Source: Paenibacillus rubinfantis
Lineage (GTDB): Bacteria > Bacillota > Bacilli > Paenibacillales > Paenibacillaceae
NCBI RefSeq assembly: GCF_001486505.1
Contig: NZ_LN909063.1
Coordinates: 124,001-188,000 of the forward strand
DNA length: 64,000 nt
Direction: 5' to 3'
A program made the translations under genes and the position numbers. Positions within the stretch are counted from its first letter, which is position 1, and each line of letters opens with the position of its first letter. The notes below the pieces were generated by a model that searched no databases, was not told where the DNA came from, and saw nothing but the letters and a program-made list of their open reading frames with translations. Below are positions 1 to 64,000 of the stretch, in pieces.

Positions 1-174
1 GTTAGAGGGTGGGGATTTGAGGTTCCCTTACCGGACGGTTTGGCTTTTCAAGGGGTTATTTTAACGGATCAGATTAAAAACCTCGATTGGCGTGCTCGAC
101 GTATTGATGTGGTGGGAAAAGTCCCTGATGAAGTAATCAATGAGTGTTTACACAAAATCCACACATTTCTATAA
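1..174 (+). CDS. MazF/PemK-type toxin, C-terminal fragment (runs off the left edge)
   Basis: The first 57 codons are open and end with TAA. The peptide contains LTDQIKNLDWRARR followed by GKVPDEVI, the conserved C-terminal strand and helix of PemK/MazF endoribonucleases, which cleave mRNA and are normally held inactive by an antitoxin encoded just upstream. The start and the antitoxin lie outside the window, so it is not known whether the gene is intact. The family call rests on this C-terminal motif only. Confidence 0.7.
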   Translation, partial: VRGWGFEVPLPDGLAFQGVILTDQIKNLDWRARRIDVVGKVPDEVINECLHKIHTFL

Positions 175-176
175 GC

Positions 177-755
177 TTACTTCAAGCTTTCGATGGCTCT
201 GCTTAGAACCGTATCCCATGGCCGAGATTCAATGCATCTTATTCCCTTCCGTTTACAGGTATCCGCGATCCATTCTCCATACGCAATACTTACCTCCGCT
301 CTAAAATGTTGTAGTTCGCCGCCCTCTCTCGCTAAATAATTCTGCACGATTTGGTTTTGGTCCGGTTCATGAACGAAGATGGATTTGATCTCCGGGTGAT
401 CCAGTGAAGAGATCCGTTCGGGGTGAATAAAGTCGCCTTCAATGATAATCGGTAATTGATCTTCGATGTGCCGGTCGGCAAGTGCTTTGAGTACGGGAGA
501 CATCTCTTTACTTACCTCCATTAGCCAGTTGACATGACCTTCAACTCCAACCTCATGCCACTTGACTCCAGAGTCCCAGTAATGGATTACGGGAAAATGC
601 TCCTTTGTGGTTACCGCTTTTACGGAGAGGTGGATATCATCTACCTCCAAAACATTTACGCCATAGAATCGGGCCATATCATAAGCGAGGCTTGATTTGC
701 CTATTCCGGACGCTCCACCAATAAATAAAACGGTCCAGGTTCTACCTGTATTCAT
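177..755 (-). CDS. P-loop kinase-like protein (2-phosphoglycerate kinase-like)
   Basis: 192-residue cytosolic protein. A Walker A motif GGASGIGKSS lies at residues 13-22, and a Walker-B-like strand IIIEGDFIHP lies near residue 103. This is the layout of small P-loop kinases and adenylylsulfate- or 2-phosphoglycerate-kinase-like ATPases. The VDDIHLS motif around residue 38 could bind a substrate hydroxyl. The real substrate cannot be read from sequence. It converges on the toxin fragment with a 2-nt gap and is transcribed away from the SLH gene. The ATG at 755 is used; no better start is visible. Confidence 0.7.
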   Translation of the reverse strand: MNTGRTWTVLFIGGASGIGKSSLAYDMARFYGVNVLEVDDIHLSVKAVTTKEHFPVIHYWDSGVKWHEVGVEGHVNWLMEVSKEMSPVLKALADRHIEDQLPIIIEGDFIHPERISSLDHPEIKSIFVHEPDQNQIVQNYLAREGGELQHFRAEVSIAYGEWIADTCKRKGIRCIESRPWDTVLSRAIESLK

Positions 756-904
756 TTTTCCAACCTCATTCCATAGTATTTATTTATAAATAGTTCGACT
801 TGGATTCACGGTTCACCTCTCTCTCCCTGTTGAGTATTTGTTAAGTCGGGTTCTGGTATATTCATGCAAGAAACTAGAATCAAACGAAAAGGGAGGTGAA
901 TCCA

Positions 905-3373
905 ATGAAGACGAAAATAATGGGGCTATTGATGGCGGTTCTGCTGTGCTTTCAACCTGTGGTCAGCCATGCGGATAGCTCAACACCATCGGTCAACACG
1001 AAGACTACAGCCAACTTCAATGACCTGAAGGATCTAGATGCTGCAACGAAGGAGAAGTTCGATGCGATGATCTCTGCCGGGATATTTGAGGGGGTGGCTG
1101 AGGGCAATTTTGGTCTCAAGGATGAGATGAATCGAGCGCAGTTTGCTAAAGTTGCTGCGTTGATTTTCGGTTTGCAAGTGGACACGAGCTTAAAGACGTC
1201 TTCGTTCAAAGATGTGAAATCAGACGATCCTGCAAACGGATATGCATTGCCGTTCATCGAGGCGGTAAAAGAGGCTGGAATCACGAAGGGCACTGGCCCA
1301 GGGGTGTTTAACCCTGGAGGTGAAGTAACAAAGGAGCAACTCGCGACGTTCCTGATTCGTGGACTCGGCAAAGAAAAGGAAGCACAGAGAACGCCGGGAG
1401 TCGATGATTCTACGGTATCTGACTGGGCCAAAAATTATGTTGCGCTTGCGTTGGAATTGAAATTGATGTCGAACGGAGAGGATGGTGTGTTTGGCGGATC
1501 AAGAGCGGCAACGCGTGACTTGCTTGTTCTAGGTTCTTATGAAGCCAAACAAGAGTATGATTCTTCCCAAGGGTCGACGGGGGAGGGACAGGATAACGGA
1601 AGCTTGACACCAACACCACCAACATCACCAACATCGTCTACGGGAACTCCTCCCGTAAGTTCGCCGGTCGAAACGACGCTTAGTATCGTAAATGCGAGAC
1701 AAACCGGAGCGAAGACATTTTACGTCCAGTTCAGCAAGTACGCTGACCCTGCCACTGTTCGTTTATCCGTCACACGAAACGGCTCTCCAATAGCGGTTCA
1801 GACTACTGCGGATCAGGCAAACGGTTATAAACTGACCTTTGCTGAGAATGTGCAGGAAGGGCAGTACATGGTGACGGCAGGTTATACGAGTTCGTCCACA
1901 GTCATAGGTTCAGTTCCTGTGGATGCGGTCGCTGAGAGGGTTGCCCGGATTGATTTTGCTAGCTCTTCGGACACGATAGCCAAAGGTTCGCGAATCGGAA
2001 TTCCGGTGAAGGCGATCAATCAGTTCGGTGAAACGCTATTCAATTATTCCGAATTTGTAGTCCTAAGTGGGGTTCCTGCGACAATAGATCCCAATCGTGG
2101 GTTGGTCGTTGTAGACACATCGTCGGAATCTTTGCTACCGGGGATTTCCATGGTTTCGATTACCTTGTTGGATAACGACAGTCATGTCACAGCTAGTAAG
2201 AATTTCAAAGTCGGATCCCCACAGTATGCTATGAAAGTTGAATTCCAAGGTTCGCTTCGCGGCATGAAGGGACAAGAAGTGCCGCAAGCGGAGTGGGGAC
2301 AATCTTATCATGTAAACTTCGATCTCAAGGACCAATATGGGAATCTGATGATGTTTCCATTGCCTTCCGGAGCAGCTTCGGTTGCGCCAATCCTGACTCC
2401 CTATTCAACCAGCATCTCCGTCGGAGCGTTAGGAGAGGCCCCTGTCAGTGAGCCTGGTAGTTTCTCATTGCCGATCACGTTTGATCCGACAAGTTTGGAA
2501 GGCGCGAATCATTATACCTTAACGCTGGGCATAGGTGGGGGTTTTTCAAGTGTAACCTTCCCTGTGGTTGATTCAGAGGTACAGGTGATTCAAAGGATGG
2601 AAATCAAAGGCTCCATTCGGGATGCAACCGGGCAAGAAGTGACGCAAGTCTCCTGGCCCAATGATTATCATTTGAATTTTGACGTATATGATCAAAATGA
2701 TCAGGTGATGTCCCTGTCGGCTCTGTCCTCTGCGCTATCGTCAAGACAATCCCAGATGAACTTTACAATTACACCGGAGGAGATCTCCCTCGGTTCAGTG
2801 GAGGCTGCGCTTCCCATCGAGCCGGGTGCTCTCTCGTTGCCGTTCACCATTAAAACTCCGGAGAGAGCGGGTAACGTTAACTTAGAGATTTCCATCATTA
2901 CCATGCTTGAGAAGTACCAGTTTAATCAAAATCTGAACGTGCCTATTCAAATCGTGGTCCAACCTAAGGTAGCGATGCCTACGCTCACTCAGACCGATGG
3001 CGGCGGCATGGTCCTGGTTATGCTAAGCACAACAACGCCCGATGCCACGATCTATTACACGGAGGACGGTGTTCATGATCCGTCGACAAATCCGCAAACG
3101 GACCCGTACACTGTTATGTACAACGGCCCTTTTTATGTCCCGAGCGGCACTTGGATCAAAGCGATCGCGGTCAAAGATGGCTCGCTGAATAGCGACATCA
3201 TGACGGAGCAGGTTACGCTGGCTCCAAGTATGGAATTTTCAGTAACTGACCTGGTGTATATCGGGGAGGAAGCATCCGGGATGGTTCTGAAGGTTGTATT
3301 TAGTAAACCAGTTGATCCGACTTCGGCAGAATCGGGAGCCTACCTATGGTGGAACTGCTCTACTTCCATATGA
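905..3373 (+). CDS. S-layer-homology surface protein, C-terminally truncated
   Basis: Exported cell-wall protein. The ATG at 905 follows GGGAGGTG with 6-nt spacing, so it is preferred over the in-frame GTG at 896. A signal peptide ends near HADSS. Three SLH repeats follow (about residues 35-205) for binding pyruvylated wall polymer, then a Pro/Thr-rich linker, Ig-like regions, two related modules beginning MKVEFQGSLRG and MEIKGSIRDATG, and a chitobiase-C-like domain containing ATIYYTEDG. A further domain starts at about residue 780 but is cut after DPTSAESGAY; the last residues, LWWNCSTSI, look like read-through into foreign sequence. The 3' end abuts and overlaps a regulator that has lost its N-terminus. 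Adhesin or wall function is inferred from domains. Confidence 0.8.
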   Translation: MKTKIMGLLMAVLLCFQPVVSHADSSTPSVNTKTTANFNDLKDLDAATKEKFDAMISAGIFEGVAEGNFGLKDEMNRAQFAKVAALIFGLQVDTSLKTSSFKDVKSDDPANGYALPFIEAVKEAGITKGTGPGVFNPGGEVTKEQLATFLIRGLGKEKEAQRTPGVDDSTVSDWAKNYVALALELKLMSNGEDGVFGGSRAATRDLLVLGSYEAKQEYDSSQGSTGEGQDNGSLTPTPPTSPTSSTGTPPVSSPVETTLSIVNARQTGAKTFYVQFSKYADPATVRLSVTRNGSPIAVQTTADQANGYKLTFAENVQEGQYMVTAGYTSSSTVIGSVPVDAVAERVARIDFASSSDTIAKGSRIGIPVKAINQFGETLFNYSEFVVLSGVPATIDPNRGLVVVDTSSESLLPGISMVSITLLDNDSHVTASKNFKVGSPQYAMKVEFQGSLRGMKGQEVPQAEWGQSYHVNFDLKDQYGNLMMFPLPSGAASVAPILTPYSTSISVGALGEAPVSEPGSFSLPITFDPTSLEGANHYTLTLGIGGGFSSVTFPVVDSEVQVIQRMEIKGSIRDATGQEVTQVSWPNDYHLNFDVYDQNDQVMSLSALSSALSSRQSQMNFTITPEEISLGSVEAALPIEPGALSLPFTIKTPERAGNVNLEISIITMLEKYQFNQNLNVPIQIVVQPKVAMPTLTQTDGGGMVLVMLSTTTPDATIYYTEDGVHDPSTNPQTDPYTVMYNGPFYVPSGTWIKAIAVKDGSLNSDIMTEQVTLAPSMEFSVTDLVYIGEEASGMVLKVVFSKPVDPTSAESGAYLWWNCSTSI

Positions 3374-5202
3374 TGATCACAATGCGGCGTTGGAATGAAG
3401 TCCCAAGCAAGGTGGAGCAGGCTCGTATCCGATATGAGGCCATGCGGGAGCATATGGACGAGCTGCATTGGAGAACCTTGATGGGCAATATCTATATTTT
3501 GTGTGCTACCTCCGCTTTTATCGAGCGAGATTTACCGCGTGTAAAGCACTTCTTCATCCTCGCTGATCAGTATATCCCTATAGACAGCTTCTCCCATCAG
3601 ATGGGACGCAACCGTCATTATGGAGTTGAGGAGTTTGATGATCATTTAGGCTATTTAGACGACTACCATGGGGCCTTGGAGTTGTTCATTGAACTGCTTG
3701 CGCATTGGAAAGATCAGCAGGACCACCCGTTTGGAGAATCGATGCATGCCTCGTATAGCAAACTGCTGTACGAGTGGAATCGTCTGGACGAAGCACAAGC
3801 ATGGATTCGTCCGTTATTGAATCCGAATCGACACTCCTCCAATCCGCGCAGCTTGTATCATCTTTATGTGAGCGCTGCGAGAATCCAGCAGGCGCAGGGG
3901 TTCCCGGAACGGGCTATCGCGCTTCTGGATGAGTTGAAACTGCGCATCCATTCTCCCGATTATTCCGTGTTCCTGCGGAAAATCGAGTCCGAACAGGCAA
4001 GTCTGTCCGTGCGCGGGGGAAACCTCGAATATGGGACACAATGGCTGGAACGGTGCGGGATGACCGCTGCGGATGACGTGTCGCTCGACAACGTGTTTGA
4101 ACAGGTGAACCTCGTGCGTGTGCTAGCGGCATGCAGCCGGACAAGGGAAGCAAGCCTGCTTGCTGAGCGGCTTTATCCGTTATTGGAGAGGGAGGGGCGT
4201 CTGCGGGATCGGATTCAGATTCTGATCGTTCAGAGCGTGTCGTTCTATCGATCCGGGCAGGAGGAGCTTGCCCTGATGCGGCTGGATGCCGCCTTGCACC
4301 TAGCCGAGCCGCAAAGTTTCAATCGCAGCTTTCTAGATGAGGGGGCTATCATGGAAGAGCTTCTCTCCGCTTATCAGAAAACCTTCCTTAATAGCGACAC
4401 GCCCCGAGTTTCCGAGTATGTCAAGGAGCTGCTCTGCGCATTACGGAATAAGCACGCACCGTCGGCTGCTCCTGTGCTAGCGCACATTAACGATTATGGC
4501 GGGTTTCGTATACGGCCGCTTGTTGAGAGTGTCGGGGAAGTAAAATGGCGGACGGCGAAGACAGAGGAGCTTATGGCTTTGCTGGCACACCATCGCGGGG
4601 AGCCGGTGGACAAAAATGAAATCTTGGATAACCTGTGGCCGGAAGCCGACATGGAACAAGGGTTCAAGCTGCTGCATACGACTGTACATTATTTGCGCAA
4701 AAATTTGCAGGAAGCAGGATTCGGCAATATCGTTAGCTTTGCGAGAGGTAGTTATCGGCTCGATATGACGCATTTATCAACCGATCACGATACCTTTCGG
4801 AGACAGCTGTCGGAGGAGCTCCCGCAGGGGGGAGAAGCGCTGAAAGATTATGAGGCGCAGCTTCATCGGGTGTATCGAGCCGGTTATCTTGCGGGGAAGG
4901 ATTATGTGTGGGCCGAGAGCGATCGGAATCTGATGATGGAAGAATATATTCGTCTACTACTGCAAATTCAGGAGCGATATGTACAGGAGCACCGTTTGAC
5001 CGAGGCGGCGGAATCCCTCCGAATGGCGATATCGATTGACCCTTTGAACGAAGAGGTTCATGAGAAGCTGATTCACGTTTACCTGTTATCCGACAACCGG
5101 ATTGCCGCGAGGCAACAATATGAGCTTCTTCGGGATATGCTGCATTCGGAGTTTGATGCGGAGCCGCGAGAGGAGATTACCCGGCGCATTTTGTCGGTGT
5201 AG
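3346..5202 (+). CDS. MalT/SARP-like transcriptional regulator, N-terminally truncated
   Basis: The 618 codons encode a TPR-rich helical region (about residues 1-370), an OmpR/SARP-type winged helix (about 385-460; TEELMALLAHHRGEPVDKNEIL and HYLRKNL) and a C-terminal bacterial transcriptional activation domain with TPRs (about 465-615; EEVHEKLIHVYLLSDNR). Relatives of this type are normally about 1000 residues or more, with an N-terminal NTPase domain that is absent here. The frame is open only from 3316, and the ATG at 3346 has no ribosome-binding site and lies inside the tail of the SLH gene. It is therefore probably the 3' part of a gene that lost its 5' half at the junction near 3340. Its product may not be made. 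Confidence 0.7.
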   Translation: MVELLYFHMMITMRRWNEVPSKVEQARIRYEAMREHMDELHWRTLMGNIYILCATSAFIERDLPRVKHFFILADQYIPIDSFSHQMGRNRHYGVEEFDDHLGYLDDYHGALELFIELLAHWKDQQDHPFGESMHASYSKLLYEWNRLDEAQAWIRPLLNPNRHSSNPRSLYHLYVSAARIQQAQGFPERAIALLDELKLRIHSPDYSVFLRKIESEQASLSVRGGNLEYGTQWLERCGMTAADDVSLDNVFEQVNLVRVLAACSRTREASLLAERLYPLLEREGRLRDRIQILIVQSVSFYRSGQEELALMRLDAALHLAEPQSFNRSFLDEGAIMEELLSAYQKTFLNSDTPRVSEYVKELLCALRNKHAPSAAPVLAHINDYGGFRIRPLVESVGEVKWRTAKTEELMALLAHHRGEPVDKNEILDNLWPEADMEQGFKLLHTTVHYLRKNLQEAGFGNIVSFARGSYRLDMTHLSTDHDTFRRQLSEELPQGGEALKDYEAQLHRVYRAGYLAGKDYVWAESDRNLMMEEYIRLLLQIQERYVQEHRLTEAAESLRMAISIDPLNEEVHEKLIHVYLLSDNRIAARQQYELLRDMLHSEFDAEPREEITRRILSV

Positions 5203-5208
5203 GGGGTT

Positions 5209-5796
5209 CTACTTCTCTTCTAAGATTTCTTCAGTTGTGCGAATCCGGCCGATCCTCGGGAAAATGACATTCCGGACATGCTCATGCTCGGCCTCGGTGA
5301 ACCCGGTCATCGCATCGATGGCAAAAACAAGCTGATACCCATGCTGAAATGCCTCTCTGGCGGTGGTGTCCACACCGATCCCTGAGGCGATGCCGCAGAG
5401 AGCGATCGTATCGATGTTTCGGCGGCGAAGCTGCAGATCCAGGTCGGTCCCGTGAAAAGCTCCCCATTGTTTTTTAGTGATGATATGGTCGGTCTCCGTC
5501 ACACCAAGCTCGGGAACCAACTCATCCCAGCCTTCGATCAAGTTCAGTTTCGGCGGTGTGCTATCAAGCAGGGGGGAAGGCATATCTTTAAAGTCTTTAC
5601 TGGATACGCGGACGAAAGTTACGAAAGCCCCCTTGTTCCGGAAGTGATGGGCCAGTTTGGCCGCATTGGCAATGACCATCTCGGCGGAATAAGGTGCATA
5701 CGAAGAGCCGATCCATTTTTGCAGGTCGATGACAACCAGCGAAGTCTTGCTCCAATCCAAGGTCGTTGCTCTATCTCCATTCTTCAAGTGATTCAT
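5209..5796 (-). CDS. Isochorismatase-family hydrolase
   Basis: 195-residue cytosolic alpha/beta hydrolase. The ATG at 5796 is set by AAAGGAGG just upstream; the frame continues further but would overlap the divergent regulator. VVIDLQ supplies the conserved Asp and ITKKQWGAF the Lys. The position usually holding the catalytic Cys of nicotinamidase-like members is Gly (GIASGIGVDTTARE), as in isochorismatases that lack the Cys. It probably hydrolyses a vinyl-ether or acts on another small substrate; the exact substrate is unknown. It is divergent from the HTH regulator at 5945, a likely regulator. It ends 6 nt from the convergent SARP-like gene. Confidence 0.85.
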   Translation of the reverse strand: MNHLKNGDRATTLDWSKTSLVVIDLQKWIGSSYAPYSAEMVIANAAKLAHHFRNKGAFVTFVRVSSKDFKDMPSPLLDSTPPKLNLIEGWDELVPELGVTETDHIITKKQWGAFHGTDLDLQLRRRNIDTIALCGIASGIGVDTTAREAFQHGYQLVFAIDAMTGFTEAEHEHVRNVIFPRIGRIRTTEEILEEK

Positions 5797-5944
5797 ATAG
5801 ATGTTCCTCCTTTGGGTAAGGTAGTGGGCTTTATGCAATGAAGACAACATCAGTATATAATCGTTGGTATAGAATAACGAGAGAGGGAATGATCCTAGGA
5901 GTGGGACTCCCTGATTACAAGAGCTGGCGGAGAGAAGGGGTAAG

Positions 5945-6796
5945 ATGCAGGAAGAGCGCGAAAAGGCCCGGCAATTAGCGGAATTTCTCCGTACCCGGCG
6001 GGCCGCTCTAACTCCCGAGCAGGTAGGTTTGCCTTCCGGGGAAAGACGGCGGACACCGGGTCTTCGGAGGGCAGAGGTTGCCATGCTTGCGGGCATTAGT
6101 GTGGACTGGTACACCTGGCTGGAGCAAGGGAGAGAGATTCAAGTATCCACTCAAGTGTTGGATAGCCTGTCCCGTGCACTGCGATTAAACGACATTGAGC
6201 GAAAACATCTCTTCTTGCTGGCGGCGGGACATTTGCCCCCAAATCAATATTCACCGCAGCAGAACGTCAGCCGGCTCCTGCAGGAATTTTTGGACCGACA
6301 GGGGGAAAGCCCTGCTTTTGTGGTTAATTCAAGGTGGGATGTCATCGCCTGGAACCAGGCCGCGCGGCTTGTTTATGGAGATTATGAAGCCATGTCGGCC
6401 AGAGAGCGAAATTCCTTATGGCGCCTTTTCACGACGAATCAGGCCAAGCAACTGCTGGCTGACGGCTGGGAAACGAACGCCAAGCTTCGGCTGGCCCAGT
6501 TTCGGACGAATTATGCCAATCATGTCGGGGATCCTTGGTGGGAACAGTTTATTGAGGATCTGCACCAGCAAAGTGAGAAGTTTCGGGAATGGTGGCCGTT
6601 GCATCATGTAATTGATGTACCGGAAGGGGAAAAGCGGCTTTATCATCCCCTGGCGGGTTCCCTTCGTTTTGGCCATCTTTCCTTCCAGGCGTTAGACTCG
6701 GTGGACCTCCAAGTTACTGTCAATATTCCCTTGGATCCATCCACAACAGATAAAATGAAGAAACTTTGTTCTAAATCGCCATCTTCTCAAGCATGA
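5945..6796 (+). CDS. XRE-family regulator with MmyB-like ligand domain
   Basis: 283 residues. An N-terminal helix-turn-helix (about residues 5-75) with RTPGLRRAEVAMLAGIS and the WYTWLEQGRE motif is followed by the MmyB-like PAS-type sensor domain, typified by WDVIAWNQAAR and the C-terminal HPLAGSLRFGH stretch. Members bind a small, possibly fatty-acid-like ligand and regulate a neighbouring gene. Here the divergent isochorismatase is the natural target, with the DoxX gene downstream as an alternative. A hairpin terminator directly follows the stop. A second paralogue of the same architecture lies at 33292. Confidence 0.88.
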   Translation: MQEEREKARQLAEFLRTRRAALTPEQVGLPSGERRRTPGLRRAEVAMLAGISVDWYTWLEQGREIQVSTQVLDSLSRALRLNDIERKHLFLLAAGHLPPNQYSPQQNVSRLLQEFLDRQGESPAFVVNSRWDVIAWNQAARLVYGDYEAMSARERNSLWRLFTTNQAKQLLADGWETNAKLRLAQFRTNYANHVGDPWWEQFIEDLHQQSEKFREWWPLHHVIDVPEGEKRLYHPLAGSLRFGHLSFQALDSVDLQVTVNIPLDPSTTDKMKKLCSKSPSSQA

Positions 6797-6820
6797 AGGC
6801 ATCCAAACGGATGCCTTTTT
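6796..6820 (+). terminator. Intrinsic terminator after the HTH regulator
   Basis: AAGGCATCC and GGATGCCTT arms around a 4-nt loop, followed by a T run; overlaps the stop codon of the regulator. Confidence 0.85.
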
Positions 6821-6854
6821 CATTTTGCTAGCGGGCCTTTTAAACCGTATCATG

Positions 6855-6891
6855 TTTTGACATGATTCCTCGTTATGATTAACCCATCAAG
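6855..6891 (+). promoter_or_regulatory. 37-bp promoter element shared with 35198-35234
   Basis: TTTTGACATGATT, four variable bases, GTTATGAT, one variable base, AACCCATCAAG. The same string, with 32 of 37 positions identical, precedes the GyrI-like gene at 35274. TATGAT could be the -10 hexamer and the TGACATGAT part an operator; an ATCATG/CATGAT inverted repeat overlaps the left side of this copy only. It sits 45 bp before the DoxX start. Confidence 0.6.
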
Positions 6892-6935
6892 GTGAAGCAA
6901 GGGAACGAATGCCTGAAATCAAAGGAGGAAAAGAA

Positions 6936-7361
6936 ATGAATACGATGATTGGAAATGAAAATATGACGAAGGTAGAGGTCCGCAGTTCGAGGGGAAGGAA
7001 GGTGGCTTATTGGGCCGTCACCCTATTACTGGCCTTCTCTATTACGTTAAGCGGCATCGGGCAATTGATGCGAATGGGCGGGAATATCGACTTAGTGACC
7101 GATATTGGCTTTCCGTTATACGTGACGAATATTCTCGGAGCTTGGAAATTGCTTGGTGTAATTGCAATTGTTCTGCCGGGTTTGCCTAGACTCAAGGAAT
7201 GGGCTTATAGCGGGATCTTTTTTCTAATGACGGGTGCGGCCTTGTCCCATGTGTTCGCAAATGATTATGGCGATTACGGTTTTCATGTGATTCTCCCCCT
7301 TTTTTATGCCGCGCTGGGCGTGGCCTCCTGGGCATTACGCCCGAAGAGCAGAAGAATGTAG
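6936..7361 (+). CDS. DoxX-like integral membrane protein
   Basis: 141 residues starting at the ATG that follows AAAGGAGGAAAAGAA; an earlier in-frame ATG at 6909 lacks a ribosome-binding site. Four hydrophobic helices span the protein (starting near VAYWAVTLLLAF, LYVTNILGAWKLLGV, WAYSGIFFLM and VILPLFYAALG), the typical DoxX fold. Such proteins are membrane subunits of quinone or redox-stress systems, but the exact role of this subgroup is unknown. Its promoter shares a 37-bp element with the GyrI-like gene at 35274, which suggests a common regulator. Confidence 0.82.
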   Translation: MNTMIGNENMTKVEVRSSRGRKVAYWAVTLLLAFSITLSGIGQLMRMGGNIDLVTDIGFPLYVTNILGAWKLLGVIAIVLPGLPRLKEWAYSGIFFLMTGAALSHVFANDYGDYGFHVILPLFYAALGVASWALRPKSRRM

Positions 7362-7380
7362 ACGGAGATACCCAACAGCT

Positions 7381-7417
7381 AGCCCAATGAGTCTGGTAGT
7401 GATACCGGGCTCATTTT
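7381..7417 (+). terminator. Hairpin between DoxX and lipoprotein genes
   Basis: Outer arms AGCCC/GGGCT and inner arms GGTA/TACC, followed by CATTTTT. It serves the DoxX gene and overlaps the end of the convergent lipoprotein gene. Confidence 0.6.
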
Positions 7418-7782
7418 TCCTTTGAAATAAACGCCTCTACGTTATTTTCCCGAATGTCGATGCCCGGATCAGAATGATCCGATTCGACCAGTCTGATATA
7501 GAAAGGCTTTTCCTTGGGAACCCCTCCAATAAGCAGGGAATAGCCCTCCTCCAGCTCATAGCGCAGGATATACAGGCCGCTGCCGACCTCCGTGCTGTCA
7601 TACCTTTCAAAATCCCTCCAAGATAGATCTTGTCCTTGATGAGAGAGTTCGATCACTTTATCTAATGTCAACTTCTCTTGTGGATGTGAAGTGGAATTGT
7701 TCTTAACCTGCGCACACGATGTCAATGTAACCATGATGATGATGAATAAACCCAACCAAGTTATTCTTTTCTTCATCCTCAT
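7411..7782 (-). CDS. Small lipoprotein of unknown function
   Basis: 123 residues. The ATG at 7782 has TAGGAGA at 8-nt spacing and gives a normal lipoprotein signal: positively charged MRMKKR, a hydrophobic stretch, then LTSC as lipobox. The mature part, about 100 residues, is soluble and acidic, with no recognised domain; the segment ERYDSTEVGSGLYILRYEL resembles substrate-free extracellular folds only loosely. Probably anchored on the outer face of the membrane. Its function cannot be inferred, and the neighbours give no operon context. Confidence 0.7.
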   Translation of the reverse strand: MRMKKRITWLGLFIIIMVTLTSCAQVKNNSTSHPQEKLTLDKVIELSHQGQDLSWRDFERYDSTEVGSGLYILRYELEEGYSLLIGGVPKEKPFYIRLVESDHSDPGIDIRENNVEAFISKEK

Positions 7783-7930
7783 GTTCCAACTTCTCCTAAC
7801 TCTTGAAAATGCGCTGCTTCTTTCTCGGCCCGAGGTCTTACGAATATTATATTGCAACACTTTTAACGTTTGAAGTGGGTTGGCCCATAGCTATAGTATA
7901 ATTAGCTTAGGAGTATTTAAAGGAAGGGGC

Positions 7931-8378
7931 ATGAACGTGGGCAAGAACGAAGGCCTTTGATACGAATGAGATTCTGCATAAAGCCATGTATGTTTTTGGG
8001 GATCGTGGTTATGAAGGCACCTCGCTGCCCCATTTGGTTACAGGGCTGGGCATTGCCCGCCAAAGTATATACGATACGTACGGAACGAAGTGGGATCTCT
8101 TCTTCGCCGCGGTTAAGCATTATATGGATCAGAAAAATCAGGAACTGCAGCAGCATCGCGAAGGCCCGGGGCCGATTGCTGATAAGGTGGAGCTTGTATT
8201 CACAACGATCATTAAAGTCCTGATGGAGGTGGACATTCGGGATCTGGCCCGGTTTCTGGTGCATGAGCGGATCGCCTTAATCACGTCAGCCAAACTGGGG
8301 ATGGATGAGCCGCAACTGCGGGGTATCTTGCAGATGGTCCTGCGGGTCTTTCGGACGTTAAAAGGCACGAATCGGTAA
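7931..8378 (+). pseudogene. TetR/AcrR-family regulator, frameshifted and shortened
   Basis: The ATG at 7931 follows AAGGAAGGGG but runs into TGA after nine codons. Removing one A within 7943-7947 would give MNVGKTKAFDTNEILHKAMY, a normal TetR N-terminus, which continues in the frame used to 8378 (helix-turn-helix SLPHLVTGLGIARQSIYDTYG). The first in-frame ATG (7986) would delete helix 1. The C-terminus also stops early, after VLRVFRTL, giving about 148 residues against a usual 185-200. Two independent lesions make a functional product unlikely unless one is a sequencing error. Confidence 0.7.
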
Positions 8379-8400
8379 AATGTATATCCATTGAACCTAA

Positions 8401-8446
8401 AAAAGGCTCTTCCGGTCATCTCAACGATGATGAGGGAGAGCCTTTT
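8401..8446. terminator. Bidirectional hairpin terminator
   Basis: AAAAGGCTCTTCC pairs with GGGAGAGCCTTTT around a 20-nt loop. It serves both the TetR remnant and the converging oxidoreductase remnant. Confidence 0.75.
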
Positions 8447-8450
8447 AGGC

Positions 8451-8640
8451 TTAGTTTACAGGAACTGTAGCTGGAAATGAGGCTTTATGCGCCGTTATAA
8501 ATTGCTCCAGCGAACGCGGAGCTCGCCCGGTTACACGAAGCACAGTGTCCGTGACCTGGTCCTCCAAACCTTCGAGGCGAATGCGGACATCCATTTCGGA
8601 CAGGGTTTTGGTATATTTTGCCCTAAGAAGAGGCACCCCA
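8451..8640 (-). pseudogene. 3' remnant of an NmrA-like NAD(P)-binding oxidoreductase
   Basis: The last approximately 45 codons read GLEDQVTDTVLRVTGRAP then RSLEQFITAHKASF, the typical C-terminal helix and loop of NmrA/azoreductase-like SDR proteins of about 285 residues. No Rossmann fold precedes it: the frame runs into the promoter of the divergent MDR gene at about 8650. It is an orphan gene end left by a deletion. The first residues of the open frame are unlikely to be original coding sequence. Confidence 0.6.
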
Positions 8641-8657
8641 ACCTGGATCCAATAAAT

Positions 8658-8710
8658 ATGTGCAAAATGCACGTATAATGTGTTATACTCAATTGTGTGC
8701 AAAACGCACA
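8658..8710 (+). promoter_or_regulatory. Promoter with two dyad operators before the MDR-MarR operon
   Basis: GTGCA-AAA-TGCAC at 8660-8672 and TGTGC-AAAAC-GCACA at 8696-8710 flank the possible -10 sequences TATAAT (8674) and TATACT (8684). The likely ligand is the MarR protein encoded as the second gene of the operon, giving autoregulation (inference). Confidence 0.6.
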
Positions 8711-8734
8711 TAATTTGAGTGAGAGAAGGGTGAA

Positions 8735-9694
8735 ATGAAGATGAGAGCCGCTATTGTAAAGGAGAAAGGAACACCCCCGGTACTGGGGCATTTTGATTCC
8801 CCTGTTGGAACAGAGGGGCACGTGGTCGTGAATGTATCGGCAGCTGCCTTAAGTCGAGTGAGCAAGTTCCGTTCAATGGGCATGCATTATTCCTCTGAAG
8901 GTCACTTTCCCAATGTGGCTGGAATGGATGGCGTAGGAACCTTGGAAGATGGGACTCGCGTTTATTTTGCGATGCCTACCGCACCATTTGGCAGTTTGGC
9001 GGAACAAACCCTGGTGAGTGAAAGGCTGCTGATCCGTTTGCCGGACGGACTCAATGAGGGGACCGCGGCCGCGATCGCTAACCCGGCGATGTCTTCTTGG
9101 GCGGCGCTGGTATATCGAGTGGGCTTCCAATCCGGCCAAACGGTGTTGATTAATGGAGCCACCGGGGCATCGGGCAGCTTAGCGGTTCAGATTGCGAAGG
9201 GTCTGGGCGCCAAGAAGATCATCGTCACCGGGCGCAATGCATCGAAGCTACAGGCGCTGGAAGCCGATGTCACCATCTCCTTTGATATGACCGCAGAGGA
9301 CGGGCAGCAGCATTTTGAACAAACCCTCATACCGGCGATGGCTGACGGCGTGGATGTGGTATTGGATTACCTTTGGGGCGACAGCGCTGTCGCCATCCTG
9401 TCCGCGCTTGCGAAGACCCCTACGGAACGGGCAACTCGCTTTGTGAGCATTGGAACTGCATCCGGCCAAGAAGAACTTCCGTTGCCTTCCGCCATATTGC
9501 GCGCTTCGACAATTGAATTGGTAGGCAGCGGCGGGAAAAGTGTGTCAAAAGCAGAGATGTTATCCGCGGTGAAGGGGGTTTTTGACATGGCCGCCGAGGG
9601 GGAATTAACCATTGCCACGGCGGAGTTTGGTTTAGAGGAGATCGAAGCGGCATGGGACGCGCCGTTGACGCCCCGCCCGGTAGTTAAGCTATAA
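8735..9694 (+). CDS. Zinc-independent MDR-family quinone oxidoreductase-like protein
   Basis: 319 residues. An N-terminal GroES-like domain is followed by a Rossmann domain with NGATGASGSLAVQIAK, the dinucleotide-binding loop of quinone oxidoreductase/zinc-type ADH proteins. Zinc ligands are not evident. It probably reduces quinones or enals with NADPH. The start is ATG 8735 (a second ATG at 8741 is possible), with AGAAGGGTG upstream. It lies 7 nt before a MarR gene and shares its promoter, which carries two dyads, so it is probably induced when MarR releases. Confidence 0.87.
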   Translation: MKMRAAIVKEKGTPPVLGHFDSPVGTEGHVVVNVSAAALSRVSKFRSMGMHYSSEGHFPNVAGMDGVGTLEDGTRVYFAMPTAPFGSLAEQTLVSERLLIRLPDGLNEGTAAAIANPAMSSWAALVYRVGFQSGQTVLINGATGASGSLAVQIAKGLGAKKIIVTGRNASKLQALEADVTISFDMTAEDGQQHFEQTLIPAMADGVDVVLDYLWGDSAVAILSALAKTPTERATRFVSIGTASGQEELPLPSAILRASTIELVGSGGKSVSKAEMLSAVKGVFDMAAEGELTIATAEFGLEEIEAAWDAPLTPRPVVKL

Positions 9695-9701
9695 TACAAG
9701 C

Positions 9702-10136
9702 ATGGAAAATGAAATTTTTAAAGCGCTAATTGATTTGGTTTCCCTGCTTAATCGGCCTGACCGGGATATGAAAATGATCGCTAAGGCGGGCGTGAATTTG
9801 GAAGCGGCCGCCTTCCGCGTGCTCGTGGGGATTGGACATCTCCAATCCACGAGTGTGGGCGATTTGGCCGCCATGATGGGGAAAAGTTATTCGAGTGTGA
9901 GTCGGCAAATCGATAAGTTAGAAGCCGCCGGGTTCGTTTATACGTATCCATCAAGTACAGATTCGCGCATTCGCGTCTCTGAACTGACGAAACACGGGGA
10001 GGAAATCATAACGATGATTAACCTCACCCGGGAGCGTATGATGCAAGAAGCGTTGGCAGATTGGACACAGGAGGACAAGAACGACCTATTAGTTCATTTG
10101 AAACGTCTATTTGAAACGATGAAGAAGCTCGACTAG
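9702..10136 (+). CDS. MarR-family transcriptional regulator
   Basis: 144 residues with a winged helix: SVGDLAAMMGKSYSSVSRQIDKL as helix-turn-helix and SSTDSRIRVSELTKHG as the wing. No conserved redox Cys at the N-terminus, so it is probably ligand- rather than peroxide-sensing. It is cotranscribed with the upstream MDR oxidoreductase and probably binds the two dyads at 8660-8710. The stop overlaps the convergent CPBP protease stop by 4 nt. Confidence 0.87.
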   Translation: MENEIFKALIDLVSLLNRPDRDMKMIAKAGVNLEAAAFRVLVGIGHLQSTSVGDLAAMMGKSYSSVSRQIDKLEAAGFVYTYPSSTDSRIRVSELTKHGEEIITMINLTRERMMQEALADWTQEDKNDLLVHLKRLFETMKKLD

Positions 10137-10966
10137 TCTGTTGCTCGATTCCGAGATGCGGCAATCAGCATCGGAATTGCGATCAGAAGGCTGACCATCA
10201 CCGGAACAATAGAACCCTCGAGTCCAAAATCGCCACCGGTGAGAAGTGGAGCGCCGCTCACGGTTACCGTAAATAGACCGGTTGCAGGGTGCCCGGAAAC
10301 CGGAATGCCCAGCATTCCTTCAAGTGCATTCCAGGCAAAGTGCAGCCCCATGGCAAACCACAAGTTCCGTCGCCATAGGAAGGCCGCTCCGAGCAGGACG
10401 CCGGCTTCAACGGTGATCGCGAGCGCACTCCATAAGGTCGCCCCGGGATTCCCGAGGTGGGCCACCCCAAAGAAAAGGGAGGTCACAGCGAGAGCAGGCC
10501 AGTTGCCCAACCATTGACGAATGGCCTGGAACATCAGCCCACGGAAGATCAGTTCTTCAACAATAGCTGCGCCTAAGGCGGATTCAATGGTTGAGAGTAG
10601 GATCCGATTTGGATCCGCAGTAGGCGCCCATTGAAAAGAGTACCCCCCCAGAATCACAATCATCCCAGTAGACACTAGAATAAATAAGGTCCCCGTTAGG
10701 AGTCCCTTGCCAGCTTCCGCGCCTGCGCGTCGTCGGGGCAATTCCGAAAGGGACCGATGAGCTAAATATTTCATCGTGAGCCAATAGACGAGAATCCCCC
10801 CGATGCTAGCCGTTAGGGTTAAAAGAAGAGAGGTTATTCCCTTTACATCTCCTGCTAGCAGCCGGAATAACGTATCTACGAGCAGAATGCCGATCGTCCC
10901 CGCGACCATCCAGGTGAGGGGAAAACGAAAAAATGAACGAACTTTTGGTGCAGATGGATTCTTCAT
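10133..10966 (-). CDS. CPBP-family intramembrane glutamic protease
   Basis: 277 residues from ATG 10966, preceded by TGAGG at 6-nt spacing (a TTG four codons upstream is an alternative). About eight hydrophobic helices. The signature AAIVEELIFRGLMFQAI is the EExxxR motif of CAAX/CPBP proteases, and the later FGVAHLGNP and GLHFAWNALEG carry the conserved histidines. Members cleave or process membrane proteins, and some confer self-immunity to peptides; the substrate is unknown. It ends tail-to-tail with the MarR gene and is downstream of the response-regulator operon on the same strand. Confidence 0.87.
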   Translation of the reverse strand: MKNPSAPKVRSFFRFPLTWMVAGTIGILLVDTLFRLLAGDVKGITSLLLTLTASIGGILVYWLTMKYLAHRSLSELPRRRAGAEAGKGLLTGTLFILVSTGMIVILGGYSFQWAPTADPNRILLSTIESALGAAIVEELIFRGLMFQAIRQWLGNWPALAVTSLFFGVAHLGNPGATLWSALAITVEAGVLLGAAFLWRRNLWFAMGLHFAWNALEGMLGIPVSGHPATGLFTVTVSGAPLLTGGDFGLEGSIVPVMVSLLIAIPMLIAASRNRATD

Positions 10967-11065
10967 GACTTGCCTCAACTCCTCTATGGCTTAATGGTTA
11001 GGAGTATACGCTGAAAAAGTCATAACGAGGCAGTGCGCTTTTGTCATGATTTGGTCAGGACCGGG

Positions 11066-11713
11066 TTAGAGGCGATCTATGATTCCGGAATCTCGGGCTT
11101 TACGGGCGGCTTCCCGTCTCCCTTTCACATTCAGCTTCGAATAAATCGATGAGATATAATTTTTAACCGTCCCTTCACTTAGGGACAGGGCTTCCGCAAT
11201 GTCTTGGTTGCGCAGCCCGGATGCCAGCTTGTGCAACACGGTCATTTCGCGGGGACTAAGTCCATACTCATTACTCTTTGCGGCGGGGTTGGTGCTCATA
11301 TTATGGATCATTTTACTCGCCATCTCCTGCGTGATTAACGTCCCTCCCGCATGAACCACCCGGATGCCGGCCGCGAGGTCCTTGGGATGAATGGCTTTGA
11401 GCAGGTAGCCTTCCGCTCCATGACTTAATGCCGCTAAGACATATTCGACTTCGCGATAGGAGGTCAGCATGATTATTTGGATGGCAGGGAACCGCTCTTT
11501 AATCCGTGCCGTTGCGGCGACACCGTCGAGGACGGGCATATTAATGTCCATGAGCACCACATCCGGCTGAGACTGCTCACAGCATTCGAAGGCTTCCTGC
11601 CCATTTTTGGCTAACCCCACAATTTCCAAATCCTCTTCCATCGAAAGGACAATATTCAGACTCTCCAGAATTAATTCCTGATCATCGGCAAGCAAGACTT
11701 TAATTTTGGTCAT
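11066..11713 (-). CDS. NarL/LuxR-family response regulator
   Basis: 215 residues. The receiver domain has acidic residues DD at about 10-11, the phospho-acceptor in VVLMDINMP at about residue 56, and Lys in YLLKAIHP. A C-terminal LuxR helix-turn-helix follows (LSPREMTVLHKLASGLRNQDIAEAL is the recognition region). The ATG at 11713 overlaps the kinase gene end by 14 nt, so the pair is translationally coupled. It probably controls its own locus and the adjacent CPBP protease; its cognate kinase is interrupted. Confidence 0.9.
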   Translation of the reverse strand: MTKIKVLLADDQELILESLNIVLSMEEDLEIVGLAKNGQEAFECCEQSQPDVVLMDINMPVLDGVAATARIKERFPAIQIIMLTSYREVEYVLAALSHGAEGYLLKAIHPKDLAAGIRVVHAGGTLITQEMASKMIHNMSTNPAAKSNEYGLSPREMTVLHKLASGLRNQDIAEALSLSEGTVKNYISSIYSKLNVKGRREAARKARDSGIIDRL

Positions 11714-12914
11714 ACCCTATAACTCCTTTAATCGGAATATTACATCTAACTTGGGTCATGGCTTCGTTCCCTTCCTCAGAAGATACCCGCAAGCTTCCTC
11801 CCCATTGTTCAATCCGATGTTTCATCGTAGTCAAACCGAAGCCATACTCCAGCTTTGAAATGGGTTTGCCATTATTTCGAATGATCAAATGCAGCATAGA
11901 TTAGGAAAATTGAAGTTCCAGATCCAACTGGGACGCTTTCCCGTGTTTTAGGGCGTTTGTAAAAGACTCCTGAATCACTCGAAGAACCGTTTGTTGCATT
12001 TCAAAACGCAAGGGGGGCTCGTTACCGACCAGATTCACATTCAGAACAATTCCCGTGTGTTCTCGCAAACGATTCACAAGCGCTTCGACCTTTTGCTTAA
12101 GGCTCAACGCTTCCTCCCCCATTTCGTGAACCGTGCTTCTCATTTCATCCAGATTTTGTTCGGTTAACTCTCTTAAACGAATTAACCGTTCTTTGACTTC
12201 GGCAGGCTTGCGATCCATTAGGGCAATGGTAGCGTCCAGACTCATAATGAGGGAGATAAAGGAGTGTCCCAGTGTGTCATGAAGTTCTTTGGACAGGCGG
12301 TTGCGTTCTTCAAGCAGGGTCATGTTCTCGATCTCCGCCGCATAGAGGGTTAGCAATTTATTTTGCTGCTCGATTTCTGCGGCCATTTCATTCTTCTGAT
12401 GATACGCTTTGGCTACGAAGCTTACCCATATCCCGATAAAGCAGAATAACAGATTGTCGGTGCCAATACTAAGGGTCTGCTCCCAAGAGGATTTCAGGAA
12501 GGTTTGAAAAGTAAAGGGAATCAAAGTCACGGCAGGAATGACCCAGAGGGTACGTTTCGACATTAAGTATCCCATCGTAAGACTCGGCAATAAGTAGTCT
12601 GCTTTTGAAGCCAGATCCGGGTGGAACACGGAGTTTACGTAATAAGAACCTCCGAGCAAGAGCTCCAGGAGGATAAACCAACCCTTGTTCATCCGCCGCC
12701 CAGGGAACCAGAATAGCATGGGGACGAGAAAGGCCATCATCAACCAGATGCCATTGAACCAGGTTCGGCTCGTAAGTTCACTTTCTATGAAAAGTCGGGA
12801 CGATAGCAATAGATAATGGTAAGAACGGAGAGCGAAGACGCCCCAGTCCATGAACGAGAAAACAGCCGGCCTCCACCCCGCAAGAATGGATTTAAGGTGA
12901 CGGTGGGCTCGCAT
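11700..12914 (-). pseudogene. NarL-type sensor histidine kinase with in-frame stop
   Basis: The ATG at 12914 is set by AAGGAGGAG at 7-nt spacing. Codons encode about five transmembrane helices, a HisKA_3 region with ERNRLSKELHDTLGHS (phosphorylated His) and the HATPase N-box QESFTNALKHGKAS. A TAA at 11901-11903 then stops the frame, after ELQFS. The same frame resumes at once with LIIRNNGKP and GFGLTTMKHRIEQWGG, the G1/G2 ATP-binding boxes, and ends at 11700. One base change would restore a normal kinase of about 404 residues. As written, the protein lacks the ATP lid and should be inactive. Possible sequencing error. Confidence 0.8.
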
Positions 12915-13314
12915 AAGACGACTCCTCCTTAACAATTGGATCAGTGCTTCATATACTCCCAAACGGAAGGGCGTTCCGCTTGGGCGTAGGACTGTTCTAG
13001 TAAGGATAACACCTTTCTCATCGGGTTGGCGACATGGATTATGGATTTAGGGGAGGGGAGTGATCCCCTGCTATGGATATTGGAATATGTCACTGATTCT
13101 AAAATTTTGGCTCTAACCTATTTCAATAACCTAGGCGCAGGAGAGGTGCTAGAGTTGCTTTTTCGCGATACTTCAATATTTTCCCACAAAATTCTTTTGT
13201 TTAGTATCATTGAATGTGTCAGTGACATATTGTATGGTTATGTCAGCTTAAGCGAATGGCTTGGTAAATCACGCGCGGTTTACCAACTAAAAAATGATAA
13301 AGGAATGTCCGGAC
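12915..13314. other. Intergenic region before the GntR gene
   Basis: About 400 nt with no convincing gene; a 99-codon frame here has no family features and overlaps the regulator. It holds a 13-bp inverted repeat described separately. AAAGGA at 13299 is the ribosome-binding site of the GntR gene. Confidence 0.6.
13084..13231 (+). promoter_or_regulatory. Divergent 13-bp repeats, probable GntR operators
   Basis: AATATGTCACTGA at 13084-13096 and its exact reverse complement TCAGTGACATATT at 13219-13231. The second copy contains the local perfect palindrome TGTCA-G-TGACA. The spacing of about 123 bp would allow a repression loop. Binding by the adjacent GntR regulator is inferred. Confidence 0.5.
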
Positions 13315-14421
13315 ATGAGTTCTGAAAGCACTTCCAAGAAAGAGAAGCAACAGCTGTATTTGCAGGTTGCGGAGAAAGTACTGGAAATCATCGGGACCCG
13401 GGGACTTCAAGCGCATGATCCTGTACCCTCCGAGGGTGAGCTAGCGAAATTGTTCGGCGTTAGCCGAATGACGAGTAAATTAGCCTTGGAACAACTCGTA
13501 GAGCAAGGATTGGTCTACCGCTTGCCAAGGAGAGGAACGTTTCTTTCCGGCGATCGGCATGAAAGACGGAGTGAGAAATTACAGGAACCCGTACCAAGTT
13601 TGGTTGAAAAGAAGGTCAATAAGCAAATCGCGCTTATCGTTCCTCATATGTCTGACTATACGTCCAGAATCATTTCGGCGGTTGAACATGAGCTGCGCAA
13701 GCATCATTTTGAACTCATTCTTAGAATTAGCAAGGATCAAGATGACCAAGACCAATGTTTGCAAGCGCTTGTTGCTGCAGGGATCAGCGGAATCATCTTA
13801 TTCCCGCGGGGCAGCCGAACTTGCAGCGATCAGGTGCTCAGGTTGAAGATGGAGAAGGTTCCTAATGTGATTATCGACCGGATTTTCCGCGAGATATCCA
13901 TCGATTGCGTCTATCACGACCATTTTCGGGGATCTTACGAAATGGCCCAGTACTTGATTGCGAAGGGGCATCGGGATATTGGTTACTCTTCTAACGCGAT
14001 CGAGAACATTACAAGTCGAGAAGAAAGATATCAGGGGTATGTTCAAGCTTTGCTTGATCATGGAATTCCGGTGAAGAGCGAATACATTCATTTTAGAAAC
14101 GAGCGCTGTGATCCGAGCCGCTTTAACAAGTACGATGCCGAACAGGGAGAGTTTATTCAAAGCAATCCCCAAATGACGGCCGTGATGTGTGCAGATGACC
14201 AGGTAGCCATTTCTACTTTGTTTACGGCACTTCACATGAACATAGCTGTACCGGAGAAATTATCCATCGTCGGATTTTCGGATACTTACCTTTCCGCTTT
14301 AACGCCGATCCCGCTGACTACCGTTCGTCAAGATACGGAGCGGCTTGCGGCGGCAGCTGTGGAACTGCTGATGAAGCGGGTGAATCAATCGAAGGAACAA
14401 CATCTCTCGATTAACGATTAA
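13315..14421 (+). CDS. GntR-family regulator with LacI-type sensor domain, 3' end lost
   Basis: 368 residues from ATG 13315 (AAAGGA 10 nt upstream; an earlier ATG at 13294 has no such site). N-terminal GntR winged helix (VPSEGELAKLFGVSRMTSKLALEQL), then a periplasmic-binding-protein-like effector domain (IALIVPHMSDYTSRIISAVE to the PLTTVRQDTERL region), the AraR-like architecture. The protein ends KEQHLSIND; relatives continue through a short terminal strand, so a few to 15 residues are missing and the stop is followed directly by the inside of the ABC ATPase gene. The likely ligand is a substrate of the adjacent importer. Confidence 0.8.
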   Translation: MSSESTSKKEKQQLYLQVAEKVLEIIGTRGLQAHDPVPSEGELAKLFGVSRMTSKLALEQLVEQGLVYRLPRRGTFLSGDRHERRSEKLQEPVPSLVEKKVNKQIALIVPHMSDYTSRIISAVEHELRKHHFELILRISKDQDDQDQCLQALVAAGISGIILFPRGSRTCSDQVLRLKMEKVPNVIIDRIFREISIDCVYHDHFRGSYEMAQYLIAKGHRDIGYSSNAIENITSREERYQGYVQALLDHGIPVKSEYIHFRNERCDPSRFNKYDAEQGEFIQSNPQMTAVMCADDQVAISTLFTALHMNIAVPEKLSIVGFSDTYLSALTPIPLTTVRQDTERLAAAAVELLMKRVNQSKEQHLSIND

Positions 14422-15376
14422 TGAGGGTGAGTTTTTTACTTTCCTAGGCCCCTCCGGCTGCGGGAAAACCACGATTCTTCGCAGTTTGGCCGGGTTCATC
14501 TCTCCCTCAGGCGGCAGCATCCAGTTAAAAGGCAAAGATATTACGCAGGCCTCCATCGAAAAACGCGGCATCGGGATGGTATTTCAAAGCTATGCGTTAT
14601 TTCCAACGATGACGGTATACGAGAATATTGCTTTCGGTAAGCGGGTGAAGAAAGCTTCCAAGGCTGAAATTGATCAGGAAGTACGAGACATTGCTCGTAA
14701 GGTTGATTTAAAGGAAAGCCAATTGTTCAAACGAGTGTCCGATTTGTCGGGCGGCCAGCAGCAACGTGTTGCAATTGCGAGAGCCCTTGTATTGAAGCCG
14801 GCGATTTTGGCGCTGGATGAGCCTTTGTCGAACCTGGACGCCAAATTACGCGTACAGCTAAGAAATGAACTGAAAGATTTGCAAAAGCAGTTTGGGATCA
14901 CCACCATTTATGTTACGCATGACCAGGAAGAAGCTTTAACCTTATCTGATCGTATTGCGGTATTTAACAACGGTAACCTCGAACAAGTCGGTACACCGTA
15001 TGAAATCTACAATTCTTCGAAAACGGAATTTGTATGTAATTTCATCGGTGACATTAATAAGATAGATGCGGAATTGATTGCGAATAGCCCATTAAAGGAT
15101 GTCATCCAAGCGGGCAAAGTTGCCTACGTTCGGAATGAAAAAGTGAATTTAACGCCGGTAACCGACAGCGACGTGATCCGCCTGCAGGCGAAGGTCGTGG
15201 ATCGTGAGTTTTACGGGCTATATAGTAAATATGTATTGGAAATGCCGGGAGGCAGTTTGTTAAAGACAATCGAAAAAGAAAGTGGGTTTATGGGGCTCGA
15301 GGTCGGTGCGGAAACCGATGTGTACATCAGACCTGCGGATATCATGCAATATGATCGGACGGAGGGAGGGAATTGA
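14411..15376 (+). pseudogene. ABC importer ATPase (phosphonate/iron-type), 5'-truncated
   Basis: The frame is open from 14384 and reads LTINEGEFFTFLGPSGCGKT (Walker A), Q-loop MVFQSYALFPTM, signature LSGGQQQRVAIARAL and Walker B ILALDEPLSNLD, followed by a TOBE region. It matches PotA/FbpC/PhnT-type ATPases. There is no ATG, GTG or TTG upstream of Walker A; the first possible start (TTG 14486) would remove Walker A. Some 20-25 N-terminal codons and the start are missing, replaced by the tail of the GntR gene. Unless translated from a rare start or by read-through, the importer lacks its ATPase. The 3' end overlaps the permease start. Confidence 0.75.
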
Positions 15377-17091
15377 GCGTACAAACCTTAAAGAACAAAT
15401 TTGGATCCATTAATTATGGACAGCTTCTGTTGTACGTCCTGCTTGCATGGTTCATTCTCGCTTTTCTCATTTTCCCGAACTTGAATATTTATTATGAGAT
15501 TTTCTTCAAAAACGGAAATTTCTCGATGGATGCAGTAAACAAGCTATTGACCTCGAAACGAGCCATGTCCAGCTTAACCAACAGTTTTGTGTTAGCCGTA
15601 TCCCTAGTGATTACAGTGAACGTCGTTGGGATTACGTTAGTTCTTCTAACGGAGTATTTTCAGATTAAGGGAGCGAAAATTCTAAAGCTGGGGTTCTTTA
15701 CAACCTTGCTATATCACGGGGTTGTCGTGGCATCGAGTTATAAGTTTGCATATGGTGAAAATGGCTTTATCACTCGCGTGTTATCGAGCCTGTTTCCCGC
15801 CTTTGACACCGGTTGGTTCCACGGGTACTGGGCCGTCCTCTTTGTGATGACGTTTGCGTGTACATCCAATCACATCCTGTTTTTAGGGAACGCGATTCGC
15901 AAGGTGGATTTCCAAACGATTGAAGCTGCGAGAAGCATGGGGGCATCTACCTATTATATTTTGCGGCGTGTCGTGCTTCCTGTATTAAAACCAACAATTT
16001 TTGCCTTGACCATCTTAACTTTCCTGACCGGACTTGGAGCCATGTCGGCCCCTCTGATTCTGGGGGGAACGGAGTTCCAAACGATTACGCCGATGATCTT
16101 GACGTTCTCCAAGAGCTCCACTTCTAAAGATCTGGCGGCATTACTCGCGCTGGTTCTAGGTCTGGCTACGATCATCTTGCTATCGATTATGATCCGATTT
16201 GAGAAACAAGGCAACTATATGTCCGTTTCCAAGGTGAAGTCCGTCTTGGTGAAGCAAAAGATTAATCATAAGTTAGGTAACCTCCTGACGCACTTTGTCG
16301 GGTATGCCTTATTTGTAATTTACTTAATTCCCGTAACCCTGATCGTCATTTTCTCGTTTACGGATTCGCAAAGTATTGCTACAGCTACGCTTAGCTTAGA
16401 TAGCTTTACGCTGGAGAATTACGGTAGATTGTTTACCACCATGAGTGCGTTTAAACCTTACCTGGTAAGTATTCTGTACGCTGCGGCAGCGTCGTTTTCC
16501 GTCGTGGCCCTGGCTCTATTTGCATCTCGGATCTTACACAAACACCAGAAGAGTAAGCTGGCAACCGCTCTGGAGTATTCTTTGCTGATTCCATGGATTC
16601 TACCGTCCACGCTGATTGCGATTGGCTTAGTGGTGACGTACAATGTCCCGCGCCTCATTGCCGGAAATACGATCCTTACGGGAACCATGTGGATTCTCTT
16701 GATCGGTTACGTCATTATCCATATTCCGTTTACGATGCGAATGGTCAAAGCCTCTTTCTTTAGCTTAGACAGCAATTTAGAAGATGCTTCAAAAAACCTG
16801 GGTGCCAAATCGTTCTATACCTTTAGAAAGGTTTTGCTGCCGATCATCCTGCCGTCAACCCTCGCCGTCCTTGCGTTAAACTTTATTAAAATATTGGACG
16901 ACTACGATATGACCGTCTTCTTATATCACCCTGTATACCAAACGCTGGGGATTGTCATCAAGAGCAGTACGGACGCAGAAGCCGGGGTGGGTGCCCGGGC
17001 GATGTCCTTGGTGTATTCTGTCGTGCTGATGATTATGGCCGGGATTACGATGTACTTTGTGTACGGTAGAGGCAGTAAGAAGGATAACTAG
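15373..17091 (+). CDS. ABC transporter permease, two fused MetI domains
   Basis: 572 residues, about twelve transmembrane helices. Two EAA loops are visible, EAARSMGASTYYILRRVVLP and EDASKNLGAKSFYTFRKVLLP, showing a fused two-domain permease of the FbpB/PhnUV-like type used for iron or 2-aminoethylphosphonate-like substrates. TTG start overlapping the ATPase stop (TTGA), with GGAGGGAGGG upstream. No solute-binding protein gene is present nearby, which is unusual; it may have been removed with the ATPase start. The downstream EEP hydrolase suggests a phosphorus-containing substrate. Confidence 0.85.
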   Translation: MSVQTLKNKFGSINYGQLLLYVLLAWFILAFLIFPNLNIYYEIFFKNGNFSMDAVNKLLTSKRAMSSLTNSFVLAVSLVITVNVVGITLVLLTEYFQIKGAKILKLGFFTTLLYHGVVVASSYKFAYGENGFITRVLSSLFPAFDTGWFHGYWAVLFVMTFACTSNHILFLGNAIRKVDFQTIEAARSMGASTYYILRRVVLPVLKPTIFALTILTFLTGLGAMSAPLILGGTEFQTITPMILTFSKSSTSKDLAALLALVLGLATIILLSIMIRFEKQGNYMSVSKVKSVLVKQKINHKLGNLLTHFVGYALFVIYLIPVTLIVIFSFTDSQSIATATLSLDSFTLENYGRLFTTMSAFKPYLVSILYAAAASFSVVALALFASRILHKHQKSKLATALEYSLLIPWILPSTLIAIGLVVTYNVPRLIAGNTILTGTMWILLIGYVIIHIPFTMRMVKASFFSLDSNLEDASKNLGAKSFYTFRKVLLPIILPSTLAVLALNFIKILDDYDMTVFLYHPVYQTLGIVIKSSTDAEAGVGARAMSLVYSVVLMIMAGITMYFVYGRGSKKDN

Positions 17092-17137
17092 GTAAACCCA
17101 GAATCTAATTTGGATGTTCCCAAAATGGAGGCAAGCA

Positions 17138-17914
17138 ATGTTTGCGAAAATCATGACTTTTAATTTGAGACAGAACGTGGAATCCGACGGGGATAATGCC
17201 TGGCCATATCGTACCACAGCGGTTGCTGAAGTGATTAGGCGTCACGATACGGACATTATTGGCATTCAAGAGGGCTTACATGACATGCTTATGGATTTGG
17301 AGCCGTTACTCCCGGAATACGCTTGGATTGGAGAAGGGCGTGAAGGCGGCGACAAAGGCGAATATACCGCTATTTTCTACAAAAAGAGCAAGTGGAGTGC
17401 AGGGAATTCCGGCCATTTCAGCTTATCGGAAACACCGGAGCAGCTGGGGGTAAAAAGTTGGAATACTTCCCACACGCGCATGTGTTCTTGGGTGACCCTC
17501 AAATCACAAACGGGGTCCGAATTTGCAGCGTTTAATACGCATTTGGATCATATTAGCGATGAGGCCCAGCAGAAAGGCATGGAATTAATTCGAGCGCGAA
17601 TCAAAGAATTCCGGGACCAGACCGGACTCCCGGTGGTGTTAACCGGCGATTTTAACGTATACCCGGAACACGCGGTGATTACGGGGTTGGAGCGGGAAGG
17701 TTATCGCAACGCTTATTCCGTTCTGCATCAAGAGAATCAAGAAGTGGGGGCGACGGTCCATCACTTTTTAGGTGGCGAATCCGGAGAACCCATTGATTAT
17801 ATCTTTGTATCCCCGGATTTGCAGATCCATCAACTCAGGGTTGACCGCGAGTTGTATGAAGGCCGATATCCTTCTGATCATTATCCCGTGATCGCCGAGG
17901 TGTCACCGCTGTAG
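17138..17914 (+). CDS. Endonuclease/exonuclease/phosphatase-family hydrolase
   Basis: 258 residues; ATG 17138 follows ATGGAGG. The EEP fold is shown by MTFNLRQNVESDG (metal Asn), IIGIQEGLHDML (catalytic Glu), THLDHISDEAQ, LTGDFNVYPE and the terminal SDHYPVIAEV with Asp-His. No signal peptide, so it is cytosolic. Such proteins cleave phosphodiesters; its place directly after the importer suggests it acts on an imported phosphodiester such as a glycerophosphodiester (inference). Confidence 0.85.
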   Translation: MFAKIMTFNLRQNVESDGDNAWPYRTTAVAEVIRRHDTDIIGIQEGLHDMLMDLEPLLPEYAWIGEGREGGDKGEYTAIFYKKSKWSAGNSGHFSLSETPEQLGVKSWNTSHTRMCSWVTLKSQTGSEFAAFNTHLDHISDEAQQKGMELIRARIKEFRDQTGLPVVLTGDFNVYPEHAVITGLEREGYRNAYSVLHQENQEVGATVHHFLGGESGEPIDYIFVSPDLQIHQLRVDRELYEGRYPSDHYPVIAEVSPL

Positions 17915-17949
17915 TGACCATGACGAGAAGATAAGGGGATGTCTAGGCA

Positions 17950-18714
17950 ATGAAGATTATTGATGCGGGGTTGTGGAACATTTCCTATTTGGACCTGTCG
18001 CTGCGAATCGTAATCTCCCTTCTGCTAGGAGGTTTGATCGGGCTAGAACGGGAATGGCACAACCATGCAGCCGGTTTTCGTACGCATATTCTGGTATGCG
18101 TAGGGGCAACGATGATTATGTTGCTCTCCATCTATGGGTTTGGCGATTTTGCCAACGAATATAATGTGCGTATGGACCCGGCTCGACTGGCGGCTCAAGT
18201 TGTGTCCGGGATCGGGTTCCTTGGCGCAGGGGCCATTATCCGCAACGGTTCCAGTATTTCAGGGTTAACCACGGCCGCTTCCATCTGGGTGGTTGCGGCG
18301 ATTGGGTTATGCGTGGGGGCCGGCTTCTTTTTTGGAGCGGTGCTTGTGACGGTATTGGTCATTATTATTCTGGTGCTGCTAAATAAGTTTGAAAAGAGCT
18401 TCCACAACAAACGCAGTCGGAATGAAGTGACGGTGCGAATCCTCAACACGGAGGGCGGCGTTGCTCGGATTGCCGACTTGTTCGAACAGGAAGGCCTCCT
18501 CATTGTGCATATGTCGCTGGAGGCCCCAGCCGAAGAGGCGGAAGATGAAGGCATCCGCACGCTGCGCATCAAGGTGCATAAGCCGCGATCGAAGGATCTG
18601 CTTCGTGTATTCGATAAGTTACTTACCCTGGATTGCATCCATTCCTTTGAAACGGCGGAGGCGTTGAAGTCTCATCCGGCGCATTCCAGCATGTCTGCAT
18701 CGGGAATGCTTTAA
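17950..18714 (+). CDS. MgtC/SapB-family membrane protein
   Basis: 254 residues. N-terminal membrane domain of four to five helices containing the family core GGLIGLEREWHNHAAGFRTH, with later GFLGAGAIIRNGSSISGLTTAAS, then a soluble ACT-like C-terminal domain (about 155-240). MgtC proteins affect membrane potential and acid/magnesium stress through the F-ATPase or P-type ATPases. It is followed by a terminator. Not obviously functionally linked to the ABC genes upstream. Confidence 0.9.
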   Translation: MKIIDAGLWNISYLDLSLRIVISLLLGGLIGLEREWHNHAAGFRTHILVCVGATMIMLLSIYGFGDFANEYNVRMDPARLAAQVVSGIGFLGAGAIIRNGSSISGLTTAASIWVVAAIGLCVGAGFFFGAVLVTVLVIIILVLLNKFEKSFHNKRSRNEVTVRILNTEGGVARIADLFEQEGLLIVHMSLEAPAEEAEDEGIRTLRIKVHKPRSKDLLRVFDKLLTLDCIHSFETAEALKSHPAHSSMSASGML

Positions 18715-18727
18715 GCGAAACCACAAC

Positions 18728-18757
18728 ATCAGCCGGCGACCAACTGCCGGCTGATTT
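18728..18757 (+). terminator. Hairpin after mgtC-like gene
   Basis: ATCAGCCGGC and GCCGGCTGAT arms with an 8-nt loop, weak T tail. Confidence 0.65.
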
Positions 18758-18818
18758 GACGTGGTAGAACATAATCGTTATTATGGATATGTGATATCCC
18801 TAATAGAGGTGACAACAA

Positions 18819-19220
18819 ATGAAATACTCCAAGGCAACCGATTATGCTCTTCACACCATGCTTTTTCTGGCTGCAGCAACGCCGCAAAAACCAATGGGTG
18901 TTCAGCAGTTAGCTGAGCGGCATAAGGTATCTCCAACCTATCTATCCAAAATCCTGACCAAGCTGGTGAAGGCGGGCATGATTGAATCAACCCCGGGGGC
19001 GAACGGCGGATATCGGCTTAAACGCGATTGGGAGAACCTATCGTTCCTTGATATTATTCATGCGATCGAAGGTTCAGCTTCTTTGTTTGATTGCAGTTTT
19101 GAACATGGACCCGATTGTCCGATTCAAAAGGTCGTGTTATCGGCAGAAGAGAAAATGGAGGAACAGTTACGAAATCAGAAGATATCGGAGCTCGTGAAGG
19201 ATCTGAAGATCGAGGTGTAA
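18819..19220 (+). CDS. Rrf2-family transcriptional regulator
   Basis: 133 residues with the Rrf2 winged helix (MKYSKATDYALHTMLFLAA; QQLAERHKVSPTYLSKILTKL; TPGANGGYRL). Only two Cys (FDCSFEHGPDCP) sit in the loop where IscR/NsrR carry three cluster ligands, so Fe-S binding is uncertain. The upstream sequence ATAAT-CGTT-ATTAT is a possible operator. Its neighbour is a methyltransferase with a palindrome in front of it, a likely target. Confidence 0.88.
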   Translation: MKYSKATDYALHTMLFLAAATPQKPMGVQQLAERHKVSPTYLSKILTKLVKAGMIESTPGANGGYRLKRDWENLSFLDIIHAIEGSASLFDCSFEHGPDCPIQKVVLSAEEKMEEQLRNQKISELVKDLKIEV

Positions 19221-19242
19221 ACCTCTCTCTTTTTTGCGCTAA

Positions 19243-19265
19243 TTAAAGACAATAAGAGTCTTTAA
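19243..19265 (+). promoter_or_regulatory. Inverted repeat before methyltransferase gene
   Basis: TTAAAGAC, 7-nt spacer, GTCTTTAA: a perfect dyad in the 80-nt gap between the Rrf2 and methyltransferase genes; candidate Rrf2 operator. Confidence 0.5.
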
Positions 19266-19301
19266 TATCTTTGATACAAATTTGAATTAGGAGAGTGAGT
19301 T

Positions 19302-20201
19302 ATGGTGAATCAGCTGTTTGATCCAGCGCTATGGGAAAAAGCTTGGAAGGAAGACCAAGATACCAGCATCAATAAGATGAAAAGGGTGGGCGTGGATCCG
19401 GCCCATGCGCTTGATTCCTCGGCTAAATCGTTTAATCAGGAGGTATTTAGCGAAGGGGGCCGGCGACGAGCCCGGCGGATCATGAACTGGCTGCAGGACC
19501 AAGGCGTTGAATTTTCAGGCTCCTCCATTCTGGATATTGGTGCGGCGTCCGGTGGCTTTTCCATCCCGTTTGCGGAGCAGGGAGCCGATGTCACGGCGGT
19601 TGAAACCTCCAACCCGTTGGTTGAGCTCCTGCAGCAGAATCGATCGGGTCTGACCAAAGGGTCGATCCAGGTGGTACATGAACCCTTTGAGAGCATCGAT
19701 CTGGAAGAGAGGGGATGGGAACGTGCCTTTGACCTCGTCTTTGTCTCCATGTGCCCGGTTCTGATTGACTGGCCTAGTGTCGAGCGCGTGCTGAGCTGCG
19801 CCAAATCGTATTGTTACATGAGCTTGGCGGTAGGTTCCCGGGAGCATAGCTTGGTCGACGAGATCTGGCCGCTTGTTACCGATCTCCCCCGTAAGGAAGA
19901 GCATTTGGAAATGTTCTATCTTACTCAATTGCTGATGCTTAAGGGGTATTCGTATCAATCGCTGGTCACCCGGGAGATGAAAACCACTTCAGTCCCCAAA
20001 GAGGTGGCATATGGGAATACCCTTGACTGGTTGAAGCTGCACGGTGTCACGGTGGATGAGAAGGTTCGCCAAATCGTCTCCCATCATTTGGACACCCGTT
20101 ATCCCGGTGATCAAGTGGAAATCCGGCAAGGCGGCCGATTCGGCAAAGTGCTGGTTCATCTGGAACGTGAGCAGATGTACAATAAGGAAGATCGAATGTA
20201 A
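19302..20201 (+). CDS. Class I SAM-dependent methyltransferase
   Basis: 299 residues. Motif I ILDIGAASGGFSIPFAEQGADVTAVE lies around 78-103 and identifies a Rossmann-like SAM-binding methyltransferase. An N-terminal helical segment and a C-terminal 100-residue extension are less conserved. The substrate is unknown. The ATG is preceded by TAGGAGAG. The next gene follows after 30 nt, so it may be the first of a small operon. Control by the preceding Rrf2 protein is inferred from position. Confidence 0.85.
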   Translation: MVNQLFDPALWEKAWKEDQDTSINKMKRVGVDPAHALDSSAKSFNQEVFSEGGRRRARRIMNWLQDQGVEFSGSSILDIGAASGGFSIPFAEQGADVTAVETSNPLVELLQQNRSGLTKGSIQVVHEPFESIDLEERGWERAFDLVFVSMCPVLIDWPSVERVLSCAKSYCYMSLAVGSREHSLVDEIWPLVTDLPRKEEHLEMFYLTQLLMLKGYSYQSLVTREMKTTSVPKEVAYGNTLDWLKLHGVTVDEKVRQIVSHHLDTRYPGDQVEIRQGGRFGKVLVHLEREQMYNKEDRM

Positions 20202-20231
20202 TCCACCATTTCGATGAAGGGAGCTTTAAAC

Positions 20232-21341
20232 ATGAGGGGATCTGCAAATGACAAAGTCCTTCGCGACCGCGAGCTGAATCGCGCGCTGCTTGCCAGGCAA
20301 ATGCTGCTTCGCCGTGCCGAGCTCCCAATATTGGAGGCTATAGAGAAGCTCGTTGGATTACAGGCACAATCCCCAAATGCTCCTTATTTTGGTTTGTGGT
20401 CGCGGCTGGAAGGTTTTCGGCACGAAGAACTATCCCAGCTCTTGCGGGATAGACAGGTTGTACGTCTGGCGCTAATGCGTTCGACACTGCATCTGGCCAC
20501 TGCCAGCGCCGCTATGCAGTTGCGCCCTTTGCTGCAGCCCGTCATGGACCGCAGTTTGAAGGGATCCTTCGGCAAACCCATTCAAGGGATAGACCTAGAA
20601 GCGCTTGCTTCGGCAGGGAGGGCGCTGGTGGAGAAGCAGCCCCTGACATTGCATGAATTGAGTATGCGATTAGCTGAACAATGGCCGGGGCTTGATCCGG
20701 AAGCTGCCGCGGCAGTGGTCCGAAATAAAGTACCGCTAGTGCAAATCCCACCTCGGGGCATATGGGGAGAAAGCGGTCAAGCGGTCCATACAACAATGGA
20801 GGCTTGGCTCGGTCAACCTCTCCCTCCATCGCCAGATCTGGAATGGCTCATTCGAGGTTATTTAGCAGCATTTGGGCCGGCCACAATCAAGGACATCCAG
20901 GTATGGTCGGGCCTTACACGAATTCAGGAAGTCATTCCGTCTCTTCGTTCGGATCTTCTCACATTCCGAAATGAACGCGGCGAGGAGTTATTTGATCTGC
21001 CGAATGCTCCCCGGCCCGAGGCGGATTCACCGTCTGCACCGAGGTTTCTAAGTGAGTTCGACAATATGCTGTTGTCCTATGCGGACCGCAGTCGAATCAT
21101 GGATGAGGCTTATCGCAAACGTGTTTTCACGTCGAACGGAATCATTCGTTCAGCCTTTCTGATCGACGGCTTCGTAGCGGGGACCTGGAAGATAACAAGC
21201 GGGCGGAGTGGAGCGGTTCTGCATATCGCCCCCTTCCGCGTGTTTTCTAAAGAAGAATCGGAGGCTCTCTCTGAGGAAGGGGAGCGTCTGCTTCACTTCG
21301 CAGTTCCGGATGCGTCTGCTTCGGAAATCATTTTTAACTAG
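20232..21341 (+). CDS. Winged-helix DNA-binding protein of the HTH_42/AlkX family
   Basis: 369 residues from ATG 20232 (GAAGGGA at 9-nt spacing; the ATG at 20214 has none). N-terminal LNRALLARQMLL and KLVGLQAQSPNAPYFGLWSRL are the opening signature of the winged-helix domain-containing (PF06224) family, whose members are YcaQ-like and, in some cases, DNA glycosylases acting on cross-links or alkylated bases. The YcaQ catalytic motif cannot be confirmed here. Possibly cotranscribed with the methyltransferase. Confidence 0.82.
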   Translation: MRGSANDKVLRDRELNRALLARQMLLRRAELPILEAIEKLVGLQAQSPNAPYFGLWSRLEGFRHEELSQLLRDRQVVRLALMRSTLHLATASAAMQLRPLLQPVMDRSLKGSFGKPIQGIDLEALASAGRALVEKQPLTLHELSMRLAEQWPGLDPEAAAAVVRNKVPLVQIPPRGIWGESGQAVHTTMEAWLGQPLPPSPDLEWLIRGYLAAFGPATIKDIQVWSGLTRIQEVIPSLRSDLLTFRNERGEELFDLPNAPRPEADSPSAPRFLSEFDNMLLSYADRSRIMDEAYRKRVFTSNGIIRSAFLIDGFVAGTWKITSGRSGAVLHIAPFRVFSKEESEALSEEGERLLHFAVPDASASEIIFN

Positions 21342-21468
21342 CCCGTTAACCCGTTGGATATGGAAAACCTACGTATTCGAAATAGAAGTCGAAGTCTCCC
21401 CCTTTTCAAGGCTAAGGGAGTATAATAGACCAAAGACATCTTAGAGAACTGAGAGGAATGACCTAAAC

Positions 21469-22002
21469 TTGCCGATCCAATACCGACGATACGAAACGCT
21501 GATGGATGCTACGCTCTTAGAAGGGGTATGGCATCTGCTCTGCCGCTATGATTCTGAGTTTATTCCCCCTTTATCCGCTCGTGAGCATACCTACCAATCC
21601 GATTTGACGGCGGGCTCCGCGGCAACTCAAGAGCCTAAGCGATACTTTGAAAAGTTAAAGGAGCAATCCTTCTTACTGGCACAGGATCAAGATCAAGTGG
21701 TGGGATTCATGTCTTTTCGCCCGCAATATGTGTATGAGGATTCGAACGGTCAGTTGGAAACGATCTATGTGACGACCGTGATCGTGGATCAAGCGTTTCG
21801 CGGCCAAGGAATCACGACGCACTTGTATAAGGAACTGGAGGTAATCGCCAAGGCCAGGAACCTGCCGATCATGACGAGAACTTGGTCAACCAACAACGGC
21901 CATATTCGAGTCTTGCACCGAATTGGGATGCAGGAAGTCCAGCGAATCAAAGACGGGCGAGGCCCGGGCCTTGATACGGTTTATTACCGCAAGGATATCT
22001 AG
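21469..22002 (+). CDS. GNAT-family N-acetyltransferase
   Basis: 177 residues, TTG start preceded by GAGAGGAATG. The acetyl-CoA loop is VDQAFRGQGITTHLYKELE (V..RGxG), followed by a helix and the terminal strand typical of GNAT enzymes. It acetylates an amine of unknown identity. Closely followed (17 nt) by the two-TM protein gene, with which it probably shares a transcript. Confidence 0.85.
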   Translation: MPIQYRRYETLMDATLLEGVWHLLCRYDSEFIPPLSAREHTYQSDLTAGSAATQEPKRYFEKLKEQSFLLAQDQDQVVGFMSFRPQYVYEDSNGQLETIYVTTVIVDQAFRGQGITTHLYKELEVIAKARNLPIMTRTWSTNNGHIRVLHRIGMQEVQRIKDGRGPGLDTVYYRKDI

Positions 22003-22019
22003 GAGGAAGAGACCACATC

Positions 22020-22925
22020 ATGAACAGCAAACGATCCTTATGGCAGAAGCTCCAGGCCTACAAGCTTCACAACAATGTGTATGTCGTGATTATGCTAGCC
22101 GCAAGTGTATTAGGTTCCATCTTGATTTACGTTTCCCCGATGCGACACAACCGCTTCGTCCCGGAATTGGCGCTGGCTTGTGCCACTTCGCTGCTCGCAT
22201 CGATCTTCTCGCTCATCTCCGATATTTACGTCAAATATAAGAATCAAGAAAATGATAAGCTCCTGGAAGGAATCCATGAGTTTGGCATCAATGATCTTCA
22301 TTTTAATAAGCAGCAGTTGTTGGAGCATTTATTGAAGTCGTGCGATAGGGAAGTCTGGGTGTCCGGCTACCGCTTGATCCTGACGAGTAAAATTTCTCCC
22401 AGCTTGTCGCAGGCCATCAAGCAAGGGGCTGTCCTGAAAATTTTGATCTCCCCTCCCTGGATGGACGGGTTCCCATTGGTATACGGTGAAAACGAACGCG
22501 TGGTCGATAATTACTGCAAAGTGTTTAGCGCGATCGCCAAGGCTTGCCGAGAGGCAAATCGCCCCGTGGAGCAGGTGTGCGAGGTGCGGTTTACGAAGAA
22601 ACCTTTGTTTAGCGATACGTATAAAGTAGATCTACATATCGTGACCGGACCTTACATGCATAACCGGGATGAAGACGACCATCGGATTACGGCCAACGAC
22701 TTTTTCACCTATAATTTGATCAAGAAAAGCCGTCTCTACCATTTAGTCGAGAACGAGTATATGACCGTATGGGAAGAAGCGGACAGCGTTCTCGTATGGG
22801 AGGAGTATGCGAAAGCTTCCGAGCAAATTCGAATCCAAGACCTGCGGGAAAAAGAGAAAATCGAGCTGCTGAAAGAGGCGAGCCAGCCGATCGGCCACCT
22901 TCTTCCTATACCCCTTTCAGTCTAA
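22020..22925 (+). CDS. Two-TM membrane protein with PLD-like cytosolic domain
   Basis: 301 residues. Two transmembrane helices near residues 21-39 and 47-68 (VIMLAASVLGSILIYV; LALACATSLLASIFSLI) are followed by a cytosolic domain. Segments REVWVSGYRLILTSKI, GAVLKILISPP and KVDLHIVTGPYMHNR have the strand pattern of phospholipase-D-like folds, but no HKD motif is seen, so activity is doubtful. Related PLD-like domains occur in sensor or effector proteins. It lies after a GNAT gene and before a strong terminator. The role is unknown; see finding. Confidence 0.55.
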   Translation: MNSKRSLWQKLQAYKLHNNVYVVIMLAASVLGSILIYVSPMRHNRFVPELALACATSLLASIFSLISDIYVKYKNQENDKLLEGIHEFGINDLHFNKQQLLEHLLKSCDREVWVSGYRLILTSKISPSLSQAIKQGAVLKILISPPWMDGFPLVYGENERVVDNYCKVFSAIAKACREANRPVEQVCEVRFTKKPLFSDTYKVDLHIVTGPYMHNRDEDDHRITANDFFTYNLIKKSRLYHLVENEYMTVWEEADSVLVWEEYAKASEQIRIQDLREKEKIELLKEASQPIGHLLPIPLSV

Positions 22926-22941
22926 ATATGATATGGTAGAT

Positions 22942-23003
22942 AAAACCCATAGGCATTCCACTCTCCGGAGTGGGGTGCCTTCGTCTATGTATGTGGGTTT
23001 TTT
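22942..23003 (+). terminator. Complex terminator after the two-TM gene
   Basis: Outer arms AAAACCCA and TGGGTTTTTT enclose a second stem, GGCATTCCACTC pairing with GAGTGGGGTGCC. T-rich end. Confidence 0.75.
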
Positions 23004-23086
23004 ACATTAAATGTATGGCGTTTTGCCTAGTGGATGGAGGTTTGGATGCTATGTTTCTCTATTGATCCCCGTTCAGGGGAGATTCG

Positions 23087-23134
23087 ATGGCTGCTGTTTC
23101 AGAGCTTAAGATCACTCATGTAAAGGAGAGGTAG
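23087..23134 (+). CDS. Short upstream ORF (15 codons) coupled to bL25
   Basis: ATG at 23087 with AGGGGA 6 nt upstream; reads MAAVSELKITHVKER and stops at 23134, three bases before the bL25 start. The ribosome-binding site of bL25 (AAAGGAGAGG) lies inside its last codons. Translation of this leader could modulate bL25 initiation. Real expression is not proven. Confidence 0.4.
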   Translation: MAAVSELKITHVKER

Positions 23135-23137
23135 AGC

Positions 23138-23683
23138 ATGGCTGCAACAATTCATACCGAAAGACGTCCCCAATTAAATACCTCGGGACTCCGTCAGTTA
23201 CGTCAGAAGGGACGGTTGCCGGGGGTGGTATTTGGCAAGAATGCCGAAAATGAAAGCATTCATATTGACACGAAGCCATTCGAGAAATGGCTGAAGCAAG
23301 GGGCATCCGGTTTCCTTCAGCTAGAGATGGAAGAAGGCCGATCTATGACGGTTCTGCTGGAGGATCTTCAGCGCGATCCAGTAACTCGCGCGCTAATTCA
23401 TGTGGATTTTCAGCTCGTCCAGTCGGGGGAGATCATCCGTACGAAGCTAGGGGTGAAGCTCATCGGGACTCCGATCGGGACCAAATCGGGCGGAGTGGTG
23501 CAAATTCAGGACCCGTATGTGGAGGTAGAGGCGTTCCCGAAAGATCTGCCAACTTCGGTGGAGCTGGATATCAGTGCCATGGAAATCGGGGATACTCTTT
23601 TTATCAAAGACTTAGTCCTGCCGCCCGAAGTTACGGTGATCTCTGCGGATCACGAGCTTCTCGTATCGGTGTCGAAGCCGTAA
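23138..23683 (+). CDS. rplY: 50S ribosomal protein bL25/general stress protein Ctc
   Basis: 181 residues, the long CTC form: N-terminal 5S-rRNA-binding domain (about 1-92; LRQLRQKGRLPGVVFGKN) and the C-terminal TL5 domain (about 98-180). It binds 5S rRNA and in Bacillus relatives is stress-induced. ATG 23138 with AAAGGAGAGG. A 15-codon ORF directly precedes it. GC-rich repeats upstream (GATCCCC/GGGGAGA) form a hairpin near the leader start. Confidence 0.92.
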   Translation: MAATIHTERRPQLNTSGLRQLRQKGRLPGVVFGKNAENESIHIDTKPFEKWLKQGASGFLQLEMEEGRSMTVLLEDLQRDPVTRALIHVDFQLVQSGEIIRTKLGVKLIGTPIGTKSGGVVQIQDPYVEVEAFPKDLPTSVELDISAMEIGDTLFIKDLVLPPEVTVISADHELLVSVSKP

Positions 23684-23781
23684 TGGGTTTGCAGAGTAGA
23701 AACGATGAATTTGGGAGTCGAGTTTCGTCTATATAGAGGTAGAGGAGTATTAGACAAACCCGTCGTGAGGAGCTGAGGAAC

Positions 23782-24177
23782 ATGAAGAAATCGGGATGGG
23801 TGAACCCGATTACCGAAATCACTTTGTTTGTAGCAGATTTGCCGCGGTCGAAGGCGTTTTATCAAGAGACGTTTCAGCTTGCGATTCATTATGAAGACGC
23901 GGGTTGTGTGGTATTTGATTATGGAAACACCTGCATCAATCTCTTGAATCAGCAGAATGCCCCTGAATTGGTTGAGCCGGCGCAGGTAGGTCGGGCAGGG
24001 GAGGGAACGCGGTTTCTGTTTACGATCCAAGTGTCGGACGTGGATCAGATCTGCACCGAACTCGAACAGCAAGGCGTAAAATTGCTGAATGGACCGATCA
24101 CCCGCCCCTGGGGGCGGCGGACGGCATGTTTTGCCGACCCGGACGGTTATGTATGGGAGCTCGCCCAGTTGCTTTAA
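23782..24177 (+). CDS. VOC-family (glyoxalase-like) protein
   Basis: 131 residues with the paired beta-alpha-beta-beta-beta modules: TEITLFVADLPRSKAFYQETF at the start and FLFTIQVSDVDQICTELEQQG in the middle, ending with FADPDGYVWELAQL. The family holds metal-dependent lyases, dioxygenases and resistance proteins. His/Glu metal ligands are only partly evident (terminal Glu in VWELAQ), so the specific reaction is not assignable. Confidence 0.86.
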   Translation: MKKSGWVNPITEITLFVADLPRSKAFYQETFQLAIHYEDAGCVVFDYGNTCINLLNQQNAPELVEPAQVGRAGEGTRFLFTIQVSDVDQICTELEQQGVKLLNGPITRPWGRRTACFADPDGYVWELAQLL

Positions 24178-24186
24178 CCCTTCCCT

Positions 24187-24220
24187 TTATCCCCACAAGG
24201 CAAGCGCCTTGTGGGGATAA
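24187..24220. terminator. Strong hairpin after VOC gene
   Basis: 15-bp perfect stem TTATCCCCACAAGGC with a 4-nt loop; weak T tail on the plus strand. Confidence 0.7.
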
Positions 24221-24242
24221 TCATTTCAGTAAGAAGCCGTAC

Positions 24243-24356
24243 TTAAGCCATCCTCGATAGATACTCTTCCAAACAATCCATCATTTCCTCGGCCCCTGAG
24301 GCGGCATCCCCCTTTATGGGTTCCCCGTCCCTTTTCGCGGAGCACAAAATTTTCAT
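24243..24356 (-). CDS. Putative 37-residue small ORF
   Basis: MKILCSAKRDGEPIKGD through MMDCLEEYLSRMA. A G-rich stretch (GGGGGGAAG) sits directly before the ATG. No family recognised. It could be a fragment of a larger gene, as no matching N-terminal sequence is visible upstream. The rest of the 24221-24465 gap shows only the acyltransferase promoter region. Confidence 0.25.
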   Translation of the reverse strand: MKILCSAKRDGEPIKGDAASGAEEMMDCLEEYLSRMA

Positions 24357-24465
24357 CTTCCCCCCTGAATCTTTGAAGGATTTACTTGGGATTTATGGAA
24401 AGATAGGAGTACCCGCGTGGGCGATCCGTTCGGGAAGTTACGATGGAAATGAGGAAATGAAGCTG

Positions 24466-25722
24466 ATGTCACAAATTCGGATAGACCAAACCCGATTTAC
24501 AGGAGCGGATGGCGTTCGTGCGATCGCTTGCTTGTCCGTCATCCTGCATCACTTGTCCCAACGTCTAGCGATGCCCGCGCAAGAGAAATGGCTTCAAGAG
24601 GTGCAATCGGTAGCCCTGCTCGGGAACAGCGGGGTGAGCTTGTTTTTTGTATTAAGCGGATTTTTGTTGTCGTTTCCCTTTTGGAGTGCTTACTTGAAGA
24701 ATGAGACGTTTCCGAGTATTGGAACCTATGTCAAACGCCGCGCGGCAAGAATCATGCCCGGCTATTATTTCTCGTTGCTAGTTTGTCTGGGGCTTGTATG
24801 GTCATTGAACATCCCGACGGAATACTTATGGCGACGAATTCTTACGGGCTTCACGTTTACGGCGGGATTCCATTATACGACATTGTTCCCGTCCGACTTA
24901 AACGGGCCGTTCTGGTCGATCAGCTTCGAGGTGTTCAGCTACGTGCTCATGCCTTTGATCATGGCCCTATTGTTCCGGCTTGGCAAGCGGCGCTCGTTCG
25001 GGAAGGCGATCTTGTTCTGGTTCGTCGCATTTGGATTGGTCCTTGTCGCCAACTCGTTAGTCCATCAGTGGTTCACGCCAAGCGAGACCGGCCGGGGTTG
25101 GGAGTATGGCCAGATTGGCGGTGCAAAATTCTGGATGCCCAATTACAACCCCGTCGGGTTCTTCGGTCACTTCACCATCGGGATCCTGGCGGCAGGTGCG
25201 ATGGCCGCAATCAAGCAGCGCGGCGCCGCCATCGAGCATGCATGTAAACGGGGGCTGTTCGACGCTTTGGGGGGAGCCGCTTTGGTGCTTGCCGGCTTGT
25301 TGATCTGGCGTATGCGCCACCTCGGGGAATTTGATTTCAGTCTCCAGCAGCAGCCGTATTATTTTCCGACCTATGCGATCCTGTTTGGTATCGTGTTGTT
25401 GTCAGCCCCCTTCAGCGTGTGGGTCGGGCGTTGGCTGGATAACCGCTTCTTCCGCTTTACCGCCAAAATTTCATTTGGCCTGTATATTTGGCATTATCTC
25501 TTCATTACGTTGATCGAGAGGTACGGCATTCCGGATTATCACTATTTCGGGATCGAGGACGTGGGGCGCTGGCTGGGAATCAGCGGCTTTGTCGTCCTGA
25601 TCTCGTATGCAGCGGCAACGCTCTCCTATTATGTCCTTGAACAACCGTTTATCCATTGGTCGAAGGGGCAGCCGCTCTATCGGCGCAAGCGGACGGAACC
25701 CCCCAAAGGCCATGTCGCATAA
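24466..25722 (+). CDS. Acyltransferase 3 family membrane protein (OafA/YrhL-like)
   Basis: 418 residues from ATG 24466 (MSQIRIDQ); GAGG lies 11 nt upstream, and ATG 24457 is an alternative. Eleven or so transmembrane helices. GVRAIACLSVILHHLSQ with the catalytic His near the N-terminus, LFFVLSGFLLSFPFW and KRRAARIMPGYY match the acyltransferase-3 family, which moves acetyl groups across the membrane onto wall or exopolysaccharide. The acceptor is unknown. Confidence 0.88.
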   Translation: MSQIRIDQTRFTGADGVRAIACLSVILHHLSQRLAMPAQEKWLQEVQSVALLGNSGVSLFFVLSGFLLSFPFWSAYLKNETFPSIGTYVKRRAARIMPGYYFSLLVCLGLVWSLNIPTEYLWRRILTGFTFTAGFHYTTLFPSDLNGPFWSISFEVFSYVLMPLIMALLFRLGKRRSFGKAILFWFVAFGLVLVANSLVHQWFTPSETGRGWEYGQIGGAKFWMPNYNPVGFFGHFTIGILAAGAMAAIKQRGAAIEHACKRGLFDALGGAALVLAGLLIWRMRHLGEFDFSLQQQPYYFPTYAILFGIVLLSAPFSVWVGRWLDNRFFRFTAKISFGLYIWHYLFITLIERYGIPDYHYFGIEDVGRWLGISGFVVLISYAAATLSYYVLEQPFIHWSKGQPLYRRKRTEPPKGHVA

Positions 25723-25743
25723 GGGAAAGGCACCGGCACAACA

Positions 25744-25775
25744 ACGGCGATCCTCCACGCTTGGAGAATCGCCGT
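25744..25775. terminator. Bidirectional hairpin between acyltransferase and POT genes
   Basis: ACGGCGAT-CCTCCA and TTGGAG-A-ATCGCCGT arms between two converging genes. Confidence 0.7.
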
Positions 25776-25793
25776 TTGTTTGTACGATGATTT

Positions 25794-27287
25794 TTATTGG
25801 ATTCCCTTCATAAACCCCTGAATTTTCGAGGAGAGGGCGAAGAGTGAAATACCAAGCACAATGGCCGCTCCTCCGATGACCCCAAAGTATGCCATTTCGG
25901 TGGCCGGAGAATAGAATTTCACCACTTGCGCATTGATCGCTTGGGCCGCTGCACTAGCCAAGAACCATAAGCTCATGGTCTGGGAGGAGAAGGCGGAAGG
26001 CGCCAATTTGGAAGTCGCCGACAGCCCTACCGGAGATAAGCACAACTCTCCCAGCACCACAATGAAATAACTCAGCACCAGCCATAACGGATTCACCAAG
26101 GAGTTCTCGCCGCCAAAGTAAGCCGGCAAAAGAATCACCAGGAAAGATAAGCCGGCGAACAACAGGCCCAAAGCGAACTTCTTCGGAATCGTAGGTTGCC
26201 GCTTACCCAGCTTCAGCCAGAACCAGGCGAATACGGGGGCTAACGTGATAATAAATAAAGGGTTCAACGATTGGAACCAAGCCGGCGATATATGAAATCC
26301 GGCATAATCCAATTGCGTCCGCTTATCGGCATAATTCGCCAGGATGGTGGACCCTTGTTCTTGAATCGCCCAGAACATAATCGCCGCAATAAACAGCGGA
26401 ATATACGCGATCAGACGGGAGCGCTCCACTTTGCTCGTTCGCGGACTGCGGTACATGACCACAAAGTAGGAAGTGGGGATCAAGAGCCCCAGGATCCCTA
26501 CGATCACGATAAACGAATTGAACGTTAACCAACCTGACGGGATGGCGATGGCGACGATGATCGCGAGCAGCAATACGCCAAGGCCGATGCGCAGGAACAC
26601 TTTCTTGCGTTCCGCTGGCGATAGCGGGCTAGGGACGAAGGTGCCGGCGAGGCCGAGGTTTCTTTTTCGAGTATAGGCAAAGATCGCAAGTCCAAAGAAC
26701 ATCCCTATTGCAGCAATGCCGAAGCCCAGGTGGAAATTGTAATCCAGGCCGATGGTTCCTACGATCAGCGGGGCGATAAACGCGCCCAGGTTGATCCCCA
26801 TATAGAAGATGCTGAAGCCAGCATCCCGGCGCGGGTCCTGCTCGCTATAAAGCTCCCCAACCACGCTCGATACGTTAGGCTTGAGCAAGCCCGTACCTAA
26901 GACGATGAGGACCATGGAAACAAAAAATAAGGCGACACTTCCCGGGATCGCCAAGGCGATGTGTCCCAGCATAATGAGAATACCGCCGTAAAAGACCGCT
27001 TTTGACGCTCCGAAAATCCGATCCGCGAACCAACCGCCAATAATCCCGGACATGTACACCAGGGAGCCGTAAATGGACATAATGGCAAGGGCTACGCCCT
27101 CCTCCATGCCGAGTCCGCCCCGACTCAATTCGTAGTACATATAGAAGGTCAGAATCGCTTTCATTCCATAATAGGAGAACCGCTCCCAAAACTCCGTGAA
27201 GAACAGAGTGAACAATCCCTTGGGATGTCCAAAAAATCCTCGTTGTGGAACGCTCTCCACAACTTTTTGTTTGTTTAAATCGGTCAT
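25794..27287 (-). CDS. POT-family proton-dependent oligopeptide transporter
   Basis: 497 residues, about fourteen transmembrane helices. The family proton-binding motif appears as TEFWERFSYYGMKAIL (ExxER) near residue 33; GGWFADRIFG and GELCLSPVGLSATSKLAP are further PTR signatures. It imports di- and tripeptides with protons. Single gene with its own upstream region; terminates into the bidirectional hairpin. Confidence 0.93.
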   Translation of the reverse strand: MTDLNKQKVVESVPQRGFFGHPKGLFTLFFTEFWERFSYYGMKAILTFYMYYELSRGGLGMEEGVALAIMSIYGSLVYMSGIIGGWFADRIFGASKAVFYGGILIMLGHIALAIPGSVALFFVSMVLIVLGTGLLKPNVSSVVGELYSEQDPRRDAGFSIFYMGINLGAFIAPLIVGTIGLDYNFHLGFGIAAIGMFFGLAIFAYTRKRNLGLAGTFVPSPLSPAERKKVFLRIGLGVLLLAIIVAIAIPSGWLTFNSFIVIVGILGLLIPTSYFVVMYRSPRTSKVERSRLIAYIPLFIAAIMFWAIQEQGSTILANYADKRTQLDYAGFHISPAWFQSLNPLFIITLAPVFAWFWLKLGKRQPTIPKKFALGLLFAGLSFLVILLPAYFGGENSLVNPLWLVLSYFIVVLGELCLSPVGLSATSKLAPSAFSSQTMSLWFLASAAAQAINAQVVKFYSPATEMAYFGVIGGAAIVLGISLFALSSKIQGFMKGIQ

Positions 27288-27462
27288 GCCGTTACTTCCT
27301 CCCTAGGTGACAACTAACTGCTGATTTGGTTCGTGCAACTTTACTTATGAATAAGAATACCCAGTATCGGCCATTTTCAACTGAATACGAAGATACAGTA
27401 TAGCACACGGAAGATGGCCTTAACTATACGATTGGTTTCACCCGGAATTTTAAGCTTGCACC

Positions 27463-27475
27463 TGACGTTACGTCA
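27463..27475 (+). promoter_or_regulatory. Orphan MerR-like palindrome
   Basis: TGACGT-T-ACGTCA, a perfect 13-bp dyad of the kind seen in MerR-regulated promoters. No gene follows: only a 12-codon peptide end (LDALGKALEGEA and stop, near 27501-27537) and a terminator remain, suggesting a deleted gene. The 27288-27614 gap otherwise contains the POT upstream region. Confidence 0.4.
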
Positions 27476-27555
27476 TGTTCTATTGTACAAATCTCATATT
27501 GGACGCGCTGGGCAAAGCGCTGGAAGGGGAGGCCTAAACGAGTGGGCGTTGAAAA

Positions 27556-27602
27556 AATCGCCGTCCCAGATCCCTGCTAGGATTTGGACGGCGATTGGTT
27601 TG
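27556..27602. terminator. Hairpin terminator of the SDR operon (copy 1)
   Basis: AATCGCCGTCC pairs with GGACGGCGATT with internal pairing ATCC/GGAT. A near copy lies at 29723-29767 in the same orientation. Confidence 0.75.
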
Positions 27603-27614
27603 TGGGGATCCTTA

Positions 27615-28346
27615 TTACACTCGGGGGCGGATCACCATTTCGTTCACATCAATGTTGGCCGGTTGTTCGAGGGCATAAGCGATGCTGCGGGCAATAGCCG
27701 AGGCGGGCAGCGCTGTGCGCCGGTATTCGATCATCAGTTCTTTGGCTTCGTTATCCGTGATGGTCTCAGCCAACTCGGACTCCGTAACCCCCGGTGAAAC
27801 CAGCGTCACGCGGATGCCTTGTCCCGCAACCTCCTGTCTTAACCCATCGGTGATGGCCCGTACGGCATATTTGGTGGCACAATAAACCGCTGCCGTCGGA
27901 GTCACCTCATAGGCTCCGATCGAGGCCACATTGATGAAGTGCCCTACGCCTTGCTCCTTCATGACCGGAAGCCCGGCGGCAATCCCGTGAAGGACTCCAC
28001 GGATATTGACGTCGATCATCCGGTTCCATTCCTCTATTTTTAGGGCTGCCAAAGGGGAGAGCGGCATCAGGCCGGCATTGTTTACCATGGCATCCACTCG
28101 TCCAAACTGGTCAACCGCCAACTGGACAATTGCCCGCATCTGGTCCAGATCCTTCACATCCAGCTGTTGGACAGCAACCGAAGCGCCGTTCTCCCGAAGG
28201 GAGGACGCCAGGGCCTCTAGTTTCTCTAAGCGCCGGGCTCCAATGACTACGTGAGCCCCTTTGCTGGCCAGTTCACGGGCCGTGGCTTCACCAATCCCGC
28301 TGCTGGCTCCGGTAATGATCACCGTTTTTCCTTGAAGTGTAGTCAC
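27615..28346 (-). CDS. SDR-family NAD(P)-dependent oxidoreductase
   Basis: 243 residues, classical short-chain dehydrogenase. TGASSGIGEATAREL is the cofactor loop, NNAGLMPL follows, and YCATKYAVRAI carries the catalytic Tyr and Lys. Oxidation or reduction of a small alcohol or carbonyl is expected. It follows an Atu4866-domain gene with a 20-nt gap in one operon, with an AraC regulator transcribed divergently at 28789. Confidence 0.92.
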   Translation of the reverse strand: MTTLQGKTVIITGASSGIGEATARELASKGAHVVIGARRLEKLEALASSLRENGASVAVQQLDVKDLDQMRAIVQLAVDQFGRVDAMVNNAGLMPLSPLAALKIEEWNRMIDVNIRGVLHGIAAGLPVMKEQGVGHFINVASIGAYEVTPTAAVYCATKYAVRAITDGLRQEVAGQGIRVTLVSPGVTESELAETITDNEAKELMIEYRRTALPASAIARSIAYALEQPANIDVNEMVIRPRV

Positions 28347-28366
28347 TTGCTATCGCACCTCTTCCT

Positions 28367-28621
28367 TTATTGTTCTCGATAGAGGACCATACCCGCATGG
28401 TACAAGACCCCATCGATAAAATCTCCGTCCGCCGTAAAGCCGGTGTCATCTACATATTCGATATGATCGCCTTCGATGGTGTAGCTCCCTTGGTAGGCGC
28501 TTTGGCGATTCCCGCGGGCTTCATCGTAACGTCCGCCCGGCAGCAGCTCGTGACGGATATACCCGTCTGCGGTTACCCACATCCCAACATAGGGATGAGG
28601 AGCTTCCTTTTTGGAGTTCAT
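28367..28621 (-). CDS. Atu4866-domain protein
   Basis: 84 residues from ATG 28621, with AAGGAGAG at 6 nt. The core VGMWVTADGYIRHELLPGGRYDEARG and SYTIEGDHIEYVDDTGFTADG matches the small beta-barrel Atu4866 family often found with SDR enzymes and AraC regulators. Biochemical role unknown; possibly an accessory to the SDR encoded next in the operon. Confidence 0.82.
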   Translation of the reverse strand: MNSKKEAPHPYVGMWVTADGYIRHELLPGGRYDEARGNRQSAYQGSYTIEGDHIEYVDDTGFTADGDFIDGVLYHAGMVLYREQ

Positions 28622-28788
28622 GTCATTCTCTCCTTCCACACTTGATTGCCTGTGTTGAGTGTTTAATCCTCCTTCATTATGAGCCGAGGTCATCCCCGGG
28701 CGGTAGCTGGATCATGTACGAAACTTGCCTAATCCTCCAAAAAATAATAGGGTAGAGAGTAAAGTCGACCAAATGGGAAGTGATGTCA

Positions 28789-29718
28789 ATGCAAATGGGG
28801 GAACCGCGCCCGCGTACGGAGAGAAGTAAGGAGTTAGCCGGGATCATCGGGCGGTTTGTCCGAGAGGATGGAACGCATGAAATGGAGATCCCCGGCTTGT
28901 CCTTGATTCGGACCTCCCAGATTTCCGAACGGGTCCATTCGGTATATGAACCGTCACTTTGTATCGTGGCCCAAGGTTCAAAGGTTGTGATGTTGGGGGA
29001 AGAGAGCTACCGCTATGATCCATCCAGTTATTTGACGGCTTCGGTCCACTTACCCATTACGGGTCAGGTGCTGGAGGCATCCCCTGAGGCACCCTACTTA
29101 AGCCTGCAGCTGCGCTTTAATATGGGGCAGGTCCTCGAGGTGCTACGCTCCTCGGGAGAAACGAAACGGAGGAAGCCGTCTCCTGGACGTGGTCTTGTGG
29201 TCAGCCGGATGAACGATGCGCTGCTCGACGCCGTTCTCAGACTGGTGCGGTTGCTGGACACACCTCAAGACATTCCCGTGCTTGCCGAAAGTATCATTCG
29301 TGAGGTCATCTACCGCGTGGTTCAGGATGAACAGAATGCAGCGATAAAACAGTTCGCCCTTATCGGCAGCCATGCCCAGCGAATCTCGAAAGTGGTTGAA
29401 CGGTTGAATCGTGAATTTACACAGCCCCTGCGTGTGGAGGAATTGGCGGAGGAGGTGCGAATGAGCGCATCTTCTTTGTATCAATACTTTAAGGAAGTTA
29501 CGGGCATGAGCCCGATTCAATATCAGAAGCAGCTCAGGCTCCAAGAGGCACGAAGACTGTTGATCACGGAGGGGATGGAAGCCGCCGAAGCGGCATTCCA
29601 GGTAGGATACGAAAGCCCTTCGCATTTCAGCCGGGAGTATGCGCGGAAGTTTGGGTTGCCTCCCGGGAGAGACATCCGGCAGTTACGCAAGGCGCTGGGA
29701 GGGTGGAATCCCACGTAA
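28789..29718 (+). CDS. AraC-family regulator (AraC_N type)
   Basis: 309 residues. ATG 28789 fits TGGGAAG at 8 nt; the frame extends a few codons upstream. N-terminal AraC_N cupin-like region (SLCIVAQGSKVVMLGEESYRYDPSSYLTASVHLPITG) and a C-terminal double helix-turn-helix (LRVEELAEEVRMSASSLYQYF; AFQVGYESPSHFSREYARKFG). Divergent from the SDR-Atu4866 operon, which is its probable target in response to a small alcohol or carbonyl. Confidence 0.9.
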   Translation: MQMGEPRPRTERSKELAGIIGRFVREDGTHEMEIPGLSLIRTSQISERVHSVYEPSLCIVAQGSKVVMLGEESYRYDPSSYLTASVHLPITGQVLEASPEAPYLSLQLRFNMGQVLEVLRSSGETKRRKPSPGRGLVVSRMNDALLDAVLRLVRLLDTPQDIPVLAESIIREVIYRVVQDEQNAAIKQFALIGSHAQRISKVVERLNREFTQPLRVEELAEEVRMSASSLYQYFKEVTGMSPIQYQKQLRLQEARRLLITEGMEAAEAAFQVGYESPSHFSREYARKFGLPPGRDIRQLRKALGGWNPT

Positions 29719-29722
29719 AACC

Positions 29723-29767
29723 AATCGCCGTCCCATCCCTGCTCGGGTTGAGACGGCGATTGATTTT
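29723..29767. terminator. Hairpin terminator of the AraC gene (copy 2)
   Basis: AATCGCCGTC and GACGGCGATT arms; very similar to 27556-27602, including the loop CATCCCTGCT. Confidence 0.75.
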
Positions 29768-29793
29768 AGCGGTCCCCTCGGGACAGCGGGGTT

Positions 29794-31329
29794 TTACCTG
29801 TTGGGAGCAGAAGTTGAACTTGCCGCATTCAAACTCTGATCAGATAAACGACGGCTAGCTCGAAAGGTTGCCGCGACGACGAGGATGCCGACCAGAAGCG
29901 TAACGACGCTTGCTACATGCAGTGCTGATTGAGCTCCCGAGACGAAGGCGTTGAGGATTGCCGTTTGCTGAGCAGGAGCCGCCGCAACGGCATCGGCAAC
30001 CGTGTGAGGGACGGAACCTTGTTGAAGATTTGCCGGTAGATGCCGGGTGAACGATTCGGTTAATGTCGTACCCACGATCGCGACGCCAAGGGCGCTCCCG
30101 AGTTCCCGGGTCGCCGATTGAAGCCCTCCAGCAACGCCGGCCTGCTCGGTGGGCAAGGCCGACGTGATCTCTGCAGTCAAGCAGGGAAGCGCGAGGGCGA
30201 TGCCAATCCCGATCAGAACCAGCCAAGCTGCGTAAACGAGATAAGGCTGGTAGGCGGCGGACGCCAAGCCGAATAATCCAATGCTGATGGCAAGGAAGGC
30301 CGTGGTCAGCGTTGCGGGGATCCCGATGCGCTTCACTAGATCGGGAACGATTCGTGTACCAAGCAACATGGGCACCGAGATCGGAACGATGGCTAACCCG
30401 GCTTGCAGCACGGAATACCCGCGTCCATACTGCAGGAGGGATGCATTAAGATAGAACAGGCCAAAGCTGCCGAAAAACAGCACGAGCATCCCTAGGCTGG
30501 CGGTGCTGAGCAGAAGGATCCGAAATAGACGCGGATCCAGTACGGGGTAACGTACTCTCAGCTCAACCGCGACCCAGATCGCGCTGAGAATAACGCTGAC
30601 CGTAAATGCCGTGATGACCACCGTGCTGTTCCAGCCGTATTCGGGACCTCCAATGATGCCGATCAGGAGAGCGACGATGGCTGCGACGAGTAATACTGTT
30701 CCGGCAGGATCAAGGCTGCGGGGGCTGCGGCTGCTCCGTTGTACGGCAAGAGCGGTCCATAGCGCGAGGAGAAGCGCAAACGGCACGATCGCCCAGAACA
30801 AGGTTCTCCATGAACCGGCAGTCAGCAAGGCGGCTCCGGCGATATTACCCACAAGTCCGCCCAAGCCGGTTGTCATACCCCAGATGGCGAGAGCACGTCC
30901 GCGACGGTCCGGTGCGGTTGCGTGCACCAGCACTCCGACGCAATTGGGGAGCACCAGCGCTGCACCTACACCTGTGATCGCACGTCCAAGCAGCAGGCTC
31001 GTCACATTGGCCGAAGCGGCTGAGATTGCCGCACCGGCTGCGAATGTGACGAGCCCGGCGATCAGGATGCCCTTGCGTCCAAATCGGTCGCCGGCTGCAC
31101 CGCCCGGGATCACGAGGCACGCGAATAAGACGACATAAGCATCAACGATCCATAGCAGCTCGGATGAACTCGGATGCAGACTGCTGGAGGCGAGGATCGG
31201 AACTGCCAGATTGATGGCAGCGACCAGGCCCACGACCAGAACGGTGCACGCACACACGCACGCCAGGATCAGCCCCGGGTACCGTGAGGGGTTCACGGTA
31301 TTTGGGGACGTCGTCTTTGGAGTACTCAT
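29794..31329 (-). CDS. MFS multidrug exporter of the DHA2 (14-TM) type
   Basis: 511 residues, about fourteen transmembrane helices. Motif A GGAAGDRFGRKGILIAG and motif C GAALVLPNCVGVLVH-like, GLGGLVGNIAGAALL identify a QacA/SmvA-like proton-driven drug exporter. ATG at 31329 overlaps the upstream NmrA-like gene stop by 4 nt, so they are coupled. The coding sequence looks more GC-rich than its neighbours, compatible with transfer. Probably controlled by the divergent TetR protein. Confidence 0.9.
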   Translation of the reverse strand: MSTPKTTSPNTVNPSRYPGLILACVCACTVLVVGLVAAINLAVPILASSSLHPSSSELLWIVDAYVVLFACLVIPGGAAGDRFGRKGILIAGLVTFAAGAAISAASANVTSLLLGRAITGVGAALVLPNCVGVLVHATAPDRRGRALAIWGMTTGLGGLVGNIAGAALLTAGSWRTLFWAIVPFALLLALWTALAVQRSSRSPRSLDPAGTVLLVAAIVALLIGIIGGPEYGWNSTVVITAFTVSVILSAIWVAVELRVRYPVLDPRLFRILLLSTASLGMLVLFFGSFGLFYLNASLLQYGRGYSVLQAGLAIVPISVPMLLGTRIVPDLVKRIGIPATLTTAFLAISIGLFGLASAAYQPYLVYAAWLVLIGIGIALALPCLTAEITSALPTEQAGVAGGLQSATRELGSALGVAIVGTTLTESFTRHLPANLQQGSVPHTVADAVAAAPAQQTAILNAFVSGAQSALHVASVVTLLVGILVVAATFRASRRLSDQSLNAASSTSAPNR

Positions 31330-32231
31330 GCTTTCTCTGGTTCTTTATAAGCGCCGGATAGAATGTCATCCATCAAAGTGGGTCCGGCCGGTGCCCAATC
31401 CAGAAGCTGGCGAGTCTGTTCGCTGGAGCCAATCATAGGCATTTTGAAGAAACTGCCGACAAATCCGAAGTGAGCTCCTGCCTCTTCCGGCGGGATGGAA
31501 ACCACGGGCAGGTCTAAAGCACGTCCGATCACTTCGGCGATGGTCCGGGTGCTTATCGATTCTTCGGCGATGGCATGTAGACGCGATCCAGCAGGTGCCT
31601 TCTCGATCCCCAGCCGGATGAGTCGGGCTGCGTCAGAACGATGGACAGCGGACCAAGCGTGAGAACCGTCGCCGATATACCCGGACACGCCCTGCTTGCG
31701 TGCAGCGTTTACTAGATAATTAATAAAGCCCCAATCACCGGCTCCGTGAACGGTGGGTGCGAATCGGACAATAATGGTATCTACCCCGCGGTCAACGTAA
31801 TCAAGAGCAAGGTTCTCAGCACCGCCCCGGGCAGATTCTGGACCGACAGCAGGTGATGGATCCGTCTCCAGGACAGGTCTGCCTTGGACTAAGCCGGATA
31901 TCCCGTTGGCAACCACGAAGGGCCGACGGGTTCCAACCAGCGCATTGGCGAGGGTCTCGACAGCGGCACGTTCGGCCCGGTCCGACTCGGCCGGATTCGC
32001 CCAGTCATGCTTATTCGCCAAGTGAACGACAGCTTCGGCTTCAAGAGCTCCACGGCGGAGGGAATCCAGATCATCAAGGTCTCCGCGAAGAGCGGTGGCC
32101 CCTTTCTCTTGGAGCAGTGCAGCGGCAGCGTCCGAGCGTGCCAGTCCGATCACTTGGTGACCCGCTCTCATGAGCTCATCCACCGTGGCCGATCCAATCC
32201 ATCCTGTTGCTCCAGTTACAAAAACTTTCAT
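31326..32231 (-). CDS. NAD-dependent epimerase/NmrA-like oxidoreductase
   Basis: 301 residues from ATG 32231, with AAGGAGG at 8 nt. Extended-SDR Rossmann start MKVFVTGATGWIGSATVDEL, a RGDLDDLDSLRRGALEAEAVVHLA region, but an atypical catalytic Tyr region, so an NAD(P)-binding regulator-like or reductive function is equally possible. First gene of a coupled operon with the MFS exporter and divergent from a TetR regulator; the operator dyads are in the shared promoter region. Confidence 0.87.
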   Translation of the reverse strand: MKVFVTGATGWIGSATVDELMRAGHQVIGLARSDAAAALLQEKGATALRGDLDDLDSLRRGALEAEAVVHLANKHDWANPAESDRAERAAVETLANALVGTRRPFVVANGISGLVQGRPVLETDPSPAVGPESARGGAENLALDYVDRGVDTIIVRFAPTVHGAGDWGFINYLVNAARKQGVSGYIGDGSHAWSAVHRSDAARLIRLGIEKAPAGSRLHAIAEESISTRTIAEVIGRALDLPVVSIPPEEAGAHFGFVGSFFKMPMIGSSEQTRQLLDWAPAGPTLMDDILSGAYKEPEKA

Positions 32232-32323
32232 CAATATGACCTCCTTACAACCTTTGAAGGCTGTGTTTTGTTTCGGTCCATCGCATCGCTGGGATTCGTT
32301 TCGACAGTCAAACCTGCAATTAC

Positions 32324-32367
32324 GAGACACCGTGTCTCATAATATAACAAAAACAATACACCGTGTC
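32324..32367. promoter_or_regulatory. Pair of TetR operators
   Basis: GAGACAC-C-GTGTCTC (32324-32338, perfect 7-bp arms) and TACAC-C-GTGTC (32357-32367, arms ACAC/GTGT). Centres are 31 bp apart, about three helical turns, on one face of the DNA. They lie between the divergent operon start and the TetR gene. Confidence 0.7.
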
Positions 32368-32477
32368 CAGTAATTATTTTTTGGATGATAACAAAATGCA
32401 CAGGAGGGCTTGCCGCATCCATATCCTCACGTCGTTAAGAAATAGACAAGGCATTGGACTCGATGTATATTTGAAAC

Positions 32478-33056
32478 ATGGAAATGAACAAAGAAACCCA
32501 CCCTAGTGGCCGTCCTCGCAGTGAACAGGCAAGGGCGGCTGTTCTGAATGCAGCTGACGATCTCCTGGTCGAGATTGGTTATGCGGCTATGACAATGAAA
32601 GGGATCGCCGAGAAGGCGAGAGTGTCCCGGCAAACGATCTATCGCTGGTGGTCTCACAAAGCGGAGATTCTCTTTGAGGCGAGCGCTGCGGATGCGGAGG
32701 AGGAACTGTCGATCCAATTGTCAGGCGATCCCTTGGCGGATCTCACCGCTTATCTCGAAGCGCTCATCCACTTTCTTGCGAACTCTCCGGCGGGTGCAGC
32801 TTATCGAGCTCTGCTCGGTGAAGCACAGCAGGACTCCGCAGTGGCGGAGTTACTCTCTGCCAAAGACCCGATCGGCGATACGGCCCAGGTCATTCTAAAG
32901 CACCTATTCGAGAAGAATCAGGTGCCAATTCCGCTGGATCAGGCCACCGCCTTGTTCATCGGCCCTTGCTTCTTCTGGATCTTGAGCGGACGTGATCCTG
33001 CGGGGCTTGTTCCGCAGGAATTGGCGAAGAATTTCTTGAGTTATCTTCAAACCTAA
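32478..33056 (+). CDS. TetR/AcrR-family regulator
   Basis: 192 residues. N-terminal helix-turn-helix AMTMKGIAEKARVSRQTIYRWW followed by an all-helical ligand domain. Divergent from the oxidoreductase-exporter operon; the two operators sit about 110-155 bp upstream of its start. It probably represses both directions and is released by a drug-like ligand (inference from arrangement). Confidence 0.92.
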   Translation: MEMNKETHPSGRPRSEQARAAVLNAADDLLVEIGYAAMTMKGIAEKARVSRQTIYRWWSHKAEILFEASAADAEEELSIQLSGDPLADLTAYLEALIHFLANSPAGAAYRALLGEAQQDSAVAELLSAKDPIGDTAQVILKHLFEKNQVPIPLDQATALFIGPCFFWILSGRDPAGLVPQELAKNFLSYLQT

Positions 33057-33108
33057 CTTGGCCCTGGCAAGGACCTTGCCCGGAGGCATGGTTGCCTCAC
33101 CCTATTCG

Positions 33109-33142
33109 AATAAAGACGCCCATCGGCGTCTTTATTCTTTTG
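33109..33142 (+). terminator. Terminator after TetR gene
   Basis: AATAAAGACGCC-CATC-GGCGTCTTTATT, followed by CTTTTG. Confidence 0.8.
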
Positions 33143-33244
33143 ATATGACCGATTTCGGAAGATATTCGATATTCATCGCTGCCAACCCGTCCTAATTGTT
33201 CGAGCTAATGGGAACGGAGCAGGAGTAGTAAACAAGAGAGAGAA

Positions 33245-33270
33245 AGGGTCATCCCCAAAGGGATGACCCT
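33245..33270 (-). terminator. Terminator after HTH gene
   Basis: AGGGTCATCCC and GGGATGACCCT arms around a 4-nt loop, read on the minus strand. Confidence 0.7.
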
Positions 33271-33291
33271 AAAGCTACCTTGCAAATGCGG

Positions 33292-34182
33292 TTAGCTAAG
33301 CTCCTGACTAGACGGTGAGGACGCTTCGCTGCCTTGGTCCTCTGCCAGCAACTGCGCCAGCTTCTCCTCCGTTCCTGAGCCGGGGGTGGGAACAAAGAAG
33401 CACCAGTGCAGTCCGGGATCATTGTCGATCGCTGTAGCGCAATGGATCGTGAACGACAGCACCTGACCGTCCGGCAGGCGATAATGGATGGGGTAGTGGA
33501 AAGTACTCTTTTGCCGAACCTCATGCCACTCCCACATCCGTACGAAATCCTCGCTATTCTGCTTTAATTGCTCAAATCGTTCCACGTACAACGGATTGTT
33601 TTTGTAAAGGTCGTAAGTGGCTCGGGTCAACGCGGTAATGTACCGCGCGAATTCTTCCCAATTCACCAGCCTTTTTGGATACTCGGGATCTAGAAACAAC
33701 AGCGTCGCCATGTTCCGCTCGTTGGACGGCATTCGGCCGAAATCCCCAATGACCCGCTCCGCCCCGCGATTCCAAACGAGAATATCAGCTACCTCATTTG
33801 CAATAAAGGAAGGGTAACGCAATTGATCCACCAAGCTTTGCAGCAGGCTTGGATCCGGTTTCTCCGGTTTGGGTGCCTGAGGATAACTGACCTGATCCAG
33901 TGAAGCTAGGTTAAACAAGTGTCTGCGTTCATCTTCGTCCAGCTGCAGCGCCCGGCTGATATGGGACAACACCTCAGGGGAGGGATTCTTCTCGCGCCCC
34001 TGTTCCAGCCAGGTGTAGTAAGTAACACTCACGTTGGCAAGATAGGCGACTTCTTCTCTCCGAAGCCCCGGGGTCCGTCGTCGGCCGGGCAAGGTTTGGA
34101 TCCCGGCATCTTCAGGCTGAAGCCGATGACGGCGTGATTTAATGAACTCCCCTAATGCGGATGTAGAAGAATGATTCTCCAT
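33292..34182 (-). CDS. XRE-family regulator with MmyB-like ligand domain (second copy)
   Basis: 296 residues. Helix-turn-helix with RRTPGLRREEVAYLANVSVTYYTWLEQG (read as segments) and the MmyB sensor part with IANEVADILVWNRGAERV. A paralogue of the regulator at 5945. It lies 14 nt downstream of a WYL regulator gene on the same strand, suggesting a shared transcript. The target is unclear. Confidence 0.88.
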   Translation of the reverse strand: MENHSSTSALGEFIKSRRHRLQPEDAGIQTLPGRRRTPGLRREEVAYLANVSVTYYTWLEQGREKNPSPEVLSHISRALQLDEDERRHLFNLASLDQVSYPQAPKPEKPDPSLLQSLVDQLRYPSFIANEVADILVWNRGAERVIGDFGRMPSNERNMATLLFLDPEYPKRLVNWEEFARYITALTRATYDLYKNNPLYVERFEQLKQNSEDFVRMWEWHEVRQKSTFHYPIHYRLPDGQVLSFTIHCATAIDNDPGLHWCFFVPTPGSGTEEKLAQLLAEDQGSEASSPSSQELS

Positions 34183-34196
34183 CTATCCTTACCTCC

Positions 34197-35174
34197 TTAT
34201 CTAGCTTTTACTGTCTGCTCTATTTCCTTACCTCTATGACGTAACGCCTCGATGATTTCCTCCGGTACCTTCCTGAATTTGAAATCCTCCCCTAGAAACA
34301 GCAGCCAGTTGATCGTCTCGGTGATCTCGTCCCGTTGATTTACTTGGACAAACATCTTTAGCATGGCGGTGGTTTGATAGGGGTTGGTATAGGAAATGAA
34401 TGCTTTTAAGGGATGATACTTTTTGTATTGGGCAATGGCGTAAGGGCCTAGTTCAAGGACCAGATTCATTTCCTCCTCTTGCTTGCCAAGGAGCTCTAGA
34501 ATCTTCTTCCGACTCATTCGCTTCTTGGGAGAGTAAGGCTCAACTTGCGTCAGTTGGTCGACGGTAAACAGCTTTTTCTTCTCTTCCTGCAAATCATAGG
34601 CCTCCATCAGCCACAGGCTTTTCTCATGATACAGATGCAGGAGAAAAATAGGGTAAGAGTTGATTTCCTCCCCTTCTTCTAGGGTAATCCATAAGTAGTT
34701 GTCGAGGAGCAGGTTCTGGATCAACTTCTCCAGCATCGGGTGGGGGAGGTCCGAGAGCTCCAACAGATCGGGATTATGCGGATTGGTCCCTTCAAACAGC
34801 AGGATTTCATCCAAGAGCACGAGGTCGTCCTGCTGGTTTTTGGAGATGAGCCCCAGCAATTTTTCAGCTAAGGATTGGCGGCTCTTCAAGTAAGGAAGCT
34901 GGGCATTTCTCGTCGCCATGAAGGCGATGAACAGCGCTTTGATCTCCGTATCGGTAAAACGAACAACGGGCAGGATCGAGTTATGCATGACGGAATAACC
35001 GCCATCCCTACCAACTTCGGCGACCAGGGGCATCCCTAAAGCTTCGATTTCCCGTATATCCCGAATCGCCGTCGAACGGGAGATGTGAAACTCGCGCATA
35101 ATCTCGGTGATGGTAAAGTGCGATCGGTTGTTGATATACCGCATGATGGTATTAATCCGTTCAACTTTTTTCAT
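34197..35174 (-). CDS. WYL-domain, YafY-type transcriptional regulator
   Basis: 325 residues. N-terminal DeoR-like helix-turn-helix (FTITEIMREFHISRSTAIRDIREIEALGMPL) and a WYL effector domain in the middle. Divergent from the GyrI-like gene at 35274, with a 37-bp element in between that recurs before the DoxX gene. It is the best candidate to bind that element (inference). Confidence 0.88.
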   Translation of the reverse strand: MKKVERINTIMRYINNRSHFTITEIMREFHISRSTAIRDIREIEALGMPLVAEVGRDGGYSVMHNSILPVVRFTDTEIKALFIAFMATRNAQLPYLKSRQSLAEKLLGLISKNQQDDLVLLDEILLFEGTNPHNPDLLELSDLPHPMLEKLIQNLLLDNYLWITLEEGEEINSYPIFLLHLYHEKSLWLMEAYDLQEEKKKLFTVDQLTQVEPYSPKKRMSRKKILELLGKQEEEMNLVLELGPYAIAQYKKYHPLKAFISYTNPYQTTAMLKMFVQVNQRDEITETINWLLFLGEDFKFRKVPEEIIEALRHRGKEIEQTVKAR

Positions 35175-35197
35175 CAGGGCTCCTAAACAGGTTCATT

Positions 35198-35234
35198 TTT
35201 TGACATGATTTAAAGTTATGATAAACCCATCAAG
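35198..35234 (+). promoter_or_regulatory. 37-bp promoter element shared with 6855-6891
   Basis: TTTTGACATGATT, TAAA, GTTATGAT, A, AACCCATCAAG: 32 of 37 bases identical to the copy before DoxX. Lies between the WYL regulator and the GyrI-like gene, 40 bp before the latter's start. Confidence 0.6.
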
Positions 35235-35273
35235 CATATAAAACAAATTTTAAGTAAAGGTGGTAACGAAAAC

Positions 35274-35759
35274 ATGGCGAATTATGTTTTGGAAGAGAAG
35301 GATGGCTTCACCGTATTTGGTTTGGGCACGGAATTAAAAAGCCATTACACGGATTTTGCCGGCATCAATCAGGAAAAGTCGAGTTTCTGGCAAGCCGTCA
35401 CCGAGGACGGCCGACTCGAACAGCTCAAAGCGATTGCCGAAAATGACTACGTTTTTGCTGTAAATGAAGCGGTCAATAACAAAATGATGTATTACGCTGG
35501 CGTATTAAGCCATGAATCGCTGCCGGCCGCAGAGGGCTCCCGGGTCATCCAATTCCCGAAGGGGGAATACCTGGTGGTGAAAGGGGAGGGAACAACGGCG
35601 GATGAGTTAAGTAATCAGCTGGCGGGGATCGCTTTTGGCCAAGTCTTGCCGGAAGTGAGCCATGTTGCCTATGTTGGCGGGCCCAATACAACGGTATTGA
35701 TGGAGGAAGAGAACGGCCGCATCGCGGGGGAAATGTGGATCCCTGTCGTAAGGAAATAG
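35274..35759 (+). CDS. GyrI-like/effector-binding-domain protein
   Basis: 161 residues with the SOUL-like, GyrI effector-binding fold: DGFTVFGLGTELKSHYTDF at the start and a repeated beta-alpha-beta-beta layout ending MWIPVVRK. Stand-alone members bind small molecules or hydrolyse cyclopropanoid-type electrophiles. Preceded by AAAGGTGG. First of two genes with a 21-nt gap; its promoter holds the shared 37-bp element. Confidence 0.75.
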   Translation: MANYVLEEKDGFTVFGLGTELKSHYTDFAGINQEKSSFWQAVTEDGRLEQLKAIAENDYVFAVNEAVNNKMMYYAGVLSHESLPAAEGSRVIQFPKGEYLVVKGEGTTADELSNQLAGIAFGQVLPEVSHVAYVGGPNTTVLMEEENGRIAGEMWIPVVRK

Positions 35760-35780
35760 AGAAGAAGAGGAGGGGCTAGC

Positions 35781-36248
35781 ATGTCCTATGTCGTTGATTT
35801 CAAAAATGTATCCATCGTCGGTTTAGAATCCTCTCCTGTAGCAGAGGCGTTAGCCGGGTTGCGTGCAAATGAAGCGCGTTACTTTATGAACAAATATAAA
35901 CATGTGTTTACGGTCGAGCCGGCCAGCGAAAGCCAGGAAACCCTGGATTACGTGAACCGGATCTTAAAAGAAGAACGGGGCATCGAGTTTGCGGCCAAGC
36001 CGTTAGAGACGTCGTTTTTTCAAGTCGAAAACATCCGGTGGGCTTTCGTCTTCTATGAGGATGGGCTAGGGGTCAACGTCCTGTATACGTTGGATGATCC
36101 CAAGAAGCGGGCCGTAGGCTTTAAGCTGTCCGAAGGGATGGAGGTCCCCAAGGAGCTGGAGGAGAAGAAGTTTAAGTTTGCCCGGCAGAAGTCTAAATTG
36201 GCCGGTACGATCCGGGGCTCGTTTTTTGTGGTTAAAGGCGAATATTAA
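35781..36248 (+). CDS. Conserved hypothetical protein paired with GyrI-like gene
   Basis: 155 residues, soluble, no signal peptide. No family recognised. It contains VVDFKNVSIVGLESSPVAEA, RWAFVFYEDGLGVN and a basic C-terminal stretch with KFKFARQKSK. Strong ribosome-binding site (GAGGAGGGGC) and close spacing indicate co-expression with the GyrI-like gene and hence control by the same element. Function unknown. Confidence 0.6.
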   Translation: MSYVVDFKNVSIVGLESSPVAEALAGLRANEARYFMNKYKHVFTVEPASESQETLDYVNRILKEERGIEFAAKPLETSFFQVENIRWAFVFYEDGLGVNVLYTLDDPKKRAVGFKLSEGMEVPKELEEKKFKFARQKSKLAGTIRGSFFVVKGEY

Positions 36249-36261
36249 AATGACGGGAAGG

Positions 36262-36288
36262 AAGGCCGTTCAACGTTGAACGGTCTTT
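36262..36288. terminator. Bidirectional hairpin between two genes
   Basis: AAGGCCGTTC-AACG-TTGAACGGTCTTT; converging genes on each side. Confidence 0.7.
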
Positions 36289-36292
36289 CACT

Positions 36293-36682
36293 TTATCTTC
36301 CGATTTGTGCTTCGATCGCCGCTTTATCAATGACGGACCACACCTGCTTGATTTTCCCGTCTTCATACTTGTAAATGACATTTTCATAAAACAATACGCT
36401 TCTCCCATCCACAGGAAGTCCCATAAATTGCCCCTTGGGCGTGACATCAAAGCGTAAGCGGCTCGAAATATAAGGCGGCTCGCAAACGAGGGTATGAATA
36501 TTGAAATAGAGATCTGGAATATCTCGGTAATTGCCCTCCAGCATGTCTCGGTAACCGGTTAAGCCGATCAGCCGATCATTATAACAAACCTCGTCATGCA
36601 CAAATCGGCCCAGTTGCGCTAAATCCCTTTTATTCAAACCGTTTATGTATTCCCGGTAGATGGCTTTCAAAAAAATCTTCAC
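36293..36682 (-). CDS. SnoaL-like (NTF2-fold) ester cyclase-type protein
   Basis: 129 residues. NTF2 cone fold: FVHDEVCYNDRLIGLTGYRDMLEGNYRDIPDLYFNI, then RFDVTPKGQFMGLPVDGRSVLF and IYKYEDGKIKQVWSVIDK. Related to SnoaL polyketide cyclases, though many such proteins are of unknown chemistry. It lies alone on the minus strand, between the GyrI pair and the laminarinase gene. Confidence 0.8.
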   Translation of the reverse strand: MKIFLKAIYREYINGLNKRDLAQLGRFVHDEVCYNDRLIGLTGYRDMLEGNYRDIPDLYFNIHTLVCEPPYISSRLRFDVTPKGQFMGLPVDGRSVLFYENVIYKYEDGKIKQVWSVIDKAAIEAQIGR

Positions 36683-36757
36683 AGAAGCGACATCCTTTCT
36701 GTCGAGTTTAAACCCATAAACACCGATTTATTGTATTCAAAGAACTCCGTATGCATG

Positions 36758-36796
36758 CAAAAAAGAGAACCAGGGCCCCCGATAGGGAGCCCTGGT
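36758..36796 (-). terminator. Terminator of the laminarinase gene
   Basis: ACCAGGGC-CCCC and GAGCCCTGGT arms; on the minus strand it is followed by a T run (36760-36764 on the plus strand reads A). Confidence 0.75.
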
Positions 36797-36828
36797 TTGA
36801 TGGAATGGTGGTCGAGTTGTCTCGCCAG

Positions 36829-39237
36829 CTATTCCGGTGCTCCTTGCGTAACCCCGTGAACATAAGTTTGCCAGGGGGTATCCAGCGCTCCTTGCCCGGG
36901 GTTATAGGTGAAGAAATACTCCACATGATCCCCTTGACTCAGGTTGTTGACCGCATAGGTATAGTTGCCGTTCCCCGTTGGGGTCATGGCGACATTCAGC
37001 TGACCGCCGTTATTGATCTTATAGTGCAGATCCGCGAAAGTAGCGCCGTTCACGTAGAACAGCAGGTTATCGCCGGTTTTCTTCAGCCCCTTCACTTGAT
37101 CGCCGATGACGATCGTGGAGGGTGTGCCCGGGTCCCCAGGATTCCCAGGATTCCCAGGGTTTCCGGGATTCTCGCCACCGCCTCCAGTTCCATTATCCTT
37201 ATACACACGCACATAATCAACCTGCATCGTGGCCGGGATATCGCCGGGATTCGGAGCGTTGCCGCCGTCGAAGTTTCCGCCGACCGCCAGGTTCATAATG
37301 AGATAAAACGCCTGATCAAACGGAGCGTTCGGGTTGTTTGGCGCTGCCGCGGAATACCATTGATCCCGGGTTGCTCTAAAGAAGAACTTGCCGTCAACGT
37401 ACCACTTGATGTTGTCCTCTTCCCAAACCACGGAATAGACATGGAAGTCATTGGCGATGGTTTGCCCGGACGGGAAGTTGTATTCGCCCGAGAGATGCGT
37501 ATTGGCCGGCCATTGTCCGCCAAAATGAATGGCGCCGGAAGATTTGCCGGGCAGACGCCCTCTGGCTTCCATGACGTCGATTTCACCGGAAGCGGCCCAG
37601 GTGCCGTAGGTTTGATCCTGCGGCAGCATCCAAAGAGCCGGCCAAATGCCGTTCCCCGTAGGCAGCTTCGCGCGGAAATCCACTCTGCCGTATTTCAGCG
37701 AGAAGTGATCCTTCGTGTTCACCTTACCGGAAGAGTATTGTGCATATCGATTCGGATCCTGCGGGAAGGATTTCGGATCGTTTAAGGCCCGGATATGGAG
37801 CTTCCCGTCCTGAACGAAGATATTTTGCGGGCTGTTCGTGTAATGCTGCAGCTCCGCATTGCCCCAACCCCAGGTGCCGGGATCATCATTCAGGTAATAT
37901 CCCTGTTCATAATTCCATTTGCTTGTGTCCAGCTGAGATCCGATAAATTCATCCTGCCAGATAAGCGACAATCCTTCAATGGCAGGATTGCTTGGCGTGC
38001 TGAGCGGAATATCCGCTTGGTCGGATTCATCCGGCCGCGGGGCGTTTGGATTGCCAATAAAGGTGTAAGTGACGTAGTTGTTTTCAACGTTACCGCCCTT
38101 TTGCCCATTTAAAGGATATCCAATACGGATTTGCATATCTTCCTGGATCGGTTGGAACCACAGGCCATAGATATAGTCCGCCCAATAGCCCCATTGATTC
38201 GCACTGGACAGGTTATTGTAACCATTCGCGGAATAAACGAACCCGCTTTGCCCGGAATCCGCTAGATCCACCCATTGCCCATTGCGGTTGATTTGATAGA
38301 CGAAATTCCCCAACTCTGTGGCGATGGCGGCGCTTCCGTCGATTTTCGGCAGAGGCAGCCCGATGGCACCGCTTTCATTTGCGGTGAACGTCGTTCCCTC
38401 ATAAGGCGTCAGGACGTACGAATTTCGGACAGGTTCATTAAAAATAATCGTATAGACCACGTTCGCCAACGAGGTCTTTGATTCCAGCTTGACGTTGATC
38501 GACTCCGTGACGTTAAACCAGTAACCTCCGCCTCCGTCGGTAAACTGGCCGAAGTTCTGATCATAAATCCAGCCGCTGGCCGCATTGTTGTCGATATCGA
38601 TCCAGGTGCTGCTGTTCACCGGCTTCACGTAGACTTTCAAATCCTCGGCTACCGCGGCATAAGGAACGGCCGGATCGTTGTTGAAGACGGGATAGGTGAA
38701 GCCGGCTCCGCCCGTCGTGCCTGCGGTGATGACCGGACCTTGCGTTGGTGTCATCGCGGTAATGGTCGTTTTGTTGATATTTTCAAAGACGAGAGTGTAA
38801 TTGAGCGTAACCCCATTTGCTTTGGAGTACAGCTGAATCTCGGTCGTTGCGGAAAGGGTGAACCAATAGCCATTAAAACCGCCGTCACTCCAGTGACCCC
38901 AGTTCTGGTTGTAGATAAAGCTGCTGATACTGTCGATATCAACCCAGTTGCCGTTGACTTTCACCTTGACGCCTAAGTCTTGCACAACATCGCTCCAGGT
39001 GGAAGAGCCGCCGTTAAAAATCGGCATGACAAAGCCGTAACTGGCTTGTCCGACACCCGACTTCGTGATCACCGGCCCGTCCCCTGCCGAGAAGTAACTC
39101 ATCGAGGTAATCGTAGTTCCGGCTGCCTGAGCCTTTGGCGACGGCATTAAACTGACGCCAGCTACCATGATGACCGCCAGGAGCAAGCTGAATACCTTTT
39201 GAGCCAGCCGCCTTTCCGTAAAGTGAGATCGTTTCAT
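36829..39237 (-). CDS. Secreted GH16 endo-beta-1,3-glucanase (laminarinase)
   Basis: 802 residues, ATG 39237 with AAAGGGAGGG. Signal peptide to about residue 38, then three related modules of about 110 residues (about 40-155, 156-270, 271-395), each with a GYWF/GLWF-type motif. The GH16 catalytic domain is at about 405-680, with the catalytic GEIDVMEARG at 551-560 (Glu552, Asp554, Glu557), then a GNPGNPG-rich linker and a C-terminal carbohydrate-binding module of CBM56 type. It hydrolyses beta-1,3-glucan outside the cell. A cre-like site lies 65-79 bp before the start, so glucose repression by CcpA is expected. Confidence 0.92.
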   Translation of the reverse strand: MKRSHFTERRLAQKVFSLLLAVIMVAGVSLMPSPKAQAAGTTITSMSYFSAGDGPVITKSGVGQASYGFVMPIFNGGSSTWSDVVQDLGVKVKVNGNWVDIDSISSFIYNQNWGHWSDGGFNGYWFTLSATTEIQLYSKANGVTLNYTLVFENINKTTITAMTPTQGPVITAGTTGGAGFTYPVFNNDPAVPYAAVAEDLKVYVKPVNSSTWIDIDNNAASGWIYDQNFGQFTDGGGGYWFNVTESINVKLESKTSLANVVYTIIFNEPVRNSYVLTPYEGTTFTANESGAIGLPLPKIDGSAAIATELGNFVYQINRNGQWVDLADSGQSGFVYSANGYNNLSSANQWGYWADYIYGLWFQPIQEDMQIRIGYPLNGQKGGNVENNYVTYTFIGNPNAPRPDESDQADIPLSTPSNPAIEGLSLIWQDEFIGSQLDTSKWNYEQGYYLNDDPGTWGWGNAELQHYTNSPQNIFVQDGKLHIRALNDPKSFPQDPNRYAQYSSGKVNTKDHFSLKYGRVDFRAKLPTGNGIWPALWMLPQDQTYGTWAASGEIDVMEARGRLPGKSSGAIHFGGQWPANTHLSGEYNFPSGQTIANDFHVYSVVWEEDNIKWYVDGKFFFRATRDQWYSAAAPNNPNAPFDQAFYLIMNLAVGGNFDGGNAPNPGDIPATMQVDYVRVYKDNGTGGGGENPGNPGNPGNPGDPGTPSTIVIGDQVKGLKKTGDNLLFYVNGATFADLHYKINNGGQLNVAMTPTGNGNYTYAVNNLSQGDHVEYFFTYNPGQGALDTPWQTYVHGVTQGAPE

Positions 39238-39301
39238 GAATACCCTCCCTTTATTATTGTGATTCTCCCAACGTATGCATGGATAGGGAAATACTTACAT
39301 A

Positions 39302-39316
39302 GGAGAACGCTTTCAT
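39302..39316 (-). promoter_or_regulatory. Probable CcpA cre site for the laminarinase gene
   Basis: Read on the minus strand, ATGAAAGCGTTCTCC; it matches the cre consensus WTGNAANCGNWNNCW at 14 of 15 positions. Confidence 0.6.
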
Positions 39317-39503
39317 TCTATCAATCCGGTCATCCGATGAATAGGTTCCATATTTCGGGTGAGGTATCCATATTTTAGGGGAGCAAGGAATTATCACGAA
39401 TTTAAAATATTTTGCGGAGAGGGCCCTCTTCCGAAAGGGATTCAGAAGGGGAAAAAGAATATAATAGAGGTCCCCTAAACGTGAGTAAAAGGGAGGGATC
39501 CGA

Positions 39504-39710
39504 ATGCTTAAACCGGATGCTTTGACTGTAATCGAACAGGATAAGGCAAGTTTGGATGAATATACGTTAGAACAGCTGCGCTACATGATTTCTTATTTCC
39601 TGCCTAAAGGAGGCTTATATGAACGGAACTACCCTGGACCTGCAGTTATTGGAAAAAATGAGGCCGGAGCTTACCGCGTTCTGCTACCGGATGCTGGGAT
39701 CGATCGATGA
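39504..39710 (+). CDS. Small ORF overlapping the ECF sigma gene
   Basis: 68 codons, AAGGGAGGG before the ATG. The first part, DALTVIEQDKASLDEYTLEQ then RYMISYFLPKGG, looks like a compact helical protein. The last 30 codons run inside the sigma gene in another frame, which is unusual: the natural stop may have been lost. Possible translational coupling to the sigma gene at 39619. Confidence 0.4.
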   Translation: MLKPDALTVIEQDKASLDEYTLEQLRYMISYFLPKGGLYERNYPGPAVIGKNEAGAYRVLLPDAGIDR

Positions 39711-40575
39711 CGCGGACGATGCGGTTCAGGAGATCTATATCCGCGTTTGGCAAAGCTGGAGCTCGTTCCGACAGGAATCCTCGCATAAGACCTGGATTTA
39801 TCGGATCGCCTCCAACTTATGTCTGGATAAACTGAGACAGGCGAAGCGCCGGGTGCTTCCCGTTGACTTGTCCGATCCGGCGAGCTCCATCGTGGAACCT
39901 CGCGAGACGTTACCCGATTCCGCCTGGATCTGGCTGGCTCCCGACTTCGGGGAGAACCCTGAGGACGCGCTGATCCGCAAGGATACCCTGCAGCTCTGCT
40001 TTATCGCGCTGCTGCAGACCTTGCCTCCCCGTCAGCGTGCCGTATTAATTCTAAAGGATGTCTTCGATTGGTCCTCGAAGCAAATTGCAGAGACCATGGG
40101 GATGTCGGCGGCGGCCGTAAACAGCGCGCTGCAGAGAGCAAGGGAGACGATGAACCGAGCCGAGCTGCGTTCCGATGAGCTCAGCCGCATGGAAGGCGAG
40201 CCGGACCGCGAGCTGCTATCGCGTTATGTGGAGGCCTTCGAGCAATTTGACGTCGACCGGTTGGTCGCGTTATTTCACGAGGAAGGCTGCATGTCCATGC
40301 CGCCATTCCCGATGTGGGTCCGCGGCAGGGAGGATTTGGCGAAGTTTTTCTCGCTTACTCGTTGGCATTGCGAGGGCTCTCGGTTTTTGCCGGTTAAGAT
40401 CAACGGCGGGTATCCGGCGCTTGCGCAGTATATGCCAAGCCGGGATGGAGACCAACTGGTTCCTTGGGGAATTCATGTCCTTGAAACCAAGGATCATCAG
40501 ATTCTCCACGTCCAAAATTTCATAAACACCAAATTATTTTCCCGATTGGGGCTTCCAGAGCAATTGGACCGATGA
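39619..40575 (+). CDS. ECF-type sigma-70 factor with SnoaL-like C-terminus
   Basis: 318 residues. Region 2 (GSIDDADDAVQEIYIRVWQSW), region 4 (LPPRQRAVLILKDVFDWSSKQIAETMGMSAAAVNSALQRARE, in segments) and a C-terminal SnoaL-like domain (PDRELLSRYVEAFEQFDVDRLVALFHEEG). Such extended ECF factors (SigJ-like) need no separate anti-sigma factor. ATG 39619 has AAAGGAGG, inside the preceding small ORF. Regulon unknown. Confidence 0.87.
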   Translation: MNGTTLDLQLLEKMRPELTAFCYRMLGSIDDADDAVQEIYIRVWQSWSSFRQESSHKTWIYRIASNLCLDKLRQAKRRVLPVDLSDPASSIVEPRETLPDSAWIWLAPDFGENPEDALIRKDTLQLCFIALLQTLPPRQRAVLILKDVFDWSSKQIAETMGMSAAAVNSALQRARETMNRAELRSDELSRMEGEPDRELLSRYVEAFEQFDVDRLVALFHEEGCMSMPPFPMWVRGREDLAKFFSLTRWHCEGSRFLPVKINGGYPALAQYMPSRDGDQLVPWGIHVLETKDHQILHVQNFINTKLFSRLGLPEQLDR

Positions 40576-40650
40576 ATTTCGAAATCGGCTTACGTCTATA
40601 GGAATGTAAAGGTAAACCAACCATCCTATTGAAAGAGGTGCCATTGAAAC

Positions 40651-41076
40651 ATGGAAACCAATCAACCAACGAAAGTAACCGTTCAAGCGGTGATTCAAGC
40701 CCCTATGGAAAAGGTGTGGAGTTATTGGACAGAGCCGGAGCACATTACGAAGTGGAACCAAGCATCGGAGGACTGGCATGCGCCAAGAGCGGAGAACGAT
40801 TTGCGGGCCGGGGGCACCTTCGTAACTCGGATGGAAGCGAAGGACGGCAGCATGGGTTTTGATTTTGGCGGAGTTTATGATGAAGTCCAAACGCACGAGC
40901 TCATCTCCTACACCATGGGGGACGGCAGACGGGTGGAAATTACCTTTGCCGCGGAAGGCCAAGGGACGAAGGTCGTTGAAACGTTTGATGCCGAAAGCTC
41001 GCATCCGGTCGAGTTCCAGCAAGCGGGCTGGCAAGCGATTATGGACAATTTCAAGAAGTACGTGGAAGAATCTTAA
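40651..41076 (+). CDS. SRPBCC/AHSA1-family protein
   Basis: 141 residues. TVQAVIQAPMEKVWSYWTEPEHITKWNQAS opens the START-like fold, and PVEFQQAGWQAIMDNFKKYVEES closes it. The family binds hydrophobic ligands; activator-of-Hsp90-like members have no proven function in bacteria. It follows the sigma gene by 75 nt. A terminator follows. Confidence 0.87.
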   Translation: METNQPTKVTVQAVIQAPMEKVWSYWTEPEHITKWNQASEDWHAPRAENDLRAGGTFVTRMEAKDGSMGFDFGGVYDEVQTHELISYTMGDGRRVEITFAAEGQGTKVVETFDAESSHPVEFQQAGWQAIMDNFKKYVEES

Positions 41077-41086
41077 GATACGGAAC

Positions 41087-41113
41087 GGGCGCCCAAGCGG
41101 ACGCCTTTTTTCG
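41087..41113 (+). terminator. Terminator after the SRPBCC gene
   Basis: GGGCGCCC and GGACGCC arms around AAGC, followed by TTTTTT. Confidence 0.7.
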
Positions 41114-41491
41114 TTAAGGAAGCTTGTCGAACTTATTCTCCTGCGCTTCGATGAGAGCCAACTTATAGTTGAGCTTCTCCAAAATTTTGATGAGGTGCGA
41201 TATTTGCTGTTCCACTTTGGTTCTTTGCTCCGAGAGGATTACTTTTCGCTCCTGCAACGTTTCCTCTCCACGCAGATAAAGCTCTGTGTAATGCTTGATC
41301 TCTTCCAAAGATAAACCGGTCGAACGCAGGGCCTGCACGGTATTGATCCAATCGATATTGATCTCCCGGTAGAGGCGGACCCCGTTGGCATCGCGCTCAA
41401 CTTGAGGAAGAACTCCTTCTTTTTCATAAAAACGCAAGGTGTACGGAGAGATTGCCGTGAGTTCTGTAACTTGCCTCACCGTATAGGACAT
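41114..41491 (-). CDS. MerR-family transcriptional regulator
   Basis: 125 residues. Winged helix SYTVRQVTELTAISPYTLRFYEKEG and VRLYREINIDWINTVQALRSTGLSLEEI, then a coiled coil (about 80-115). The divergent side holds an SDR gene remnant (41672) with a TTGACT promoter at about 41596 and GAGT-T-ACTC repeats near 41517. This SDR was presumably the target. No Cys ligand-binding motif, so a small organic effector is likely. Confidence 0.88.
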   Translation of the reverse strand: MSYTVRQVTELTAISPYTLRFYEKEGVLPQVERDANGVRLYREINIDWINTVQALRSTGLSLEEIKHYTELYLRGEETLQERKVILSEQRTKVEQQISHLIKILEKLNYKLALIEAQENKFDKLP

Positions 41492-41671
41492 CGCGTTTCT
41501 TCCCCTCCTTCGATTAGAGTTACTCCAACTATATTAGAGTGGATTTAGGTGAAAAACAACGATTTATTCCTGTGTTTCTTCAAGAAAATTAAGGTGTTGA
41601 CTTAGAGTTCCTACAGTCATGTAAGCTTGGGGGGTGGTTATCAATCGAGGGATAAAAGGAGAACTGATACG

Positions 41672-41982
41672 ATGAGAAAAACAGTGTTGATTACCGGTTG
41701 TTCTTCAGGTTTAGGAAATACCTCAGCCAAGAAGTTTGCTTCAGAGGGCTCAATCACATGATGCAATCCTTGAGCCATTCTCCGTTTGAACCTGCGGATG
41801 AACATGCGGTGGCAGATCAAGTGATCAAAGCCGCTTCGGATCCGACGAACCAGCTGCGGTATGTGGCAGGGCCTGATGCAGAAGAAACGGCACAATTAAG
41901 ATGGACGCAATCGGAAGATAAGTATATGGCCACGATGCGAGCCTTATTAGGTCATACCGCGTGGTGCGACTCCCAAAAGTAA
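41672..41982 (+). pseudogene. SDR gene with internal deletion
   Basis: ATG 41672 (AAAGGAGA upstream) encodes MRKTVLITGCSSGLGNTSAK, the first part of a classical SDR, and stops at 41761. From 41745 another frame reads PADEHAVADQVIKAASDPTN and QLRYVAGPDAEE, the C-terminal end of the same family, to 41982. The central 150 or more codons with the catalytic Tyr are missing. It therefore keeps both gene ends and its promoter but not the enzyme core. Intact relatives sit next to MerR genes, as here. Confidence 0.75.
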
Positions 41983-42078
41983 AGTTGCCTAAACATAATT
42001 TCCCCATAGACGAATCGATTTGCGAACGCTACACTAGGGAAGGCGACAAAGAATACACCTAGTAGGAGCTTGTGAATC

Positions 42079-43470
42079 GTGACTTTAACTGAACGTATTC
42101 CTTCATGGAAGAAACTAAGTCTTTTTGCGGTAACCTGGCCGATCTTTATTGATTCCGTTCTGCGGATGATGCTCGGCACCGTGGACGTATTTATGCTAAG
42201 CCGTATCTCCGATACCGCAACAGGAGCGGTGGGCTTAGCCAATGAAATCATTTATTTCTGTATCTTGATGTTTGGGTTTGTGGGCATCGGAACCAGTGTT
42301 GCGGTATCCCAGTATCTCGGTGCGGGACGGGAGAAAGAGGCAAGCCGCGTCTCGGCACTGGCGATCACGATGAACCTCATCTTCGGGATTCTCGTTAGTA
42401 TTGTCCTCTTTAGCTTTGGAGAGTCGCTTCTGCGGCTGCTCAACCTAAATTCGGAACAGATTGGTATCGCTAGCCACTATTTGAAGATCATCGGCGGCTT
42501 TATGTGGATCGAGGCGCTGTCTTATGCCGTTTCATCGGTCATCCGTTCGAGTGGGAATACCAAAAGCGTCATGTACGTGACGCTTGGCGTGAATCTTCTC
42601 CACGTCACGGGCAACTATCTGTTGATCTTCGGGAACCTGGGCTTTCCGGAAATGGGCGTTACCGGCGCGGCCATATCGACCGTAGTTAGCCGTTTTGTCG
42701 GCATTATCGTGCTGTTCTTCATCTTGTATCGCCGGGTTCCTGCGCCGATTCGCGGGAAGGATTACGTGACTTGGAATGGGACGTATGCCAAGCAGATTTT
42801 AAGCGTGGGGCTGCCGGCGGCGGGAGAACACCTCGCTTGGCAGTCGCAGTACCTCATGATCATCGGTTTCGTGAATATGATTAGCATTACCGCCTTGAAT
42901 ACGCATGTGTACGTGATGAACATCTCGAACTACTTTATGGCGCTAGCCGCGTCGATTGGAGCGGGGACGGAGATCATCGTCGGGCAAATGGTTGGGGCGG
43001 GTGAGATGAAGGCGGCCTACAAGCGGCTGATGAAAAGCGTAAGGATCAGCTTCTTGCTCACGTTGCTTATCGTCGGAGTGGCTTCGATTTTCCGACATGA
43101 CCTCATCGGCATGTTTACGGAGAATCCGGAGATTATTGCGGCGGGGGCAAGTATCTTCCTGTTATCTATCGTGCTGGAGCCCGGTCGGACCTTCAATATG
43201 GTTATCATTAATTCGCTGCGCGCCGCCGGGGATGCGCGATTCCCCGTTCTGATGGGCGTATGCTCAATGTGGGGCGTTTCGGTTCCGCTGGCGTACCTGC
43301 TGGGCGTTCACTTGGGAATCGGGCTGCTGGGCATATGGATTGCATTTGCCGTGGATGAATGGCTGCGCGGACTTATTATGTTGCTTCGCTGGAGAAGCCG
43401 TGCTTGGGAGAAAAAAGCGCTCGTCAAACCGGTTTCCGCCTCGGAAGAGGCACTTGGGGCATCAGCGTAA
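42079..43470 (+). CDS. MATE-family efflux transporter
   Basis: 463 residues, twelve transmembrane helices. The N-terminal half contains WPIFIDSVLRMMLGTVDVFMLSRISDTATGAVG and VGIGTSVAVSQYLGAG; the second half is the related repeat. GTG start with TAGGAG upstream. A Na+- or H+-coupled exporter of drugs or metabolites; the substrate is unknown. Followed by a strong terminator. Confidence 0.92.
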   Translation: MTLTERIPSWKKLSLFAVTWPIFIDSVLRMMLGTVDVFMLSRISDTATGAVGLANEIIYFCILMFGFVGIGTSVAVSQYLGAGREKEASRVSALAITMNLIFGILVSIVLFSFGESLLRLLNLNSEQIGIASHYLKIIGGFMWIEALSYAVSSVIRSSGNTKSVMYVTLGVNLLHVTGNYLLIFGNLGFPEMGVTGAAISTVVSRFVGIIVLFFILYRRVPAPIRGKDYVTWNGTYAKQILSVGLPAAGEHLAWQSQYLMIIGFVNMISITALNTHVYVMNISNYFMALAASIGAGTEIIVGQMVGAGEMKAAYKRLMKSVRISFLLTLLIVGVASIFRHDLIGMFTENPEIIAAGASIFLLSIVLEPGRTFNMVIINSLRAAGDARFPVLMGVCSMWGVSVPLAYLLGVHLGIGLLGIWIAFAVDEWLRGLIMLLRWRSRAWEKKALVKPVSASEEALGASA

Positions 43471-43487
43471 TAGGGCCGAAATAGATA

Positions 43488-43513
43488 AAGGCGCCTTTCC
43501 AGGCGCCTTTTTT
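43488..43513 (+). terminator. Terminator after MATE gene
   Basis: AAGGCGCCT-TTCC-AGGCGCCTTTTTT. Confidence 0.85.
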
Positions 43514-43583
43514 CTTTATTTATTTACCTTTTTTTTGTGAGGTCTGTAATCCTGCTCCTCAACCAAAGTTGATTGAAGCACAA

Positions 43584-43624
43584 AGGGTGCCCCTACGTCA
43601 TCGTTGATGACGAAGGGACACCCT
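43584..43624 (-). terminator. Hairpin terminator of the MerR-SDR operon
   Basis: AGGGTG-CCCCT-ACGTCATC pairs with GATGACG-AAGGG-ACACCCT; converging with the MATE gene. Confidence 0.65.
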
Positions 43625-43645
43625 GATTCCTTTTACGACTCCACC

Positions 43646-44410
43646 TCAGGACTCAATTGAGTCTTTGGTGGCTTGATACAGCTGTTCCGTGTATTGGTCG
43701 ATATCGTCGCGGGACATCCGCAGGCGAGCGACCGAGGAACCGTATCCGATCTCTTGCTTGCCTTCGGCTAAACCTTGGAAAATGCCTTCCGTGAAGGCGT
43801 CCAGCGGTTCTCCATGCGTATGCAGACCACTGCCTCCTAAATCTGTGTTTACTGCAGGAGGGGCAATTTCAATGACTTCAACGGATGTTGCAGACAATTG
43901 GAGTCTTAAGCTCATCGTGAACGAGTGAAGCGCCGCTTTGGTTGCCGAATACACCGGGGCAATCGCAAAAGGAGTAAACGCTAAACCGGAGGTGACGTTA
44001 AGGATCGCGGCCGCTTCTTTTTCAGCGAAATAAGGAGCGAACAACATCGACAAATGGACCGGCGCCTCGATATTCGTGGTCATCTCCTTGCTGTAATCGC
44101 GCCAGTGGTCTCTTACATCCGCTCTGAGAACACTGTAGCGCTGCTGAATCCCGGCATTATTGACCAGTACGTTCACATCGGGATAATTCGTGGTCACCCA
44201 ATCGAACAAGGCCAGGCGCTCGCTTTCCAGCTCCAAATCGCAAACTCGGGTAATTAAGCCGGGGACTTGCTCTCGAGCTTGCTCAAGAACGCTTTCCCGC
44301 CGGCCGCAAACGATCACGGTATTTCCGGCTCCCACAAATTTCTCCGCAAAAGCGAGCCCGATCCCGGAACCGCCGCCGGTAATCAATATCGTATTTCCTG
44401 AAAGTTTCAT
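43646..44410 (-). CDS. SDR-family oxidoreductase (DltE-like)
   Basis: 254 residues. TGGGSGIGLAFAEKF at the N-terminus, NNAGIQQRYS, catalytic YSATKAALHSFTMSL, and a DltE-like C-terminal extension. ATG 44410 overlaps the MerR gene stop by 4 nt. It is probably induced by that MerR in response to its own substrate class. It shares the intergenic operator with a further SDR at 44946. Confidence 0.9.
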   Translation of the reverse strand: MKLSGNTILITGGGSGIGLAFAEKFVGAGNTVIVCGRRESVLEQAREQVPGLITRVCDLELESERLALFDWVTTNYPDVNVLVNNAGIQQRYSVLRADVRDHWRDYSKEMTTNIEAPVHLSMLFAPYFAEKEAAAILNVTSGLAFTPFAIAPVYSATKAALHSFTMSLRLQLSATSVEVIEIAPPAVNTDLGGSGLHTHGEPLDAFTEGIFQGLAEGKQEIGYGSSVARLRMSRDDIDQYTEQLYQATKDSIES

Positions 44411-44784
44411 CGATTTTCTCCTCCTCGGAGTTGTATTTGATAACGTTCGATTTTATCTTCAATCCCCTGCAGGTGTTCCTTCATTAAGGCCATCTCATCC
44501 AGCACGTTTTGCTTGTGCTTCACCAGCATGTCGAGCCGGTTCTCGATCGAGGTATCTCCTTCGACAACCCATTCCATGTATTGCTTTATGCCGCTGATGG
44601 GCATATTGGTGTTCTTGAGGCAAATTACGATTTGAAGCAACGCCAATTGACGCTCGGAAAATAATCTTCTGCCCGCTTCGTCCCGTTCGATAAACGGGAG
44701 AAGTCCTTTTTTCTCATAATAGCGCAGGGTAGATTCGGGAATATGGTACTTGGCTGAAGCTTCGCCAATGGTATAGAACTTCAT
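44407..44784 (-). CDS. MerR-family transcriptional regulator
   Basis: 125 residues from ATG 44784 (MKFYTIGEASAKYHIPESTL); an earlier TTG at 44799 lacks a ribosome-binding site. Helix-turn-helix and RYYEKKGLLPFIERDEAGRRLF wing, then a long C-terminal coiled coil. The gene precedes and overlaps an SDR gene, and a perfect 22-bp palindrome lies 48-70 bp upstream, between it and the divergent SDR at 44946. Confidence 0.88.
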   Translation of the reverse strand: MKFYTIGEASAKYHIPESTLRYYEKKGLLPFIERDEAGRRLFSERQLALLQIVICLKNTNMPISGIKQYMEWVVEGDTSIENRLDMLVKHKQNVLDEMALMKEHLQGIEDKIERYQIQLRGGENR

Positions 44785-44832
44785 GTTGGAGACCCCCAAA
44801 CGTAAGGTTTCTTGTCGACACGATTATGATAC

Positions 44833-44854
44833 GACTTAAACCATGGTTTAAGTC
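44833..44854. promoter_or_regulatory. 22-bp perfect palindrome, MerR operator
   Basis: Arms GACTTAAACCA and TGGTTTAAGTC; lies between two divergent transcription units. MerR family proteins bind such dyads within promoters. The assignment is from position. Confidence 0.75.
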
Positions 44855-44945
44855 AACGTGTTTCTTTGCATTTACGTCTGCCTGTCCGGTTACAGTATAA
44901 TAGGAGAGGAGTGAAGAACCTAAAAAAAGAGAGGAGCCAAGGGAA

Positions 44946-45671
44946 ATGGCACAGTCATTAAAAGGAAAAGTCGCGATCATCACGGGAGCAGCCCGGGGGA
45001 TCGGCAAAGCAACGGCGGTTGCCTTAGCGAAGGAAGGTGTCCACATCGGGTTAATGGCAAGAACGGAGTCGACGTTAAAGGAAGTTGCCACTGAGCTGGA
45101 AGGACTGGGGGTTAAAGTCGCTTACGCAGCAGCCGACATTGCCTCGAAAGAACAAGTGGAGACGGCGGTCGAATCGTTGAAGAACGAGTTGGGAGCTGCG
45201 GATATTCTGATCAATAATGCGGGGATTGCCACGTTTGGGACAGTGCTGGAGATGGACCCGGCCGAATGGAAGGGCATGATCGACACCAATGTATTGGGTA
45301 CCTATTACGTAACCCGAGCTGTACTTCCCCAAATGGTTGAAAAAAATAGCGGAGACATCATCAATATCGCCTCGACGAACGGCCTGAACGGGGCGGCCAC
45401 CGCGAGCGCCTACAGCGCCTCGAAGTTCGCCGTGATCGGGTTCACCGAGTCGCTGGCCCAAGAAGTTCGCCGCAACAACATTCGGGTCTCGGCATTAACC
45501 CCGAGCACGGTAGCTACCGATTTGGCCTTGGACTTGAACTTGATCAAGGACAACAACGAATCCAAATACATTCAAGCGGAAGATTTGGCGGAGTTTATCG
45601 TGAATCAATTAAAGCTCAGCCAACGCGTTTATGTGAAGACGGCCAGCTTTATTGCGACGAACCCGTTTTAA
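44946..45671 (+). CDS. 3-oxoacyl-reductase-like SDR
   Basis: 241 residues. Cofactor loop ITGAARGIGKATAVALAKEG, NNAGIATFG, and YSASKFAVIGFTESLAQEV. Close to FabG-like SDRs of the ketoreductase type. Divergent from the MerR-SDR operon and sharing its palindrome; it probably responds to the same inducer. Followed by a terminator. Confidence 0.9.
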   Translation: MAQSLKGKVAIITGAARGIGKATAVALAKEGVHIGLMARTESTLKEVATELEGLGVKVAYAAADIASKEQVETAVESLKNELGAADILINNAGIATFGTVLEMDPAEWKGMIDTNVLGTYYVTRAVLPQMVEKNSGDIINIASTNGLNGAATASAYSASKFAVIGFTESLAQEVRRNNIRVSALTPSTVATDLALDLNLIKDNNESKYIQAEDLAEFIVNQLKLSQRVYVKTASFIATNPF

Positions 45672-45688
45672 GCTTTGGACCGCATGAC

Positions 45689-45710
45689 AGCCCCCTCTTG
45701 GGGGCTTTTG
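45689..45710 (+). terminator. Terminator after the SDR gene
   Basis: AGCCCCC-TCTT-GGGGGCT, followed by TTTG. Confidence 0.8.
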
Positions 45711-45739
45711 CTTTTGCAGGAAACGGTCTTCTTGATCTG

Positions 45740-45910
45740 TCCGGCCCGGTTATGCGGCCATTGGCATCTCCGTCACTATTTAACGGAACGCACCGATCGG
45801 GAGGCTCACTTCGAGCTCGACGTTCCGACGATGAATCAATATCTGCCGAGTATCTTATTACGTTTGGTACGGCCATCCGGGTGCTGGAGCCGCAGGAAGA
45901 GACCTTGTAA
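45740..45910 (+). pseudogene. 3' fragment of a WYL-domain regulator (frameshifted)
   Basis: Two frames share the piece: TERTDREAHFELDVPTMNQ in one, and SAEYLITFGTAIRVLEPQEE in the other, reaching the stop at 45910. Together they resemble the C-terminal end of WYL/YafY-type regulators, with a shift near 45840. The family call is tentative, since only about 45 codons remain. Not a functional gene. Confidence 0.35.
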
Positions 45911-45920
45911 CGTAAAGCCC

Positions 45921-45960
45921 AAAAACCCAGCCCATTCCAATTGAATGAGCTGGGTTTTTT
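45921..45960. terminator. Strong hairpin before the heme operon end
   Basis: AAAAACCCAGC and GCTGGGTTTTTT arms with inner CATTC/GAATG pairing. Works for both strands. Confidence 0.85.
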
Positions 45961-45977
45961 CGGTTGAGAGATTAAAG

Positions 45978-46313
45978 TTATCTCGCGATTTCTTTCAGTG
46001 AGGCGACTTCATAGGTGATCAACTGGCTTTCGAGAATCGGAGATTCTTTTGGCTCCCCATGGGAGCTTGGCTCCGGACGCTTGTGGGCTTCTTTAAAGCG
46101 ATCACTGTTTCTCCACGCTGTGAAATCGTCCATGGATTCCCAATGCATATTCACATTTAGTTCATCATGATCTGCGTGTTGCGCCAGGAGTACCTCAACT
46201 TTCACAAGCCCTTGCGTTGAATCCAGCGAACCGGAGGCCGTAAAGCCAGGAGCCATGATCGCTCCCATTCCTTTTCTGACCTGAATTCGGTTGGTGACGA
46301 CGATCATCTTCAA
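45978..46313 (-). CDS. IsdG-type heme-degrading monooxygenase
   Basis: 111 residues, ABM ferredoxin-like dimer fold. The IsdG heme-oxygenase triad is present as Asn8 (VVTNRIQV), Trp67 (FTAWRNSDRF) and His77 (KEAHKRP), with the terminal SPILESQLITYEV strand. IsdG-type enzymes open the heme ring, releasing iron. It is the last gene of a three-gene operon (11-nt gap to HrtA), consistent with disposal of excess cytosolic heme. The triad and context make this more specific than the generic ABM annotation. Confidence 0.78.
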   Translation of the reverse strand: MKMIVVTNRIQVRKGMGAIMAPGFTASGSLDSTQGLVKVEVLLAQHADHDELNVNMHWESMDDFTAWRNSDRFKEAHKRPEPSSHGEPKESPILESQLITYEVASLKEIAR

Positions 46314-46324
46314 CCCCTCCTTAT

Positions 46325-47026
46325 TTAGTGTGCCAAATGAACCTGCTTCGTAAGCTGCAGCTTGCCATCCTCCATGTGATACACCTTATCGCAATACTCG
46401 AGCATACGCTCATCGTGAGTTACCATAACCGCCGCAATTCGGCGCGTCTTCACTTGGTTTGCGATCAGGCTGACCACTTCGTGCGCTCGCTTGGTATCGA
46501 GGCTGGCCGTGGGCTCATCTGCCAAAATCACGTTGGGATGATTCATCAAGGCCCGTGCAATCGCAACCCGTTGTTTCTCGCCGCCTGACAGCTCTTCCGG
46601 GAAGCTTTTTAACTTCGCCCCCAGCCCTAATTCCTCCAGCAGCTTGACGGCGTACGCTTTATCCTCCGCACTTATCTTTCCGGCCATCTTCTTTACGACC
46701 AGTAACTGGTCAAGGACTTGGAGGTAAGGTACCAGATTGGAAGACTGCATAATAAACCCGATTTCTTGCAATCGTATACTGGACAACTCTTTATCGGACA
46801 GCTTGGAGAGAGGCAGCCCATTCAAGGTAACTTCCCCCTCGGAGGCTTTGAGCAGAGCTCCAGCAATGGATAAGAAGCTGCTTTTCCCTGATCCCGAAGG
46901 GCCAACGACAGCGACAAATTCCCCTGGCTCAACGGTAATAGACACATTCTCCAGGGCGCATACCCGGGTGCTGCCCTCGCCGTAATATTTAGACACATTG
47001 GTTAGTTGCAAACCCATGGTTGTCAT
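46325..47026 (-). CDS. hrtA: Heme efflux ABC ATPase (HrtA-like)
   Basis: 233 residues. Walker A GPSGSGKSS, Q-loop region EIGFIMQSSNLVPYLQVLDQ (a stretch characteristic of HrtA), signature LSGGEKQRVAIARAL, Walker B VILADEPTASLD and H-loop VMVTHDERML. MacB/LolD class exporter ATPase. The ATG overlaps the permease stop by one base (TAATG), so the two subunits are coupled. Energises export of membrane heme in HrtAB systems. The symbol is assigned by sequence resemblance and operon context. Confidence 0.72.
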   Translation of the reverse strand: MTTMGLQLTNVSKYYGEGSTRVCALENVSITVEPGEFVAVVGPSGSGKSSFLSIAGALLKASEGEVTLNGLPLSKLSDKELSSIRLQEIGFIMQSSNLVPYLQVLDQLLVVKKMAGKISAEDKAYAVKLLEELGLGAKLKSFPEELSGGEKQRVAIARALMNHPNVILADEPTASLDTKRAHEVVSLIANQVKTRRIAAVMVTHDERMLEYCDKVYHMEDGKLQLTKQVHLAH

Positions 47027-48147
47027 TATTCAACCCTCCCAAGCGCTTGAAGCGGATCTATTTTTGTAATTTTACGAACCGAAACCAGTGAACTCAGCAC
47101 GGCAATCATCAAAAGGACAATCGAATAAACGATGACTAGCTTGGTATCCAGCATAAACGGCATGCCCTTTGGCATGATCGCCGCAGTCCCGTAGGCTAGA
47201 AGGACCCCGATGACAATACTAACCAACGAAAGAACGAATACTTGCGACACAATCGCTCTACTTAAGAATCCGTTCTTTGCACCGATAGCTTTCATGATCC
47301 CGAATTGGTTCGTTTTCTGCATCGTCATGACGAAGAAGAACACACCTAGCACAAAGGCGGAAATGACGAACAAGAAGGCCAGCATCATCAAGATGGTGCC
47401 GCTCTCTTCCTTGTAGCCGGGCATTCCCTGTACTGCTTTCGCACGGGTTACGGTGTCGGTATTCGTGAGCTTGCTGCTGATCGTATCCGGATCAATATCC
47501 GATCCCTGCAGCATAATCGCGTTGACAGGTCCTTCAATCCCTTTATCCGAGCCAGGCGCAGCAAACGCGATTTCGCGCCATTCCGGCATCGGAATAAACA
47601 CGGCCGGAAGGTGGTTATAGGTCTGATCTTCAACAAACCCTATAATCGTTAAGGCCACGGTGGATCCGTCCAGCTTGAACGTATCTCCAAGTTGGAACCC
47701 TTCGTCCTTCATGGAATCGTTAACGATAACGGCGGTTAAGTTCTCATTCGACAGCGGGTCGCCTTGAATTACAGCCGGCTCCAGGAAGCTTCCGGGAAGA
47801 ATACCCAAGATCGCGATATCCACTTTATCGTCATTGTTCGTGCTATCGCCTTTCAGAGCGGTTGCCATCGTGCTTCCCATCGGAGCCGCTGCAAGTACAT
47901 TCGGCAATTTCTCGGCTTCACCCACCAATTGTTCGGATAGGAGGGACTTGCTCATGGAAGACTGGGCCCCTTGCTCGAAGACCACATAATCTGCTTTCAT
48001 ATTTTTAAAAGCTGATGCCGCCAGGGAAGATAATCCGTTCCCCAATCCGGATAGAATGAAGACGAGCCATGCCATCATGACAAAAATGATGACAATCATC
48101 GAAAACCTCATCTTACTGTGCAGGATCTCTTTCATTGCTAAAAACAT
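47026..48147 (-). CDS. hrtB: Heme efflux ABC permease (HrtB-like, FtsX fold)
   Basis: 373 residues. N-terminal helix MKEILHSKMRFSMIVIIFVMM continuing into LSGLGNGLSSLAASAFKNM, then a large extracytoplasmic domain and three C-terminal helices: the FtsX/MacB permease fold. The N-terminal segment resembles HrtB of Gram-positive heme exporters. First gene of the operon; its promoter region holds two HrtR-like dyads, and the regulator is divergent. Ribosome-binding site GAGGAG is 13 nt upstream, rather distant. Confidence 0.72.
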   Translation of the reverse strand: MFLAMKEILHSKMRFSMIVIIFVMMAWLVFILSGLGNGLSSLAASAFKNMKADYVVFEQGAQSSMSKSLLSEQLVGEAEKLPNVLAAAPMGSTMATALKGDSTNNDDKVDIAILGILPGSFLEPAVIQGDPLSNENLTAVIVNDSMKDEGFQLGDTFKLDGSTVALTIIGFVEDQTYNHLPAVFIPMPEWREIAFAAPGSDKGIEGPVNAIMLQGSDIDPDTISSKLTNTDTVTRAKAVQGMPGYKEESGTILMMLAFLFVISAFVLGVFFFVMTMQKTNQFGIMKAIGAKNGFLSRAIVSQVFVLSLVSIVIGVLLAYGTAAIMPKGMPFMLDTKLVIVYSIVLLMIAVLSSLVSVRKITKIDPLQALGRVE

Positions 48148-48177
48148 AGGGTTTGTTCATCTCCTCACTCTATTTTT

Positions 48178-48251
48178 GACACATGTGTCTAATTTAATAC
48201 GGCTAAATCATTACCTCTTGATTAAACACCATTTTGACACTCGTGTCAAAA
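48178..48251. promoter_or_regulatory. Two HrtR-like operators
   Basis: GACACATGTGTC at 48178-48189 and TTTTGACAC-TC-GTGTCAAAA at 48232-48251, centres 58 bp apart. Their GACAC/GTGTC arms resemble the palindrome bound by the Lactococcus heme sensor HrtR. They lie between hrtB and the TetR gene. Confidence 0.7.
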
Positions 48252-48276
48252 ATAAAAATATGGAAGTGCTTTTTTC

Positions 48277-48843
48277 CTACTTTATTGCTCCTCCCATCCA
48301 CACCTCAAACAGCATCTTGCTCCATTGGGGAAGCGGAACACTCATCATATTTGGCGTATTGATCAGATTAAAAAACACACCCACATGAACGGGAAGCGGG
48401 ATGTCTTCTCTTAATTTGCCCTCCTGCTGGGCTTTCTGGAACAGACGGGTCAGCTGGACCTTGAGAAAATCGTGGGCTTCTTCAACAAATTCAATATCAC
48501 GGCGCGCAGCTTCCGAATTCGACGTTTTGATTTTATACGCATCGCTTAAGAGCTGATGCAACTGGTATTCCTCCAGGTAGATCCCCAGTAGCTCCTGAAG
48601 AGCCTGCATCGCGTCGGACTCGTCAAGGGCAGAGGCCTTCTCAAGGATCCCTGCAGTAACGCGTTTCATGCACGCAGCAACGATCTCATCTTTATTGGCA
48701 AAATACTGATAGATTGTACTGCGGGCGCCTGGCAGGTGCTGCGAGAGCAATTTAAGATTAAACCCGTCGTAACCGTGCTCCAGCACCAAACGTTTCGTCA
48801 GGTTCAACAGCTCCGAATGGGAGTAGGATTGTTTTCTAGCCAA
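48277..48843 (-). CDS. TetR-family regulator, probable heme sensor (HrtR-like role)
   Basis: 188 residues. The TTG at 48843 fits AAAGGAG at 8 nt; the frame upstream would add KPGLKKGDFP without a ribosome-binding site. Helix-turn-helix NLKLLSQHLPGARSTIYQYF, then helices of a ligand domain. It is divergent from hrtB and flanked by its dyads. Whether it binds heme cannot be seen in sequence: the His pair of HrtR is not evident. The role is assigned through operator similarity and operon content. Confidence 0.75.
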   Translation of the reverse strand: MARKQSYSHSELLNLTKRLVLEHGYDGFNLKLLSQHLPGARSTIYQYFANKDEIVAACMKRVTAGILEKASALDESDAMQALQELLGIYLEEYQLHQLLSDAYKIKTSNSEAARRDIEFVEEAHDFLKVQLTRLFQKAQQEGKLREDIPLPVHVGVFFNLINTPNMMSVPLPQWSKMLFEVWMGGAIK

Positions 48844-49077
48844 TGGGAAGTCTCCTTTCTTTAGACCTGGCTTCAATCGCCTCTCTCTAGTTTAGCATAA
48901 GGAGATAGGCTTTATCAGCGGAACATTCATCCTGCTCTAGCCCGCCCTACCGAATGTGGGTTGACAAAACGAACAACGAGGATTAAGATTGATAAAAATT
49001 TCACATTCATTGTAACAAATGAACAATTGAATACTTACAAGCTATGATGGCTATGGATCGCACTATAGCCGGAGCAG

Positions 49078-49143
49078 CTTCTGGAGAGACCGCGGTTCCC
49101 GCGGCGCCGAAGGGTTCACAATCTCAGGCAAAAGGACAGAAGA
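49078..49143 (+). promoter_or_regulatory. Glycine riboswitch aptamer
   Basis: P1 arms CTTCT (49078) and AGAAG (49139) enclose GGAGAGACCGC, GCGCCGAAGGG and ATCTCAGGCAAAAGGAC, the conserved core of gcvT-type glycine aptamers. A second hairpin at about 49160-49187 (TTGGTA and TACCAA outer arms, GGCG/CGCC inner) may be a ghost second aptamer. The terminator hairpin at 49214 lies between it and the permease gene, so glycine binding should control read-through. Confidence 0.85.
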
Positions 49144-49213
49144 GGATAAATCCATCGATTTGGTAGGCGGTTCGCCGAGTATACCAAGTCCTATTTATTC
49201 ATCTTACGTACCG

Positions 49214-49243
49214 GAGATTGGAGGGCATCCAATCTCTTTTTTT
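49214..49243 (+). terminator. Riboswitch-controlled terminator
   Basis: GAGATTGG-AGGGCAT-CCAATCTC followed by a seven-T run, placed before the permease gene. Confidence 0.85.
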
Positions 49244-49313
49244 ATGCCTAATTTGTTCATGAATTCACATGGGTGAGGAAGGATAGTTCGTAAATTTTAA
49301 GGGGGAGTCGGGA

Positions 49314-50693
49314 ATGGCACAACAGGAATTAAAGAGAGATCTGGCGAATCGGCACGTTCAGCTGATTGCAATTGGCGGCACAATTGGGACGGGGTTGTTC
49401 CTCGGATCCGGTAAAGCGATTCAGCTGGCCGGGCCGTCGATCGTTTTTGCCTATCTGCTTGTGGGGATCGCCGTTTTTTTTGTGATGAGAGCATTGGGAG
49501 AACTGCTGTTGTCCAAAGCGGGATATCAATCCTTCACGGACATTGCCGAAGATTATCTGGGACCGCGGGCAGCGTTTGTCACCGGTTGGACCTACTGGTT
49601 TTGCTGGATCATGACGGCCATGGCCGACGTGATTGCGGTGGGGGTCTACGTGCAGTATTGGTTTGACATCCCGCAATGGGTTCCGGCCGTGATCTGCTTG
49701 ATCATTTTGCTGGGGCTAAATCTATTAACGGTAAAAAATTTCGGTGAATTGGAGTTTTGGTTTGCCTTAATCAAGGTCGTTACGATTCTTGTGCTCATCG
49801 CCCTTGGAGTCATTTTGCTGGTGATCGGATTCAAGACGGATGCTGGAACCGTTACGGCAACAAATATTTGGGCCCATGGCGGCCTCTTTCCTAATGGCAT
49901 CCAAGGCTTCCTGCTCTCGTTCCAAATGGTCGTGTTCGCTTATGTTGGCGTGGAGCTGGTTGGGGTATCGGCGGCAGAAACGTCCAATCCGGAGAAAAAT
50001 ATCCCGTCGGCCATCAATAAAATTCCGCTGCGCATTTTATTCTTCTACGTTGGCGCTTTGATCGCGCTCTTATGCATTAACCCCTGGACGGGGCTAACTC
50101 CGGCGGAGAGCCCGTTCGTGAAGACGTTTAGCCTGGTTGGCATTCCGATTGCGGCGGGAATCATTAACTTTGTTGTCTTAACCTCGGCCGCTTCCGCCTG
50201 CAATAGCGGGATGTTCTCGACCAGCCGGATCCTGTATAACTTAAGTAAAAACGATCAAGCTCCCTCGCGGATGGCGAGATTAAACCGAAACCATGTACCT
50301 GGTAACGCCTTGCTGATTTCCACGCTGGTTATCTCGGTAGGAGCGCTGCTGAGCAAGCTGATCCCGGGGCAGGCCTTTGGTATCGTGACGACGATTAGCG
50401 CCATTTGCTTTATTTGGGTCTGGGGCGTGGTGCTGGTGTGCCATCTTCGGTATAAACGTACACGGCCGGAACTGCAGGCGAAATCCAAGTTTAAAGCGCC
50501 GTTTACGCCTTGGGTGAATTATGTGGTCCTCGCGATGTTTGCGGGCATTTTGCTGATTATGCTGATTGCGGAGGAGACCCGGCCGGCCCTGTTGCTAACG
50601 CCGCTGTGGTTCATTATCTTGTTTGTGTTGCATGCGCTAAGAAAACGCAAGGAACAGGAGCCTCACGCTCCCCTAGAGCAAACCCGTCTCTAA
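49314..50693 (+). CDS. cycA: Amino acid permease, CycA-like (glycine/alanine/D-serine)
   Basis: 459 residues, twelve transmembrane helices, APC superfamily. IAIGGTIGTGLFLGSGKAI is the substrate-binding helix 1 signature, and GEL(L)LSKAGYQSFTDIAEDYLGPRAAF the helix 3 region. The sequence resembles CycA, and the glycine riboswitch in front supports glycine as a substrate. AGGGGGAG sits before the ATG. Confidence 0.83.
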   Translation: MAQQELKRDLANRHVQLIAIGGTIGTGLFLGSGKAIQLAGPSIVFAYLLVGIAVFFVMRALGELLLSKAGYQSFTDIAEDYLGPRAAFVTGWTYWFCWIMTAMADVIAVGVYVQYWFDIPQWVPAVICLIILLGLNLLTVKNFGELEFWFALIKVVTILVLIALGVILLVIGFKTDAGTVTATNIWAHGGLFPNGIQGFLLSFQMVVFAYVGVELVGVSAAETSNPEKNIPSAINKIPLRILFFYVGALIALLCINPWTGLTPAESPFVKTFSLVGIPIAAGIINFVVLTSAASACNSGMFSTSRILYNLSKNDQAPSRMARLNRNHVPGNALLISTLVISVGALLSKLIPGQAFGIVTTISAICFIWVWGVVLVCHLRYKRTRPELQAKSKFKAPFTPWVNYVVLAMFAGILLIMLIAEETRPALLLTPLWFIILFVLHALRKRKEQEPHAPLEQTRL

Positions 50694-50777
50694 CGGCGGT
50701 GGTCCCAGCTTTGCAACTCGAATCAAATTTACGGGATTTGCCGGTGATATGATCAGGGGGAAAGGAGGAGGACTTCC

Positions 50778-51683
50778 ATGTACGAATGGAATGAGACGGT
50801 TCAACGGATGGTGGACTGGGTGGAGTCCCATCTCACGGAAGACACGTCTCTCTTGGAGATGTCGGGGGCGTTGGGCTATTCCCCGTATTATTGCTCGAGA
50901 CAGTTTAACCAATATACAGGGATGACCTTGCGGGATTATAGCTGGATGCGCAGAATCAGCCGTGCCGCCATGGAGCTCCGCGACACGGATCAGCGGGTTC
51001 TGGATATCGCCGTCAAGTATGGGTTTTCCTCGCAGGAAGCTTTTACAAGAGCGTTCGTAAAGGCATTTCAGCTCACCCCTGCGGCTTACCGAAAGGCGCC
51101 GAGGCCGATTCCCTTAGCGATTCGTCAGGAAGTGTTCTCCCCTTATCATTATGGGATCAAGGAGCGGGATCACATGGGCGAAAATCATTTGCAAGCGGCC
51201 GAAATCAAGGTCGAATTTATTCCGGCCCACAAGTTTATCGGGATCTGGGATTTGGCGGTCACCAACTACGGGGATTTCTGGGGGAACGGCCACTCGTGCG
51301 ACGAAATAAGCGGTACGCTGGAGAGTATGTCGAACCACACGCTGGAGGGTCAGTTGGGACAGACGGCGGGATGGTTTTACCGGAACGGGCAAAAAGGATA
51401 CTTATACGGTATCCCGGTTCCGCTGGATTATGACGGGCCGATTCCGGAGGGCATGGAGTGCCGGGAGATCCCGGCGTCGGAATACCTGGTGTTCTTCCAT
51501 CCGCCTTTTGACTACCTCAAAGACAACGGAGCGGTGATGAGTGCGGTGGAGGAGGTTGCTTGGAGCTTTGACCCTGGCCGTCTGGGATATGAATGGGATG
51601 AGGAGCTGAAGCAGGACTATCAACGGCATTACCCGGAAGGTTACGGCTATGCGGTGTTGCGGCCGGTAAAGAAGAAGAGTTAG
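50778..51683 (+). CDS. AraC-family regulator with GyrI-type ligand domain
   Basis: 301 residues. N-terminal double helix-turn-helix (DTSLLEMSGALGYSPYYCSRQF; DIAVKYGFSSQEAFTRAFVKAF) and C-terminal GyrI-like effector domain (about 145-300). This order, DNA-binding first and effector last, is that of the Rob/SoxS-related multidrug-response family. Strong AAAGGAGGAGG ribosome-binding site. No obvious adjacent target; it ends tail-to-tail with yoaT. Confidence 0.9.
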   Translation: MYEWNETVQRMVDWVESHLTEDTSLLEMSGALGYSPYYCSRQFNQYTGMTLRDYSWMRRISRAAMELRDTDQRVLDIAVKYGFSSQEAFTRAFVKAFQLTPAAYRKAPRPIPLAIRQEVFSPYHYGIKERDHMGENHLQAAEIKVEFIPAHKFIGIWDLAVTNYGDFWGNGHSCDEISGTLESMSNHTLEGQLGQTAGWFYRNGQKGYLYGIPVPLDYDGPIPEGMECREIPASEYLVFFHPPFDYLKDNGAVMSAVEEVAWSFDPGRLGYEWDEELKQDYQRHYPEGYGYAVLRPVKKKS

Positions 51684-51688
51684 ATGAG

Positions 51689-51717
51689 AACAGCCATCCT
51701 GGAAGGATGGCTGTTTC
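51689..51717. terminator. Bidirectional terminator
   Basis: AACAGCCATCC-TGGA-AGGATGGCTGTT between two converging genes. Confidence 0.75.
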
Positions 51718-51719
51718 AT

Positions 51720-52499
51720 TTATTTCCGCTGCCCCTTCACCCGCTTCAGCGCGGCGACGATCAGGAAGCTGATGATGACGAGCAGAAGCCAGGAGCTGAT
51801 CTTGCCGAGATGGACAAGATGCCAGCCGTCGGATTAGTTCGGGTACCGCCAGGCGCTGAAGAACGTGGCCACATTTTCCGCGACCCAGATAAAGAAGCCG
51901 ATCAGCACAAAGGAGAGGGATAACGGCATTCGGTAGGGCTTACCGCCGACCTCATAGGTAACCCAGGTCCGCCAGAAGACGATCAGCACCAGCGCCGACA
52001 ACCACCACCGCACATCAATCCAATAATGATGGGTGAAGAAATTCAGGTAAATGGAGGCGGCCAACGGGACGACCAGCCAAAGCGGAGGAAAGCGTACCAG
52101 ATTGACGTTCAGGCGCCGCCAGGCTTGGCAGAGATAGCTGGCCACGCTCGCATACATAAACCCGCTGTAGAGCGGTACACCGTTCACCTTCGTCCAGCCT
52201 TCCTCAGGATACGCCCAAGACCCCATGTGGACCTTAAACATCTCCAGCGCCAAGCCGATCAAGTGGAAGACCGTGATGACCTTCAGTTCGTCGCGGGTTT
52301 CCAGACCAGATCGCACCATCCAGACCTGCATGGCAAGGCAGATCAGCAGCAGCCAATCATACCGGGGCAAGAAGGGAAGAGGGAGCCACTGCGTCAAGGC
52401 CAGCGAAGCAAAAATCACCACCGGGAACACACAGGATAACGCTTGCTGCCAGCCAAATCGCACCAACTGCCGCAGAGCTTGCTCGAAGCGCGCCCCCAT
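51720..52499 (-). pseudogene. yoaT: yoaT-like DUF817 membrane protein with in-frame stop
   Basis: ATG 52499 (AAAGGGGA at 7 nt) encodes a multi-helix membrane protein of the DUF817 family. A TAA at 51834-51836 interrupts it after SAWRYPN. The same frame then reads DGWHLVHLGKISSWLLLV through KRVKGQRK, the usual C-terminal helix, to 51720. One C-to-T change (CAA to TAA) would explain it. Truncation removes the last transmembrane helix. Third gene of the conserved yoaS-yozG-yoaT group. Confidence 0.78.
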
Positions 52500-52536
52500 G
52501 GGCAAATCCCCTTTGCGAAGAAGTGACGGACTTGGG

Positions 52537-52749
52537 CTACTCTTCATCGCTGCGGTACTCCATAATATCCCCGGGTTGGCAATCCAGCGCCTTGCAAATC
52601 GCCTCCAGGGTGGAGAAGCGAATCGCTTTGGCCTTCCCGTTCTTCAAGATAGACAGGTTCGCCATCGTGATGCCGACCTTCTCCGACAGCTCAGTGACGC
52701 TCATTTTCCGTTTTGCCAGCATAACGTCAAGGTTGATAATTACGGGCAT
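52537..52749 (-). CDS. yozG: Small XRE-family regulator (YozG-like)
   Basis: 70 residues, one Cro/CI helix-turn-helix: MSVTELSEKVGITMANLSIL and FSTLEAICKALDCQPGDIMEY. The stand-alone HTH sits between a DUF2975 gene (14 nt upstream) and the DUF817 gene, the order known from B. subtilis. It probably regulates this cluster. Confidence 0.88.
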   Translation of the reverse strand: MPVIINLDVMLAKRKMSVTELSEKVGITMANLSILKNGKAKAIRFSTLEAICKALDCQPGDIMEYRSDEE

Positions 52750-52763
52750 GGGATTCCTTCACC

Positions 52764-53252
52764 TCAGATCGTTAAATCGTTTTCCGATTTGATGTCGATA
52801 GCATTTCTTAACAGCCTTTGAAGCACCGCCGCAAACACGGCGATGACGAGGGAAGCGAAACAGATGACCAGCCCAAGCGCAGCGAGCCCCGGAGCATCGT
52901 CCTTCTCCGCAATGATCAACAGAATCGGCAAAATGACCGCATACAGGATGCTTATGGCGATGGCACAGTTTCGAATGCTCTTCAAAGCCTTCACCGAAGC
53001 TTCGGAGAAGGCGGTATTCTTGTCGATATAACTCAATAGCTTCAGCGTCTGGTACAGCGCATAGAAGAACGGAATCGCCGAAGCATACATCGCAATCAGC
53101 AGGGTCAGGTAGATGAACGGCGGATAATATTCCACCAATTCCTTGGCAATCACGGGGACTCCAAGCGCGCATACGGCAAGAATCGCGATACCCAACAGGA
53201 AAACGACGCCCCTTAAGAAAAGGGTAGAGCCTTGTTCTCGTTTCATAACCAA
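52764..53252 (-). CDS. yoaS: DUF2975 membrane protein (YoaS-like)
   Basis: 162 residues, four transmembrane helices. Start RGVVFLLGIAILAVCALGVPV; the conserved KEL region follows. The function of the DUF2975/HTH pair is unknown, but they are nearly always cotranscribed with an XRE regulator, as here. The promoter lies in the 330-nt region shared with the divergent mqo gene. Confidence 0.86.
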   Translation of the reverse strand: MVMKREQGSTLFLRGVVFLLGIAILAVCALGVPVIAKELVEYYPPFIYLTLLIAMYASAIPFFYALYQTLKLLSYIDKNTAFSEASVKALKSIRNCAIAISILYAVILPILLIIAEKDDAPGLAALGLVICFASLVIAVFAAVLQRLLRNAIDIKSENDLTI

Positions 53253-53530
53253 ATAGCACCTCGCGTAGGATTAGTGTTGAAGCTAATTTAACATGTTTTT
53301 TATCGATAATCAATAAATATTTATTAATAAATGAGATGTATGTATCGAATAAGAATAAGTTCAGCGGGAAAACCCGATAAGTTCTTTTTGGATGGCTTAA
53401 AAAAATCAATTATTAATATCTAAGAAATAAATATTTCAATCCCTCACTATTGTTGTTACACTTGAAACAAAGCTATTTTTACGGAAAAGGTGTGGGCCAG
53501 CTCGTCTCGAAGCTTGTAGCGAGGACAAAC

Positions 53531-53545
53531 CGAGAGCGCTTACAT
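53531..53545 (-). promoter_or_regulatory. Probable CcpA cre site of mqo
   Basis: ATGTAAGCGCTCTCG on the minus strand; 14 of 15 positions match WTGNAANCGNWNNCW. It sits 37 bp before the mqo start, so glucose repression of malate oxidation is expected. The 53253-53581 gap has no gene. Confidence 0.65.
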
Positions 53546-53581
53546 CCTTTCAGCAAAATAAGGTCATAAGGGACGGTAAAC

Positions 53582-55093
53582 ATGAATCACGGACAAACAA
53601 GTACAGATGTTATTTTGATTGGTGCCGGAATTATGAGTGCGACGTTGGGGACCCTGCTGAAAGAATTGGCGCCGGACTGGAACATCAAGGTGTTTGAACA
53701 ACTTGCCCGGGCAGGGGAGGAGAGCTCAAACGAGTGGAATAATGCGGGGACCGGTCATGCTGCTTTGTGCGAACTCAATTATACAACCGAGCGGCCGGAC
53801 GGAACCGTCGATATTAGCAAAGCGATTAAGGTAAACGAACAGTTTCAGGTGTCGAGGCAGTTCTGGGCCTACCTGGTCCAGCGTCAACTGATCCGAAATC
53901 CTCAGGATTTTATCATGCCGTTGCCTCATATGAGCTATGTGCGCGGGGAGCAGAACGTCGAATTTCTGAGAAGACGGTACGAAGCCCTGTCCGCTCATCC
54001 GCTCTTCCAAGGCATGGAGTTCTCCCAAGATCCGGGGAAACTGAAGGAATGGGTGCCTCTGATGATGAAGGAACGGAAAGCCGAGGAGCCGATCGCGGCA
54101 ACGAAGATCGATTCGGGGACGGACGTGAACTTCGGTACCTTAACGCGGATGCTGCTGGATCATTTAAAGGAAAAGGACGTGGACATCCGTTACAAGCATA
54201 GCGTGAAGAAGTTGAAACGGACGTCGGACGGGTTGTGGGAACTACAAGTGAAGGATTTGAGCAGCGGCGTCACCACGCGGCATACGGCCAAGTTTGTTTT
54301 CATCGGTGCCGGCGGCGGGAGCTTGCACCTGCTGCAGAAATCCGGCATCCCGGAAGGTAAGCGGATCGGCGGCTTCCCGGTCAGCGGATTATTTATGGTG
54401 TGCAACAATCCCGAGGTTGTCCGGCAGCATCATGCCAAGGTCTACGGCAAAGCTTCGGTTGGGGCTCCGCCGATGTCCGTTCCGCATCTGGACACCCGGT
54501 TTATCGACAACCAAAAGGCGCTGCTGTTTGGGCCGTTTGCGGGCTTTTCGCCGAAGTTCCTGAAGACCGGCTCGATGTTTGATCTCATCACTTCCGTTAA
54601 GCCGCATAACCTTCTCACTATGCTGGCCGCCGGCGTGAAGGAGATGTCGTTAACGAAGTATCTGGTTCAGCAGTTGATGTTGTCCAAGGAACAACGGATG
54701 GAGGAACTGCGGGATTTCGTTCCGGGCGCCAAGAGCGAGGATTGGGAACTGGTCGTTGCCGGCCAGCGCGTTCAGGTTATCAAGGATACGGTGGAAGGCG
54801 GCAAAGGCACACTGCAATTTGGTACCGAGGTAGTCAGCGCTGCCGACGGCTCGATTGCCGCCCTGCTGGGAGCTTCCCCGGGGGCTTCGACCGCGGTCCA
54901 CGTCATGCTGGAGGTCATCGAGAAGTGCTTCCCGCAGCAGATCGAAGCCTGGAAGCCCAAGATCAAAGAGATGATCCCATCGTATGGCGTATCGCTGAGC
55001 GAACATCCGGAGCTGTTCCGTACCCTTCATTTGGCAACGGCGCAGACCCTTGGATTGTCGGAAACAAATCATCAAGCGGTTTCGGTATCATAA
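53582..55093 (+). CDS. mqo: Malate:quinone oxidoreductase
   Basis: 503 residues. FAD-binding [10 protein letters not shown] near residue 15, [23 protein letters not shown] is the Mqo signature, and [25 protein letters not shown] is conserved. It oxidises malate to oxaloacetate and passes electrons to the quinone pool, on the cytosolic face of the membrane. Single-gene unit with a terminator. A cre site upstream indicates carbon catabolite control. Confidence 0.95.
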
Positions 55094-55108
55094 TCTATAT
55101 TTTGCGTA

Positions 55109-55148
55109 AAAGAGAGCTAAGCCGGCGTAAACCCGGCTTAGCTCTTTT
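55109..55148. terminator. Terminator after mqo
   Basis: AAGAGAGCTAAGCCGG pairs with CCGGCTTAGCTCTTTT. Confidence 0.85.
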
Positions 55149-55151
55149 GGT

Positions 55152-55435
55152 TTATTTGAGTAAGTTCGCGGCGAGCCAAGGCTTGATCAGAGGAAGTACG
55201 GTTTCGGGCAGCATCGCTTTCGTGTGGTCCATCCCGCTCCCCGGTAAGATGACCACATCCCAGCCGAGCTGTTGTAAGGCTTGTTTATGCTTACTCAAAA
55301 CCCCTGCGATATCGACGGTTACGCTCCCAAAGTTCTCTCCGTACACGATTCGGTCGGCTTCGCCAGCGAAGGTCAGCCTAGGAATGGTTAATTTGTCGTG
55401 TACCGTAGTATCGTGATCTGCTTCCATTGATTCAT
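55152..55435 (-). pseudogene. Alpha/beta hydrolase with internal deletion
   Basis: ATG 55435 follows GAGGAGAGG and reads MNQWKQITI, a normal start, then leaves frame and stops at 55388. Another frame overlapping it reads LTIPRLTFAGEADRIVYG, QQLGWDVVILPGSGMDHTKA and MLPETVLPLIKPWLAANLL, the C-terminal part with the catalytic Asp and His of the alpha/beta hydrolase fold. About 150-200 codons with the nucleophile Ser are missing. Both ends are retained. Confidence 0.7.
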
Positions 55436-55591
55436 TTAGATTGCTCCTCTCCTCTTTGTTATCTTCAGCATATAACATTCATGCAATCTTTCGGTTTTGT
55501 GCCGGGAATCCCCGATGATATAGTAGTTTTAACGATAATAAGTTAACGATGCACTTGAAGGTTTTACTTTAAGCATGGAGGAGGTGGCCGT

Positions 55592-56206
55592 ATGGAAGAG
55601 TCCTATACACCTGCACAAATTGCGGAGCAGTTGAACGTAAGCACAACTACGTTAAGAAGATATGAGGAACAAGGGTTAATCCCGGAGGTCTTGAGAACGG
55701 ACAGCAACCATAGAATCTATACGAAGGTGCATTACCAAGCCTTTATCGCGATCCGGTCCTTGTTAGCCGGTTATGAGATCCCTCTCGTCTATGAAGCTAT
55801 GCGAAAAATCAGACAGGGTAACGTCACAGAAGCCCTATGGCTGATCAATCATCAGCTGTACCGCGTTCAGGAAGAGAAACAGCGGGTAGAAGAGTTGTTA
55901 ACGAGGGTTCGACAAGCGGATTTCCGTACGTATAAGAACCGGAAGCTGACCGACGCAATGACGATCGGGAAGGTGGCGGAGCTGGCTGGGGTGAATCCCT
56001 CGGCGATTCGGCACTGGGAGAAGGAGGGGCTGATCACCTCGACCCGGCACCCGGTAAGCGGGTATCGCATCTATTCGGTGCCCGAATTGCGGAAGATCCT
56101 GGTGATCAGCAGTTTGCGCAAAACGATTTATTACATTGAGAACCTGAGAGAGCTTTTGCAGGAAACCAGAAGCTCACGATCCAGTATCAAGGAATCGCCG
56201 AGCTGA
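55592..56206 (+). CDS. MerR-family regulator with two MerR domains, frameshifted end
   Basis: 204 residues. First HTH near residues 5-70 (TPAQIAEQLNVSTTTLRRYEEQGL), second at 120-190 (IGKVAELAGVNPSAIRHWEKEGL). Ends in RSSRSSIKESPS; the next frame reads TIQYQGIAELMAYIQCLG with a stop at 56232, resembling the natural end of the helical sensor part. A frameshift or deletion near 56160 probably cut the C-terminal sensor domain. Both DNA-binding domains are intact. Confidence 0.68.
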   Translation: MEESYTPAQIAEQLNVSTTTLRRYEEQGLIPEVLRTDSNHRIYTKVHYQAFIAIRSLLAGYEIPLVYEAMRKIRQGNVTEALWLINHQLYRVQEEKQRVEELLTRVRQADFRTYKNRKLTDAMTIGKVAELAGVNPSAIRHWEKEGLITSTRHPVSGYRIYSVPELRKILVISSLRKTIYYIENLRELLQETRSSRSSIKESPS

Positions 56207-56264
56207 TGGCCTATATTCAATGTCTCGGTTAAAAAAAGCTTCCAGGAGAGCGGTTACGCCCCGT

Positions 56265-56714
56265 TTATTTCTTCGACGAGGCATTCACCTGCTCAAGCAG
56301 TTGGAGAATGGTCTCATTCAGCCGGTTTAACTCCTCAGATTCCATGTCCGAAGCGGCAAGCAGCGACTGCGGAACGCAGGTGGCTTTCTCTTGCAGCGCT
56401 TTGCCCTTCGAGGTAATCAACACATTCACCACGCGTTCATCTGCGGAGTCACGGTGTCTTTCAAGGAGACCGGCGGCTTCCATCCGCTTCAACAACGGCG
56501 TTAAGGTGCCGGTGTCCAGATCCAAAGCTTCCCCGAGCTCTTTAATGGTGCTCTTCTCCTTTTCCCACAAGGTAACCAAGACCAGATACTGCGGATAGGT
56601 CAACTCCAGCTCATCTAAATACGGGCGATACAGCCGCAGAATGGCCCGGGAGCAGGCGTACAGCGAGAAACAAAGATGTTCCCCTAGCTTCAAGTTTTGC
56701 TCATTCGTTTCCAT
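56265..56714 (-). CDS. OhrR-like MarR-family regulator
   Basis: 149 residues. Cys15 in EHLCFSLYACSRAI matches the peroxide-sensing Cys of OhrR, and a second Cys at 113 could form the disulfide of two-Cys types. The winged helix has STIKELGEALDLDTGTLTPLLKRME and HRDSADERVVNV. Divergent from the hydrolase at 56891, with dyads ATTGT-NN-ACAAT in between. It probably represses the hydrolase and itself until oxidised. No Ohr gene is near, so the sensor role is tentative. Confidence 0.78.
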   Translation of the reverse strand: METNEQNLKLGEHLCFSLYACSRAILRLYRPYLDELELTYPQYLVLVTLWEKEKSTIKELGEALDLDTGTLTPLLKRMEAAGLLERHRDSADERVVNVLITSKGKALQEKATCVPQSLLAASDMESEELNRLNETILQLLEQVNASSKK

Positions 56715-56797
56715 GATGCACCTCGATTAGCTTTAGTGTAGGATGTACCCTCATCATAGCAGATGCGCAAAAAAGAAACTATATTTTTCGAAATTTA

Positions 56798-56854
56798 ATT
56801 GTTGACAATATTGTTGAAGACGGGTAAGATGTGAACATAAACATTGTGCACAAT
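56798..56854 (+). promoter_or_regulatory. Promoter and two dyads of the hydrolase gene
   Basis: TTGACA (56802), 17-nt spacer, TAAGAT (56825). Dyads ATTGT-TG-ACAAT (56798-56809) over the -35 and ATTGT-GC-ACAAT (56843-56854) just past the start site; the OhrR-like protein is the likely ligand. Confidence 0.72.
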
Positions 56855-56890
56855 ATAATTTTAAGAAACTTAAACGTGGAGGGATTACAA

Positions 56891-57727
56891 ATGGCAAAAG
56901 TATTGGTTGGTCAAGAGAATGGGATTCCGGTAGAGCTTCATTATGAGGATGTAGGATCAGGGAAACCGGTGATTTTGATTCACGGTTGGCCGCTGAGCGG
57001 AAGATCGTGGGAGAAGCAGGTGCCCGCGTTGGTGGAGGCCGGCTACCGGGTGATTACGTATGATCGCCGCGGGTTTGGTCAATCGTCGCAGCCTTGGAAC
57101 GGCTATGATTACGATACGCTAGCTGCCGATCTACATCAGTTGATCCTGCATTTGGGCTTACGTGATGTTACCTTGGTTGGATTCTCGATGGGCGGCGGGG
57201 AAGTGGCCCGATATATTGGCAACTACGGAACGCAGCGAGTAAGCAAAGCGGTTCTGGCTGGCGCGGTTCCGCCGTATCTGTACAAAACAAAGGATAACCC
57301 GGAGGGCGGGCTCGACGATGCGGCCATCAGAGGGTTCCAGGAGGGCGTGCTTACGGATCGTCTGGCTTTCCTCGATGACTTCACGACGAACTTCTTCCGG
57401 GCGGGAGATCGAACGGATCTGGTGAGTGAACCATTCCGTTTGTATAACCGCGATATTGCGGCTTTTGCTTCCCCGAAAGGGACGCTGGACTGCATCGCAG
57501 CCTTCAGCTACACGGATTTCCGAGGGGATCTGGCTAAGTTTAACCTTCCCACGTTAATCCTGCATGGCGATTCGGATGCCATCGTACCGGTAGAAGTCAG
57601 CGGATTAAGATCCCATCAACAGATTCCCGGCAGCCAATTGGTGGTTATCAAGGGTGGTCCGCATGGCTTTAATGTGACCCACGCCGATCAGTTTAATGCG
57701 GCATTGGTGAGATTTTTGCGGGGATAA
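56891..57727 (+). CDS. Alpha/beta hydrolase (haloperoxidase-like)
   Basis: 278 residues. GFSMGGGEVARY holds the nucleophile Ser, HGDSDAIVPVE the Asp and GGPHGFNVTH the His; the oxyanion HGWPLSGRSWEKQV is also present. Resembles cofactor-free haloperoxidase/arylesterase proteins that can perhydrolyse or hydrolyse esters. ATG 56891 with GGAGGG. Its promoter carries the OhrR-like dyads, so induction by organic peroxide is plausible. Confidence 0.87.
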   Translation: MAKVLVGQENGIPVELHYEDVGSGKPVILIHGWPLSGRSWEKQVPALVEAGYRVITYDRRGFGQSSQPWNGYDYDTLAADLHQLILHLGLRDVTLVGFSMGGGEVARYIGNYGTQRVSKAVLAGAVPPYLYKTKDNPEGGLDDAAIRGFQEGVLTDRLAFLDDFTTNFFRAGDRTDLVSEPFRLYNRDIAAFASPKGTLDCIAAFSYTDFRGDLAKFNLPTLILHGDSDAIVPVEVSGLRSHQQIPGSQLVVIKGGPHGFNVTHADQFNAALVRFLRG

Positions 57728-57734
57728 TCATGAT

Positions 57735-57778
57735 TAAAAAAGTCGATCAGGACGAGAATCCTGATCGACTTTTTTTCG
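57735..57778. terminator. Strong terminator
   Basis: AAAAAAGTCGATCAGGA and TCCTGATCGACTTTTTTT arms around CGAGAA; serves both converging genes. Confidence 0.88.
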
Positions 57779-57780
57779 TT

Positions 57781-59070
57781 TTATAAAACCGACTGCAGCA
57801 GGAAATTCGCCAGGAACAGGAACGAGATGACGAACATGGAAATCGACAGCTGTTCCCGCTTCTTCGAAAACATCTTAAGCAGCGGATAGGCGATAAAGCC
57901 AAAAGCGATACCGTCAACAATGCTATACGTTAAGGGAATCATCAGGATCACAAGAAACGCAGGGAACGCTTCAGAAAAATCGCTAAAATCGATCTTCGTG
58001 ATATTCGTCAGCATCAGTCCGCCAATGATGATCAAGATCGGGGCGATGGCGGCGTCCGGGATGATTTTGATCAAGGGCATAAAGAACAGCGAGCCCAGGA
58101 ACAACAACCCGGTCGTCACCGAAGTGAGCCCGGTTCTTCCGCCTGCGGTAATGCCGGCCGCGGTCTCGACTGTAGAGACGGTTGGGCTGGTGCCCAACAG
58201 GCCACAGGCCACGGCGGAAATCGAGACGGCTTTCATCGATTTCCCGTTCTTCTCCGGAGCTTGCAGCATGCCGTTTACTTGGGAATGGACGAGCCCGATA
58301 TTTTCGAACACCAGGACCAGGACCAACGAGAAGCAACCCGTCAAGAACGGAATGCTGGCCATATGGCGGAAGTCTGCGCTCATCCAGACGTCACCGTAGC
58401 TGCGGAACGAAATCGGCTCCGAAGCGAAAGAGCCTAAATCAACAATTCCGAACAACCAGGCCACCAGCGTCCCCAAAATGATGCTGATGAGAAAATTCCC
58501 GGGAACCTTCTTCAAGAACAGAAATAACGTAAGGACCAGATTGATAATCGAAGCTAGAACCAGCGGGGCCGATAAGTCGCCAAGCGCCACAAAGTGGCTG
58601 GTGTTGCCGGTGACAATGCCGCTCTTCTGCAATCCGATAAAGGCGATAAACAGGCCGATTCCCACGGTGATGGATTCCTTTAGGGAAGCCGGAATGGCTC
58701 TGGAAATCAGGGAGGACAAGCCCGTAAAGGCGACCACCACAAACAGGACGCCCGCCAGCACCGTTGCGCCCAAGGCTTCTTGGTAGCTGAGTCCCATCGA
58801 ACCTACGATCGTATAAGTGAACAAGGCGTTGATCCCCATGCCGGGGACGAGAATCAAGGGCGCGTTCGCCACAAACGCGACCAGTAAACAGCCGACAAGC
58901 GAAGACAACACGGTGGCCAAAATCCCGGCCTCCAGCGGTATTCCTGCATCCTTCAGGATGTTGGCGTTGACGGCGATAATGTACACGATGGAGAAGAACG
59001 AGGTTAATCCTGCGACGAGTTCTCTTCTCACATTGGTTTGGTGTTGCTTAAGCTTAAATACTCCTTTCAT
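57781..59070 (-). CDS. NCS2-family purine permease (PbuG-like)
   Basis: 429 residues, about twelve transmembrane helices. RRELVAGLTSFFSIVYIIAVN, GIGLFIAFIGLQKSGI and SPTVSTVETAAGITAGGRTGL are AzgA/PbuG signatures for hypoxanthine/guanine uptake. The upstream region was examined for a purine riboswitch; none was recognised. AAAGGAG lies inside the first codons; the ATG at 59070 was kept as the only start. Confidence 0.88.
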   Translation of the reverse strand: MKGVFKLKQHQTNVRRELVAGLTSFFSIVYIIAVNANILKDAGIPLEAGILATVLSSLVGCLLVAFVANAPLILVPGMGINALFTYTIVGSMGLSYQEALGATVLAGVLFVVVAFTGLSSLISRAIPASLKESITVGIGLFIAFIGLQKSGIVTGNTSHFVALGDLSAPLVLASIINLVLTLFLFLKKVPGNFLISIILGTLVAWLFGIVDLGSFASEPISFRSYGDVWMSADFRHMASIPFLTGCFSLVLVLVFENIGLVHSQVNGMLQAPEKNGKSMKAVSISAVACGLLGTSPTVSTVETAAGITAGGRTGLTSVTTGLLFLGSLFFMPLIKIIPDAAIAPILIIIGGLMLTNITKIDFSDFSEAFPAFLVILMIPLTYSIVDGIAFGFIAYPLLKMFSKKREQLSISMFVISFLFLANFLLQSVL

Positions 59071-59274
59071 GATTCAATCACACTTTCAAAATATCCCTCT
59101 CCCACCCGCATCAAACGAAGTGAAATTCCTTCCGCTCGTTTATGCCAGAGGCTATTATACCACGGTTTGTGATGGATTGCCTTTTACAAGTTGTTCCTTG
59201 GTAAAGTATCGACAAAATGTGACATCTGATGGTATCATTATCCACTAACAACAGGACTCAAGGGGGAGAGTAGG

Positions 59275-60990
59275 ATGAAAGTACTAAAGCTAGTTTGGAT
59301 TCCCGTTATCGCAGTCTTAATTAGTTTGCCGAATCTGGTCTTGACGGAATCGGCGGCTGCCGACAATGCCGGGCACTTGTATGAGCAGGAGGAAATATCC
59401 TCCGAAGTCGTATTCGGATGTGCGCGGGGAGGTTATTACATTGACCGTTACGTGTATTCCGACGGCTATTCGGTCTCCGTGGAGAACGAGCGCTTTGGTT
59501 TTATCGATCAGGCAGGGGATTCTGTAATTCCTCATACCTATGCTTACGCCCGGAACTTCTCCGAAGGGTTGGCTGCGGTGCAAAGTGCAGATACCCAAAA
59601 GTGGGGGTACATCAATAAGCAAGGCGAAGTCGTTATCCCGCTTGCCTATAGCCGGGCGGAGCCGTTTACCTATGGGCTTGGCGCTGTAAAGGATTCCAAA
59701 ACCGGAAAATGGGGATTTGTCGATTTGAAAGGCAACGTAGTTATTCCTTTTACATATGAAGATGTCAATCTGTTTGCCTATGGGACGACGGAAGCGCAGA
59801 AGAACGGGCTCTGGGGCGTAATCGATACCTCAGGTAAAACGGTCCTCCCCTTTAAATTCACGGAGGCCCCTGTATTTGGGGATTGTGTGAAGAGTCCTTA
59901 CCCGGGTGAGTTTTTGACATTCCGGCTCATTGACAACGCAGCCCATACGAATACCGTAAGTATGTTCAGCAAACGCGAGAAGAAGCTCATAGTGCAAGGT
60001 GCGGACAGCATCCTGAACCCTGAAGATGGCTTGATCCGTGTGGAGCGGAACAATAAGTTCGGCTATGTAGATTTGTCGGGCAACGTGGTGATTCCACTGA
60101 AGTATGATCAACTGGAGCCTTTCTCTGAGGGATTGGCTTTAGCGGGCATCATTGACCTCAAAGCTGGATATCCGAAATACGGCTATATCAATCGGGAAGG
60201 GAAAACCGTTATCCCCTTGATTTATGGGCGGGGTGAGGATTTCTCGGAGGGTCTGGCCGCCGTAGGGGTTAAATTCCTCGATGCCCTAGGACTATGGGAA
60301 ATGAAGCTAATCGATCCTGCCGGACGTACGATCAAAGGCGGTTTGAATTATATCAGCATTACGAAATTCCTGAACGGGAAAGCGGTTGTCGATCGCCTTG
60401 ACCCTATCACAAAGTTAAATAAATACGGATTGATCAACAAATCCGGGCAGATCGTAACGCCGTTGGAATACGACCAGTATGATATCGCCGTAGACCCGGA
60501 GACGGGGAAAGAAGATTGGGTCTTAACCAAGAACGAGCCTTCCGCAACTACTGATACCGGATATCAACCGGTTCCATCGGGGATGATCGACTCGCATGGG
60601 AACGTGATCGAATTCGCTCAATCTCCCGCGCCGGAACCACAGGTTGGCGTTCGGTTGAATGGGGAACGCATTACCCTGCAGCCAGCGGCGAAGGTTATCA
60701 AAGGCAGCACGTTTATTCCGCTTCGCGGCGTCTTGGAGAAGATGGGGGCCAAGGTTCAATTCAACTCAGCGGATCAATCCATCGACATTACGCAGGGAAG
60801 CACTACGATCCATTTGAAAATCAATAGCAAGTCGGTGAAGGTTAACGGCAAGGCCGTCCAGCTGTCGACTGCTCCATTTGTGGACAAGCGCTCCAGCTCT
60901 ACATATGTACCGCTGCGCTTTATCAGCGAAGCGCTTGGCGCGAAGGTATCCTGGGTTGCCGAAGAGAACCTAGCGGAGATCGAGTCTTAA
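59275..60990 (+). CDS. Secreted WG-repeat protein with copper-amine-oxidase-like domain
   Basis: 571 residues. Signal peptide at 1-30, then WG repeats (RFGFIDQAGDSVIPHTY, KWGYINKQGEVVIPLAY, GLWGVIDTSGKTVLPF, and more) to about 440, and a C-terminal Cu_amine_oxidN1 domain (GSTFIPLRGVLEKMGAKV and STYVPLRFISEALGAKV). AAGGGGGAG precedes the ATG. WG repeats are structural and of unknown target; the C-terminal module is common in Paenibacillus exported proteins and may bind the cell wall. Confidence 0.83.
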   Translation: MKVLKLVWIPVIAVLISLPNLVLTESAAADNAGHLYEQEEISSEVVFGCARGGYYIDRYVYSDGYSVSVENERFGFIDQAGDSVIPHTYAYARNFSEGLAAVQSADTQKWGYINKQGEVVIPLAYSRAEPFTYGLGAVKDSKTGKWGFVDLKGNVVIPFTYEDVNLFAYGTTEAQKNGLWGVIDTSGKTVLPFKFTEAPVFGDCVKSPYPGEFLTFRLIDNAAHTNTVSMFSKREKKLIVQGADSILNPEDGLIRVERNNKFGYVDLSGNVVIPLKYDQLEPFSEGLALAGIIDLKAGYPKYGYINREGKTVIPLIYGRGEDFSEGLAAVGVKFLDALGLWEMKLIDPAGRTIKGGLNYISITKFLNGKAVVDRLDPITKLNKYGLINKSGQIVTPLEYDQYDIAVDPETGKEDWVLTKNEPSATTDTGYQPVPSGMIDSHGNVIEFAQSPAPEPQVGVRLNGERITLQPAAKVIKGSTFIPLRGVLEKMGAKVQFNSADQSIDITQGSTTIHLKINSKSVKVNGKAVQLSTAPFVDKRSSSTYVPLRFISEALGAKVSWVAEENLAEIES

Positions 60991-61068
60991 GTCCCGTTAA
61001 AAAAATAGGACCAATTTACCGATAACAAATTGTGTCAACATCATGACTTTTTACATCAGGAGGAGAAC

Positions 61069-63084
61069 ATGAAGAGAAAAAGCACGTTAGCATGGGTTGT
61101 CTGTCTGTCGTTGGTTTTATCGTTTTGGGTTCAGCCGGGGTCTCGGGTTGAGGCATCGGACGCGTATCCAACGATCGATTCGATTACGCTCCAGGAATCG
61201 CCGATCTCAATGGGCGAGGGCTGGACGCTGAACACGACCTTTAGCTCGAATGCGCCATATTCCATGATTCAAGGGAAAAACAACGAGTACTTGGCTGTGG
61301 GCCCGTATGGCACGGTCATGAAGTCAGCAAACGGCGTCAATTGGGCGGCCTTGTCCAAGTTTGGCAACTATCATTTGACCGCGGTTGCTTGGGACGGATC
61401 GAAGTATGTGATGTTCGGCAATAACACCGAATATGCGATGAACCTTTACAGCAGACCTGCCGAAGGGTTTATCTCCACGGACGGGTTGACCTGGACGAAA
61501 ATTGACTTTGATCCGGGCGAGACCATCTATCAATTGGAGTGGGGGCAGGCCGGGTTTGTTGCTGTGGGGCAGAAGCATATTTTCTATTCGAAGGACGGGG
61601 AGAACTGGAGTACCTCGCGTTCTCTGTTTAACGATTATGGAGCAGACATCCTGCGAGTGGTGAACGGAAATTACTTCATCTCCAGCAGATACGATAGTCA
61701 GTTTGTGCTTGTCTCCAAAGACGGGCAGAATTGGTCTGCCAAAACGTATAACGCATCCGCTGCGATTCAGGATCTAATCTGGACTGGGAAGCATTACCTC
61801 GGTGTGGGCAACGGCATTTACACGTCCGCCGACGGAGTCAACTGGACGAAACAGGCGAAATCGCCCACAGGCATCGAGTTAAAGACCATCGTCAAGGGTC
61901 ACAACATGTACATCGTAACCGGCGCTTCGGCAACCACCGAAGGGATCGATAAGAACGTCGCTTACACGTCGAAGGATGGGGCTACGTGGACCAAAGTGGA
62001 TTTGTCCTCCTTGCAGGCGAATATCTATACGCTGTATCCGGTGAAAAGCGGATTTGCCGGCATCGCGTCAAATAATATGCAGGGGCATGCCGACGGAACG
62101 TATTCGATTTATACCACGGACGGCAAAACCTGGAGTTATCGGCTGATCGGCACTTCGCTCGGCGGCGATTTTAACGCGATTGCCACCAACGGGAAGCGAA
62201 CCGTAGCTGTTGGGTTATCCGGCAGTGTGGTCTATACGGATGACGGGAAAACGTGGAGAAGCAGCAATCCGTTCTCCTATAAATCGAAGATCGGCAGAGC
62301 CCACTTGTTTGATGTCGTCTGGGGCGGGAATAAATTCGTGGCCGCCGGCAACGGCGGGATATACTACTCCGCAGACGGGTCCAGTTGGAAGCAAGCCAAG
62401 GTGCCGTTTAGCGACCAGTACGGCGGATTACGTAACATCCTGTGGACCGGCAAGTTTTATGTTGCTTCCGATCAGGTGTATGGCGTGTACACCTCTAAGG
62501 ACGGTTTAACCTGGAAACGTGTGGCCAGCGTCAGCAACAATTGGCTGACCTCGATGGTTTATGACGGTAAACGGCTGGTTGCCGCTTTCCGGGTTCACAA
62601 TTACAATACCGGGGTCGGAACAACGAAAATCATGCAAACGACGGACGGCACGAATTGGAAGCTGCTGAAGACGTTGGATATGGATGAAGCCTTCCTGGCC
62701 TGGACGAGCAGTGGCTACGTCGCCATAAATCAATATAATCCATCCAAGGTGTGGGTGTCGAAGGACGGCTCCAACTGGTCGAAGAAGTCGACGAATTTGA
62801 CGGCCTCACAAAATATCCATTTCCTGACTACGATGGACGGCCAGTTTTTCGCGATGAGCCAAGTCCATGAAGAGTCCGGAGAGGATGTGACCTATTCCGA
62901 TCGCTACATCGTCTCCAAGGACGGGGTGAATTGGCAGAGCTATTCGCTTCCGGATAAGCATCCGGGCGTGAATATTTTTGGCACGGAAACGATGGAGGAT
63001 GGGATCAAGGCACACGGCAAATATATCTTTGTCGGTACGTACGGGGAGATTATGACTACGGACCAGCTGGCGAGCTCCAAGTAA
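61069..63084 (+). CDS. Secreted BNR/beta-propeller protein
   Basis: 671 residues, ATG 61069 after AGGAGGAGAAC. Signal peptide to about residue 33. About ten repeats with SxDGxxWxK-type Asp boxes (SKDGENWSTSRS; TSADGVNWTKQAK; YSADGSSWKQAKV; TTDGTNWKLL) form a BNR/Asp-box propeller. Sialidase catalytic residues were not identified; it resembles YCF48-like or exo-alpha-sialidase-type scaffold proteins. The function outside the cell is unknown. It follows the WG-repeat gene by 78 nt. Confidence 0.8.
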   Translation: MKRKSTLAWVVCLSLVLSFWVQPGSRVEASDAYPTIDSITLQESPISMGEGWTLNTTFSSNAPYSMIQGKNNEYLAVGPYGTVMKSANGVNWAALSKFGNYHLTAVAWDGSKYVMFGNNTEYAMNLYSRPAEGFISTDGLTWTKIDFDPGETIYQLEWGQAGFVAVGQKHIFYSKDGENWSTSRSLFNDYGADILRVVNGNYFISSRYDSQFVLVSKDGQNWSAKTYNASAAIQDLIWTGKHYLGVGNGIYTSADGVNWTKQAKSPTGIELKTIVKGHNMYIVTGASATTEGIDKNVAYTSKDGATWTKVDLSSLQANIYTLYPVKSGFAGIASNNMQGHADGTYSIYTTDGKTWSYRLIGTSLGGDFNAIATNGKRTVAVGLSGSVVYTDDGKTWRSSNPFSYKSKIGRAHLFDVVWGGNKFVAAGNGGIYYSADGSSWKQAKVPFSDQYGGLRNILWTGKFYVASDQVYGVYTSKDGLTWKRVASVSNNWLTSMVYDGKRLVAAFRVHNYNTGVGTTKIMQTTDGTNWKLLKTLDMDEAFLAWTSSGYVAINQYNPSKVWVSKDGSNWSKKSTNLTASQNIHFLTTMDGQFFAMSQVHEESGEDVTYSDRYIVSKDGVNWQSYSLPDKHPGVNIFGTETMEDGIKAHGKYIFVGTYGEIMTTDQLASSK

Positions 63085-63098
63085 AACGGAAAGAGGAA

Positions 63099-63139
63099 AG
63101 GATGGGCGTGAGGGAAACCCGTATGCTCATCCTTTTTTT
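63099..63139 (+). terminator. Terminator after the propeller gene
   Basis: AGGATG outer arm with GAGGG/CCCGT inner arm and CATCCT, followed by a T run. Confidence 0.7.
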
Positions 63140-63233
63140 GCCTATTCCTGTGTAAAATGTCATGTTATTATACGACAAAGAACCCTTGCATCTAGACGCT
63201 TCTGCTTAACCCTAAGTCGAAGGAGTGAGGTCA

Positions 63234-64000
63234 ATGGATTACTTGCATCACCCGTTTCCGTCCAAGCGTTACACGGTATTCGCTAAAAAAGGGATGGTAG
63301 CTACCTCTCAGCCGCTGGCGGCACAAGCCGGGCTGGAGCTGCTGCAGCAAGGAGGGAACGCCATTGACGCCGCGATTGCGGCTGCAGCGGCGCTGACGGT
63401 CGTGGAGCCGACCTCCAATGGGATTGGCGGAGATGCGTTTGCTCTCGTCTGGACGAAAGGGAAGCTCCACGGTTTAAACGCGTCCGGACCGGCGCCGTCC
63501 TTGCTGACAGCCGAGGCGGTCAAGCGGCTTGGGCATGAGCGCATGCCCAAGCTGGGGCTGGTGCCGATTACGGTGCCCGGGGCTCCGGCGGCTTGGGCGG
63601 AGCTAGCCGGGAAGTTCGGCAGACTCCCCTTGACGGAGAGCTTGAAGCCGGCGATTCGCTACGCCGAGGAAGGGTACCCGCTGACGCCGATCCTCGGCAA
63701 GAGTTGGTCGCGGGCGTACCCGGCGTACCGCAAACAAGAGGGGCCGGAGTTCGAAGCCTGGTTCCAAACCTTTGCCCCGCAGGGCCGGGCTCCCGAAATC
63801 GGCGAAATATGGAGCTCGAAGGGGCATGCGGAGAGCCTGCGCCGGATTGCCGACAGCGGGGCGCGGGATTTTTACGAGGGGGAGCTGGCTCGGCGTATCA
63901 ACGACTTTATGGTGGAGCAGGGCGGCTTTTTAAGACAAACCGATCTGTCAACGTACCAGCCGGAATGGGTAAAGCCGATATCGGCGAATTACCGGGGTTA
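63234..64000 (+). CDS. Gamma-glutamyltranspeptidase, N-terminal part (runs off the right edge)
   Basis: ATG 63234 with AAGGAGTGAGG. The 255 codons read contain GMVATSQPLAAQAGLELLQQGGNAIDAAIA and VVEPTSNGIGGDAF, the opening of Ntn-hydrolase gamma-glutamyltransferases, which cleave gamma-glutamyl bonds such as those of glutathione or poly-gamma-glutamate. No signal peptide appears at the start. The autocleavage Thr lies beyond the window. Confidence 0.9.
   Translation, partial: MDYLHHPFPSKRYTVFAKKGMVATSQPLAAQAGLELLQQGGNAIDAAIAAAAALTVVEPTSNGIGGDAFALVWTKGKLHGLNASGPAPSLLTAEAVKRLGHERMPKLGLVPITVPGAPAAWAELAGKFGRLPLTESLKPAIRYAEEGYPLTPILGKSWSRAYPAYRKQEGPEFEAWFQTFAPQGRAPEIGEIWSSKGHAESLRRIADSGARDFYEGELARRINDFMVEQGGFLRQTDLSTYQPEWVKPISANYRG

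Follow-up and report, generated by a model that had tools for sequence, protein, structure and literature searches.

A TetR-linked operon of Paenibacillus rubinfantis that probably joins HrtBA-type heme export to IsdG-type heme degradation

An operon of Paenibacillus rubinfantis, in which the genes of an HrtBA-like pump and of an IsdG-type monooxygenase follow a TetR repressor gene, is probably a self-contained heme detoxification module that exports and degrades heme under the control of one repressor. The operon lies in the window, i.e., the whole analysed stretch of 64,000 nucleotides. Each of its parts is of a known kind, and their combination is apparently an unreported variant of the HrtBA heme-defence systems. 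No report of an hrtBA operon with an IsdG-type enzyme, nor of an hrtBA linked to a PadR regulator, was found in full-text open papers, a coverage outside which most subscription journals lie and which makes the silence weak evidence.

Operon layout, promoter and putative operators

Read 5' to 3' on the minus strand, the tetR gene is followed by a gap of 129 bp, the hrtB-like, hrtA-like and monooxygenase genes and a terminator. The features are the following:

48277..48843, minus strand: tetR repressor gene, 188 aa, TTG start with AAAGGAG upstream; Pfam TetR_N
48221..48249, minus strand: predicted promoter of hrtB-hrtA-monooxygenase, TTGACA-17-TTTAAT, consensus match only
48235..48248, no strand: putative operator 1, TGACACTCGTGTCA, palindrome overlapping the -35 box
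48177..48190, no strand: putative operator 2, TGACACATGTGTCT, palindrome downstream of the -10 box
47026..48147, minus strand: hrtB-like FtsX permease gene, 373 aa
46325..47026, minus strand: hrtA-like ABC ATPase gene, 233 aa
45978..46307, minus strand: IsdG-type monooxygenase gene, 109 aa from ATG; 111 aa from the TTG at 46313
45921..45959, minus strand: strong stem-loop terminator 3' of the operon, -26.4 kcal/mol, z -7.05

The open reading frames bear out the three minus-strand genes of the preliminary description, and the tight coupling that it reported is real, as the hrtA ATG overlaps the hrtB TAA by one base (TAATG, at 47026) and 11 nt separate the hrtA stop from the monooxygenase TTG start. 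Its divergent TetR is ruled out; tetR lies upstream of hrtB on the same strand as the operon and is codirectional with it. The monooxygenase probably starts at the ATG at 46307, since the ribosome-binding site fits this codon better than the TTG. The catalytic triad is N6/W65/H75 from this ATG, and the earlier numbering (Asn8/Trp67/His77) is right when counted from the TTG at 46313. The terminator is probably bidirectional and faces a convergent SDR gene. Elsewhere in the window, a glycine riboswitch (Rfam RF00504, 53.6 bits, gathering 32) at 49071-49149 on the plus strand precedes an amino-acid permease gene (49314-50693).

The promoter is flanked by two 14-bp palindromes (TGACAC-NN-GTGTCA), both inside the tetR-hrtB gap. 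These palindromes are conserved across Paenibacillaceae, and both of them are kept together with the -10 region in 12 aligned promoters of relatives. There is one perfect site in the 5.37-Mb genome of the organism, where the sole close pair of such sites is that of the tetR-hrtB gap; four further sites with one mismatch lie singly at scattered places or look like chance, and the palindrome scan of the 5.37 Mb saw no wider regulon beyond the tetR-hrtB pair. Among the family genomes, TTGACACNNGTGTCAA is present in 31 of 247. Thirty of the family sites were inspected, of which 26 fall in the tetR-hrtB gap, one precedes a lone monooxygenase gene and three lie elsewhere. Hence, given this placement and the conservation, the palindrome is the likely operator of the local TetR, which would bind both copies. 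Perfect TTGACACNNGTGTCAA sites away from tetR-hrtB, at loci L266, L267 and L270, are probably due to chance.

The layout equals that of fhtR-hrtBA in Enterococcus faecalis, which argues, as does the conservation of the operators, for a heme module. There too the TetR gene lies directly upstream of hrtB-hrtA, and the hrtBA promoter carries two 14-nt palindromes (PMC7858072). The E. faecalis HrtB and HrtA are 33% and 53% identical to those of the window. The two systems differ in their operators (TTATCAATCGATAA and TTATCGATTGATAA in E. faecalis, TGACACNNGTGTCA in the window) as well as in their regulators, which are not orthologous; E. faecalis moreover has its HrtB in another clade and no monooxygenase gene. 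Likewise, hrtBA of Lactococcus lactis is under the cytosolic control of a TetR-type protein, HrtR, encoded upstream (PMC11442138). Unlike the window, HrtR is autoregulated and uses His72/His149, and no monooxygenase is reported with it (PMC11442138).

Relatives of the repressor, the pump and the enzyme

All tetR orthologues checked encode proteins of 188-189 aa, and the predicted structure of the local TetR (pLDDT 87.8) has the general TetR fold, which resembles many drug and lipid sensors. HrtR was not among its phmmer relatives at E 0.1; an FhtR-type protein matched with 20% identity over 118 aa (E 8e-5), mainly in the DNA-binding half. The repressor as an orthologue of HrtR or FhtR was consequently dropped, as no such orthology is detectable by sequence, and this speaks against a heme module. 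HrtR is also missing from the fold matches listed for the local TetR, which is not evidence against kinship. The residues H96, H124, Y89 and C58 are invariant in 19 TetR orthologues and are candidate ligands of heme, which would be the signal of this repressor.

The fold of the regulator leaves room for a different operon, one of defence against drugs or quinones, in which the repressor would sense a hydrophobic antimicrobial, a MacB-type pump would expel it and an enzyme of the ABM fold would oxidise it or a quinone. Quinol and polyketide monooxygenases are among the proteins with the ABM fold, and the export of antimicrobials is common in FtsX/MacB-type pumps. This explanation is nevertheless unlikely, because the permease resembles HrtB much more than it does MacB or BceB, and the enzyme clears the cut-off of a heme-specific model and has the IsdG triad.

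The best solved relative of the permease is HrtB of Corynebacterium diphtheriae (PDB 7w78, 7w78_B; phmmer E 7.7e-27, residues 1-371), followed by YtrF and MacB at E 3e-4 to 4e-4. Its AlphaFold model (mean pLDDT 84.7) retrieved the HrtBA entries first in Foldseek, with TM 0.76/0.82 as against 0.65 or less for the other entries. By sequence and predicted fold, therefore, the permease is over its full length nearer to HrtB than to MacB, LolE or BceB, so that for this protein a placement among peptide or lipid exporters, which would have spoken against the preliminary description, was not found. Its residue E248 aligns with Glu219 of the C. diphtheriae protein, a heme axial ligand (PMC11442138). 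This closeness to the solved exporter, with Glu219 kept, suggests that the pump moves heme.

The ATPase, encoded next to hrtB, is of the MacB/LolD kind and is less telling. It matches C. diphtheriae HrtA with E 1.4e-44; LolD and others score slightly better, and family alone is thus not decisive for its identity. A family assignment by HMM was accordingly set aside as proof of HrtA, for it does not discriminate. Of the HrtBA assignment made earlier by resemblance, the part that concerns the permease holds, and the ATPase by itself does not settle the matter.

In the permease tree, the window protein, which is 91% identical to its P. barengoltzii counterpart, belongs to a clade of its own (100/99) with permeases whose genes are linked to those of TetR or PadR regulators. 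HrtB proteins linked to HssRS-like two-component genes form a separate clade (97/99), this linkage being read from neighbour genes with the domains checked for one pair. A third clade (100/100) holds the E. faecalis (FhtR-linked) type; the genome so labelled probably deserves this name, as exact copies of P1 and P2, the FhtR operators, lie there between hrtB and a TetR gene that encodes Tyr132. The window permease lies outside the clades of this tree that hold a characterised heme exporter and sits beside them, and to our knowledge its own clade has no characterised member. Heme export by the characterised members of the surrounding clades (PMC7858072) is in keeping with a heme pump.

The residue at position 219 looked at first like a yes/no test of heme export, and this use was dropped after Gln was found there in the third clade. 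The E. faecalis pump is proven to export heme (PMC7858072); Glu219 is hence supportive, not decisive, and that it is no strict marker weighs somewhat against the heme module. In certain Lactobacillales (loci L198, L202, L203 and L207), Gln-type HrtBA-like pairs adjoin carotenoid synthesis genes that by eye look like crtM/crtN. In one genome (L181 and L226), another type of TetR and a YhgE-like membrane protein adjoin hrtBA of the window's clade. A further genome carries a decaying copy (L223, 3285-4960), in which hrtB has lost its first 256 codons and tetR, one operator and hrtA remain.

The HssRS-HrtBA systems of Staphylococcus, Bacillus anthracis and Listeria resemble the window in their homologous pump with the Glu219 equivalent, and differ from it in two-component control and in a separate permease clade at 33-43% identity. 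No monooxygenase gene was seen in the stretches read around them. Of the genomes sampled from the genus, 5 have the hrtBA type of the window, 18 have HssRS-HrtBA and none has both (chance 0.023 with relatedness ignored). A mutual exclusion of the two was not used as an argument, as many other Paenibacillaceae carry two copies.

The monooxygenase exceeds the cut-off of the NCBIfam heme-oxygenase model NF009840 (131.2 bits vs 119) and scores below those specific to IsdG and IsdI. Its PDB matches are IsdI, over nearly the full length, IsdG and another heme-degrading structure. The Asn/Trp/His triad, which together with the ABM fold is common to the IsdG/IsdI/HmoB-type enzymes, is invariant in eight aligned homologues. 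The IsdG-type identity first proposed from the triad is thereby upheld, and the model score with the intact triad argues for a heme module in which the enzyme would degrade heme, presumably to an oxo-bilin. The setting is different from that of Staphylococcus aureus, in which isdG closes a Fur-controlled heme-uptake operon (PMC6018153); the window gene closes an efflux operon.

The signal and substrate could also be another porphyrin, such as coproheme or protoporphyrin from the organism's own synthesis, in place of heme b. Exposure to host heme is lower for a free-living organism with a heme synthesis of its own. Moreover, porphyrin efflux is known in streptococci (PMC2858704). The present data do not separate porphyrins; since the characterised IsdG-type enzymes act on heme, this possibility is considered quite improbable, and heme is preferred.

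Linkage of pump and enzyme across genomes

The gene order of the window recurs in other genomes. When loci were drawn by the enzyme, 15 of 80 had hrtB-hrtA directly upstream of the monooxygenase gene; the window and a genome from a different family bring the loci with the order permease-ATPase-monooxygenase to 17 in total. Their regulators are of three types, namely the TetR of the window (4 loci), another TetR (1) and PadR (12), the last in Neobacillus, Bacillus, Lysinibacillus, Aquibacillus and Peribacillus. This recurrence, together with the sole close palindrome pair of the genome, exceeds what chance would give and supports a joint role in heme detoxification. The enzyme tree is poorly resolved and does not group all linked enzymes together, and hence repeated linkage or loss is likely.

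The linkage may also take the form of a shared operator. For example, the genome of Cohnella panacarvi has only two perfect operators, one at hrtB and the other, 0.9 Mb away, upstream of a lone monooxygenase gene, from whose ATG it is separated by about 23 bp. Likewise, a 12-bp operator core precedes the lone monooxygenase gene of P. xylaniclasticus. The NF009840 cut-off is also exceeded by five homologues that come from other loci and are either linked or preceded by the operator. Pump and enzyme are thus tied to each other either by operon or by operator, and the operator shared with the Cohnella panacarvi enzyme gene is a further argument for the heme module.

Alternatively, TetR-HrtBA may be the defence and the monooxygenase a mere passenger, whose role is confined to iron recycling or whose place in the transcript is due to chance. 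Most TetR-linked hrtBA copies of this type have no adjoining monooxygenase gene (loci L214-L222), which implies that the pump can do without the enzyme and counts against the heme module; in addition, the majority of the enzyme's close homologues are encoded by solitary genes. The linkage under three regulator types, with the operator before the lone enzyme gene in Cohnella and its core in P. xylaniclasticus, makes a passenger improbable, and joint detoxification remains the favoured explanation.

Some Bacillaceae cassettes are adjoined by a reductase gene, the best solved relatives of whose product include human biliverdin IX-beta reductase (E 1.7e-23), and the presence of such a gene beside several cassettes is again in line with heme degradation. 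BLVRB-like genes, encoding NAD(P)H-binding proteins, lie beside PadR-hrtBA-monooxygenase cassettes at L128 (6492-7109), L130 (7213-7830), L135 (6624-7235), L137 (3281-3892) and L209 (2167-2778). Another such gene lies beside a lone monooxygenase gene (L043, 4657-5268).

Proposed mechanism and implications

In the proposed mechanism, the TetR protein from the adjacent upstream gene would sit on the two palindromes around the hrtB promoter and keep the operon off. Rising heme, or a close porphyrin, would bind the repressor and free it from DNA. HrtB-HrtA would then take heme from the membrane and expel it with ATP, and in the cytoplasm the monooxygenase would cleave the heme ring to an oxo-bilin, with release of the iron, so that export and destruction would be induced together from one transcript. 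A precedent for such joint induction is the ChrAS regulon of C. diphtheriae (hrtAB and hmuO), in which one signal induces heme export and degradation (PMC6018153). Unlike the window, ChrAS is a two-component system that acts on separate loci, and HmuO is an unrelated oxygenase of the HO-1 type.

The preliminary description had read export and degradation as a joint function. The gene-order survey that it called for and the operator shared in trans strengthen this reading; it is weakened by the non-discriminating ATPase and by a TetR that is neither divergent nor detectably orthologous to HrtR or FhtR. A wider view, towards which the evidence leans by a little, is that heme export and IsdG-type degradation have been assembled or re-linked under one switch repeatedly in Bacillales, either as a single transcription unit controlled by TetR or PadR or as two loci that a common operator unites into one regulon, in some Bacillaceae with a bilin/flavin reductase, and that the local TetR is another, unrelated cytosolic heme sensor for hrtBA.

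Research on HrtBA pumps has dealt mostly with protection from host heme, and that on IsdG enzymes mostly with their role in iron scavenging as part of uptake operons. If the above is true, the small monooxygenase would be recast as a detoxification enzyme, and heme defence would matter outside hosts, in free-living bacteria. The TetR would be a new candidate for a repressor that responds to heme, with an operator that is both short and defined, and the recurrent coupling of pump and enzyme would be useful to specialists and testable by them.
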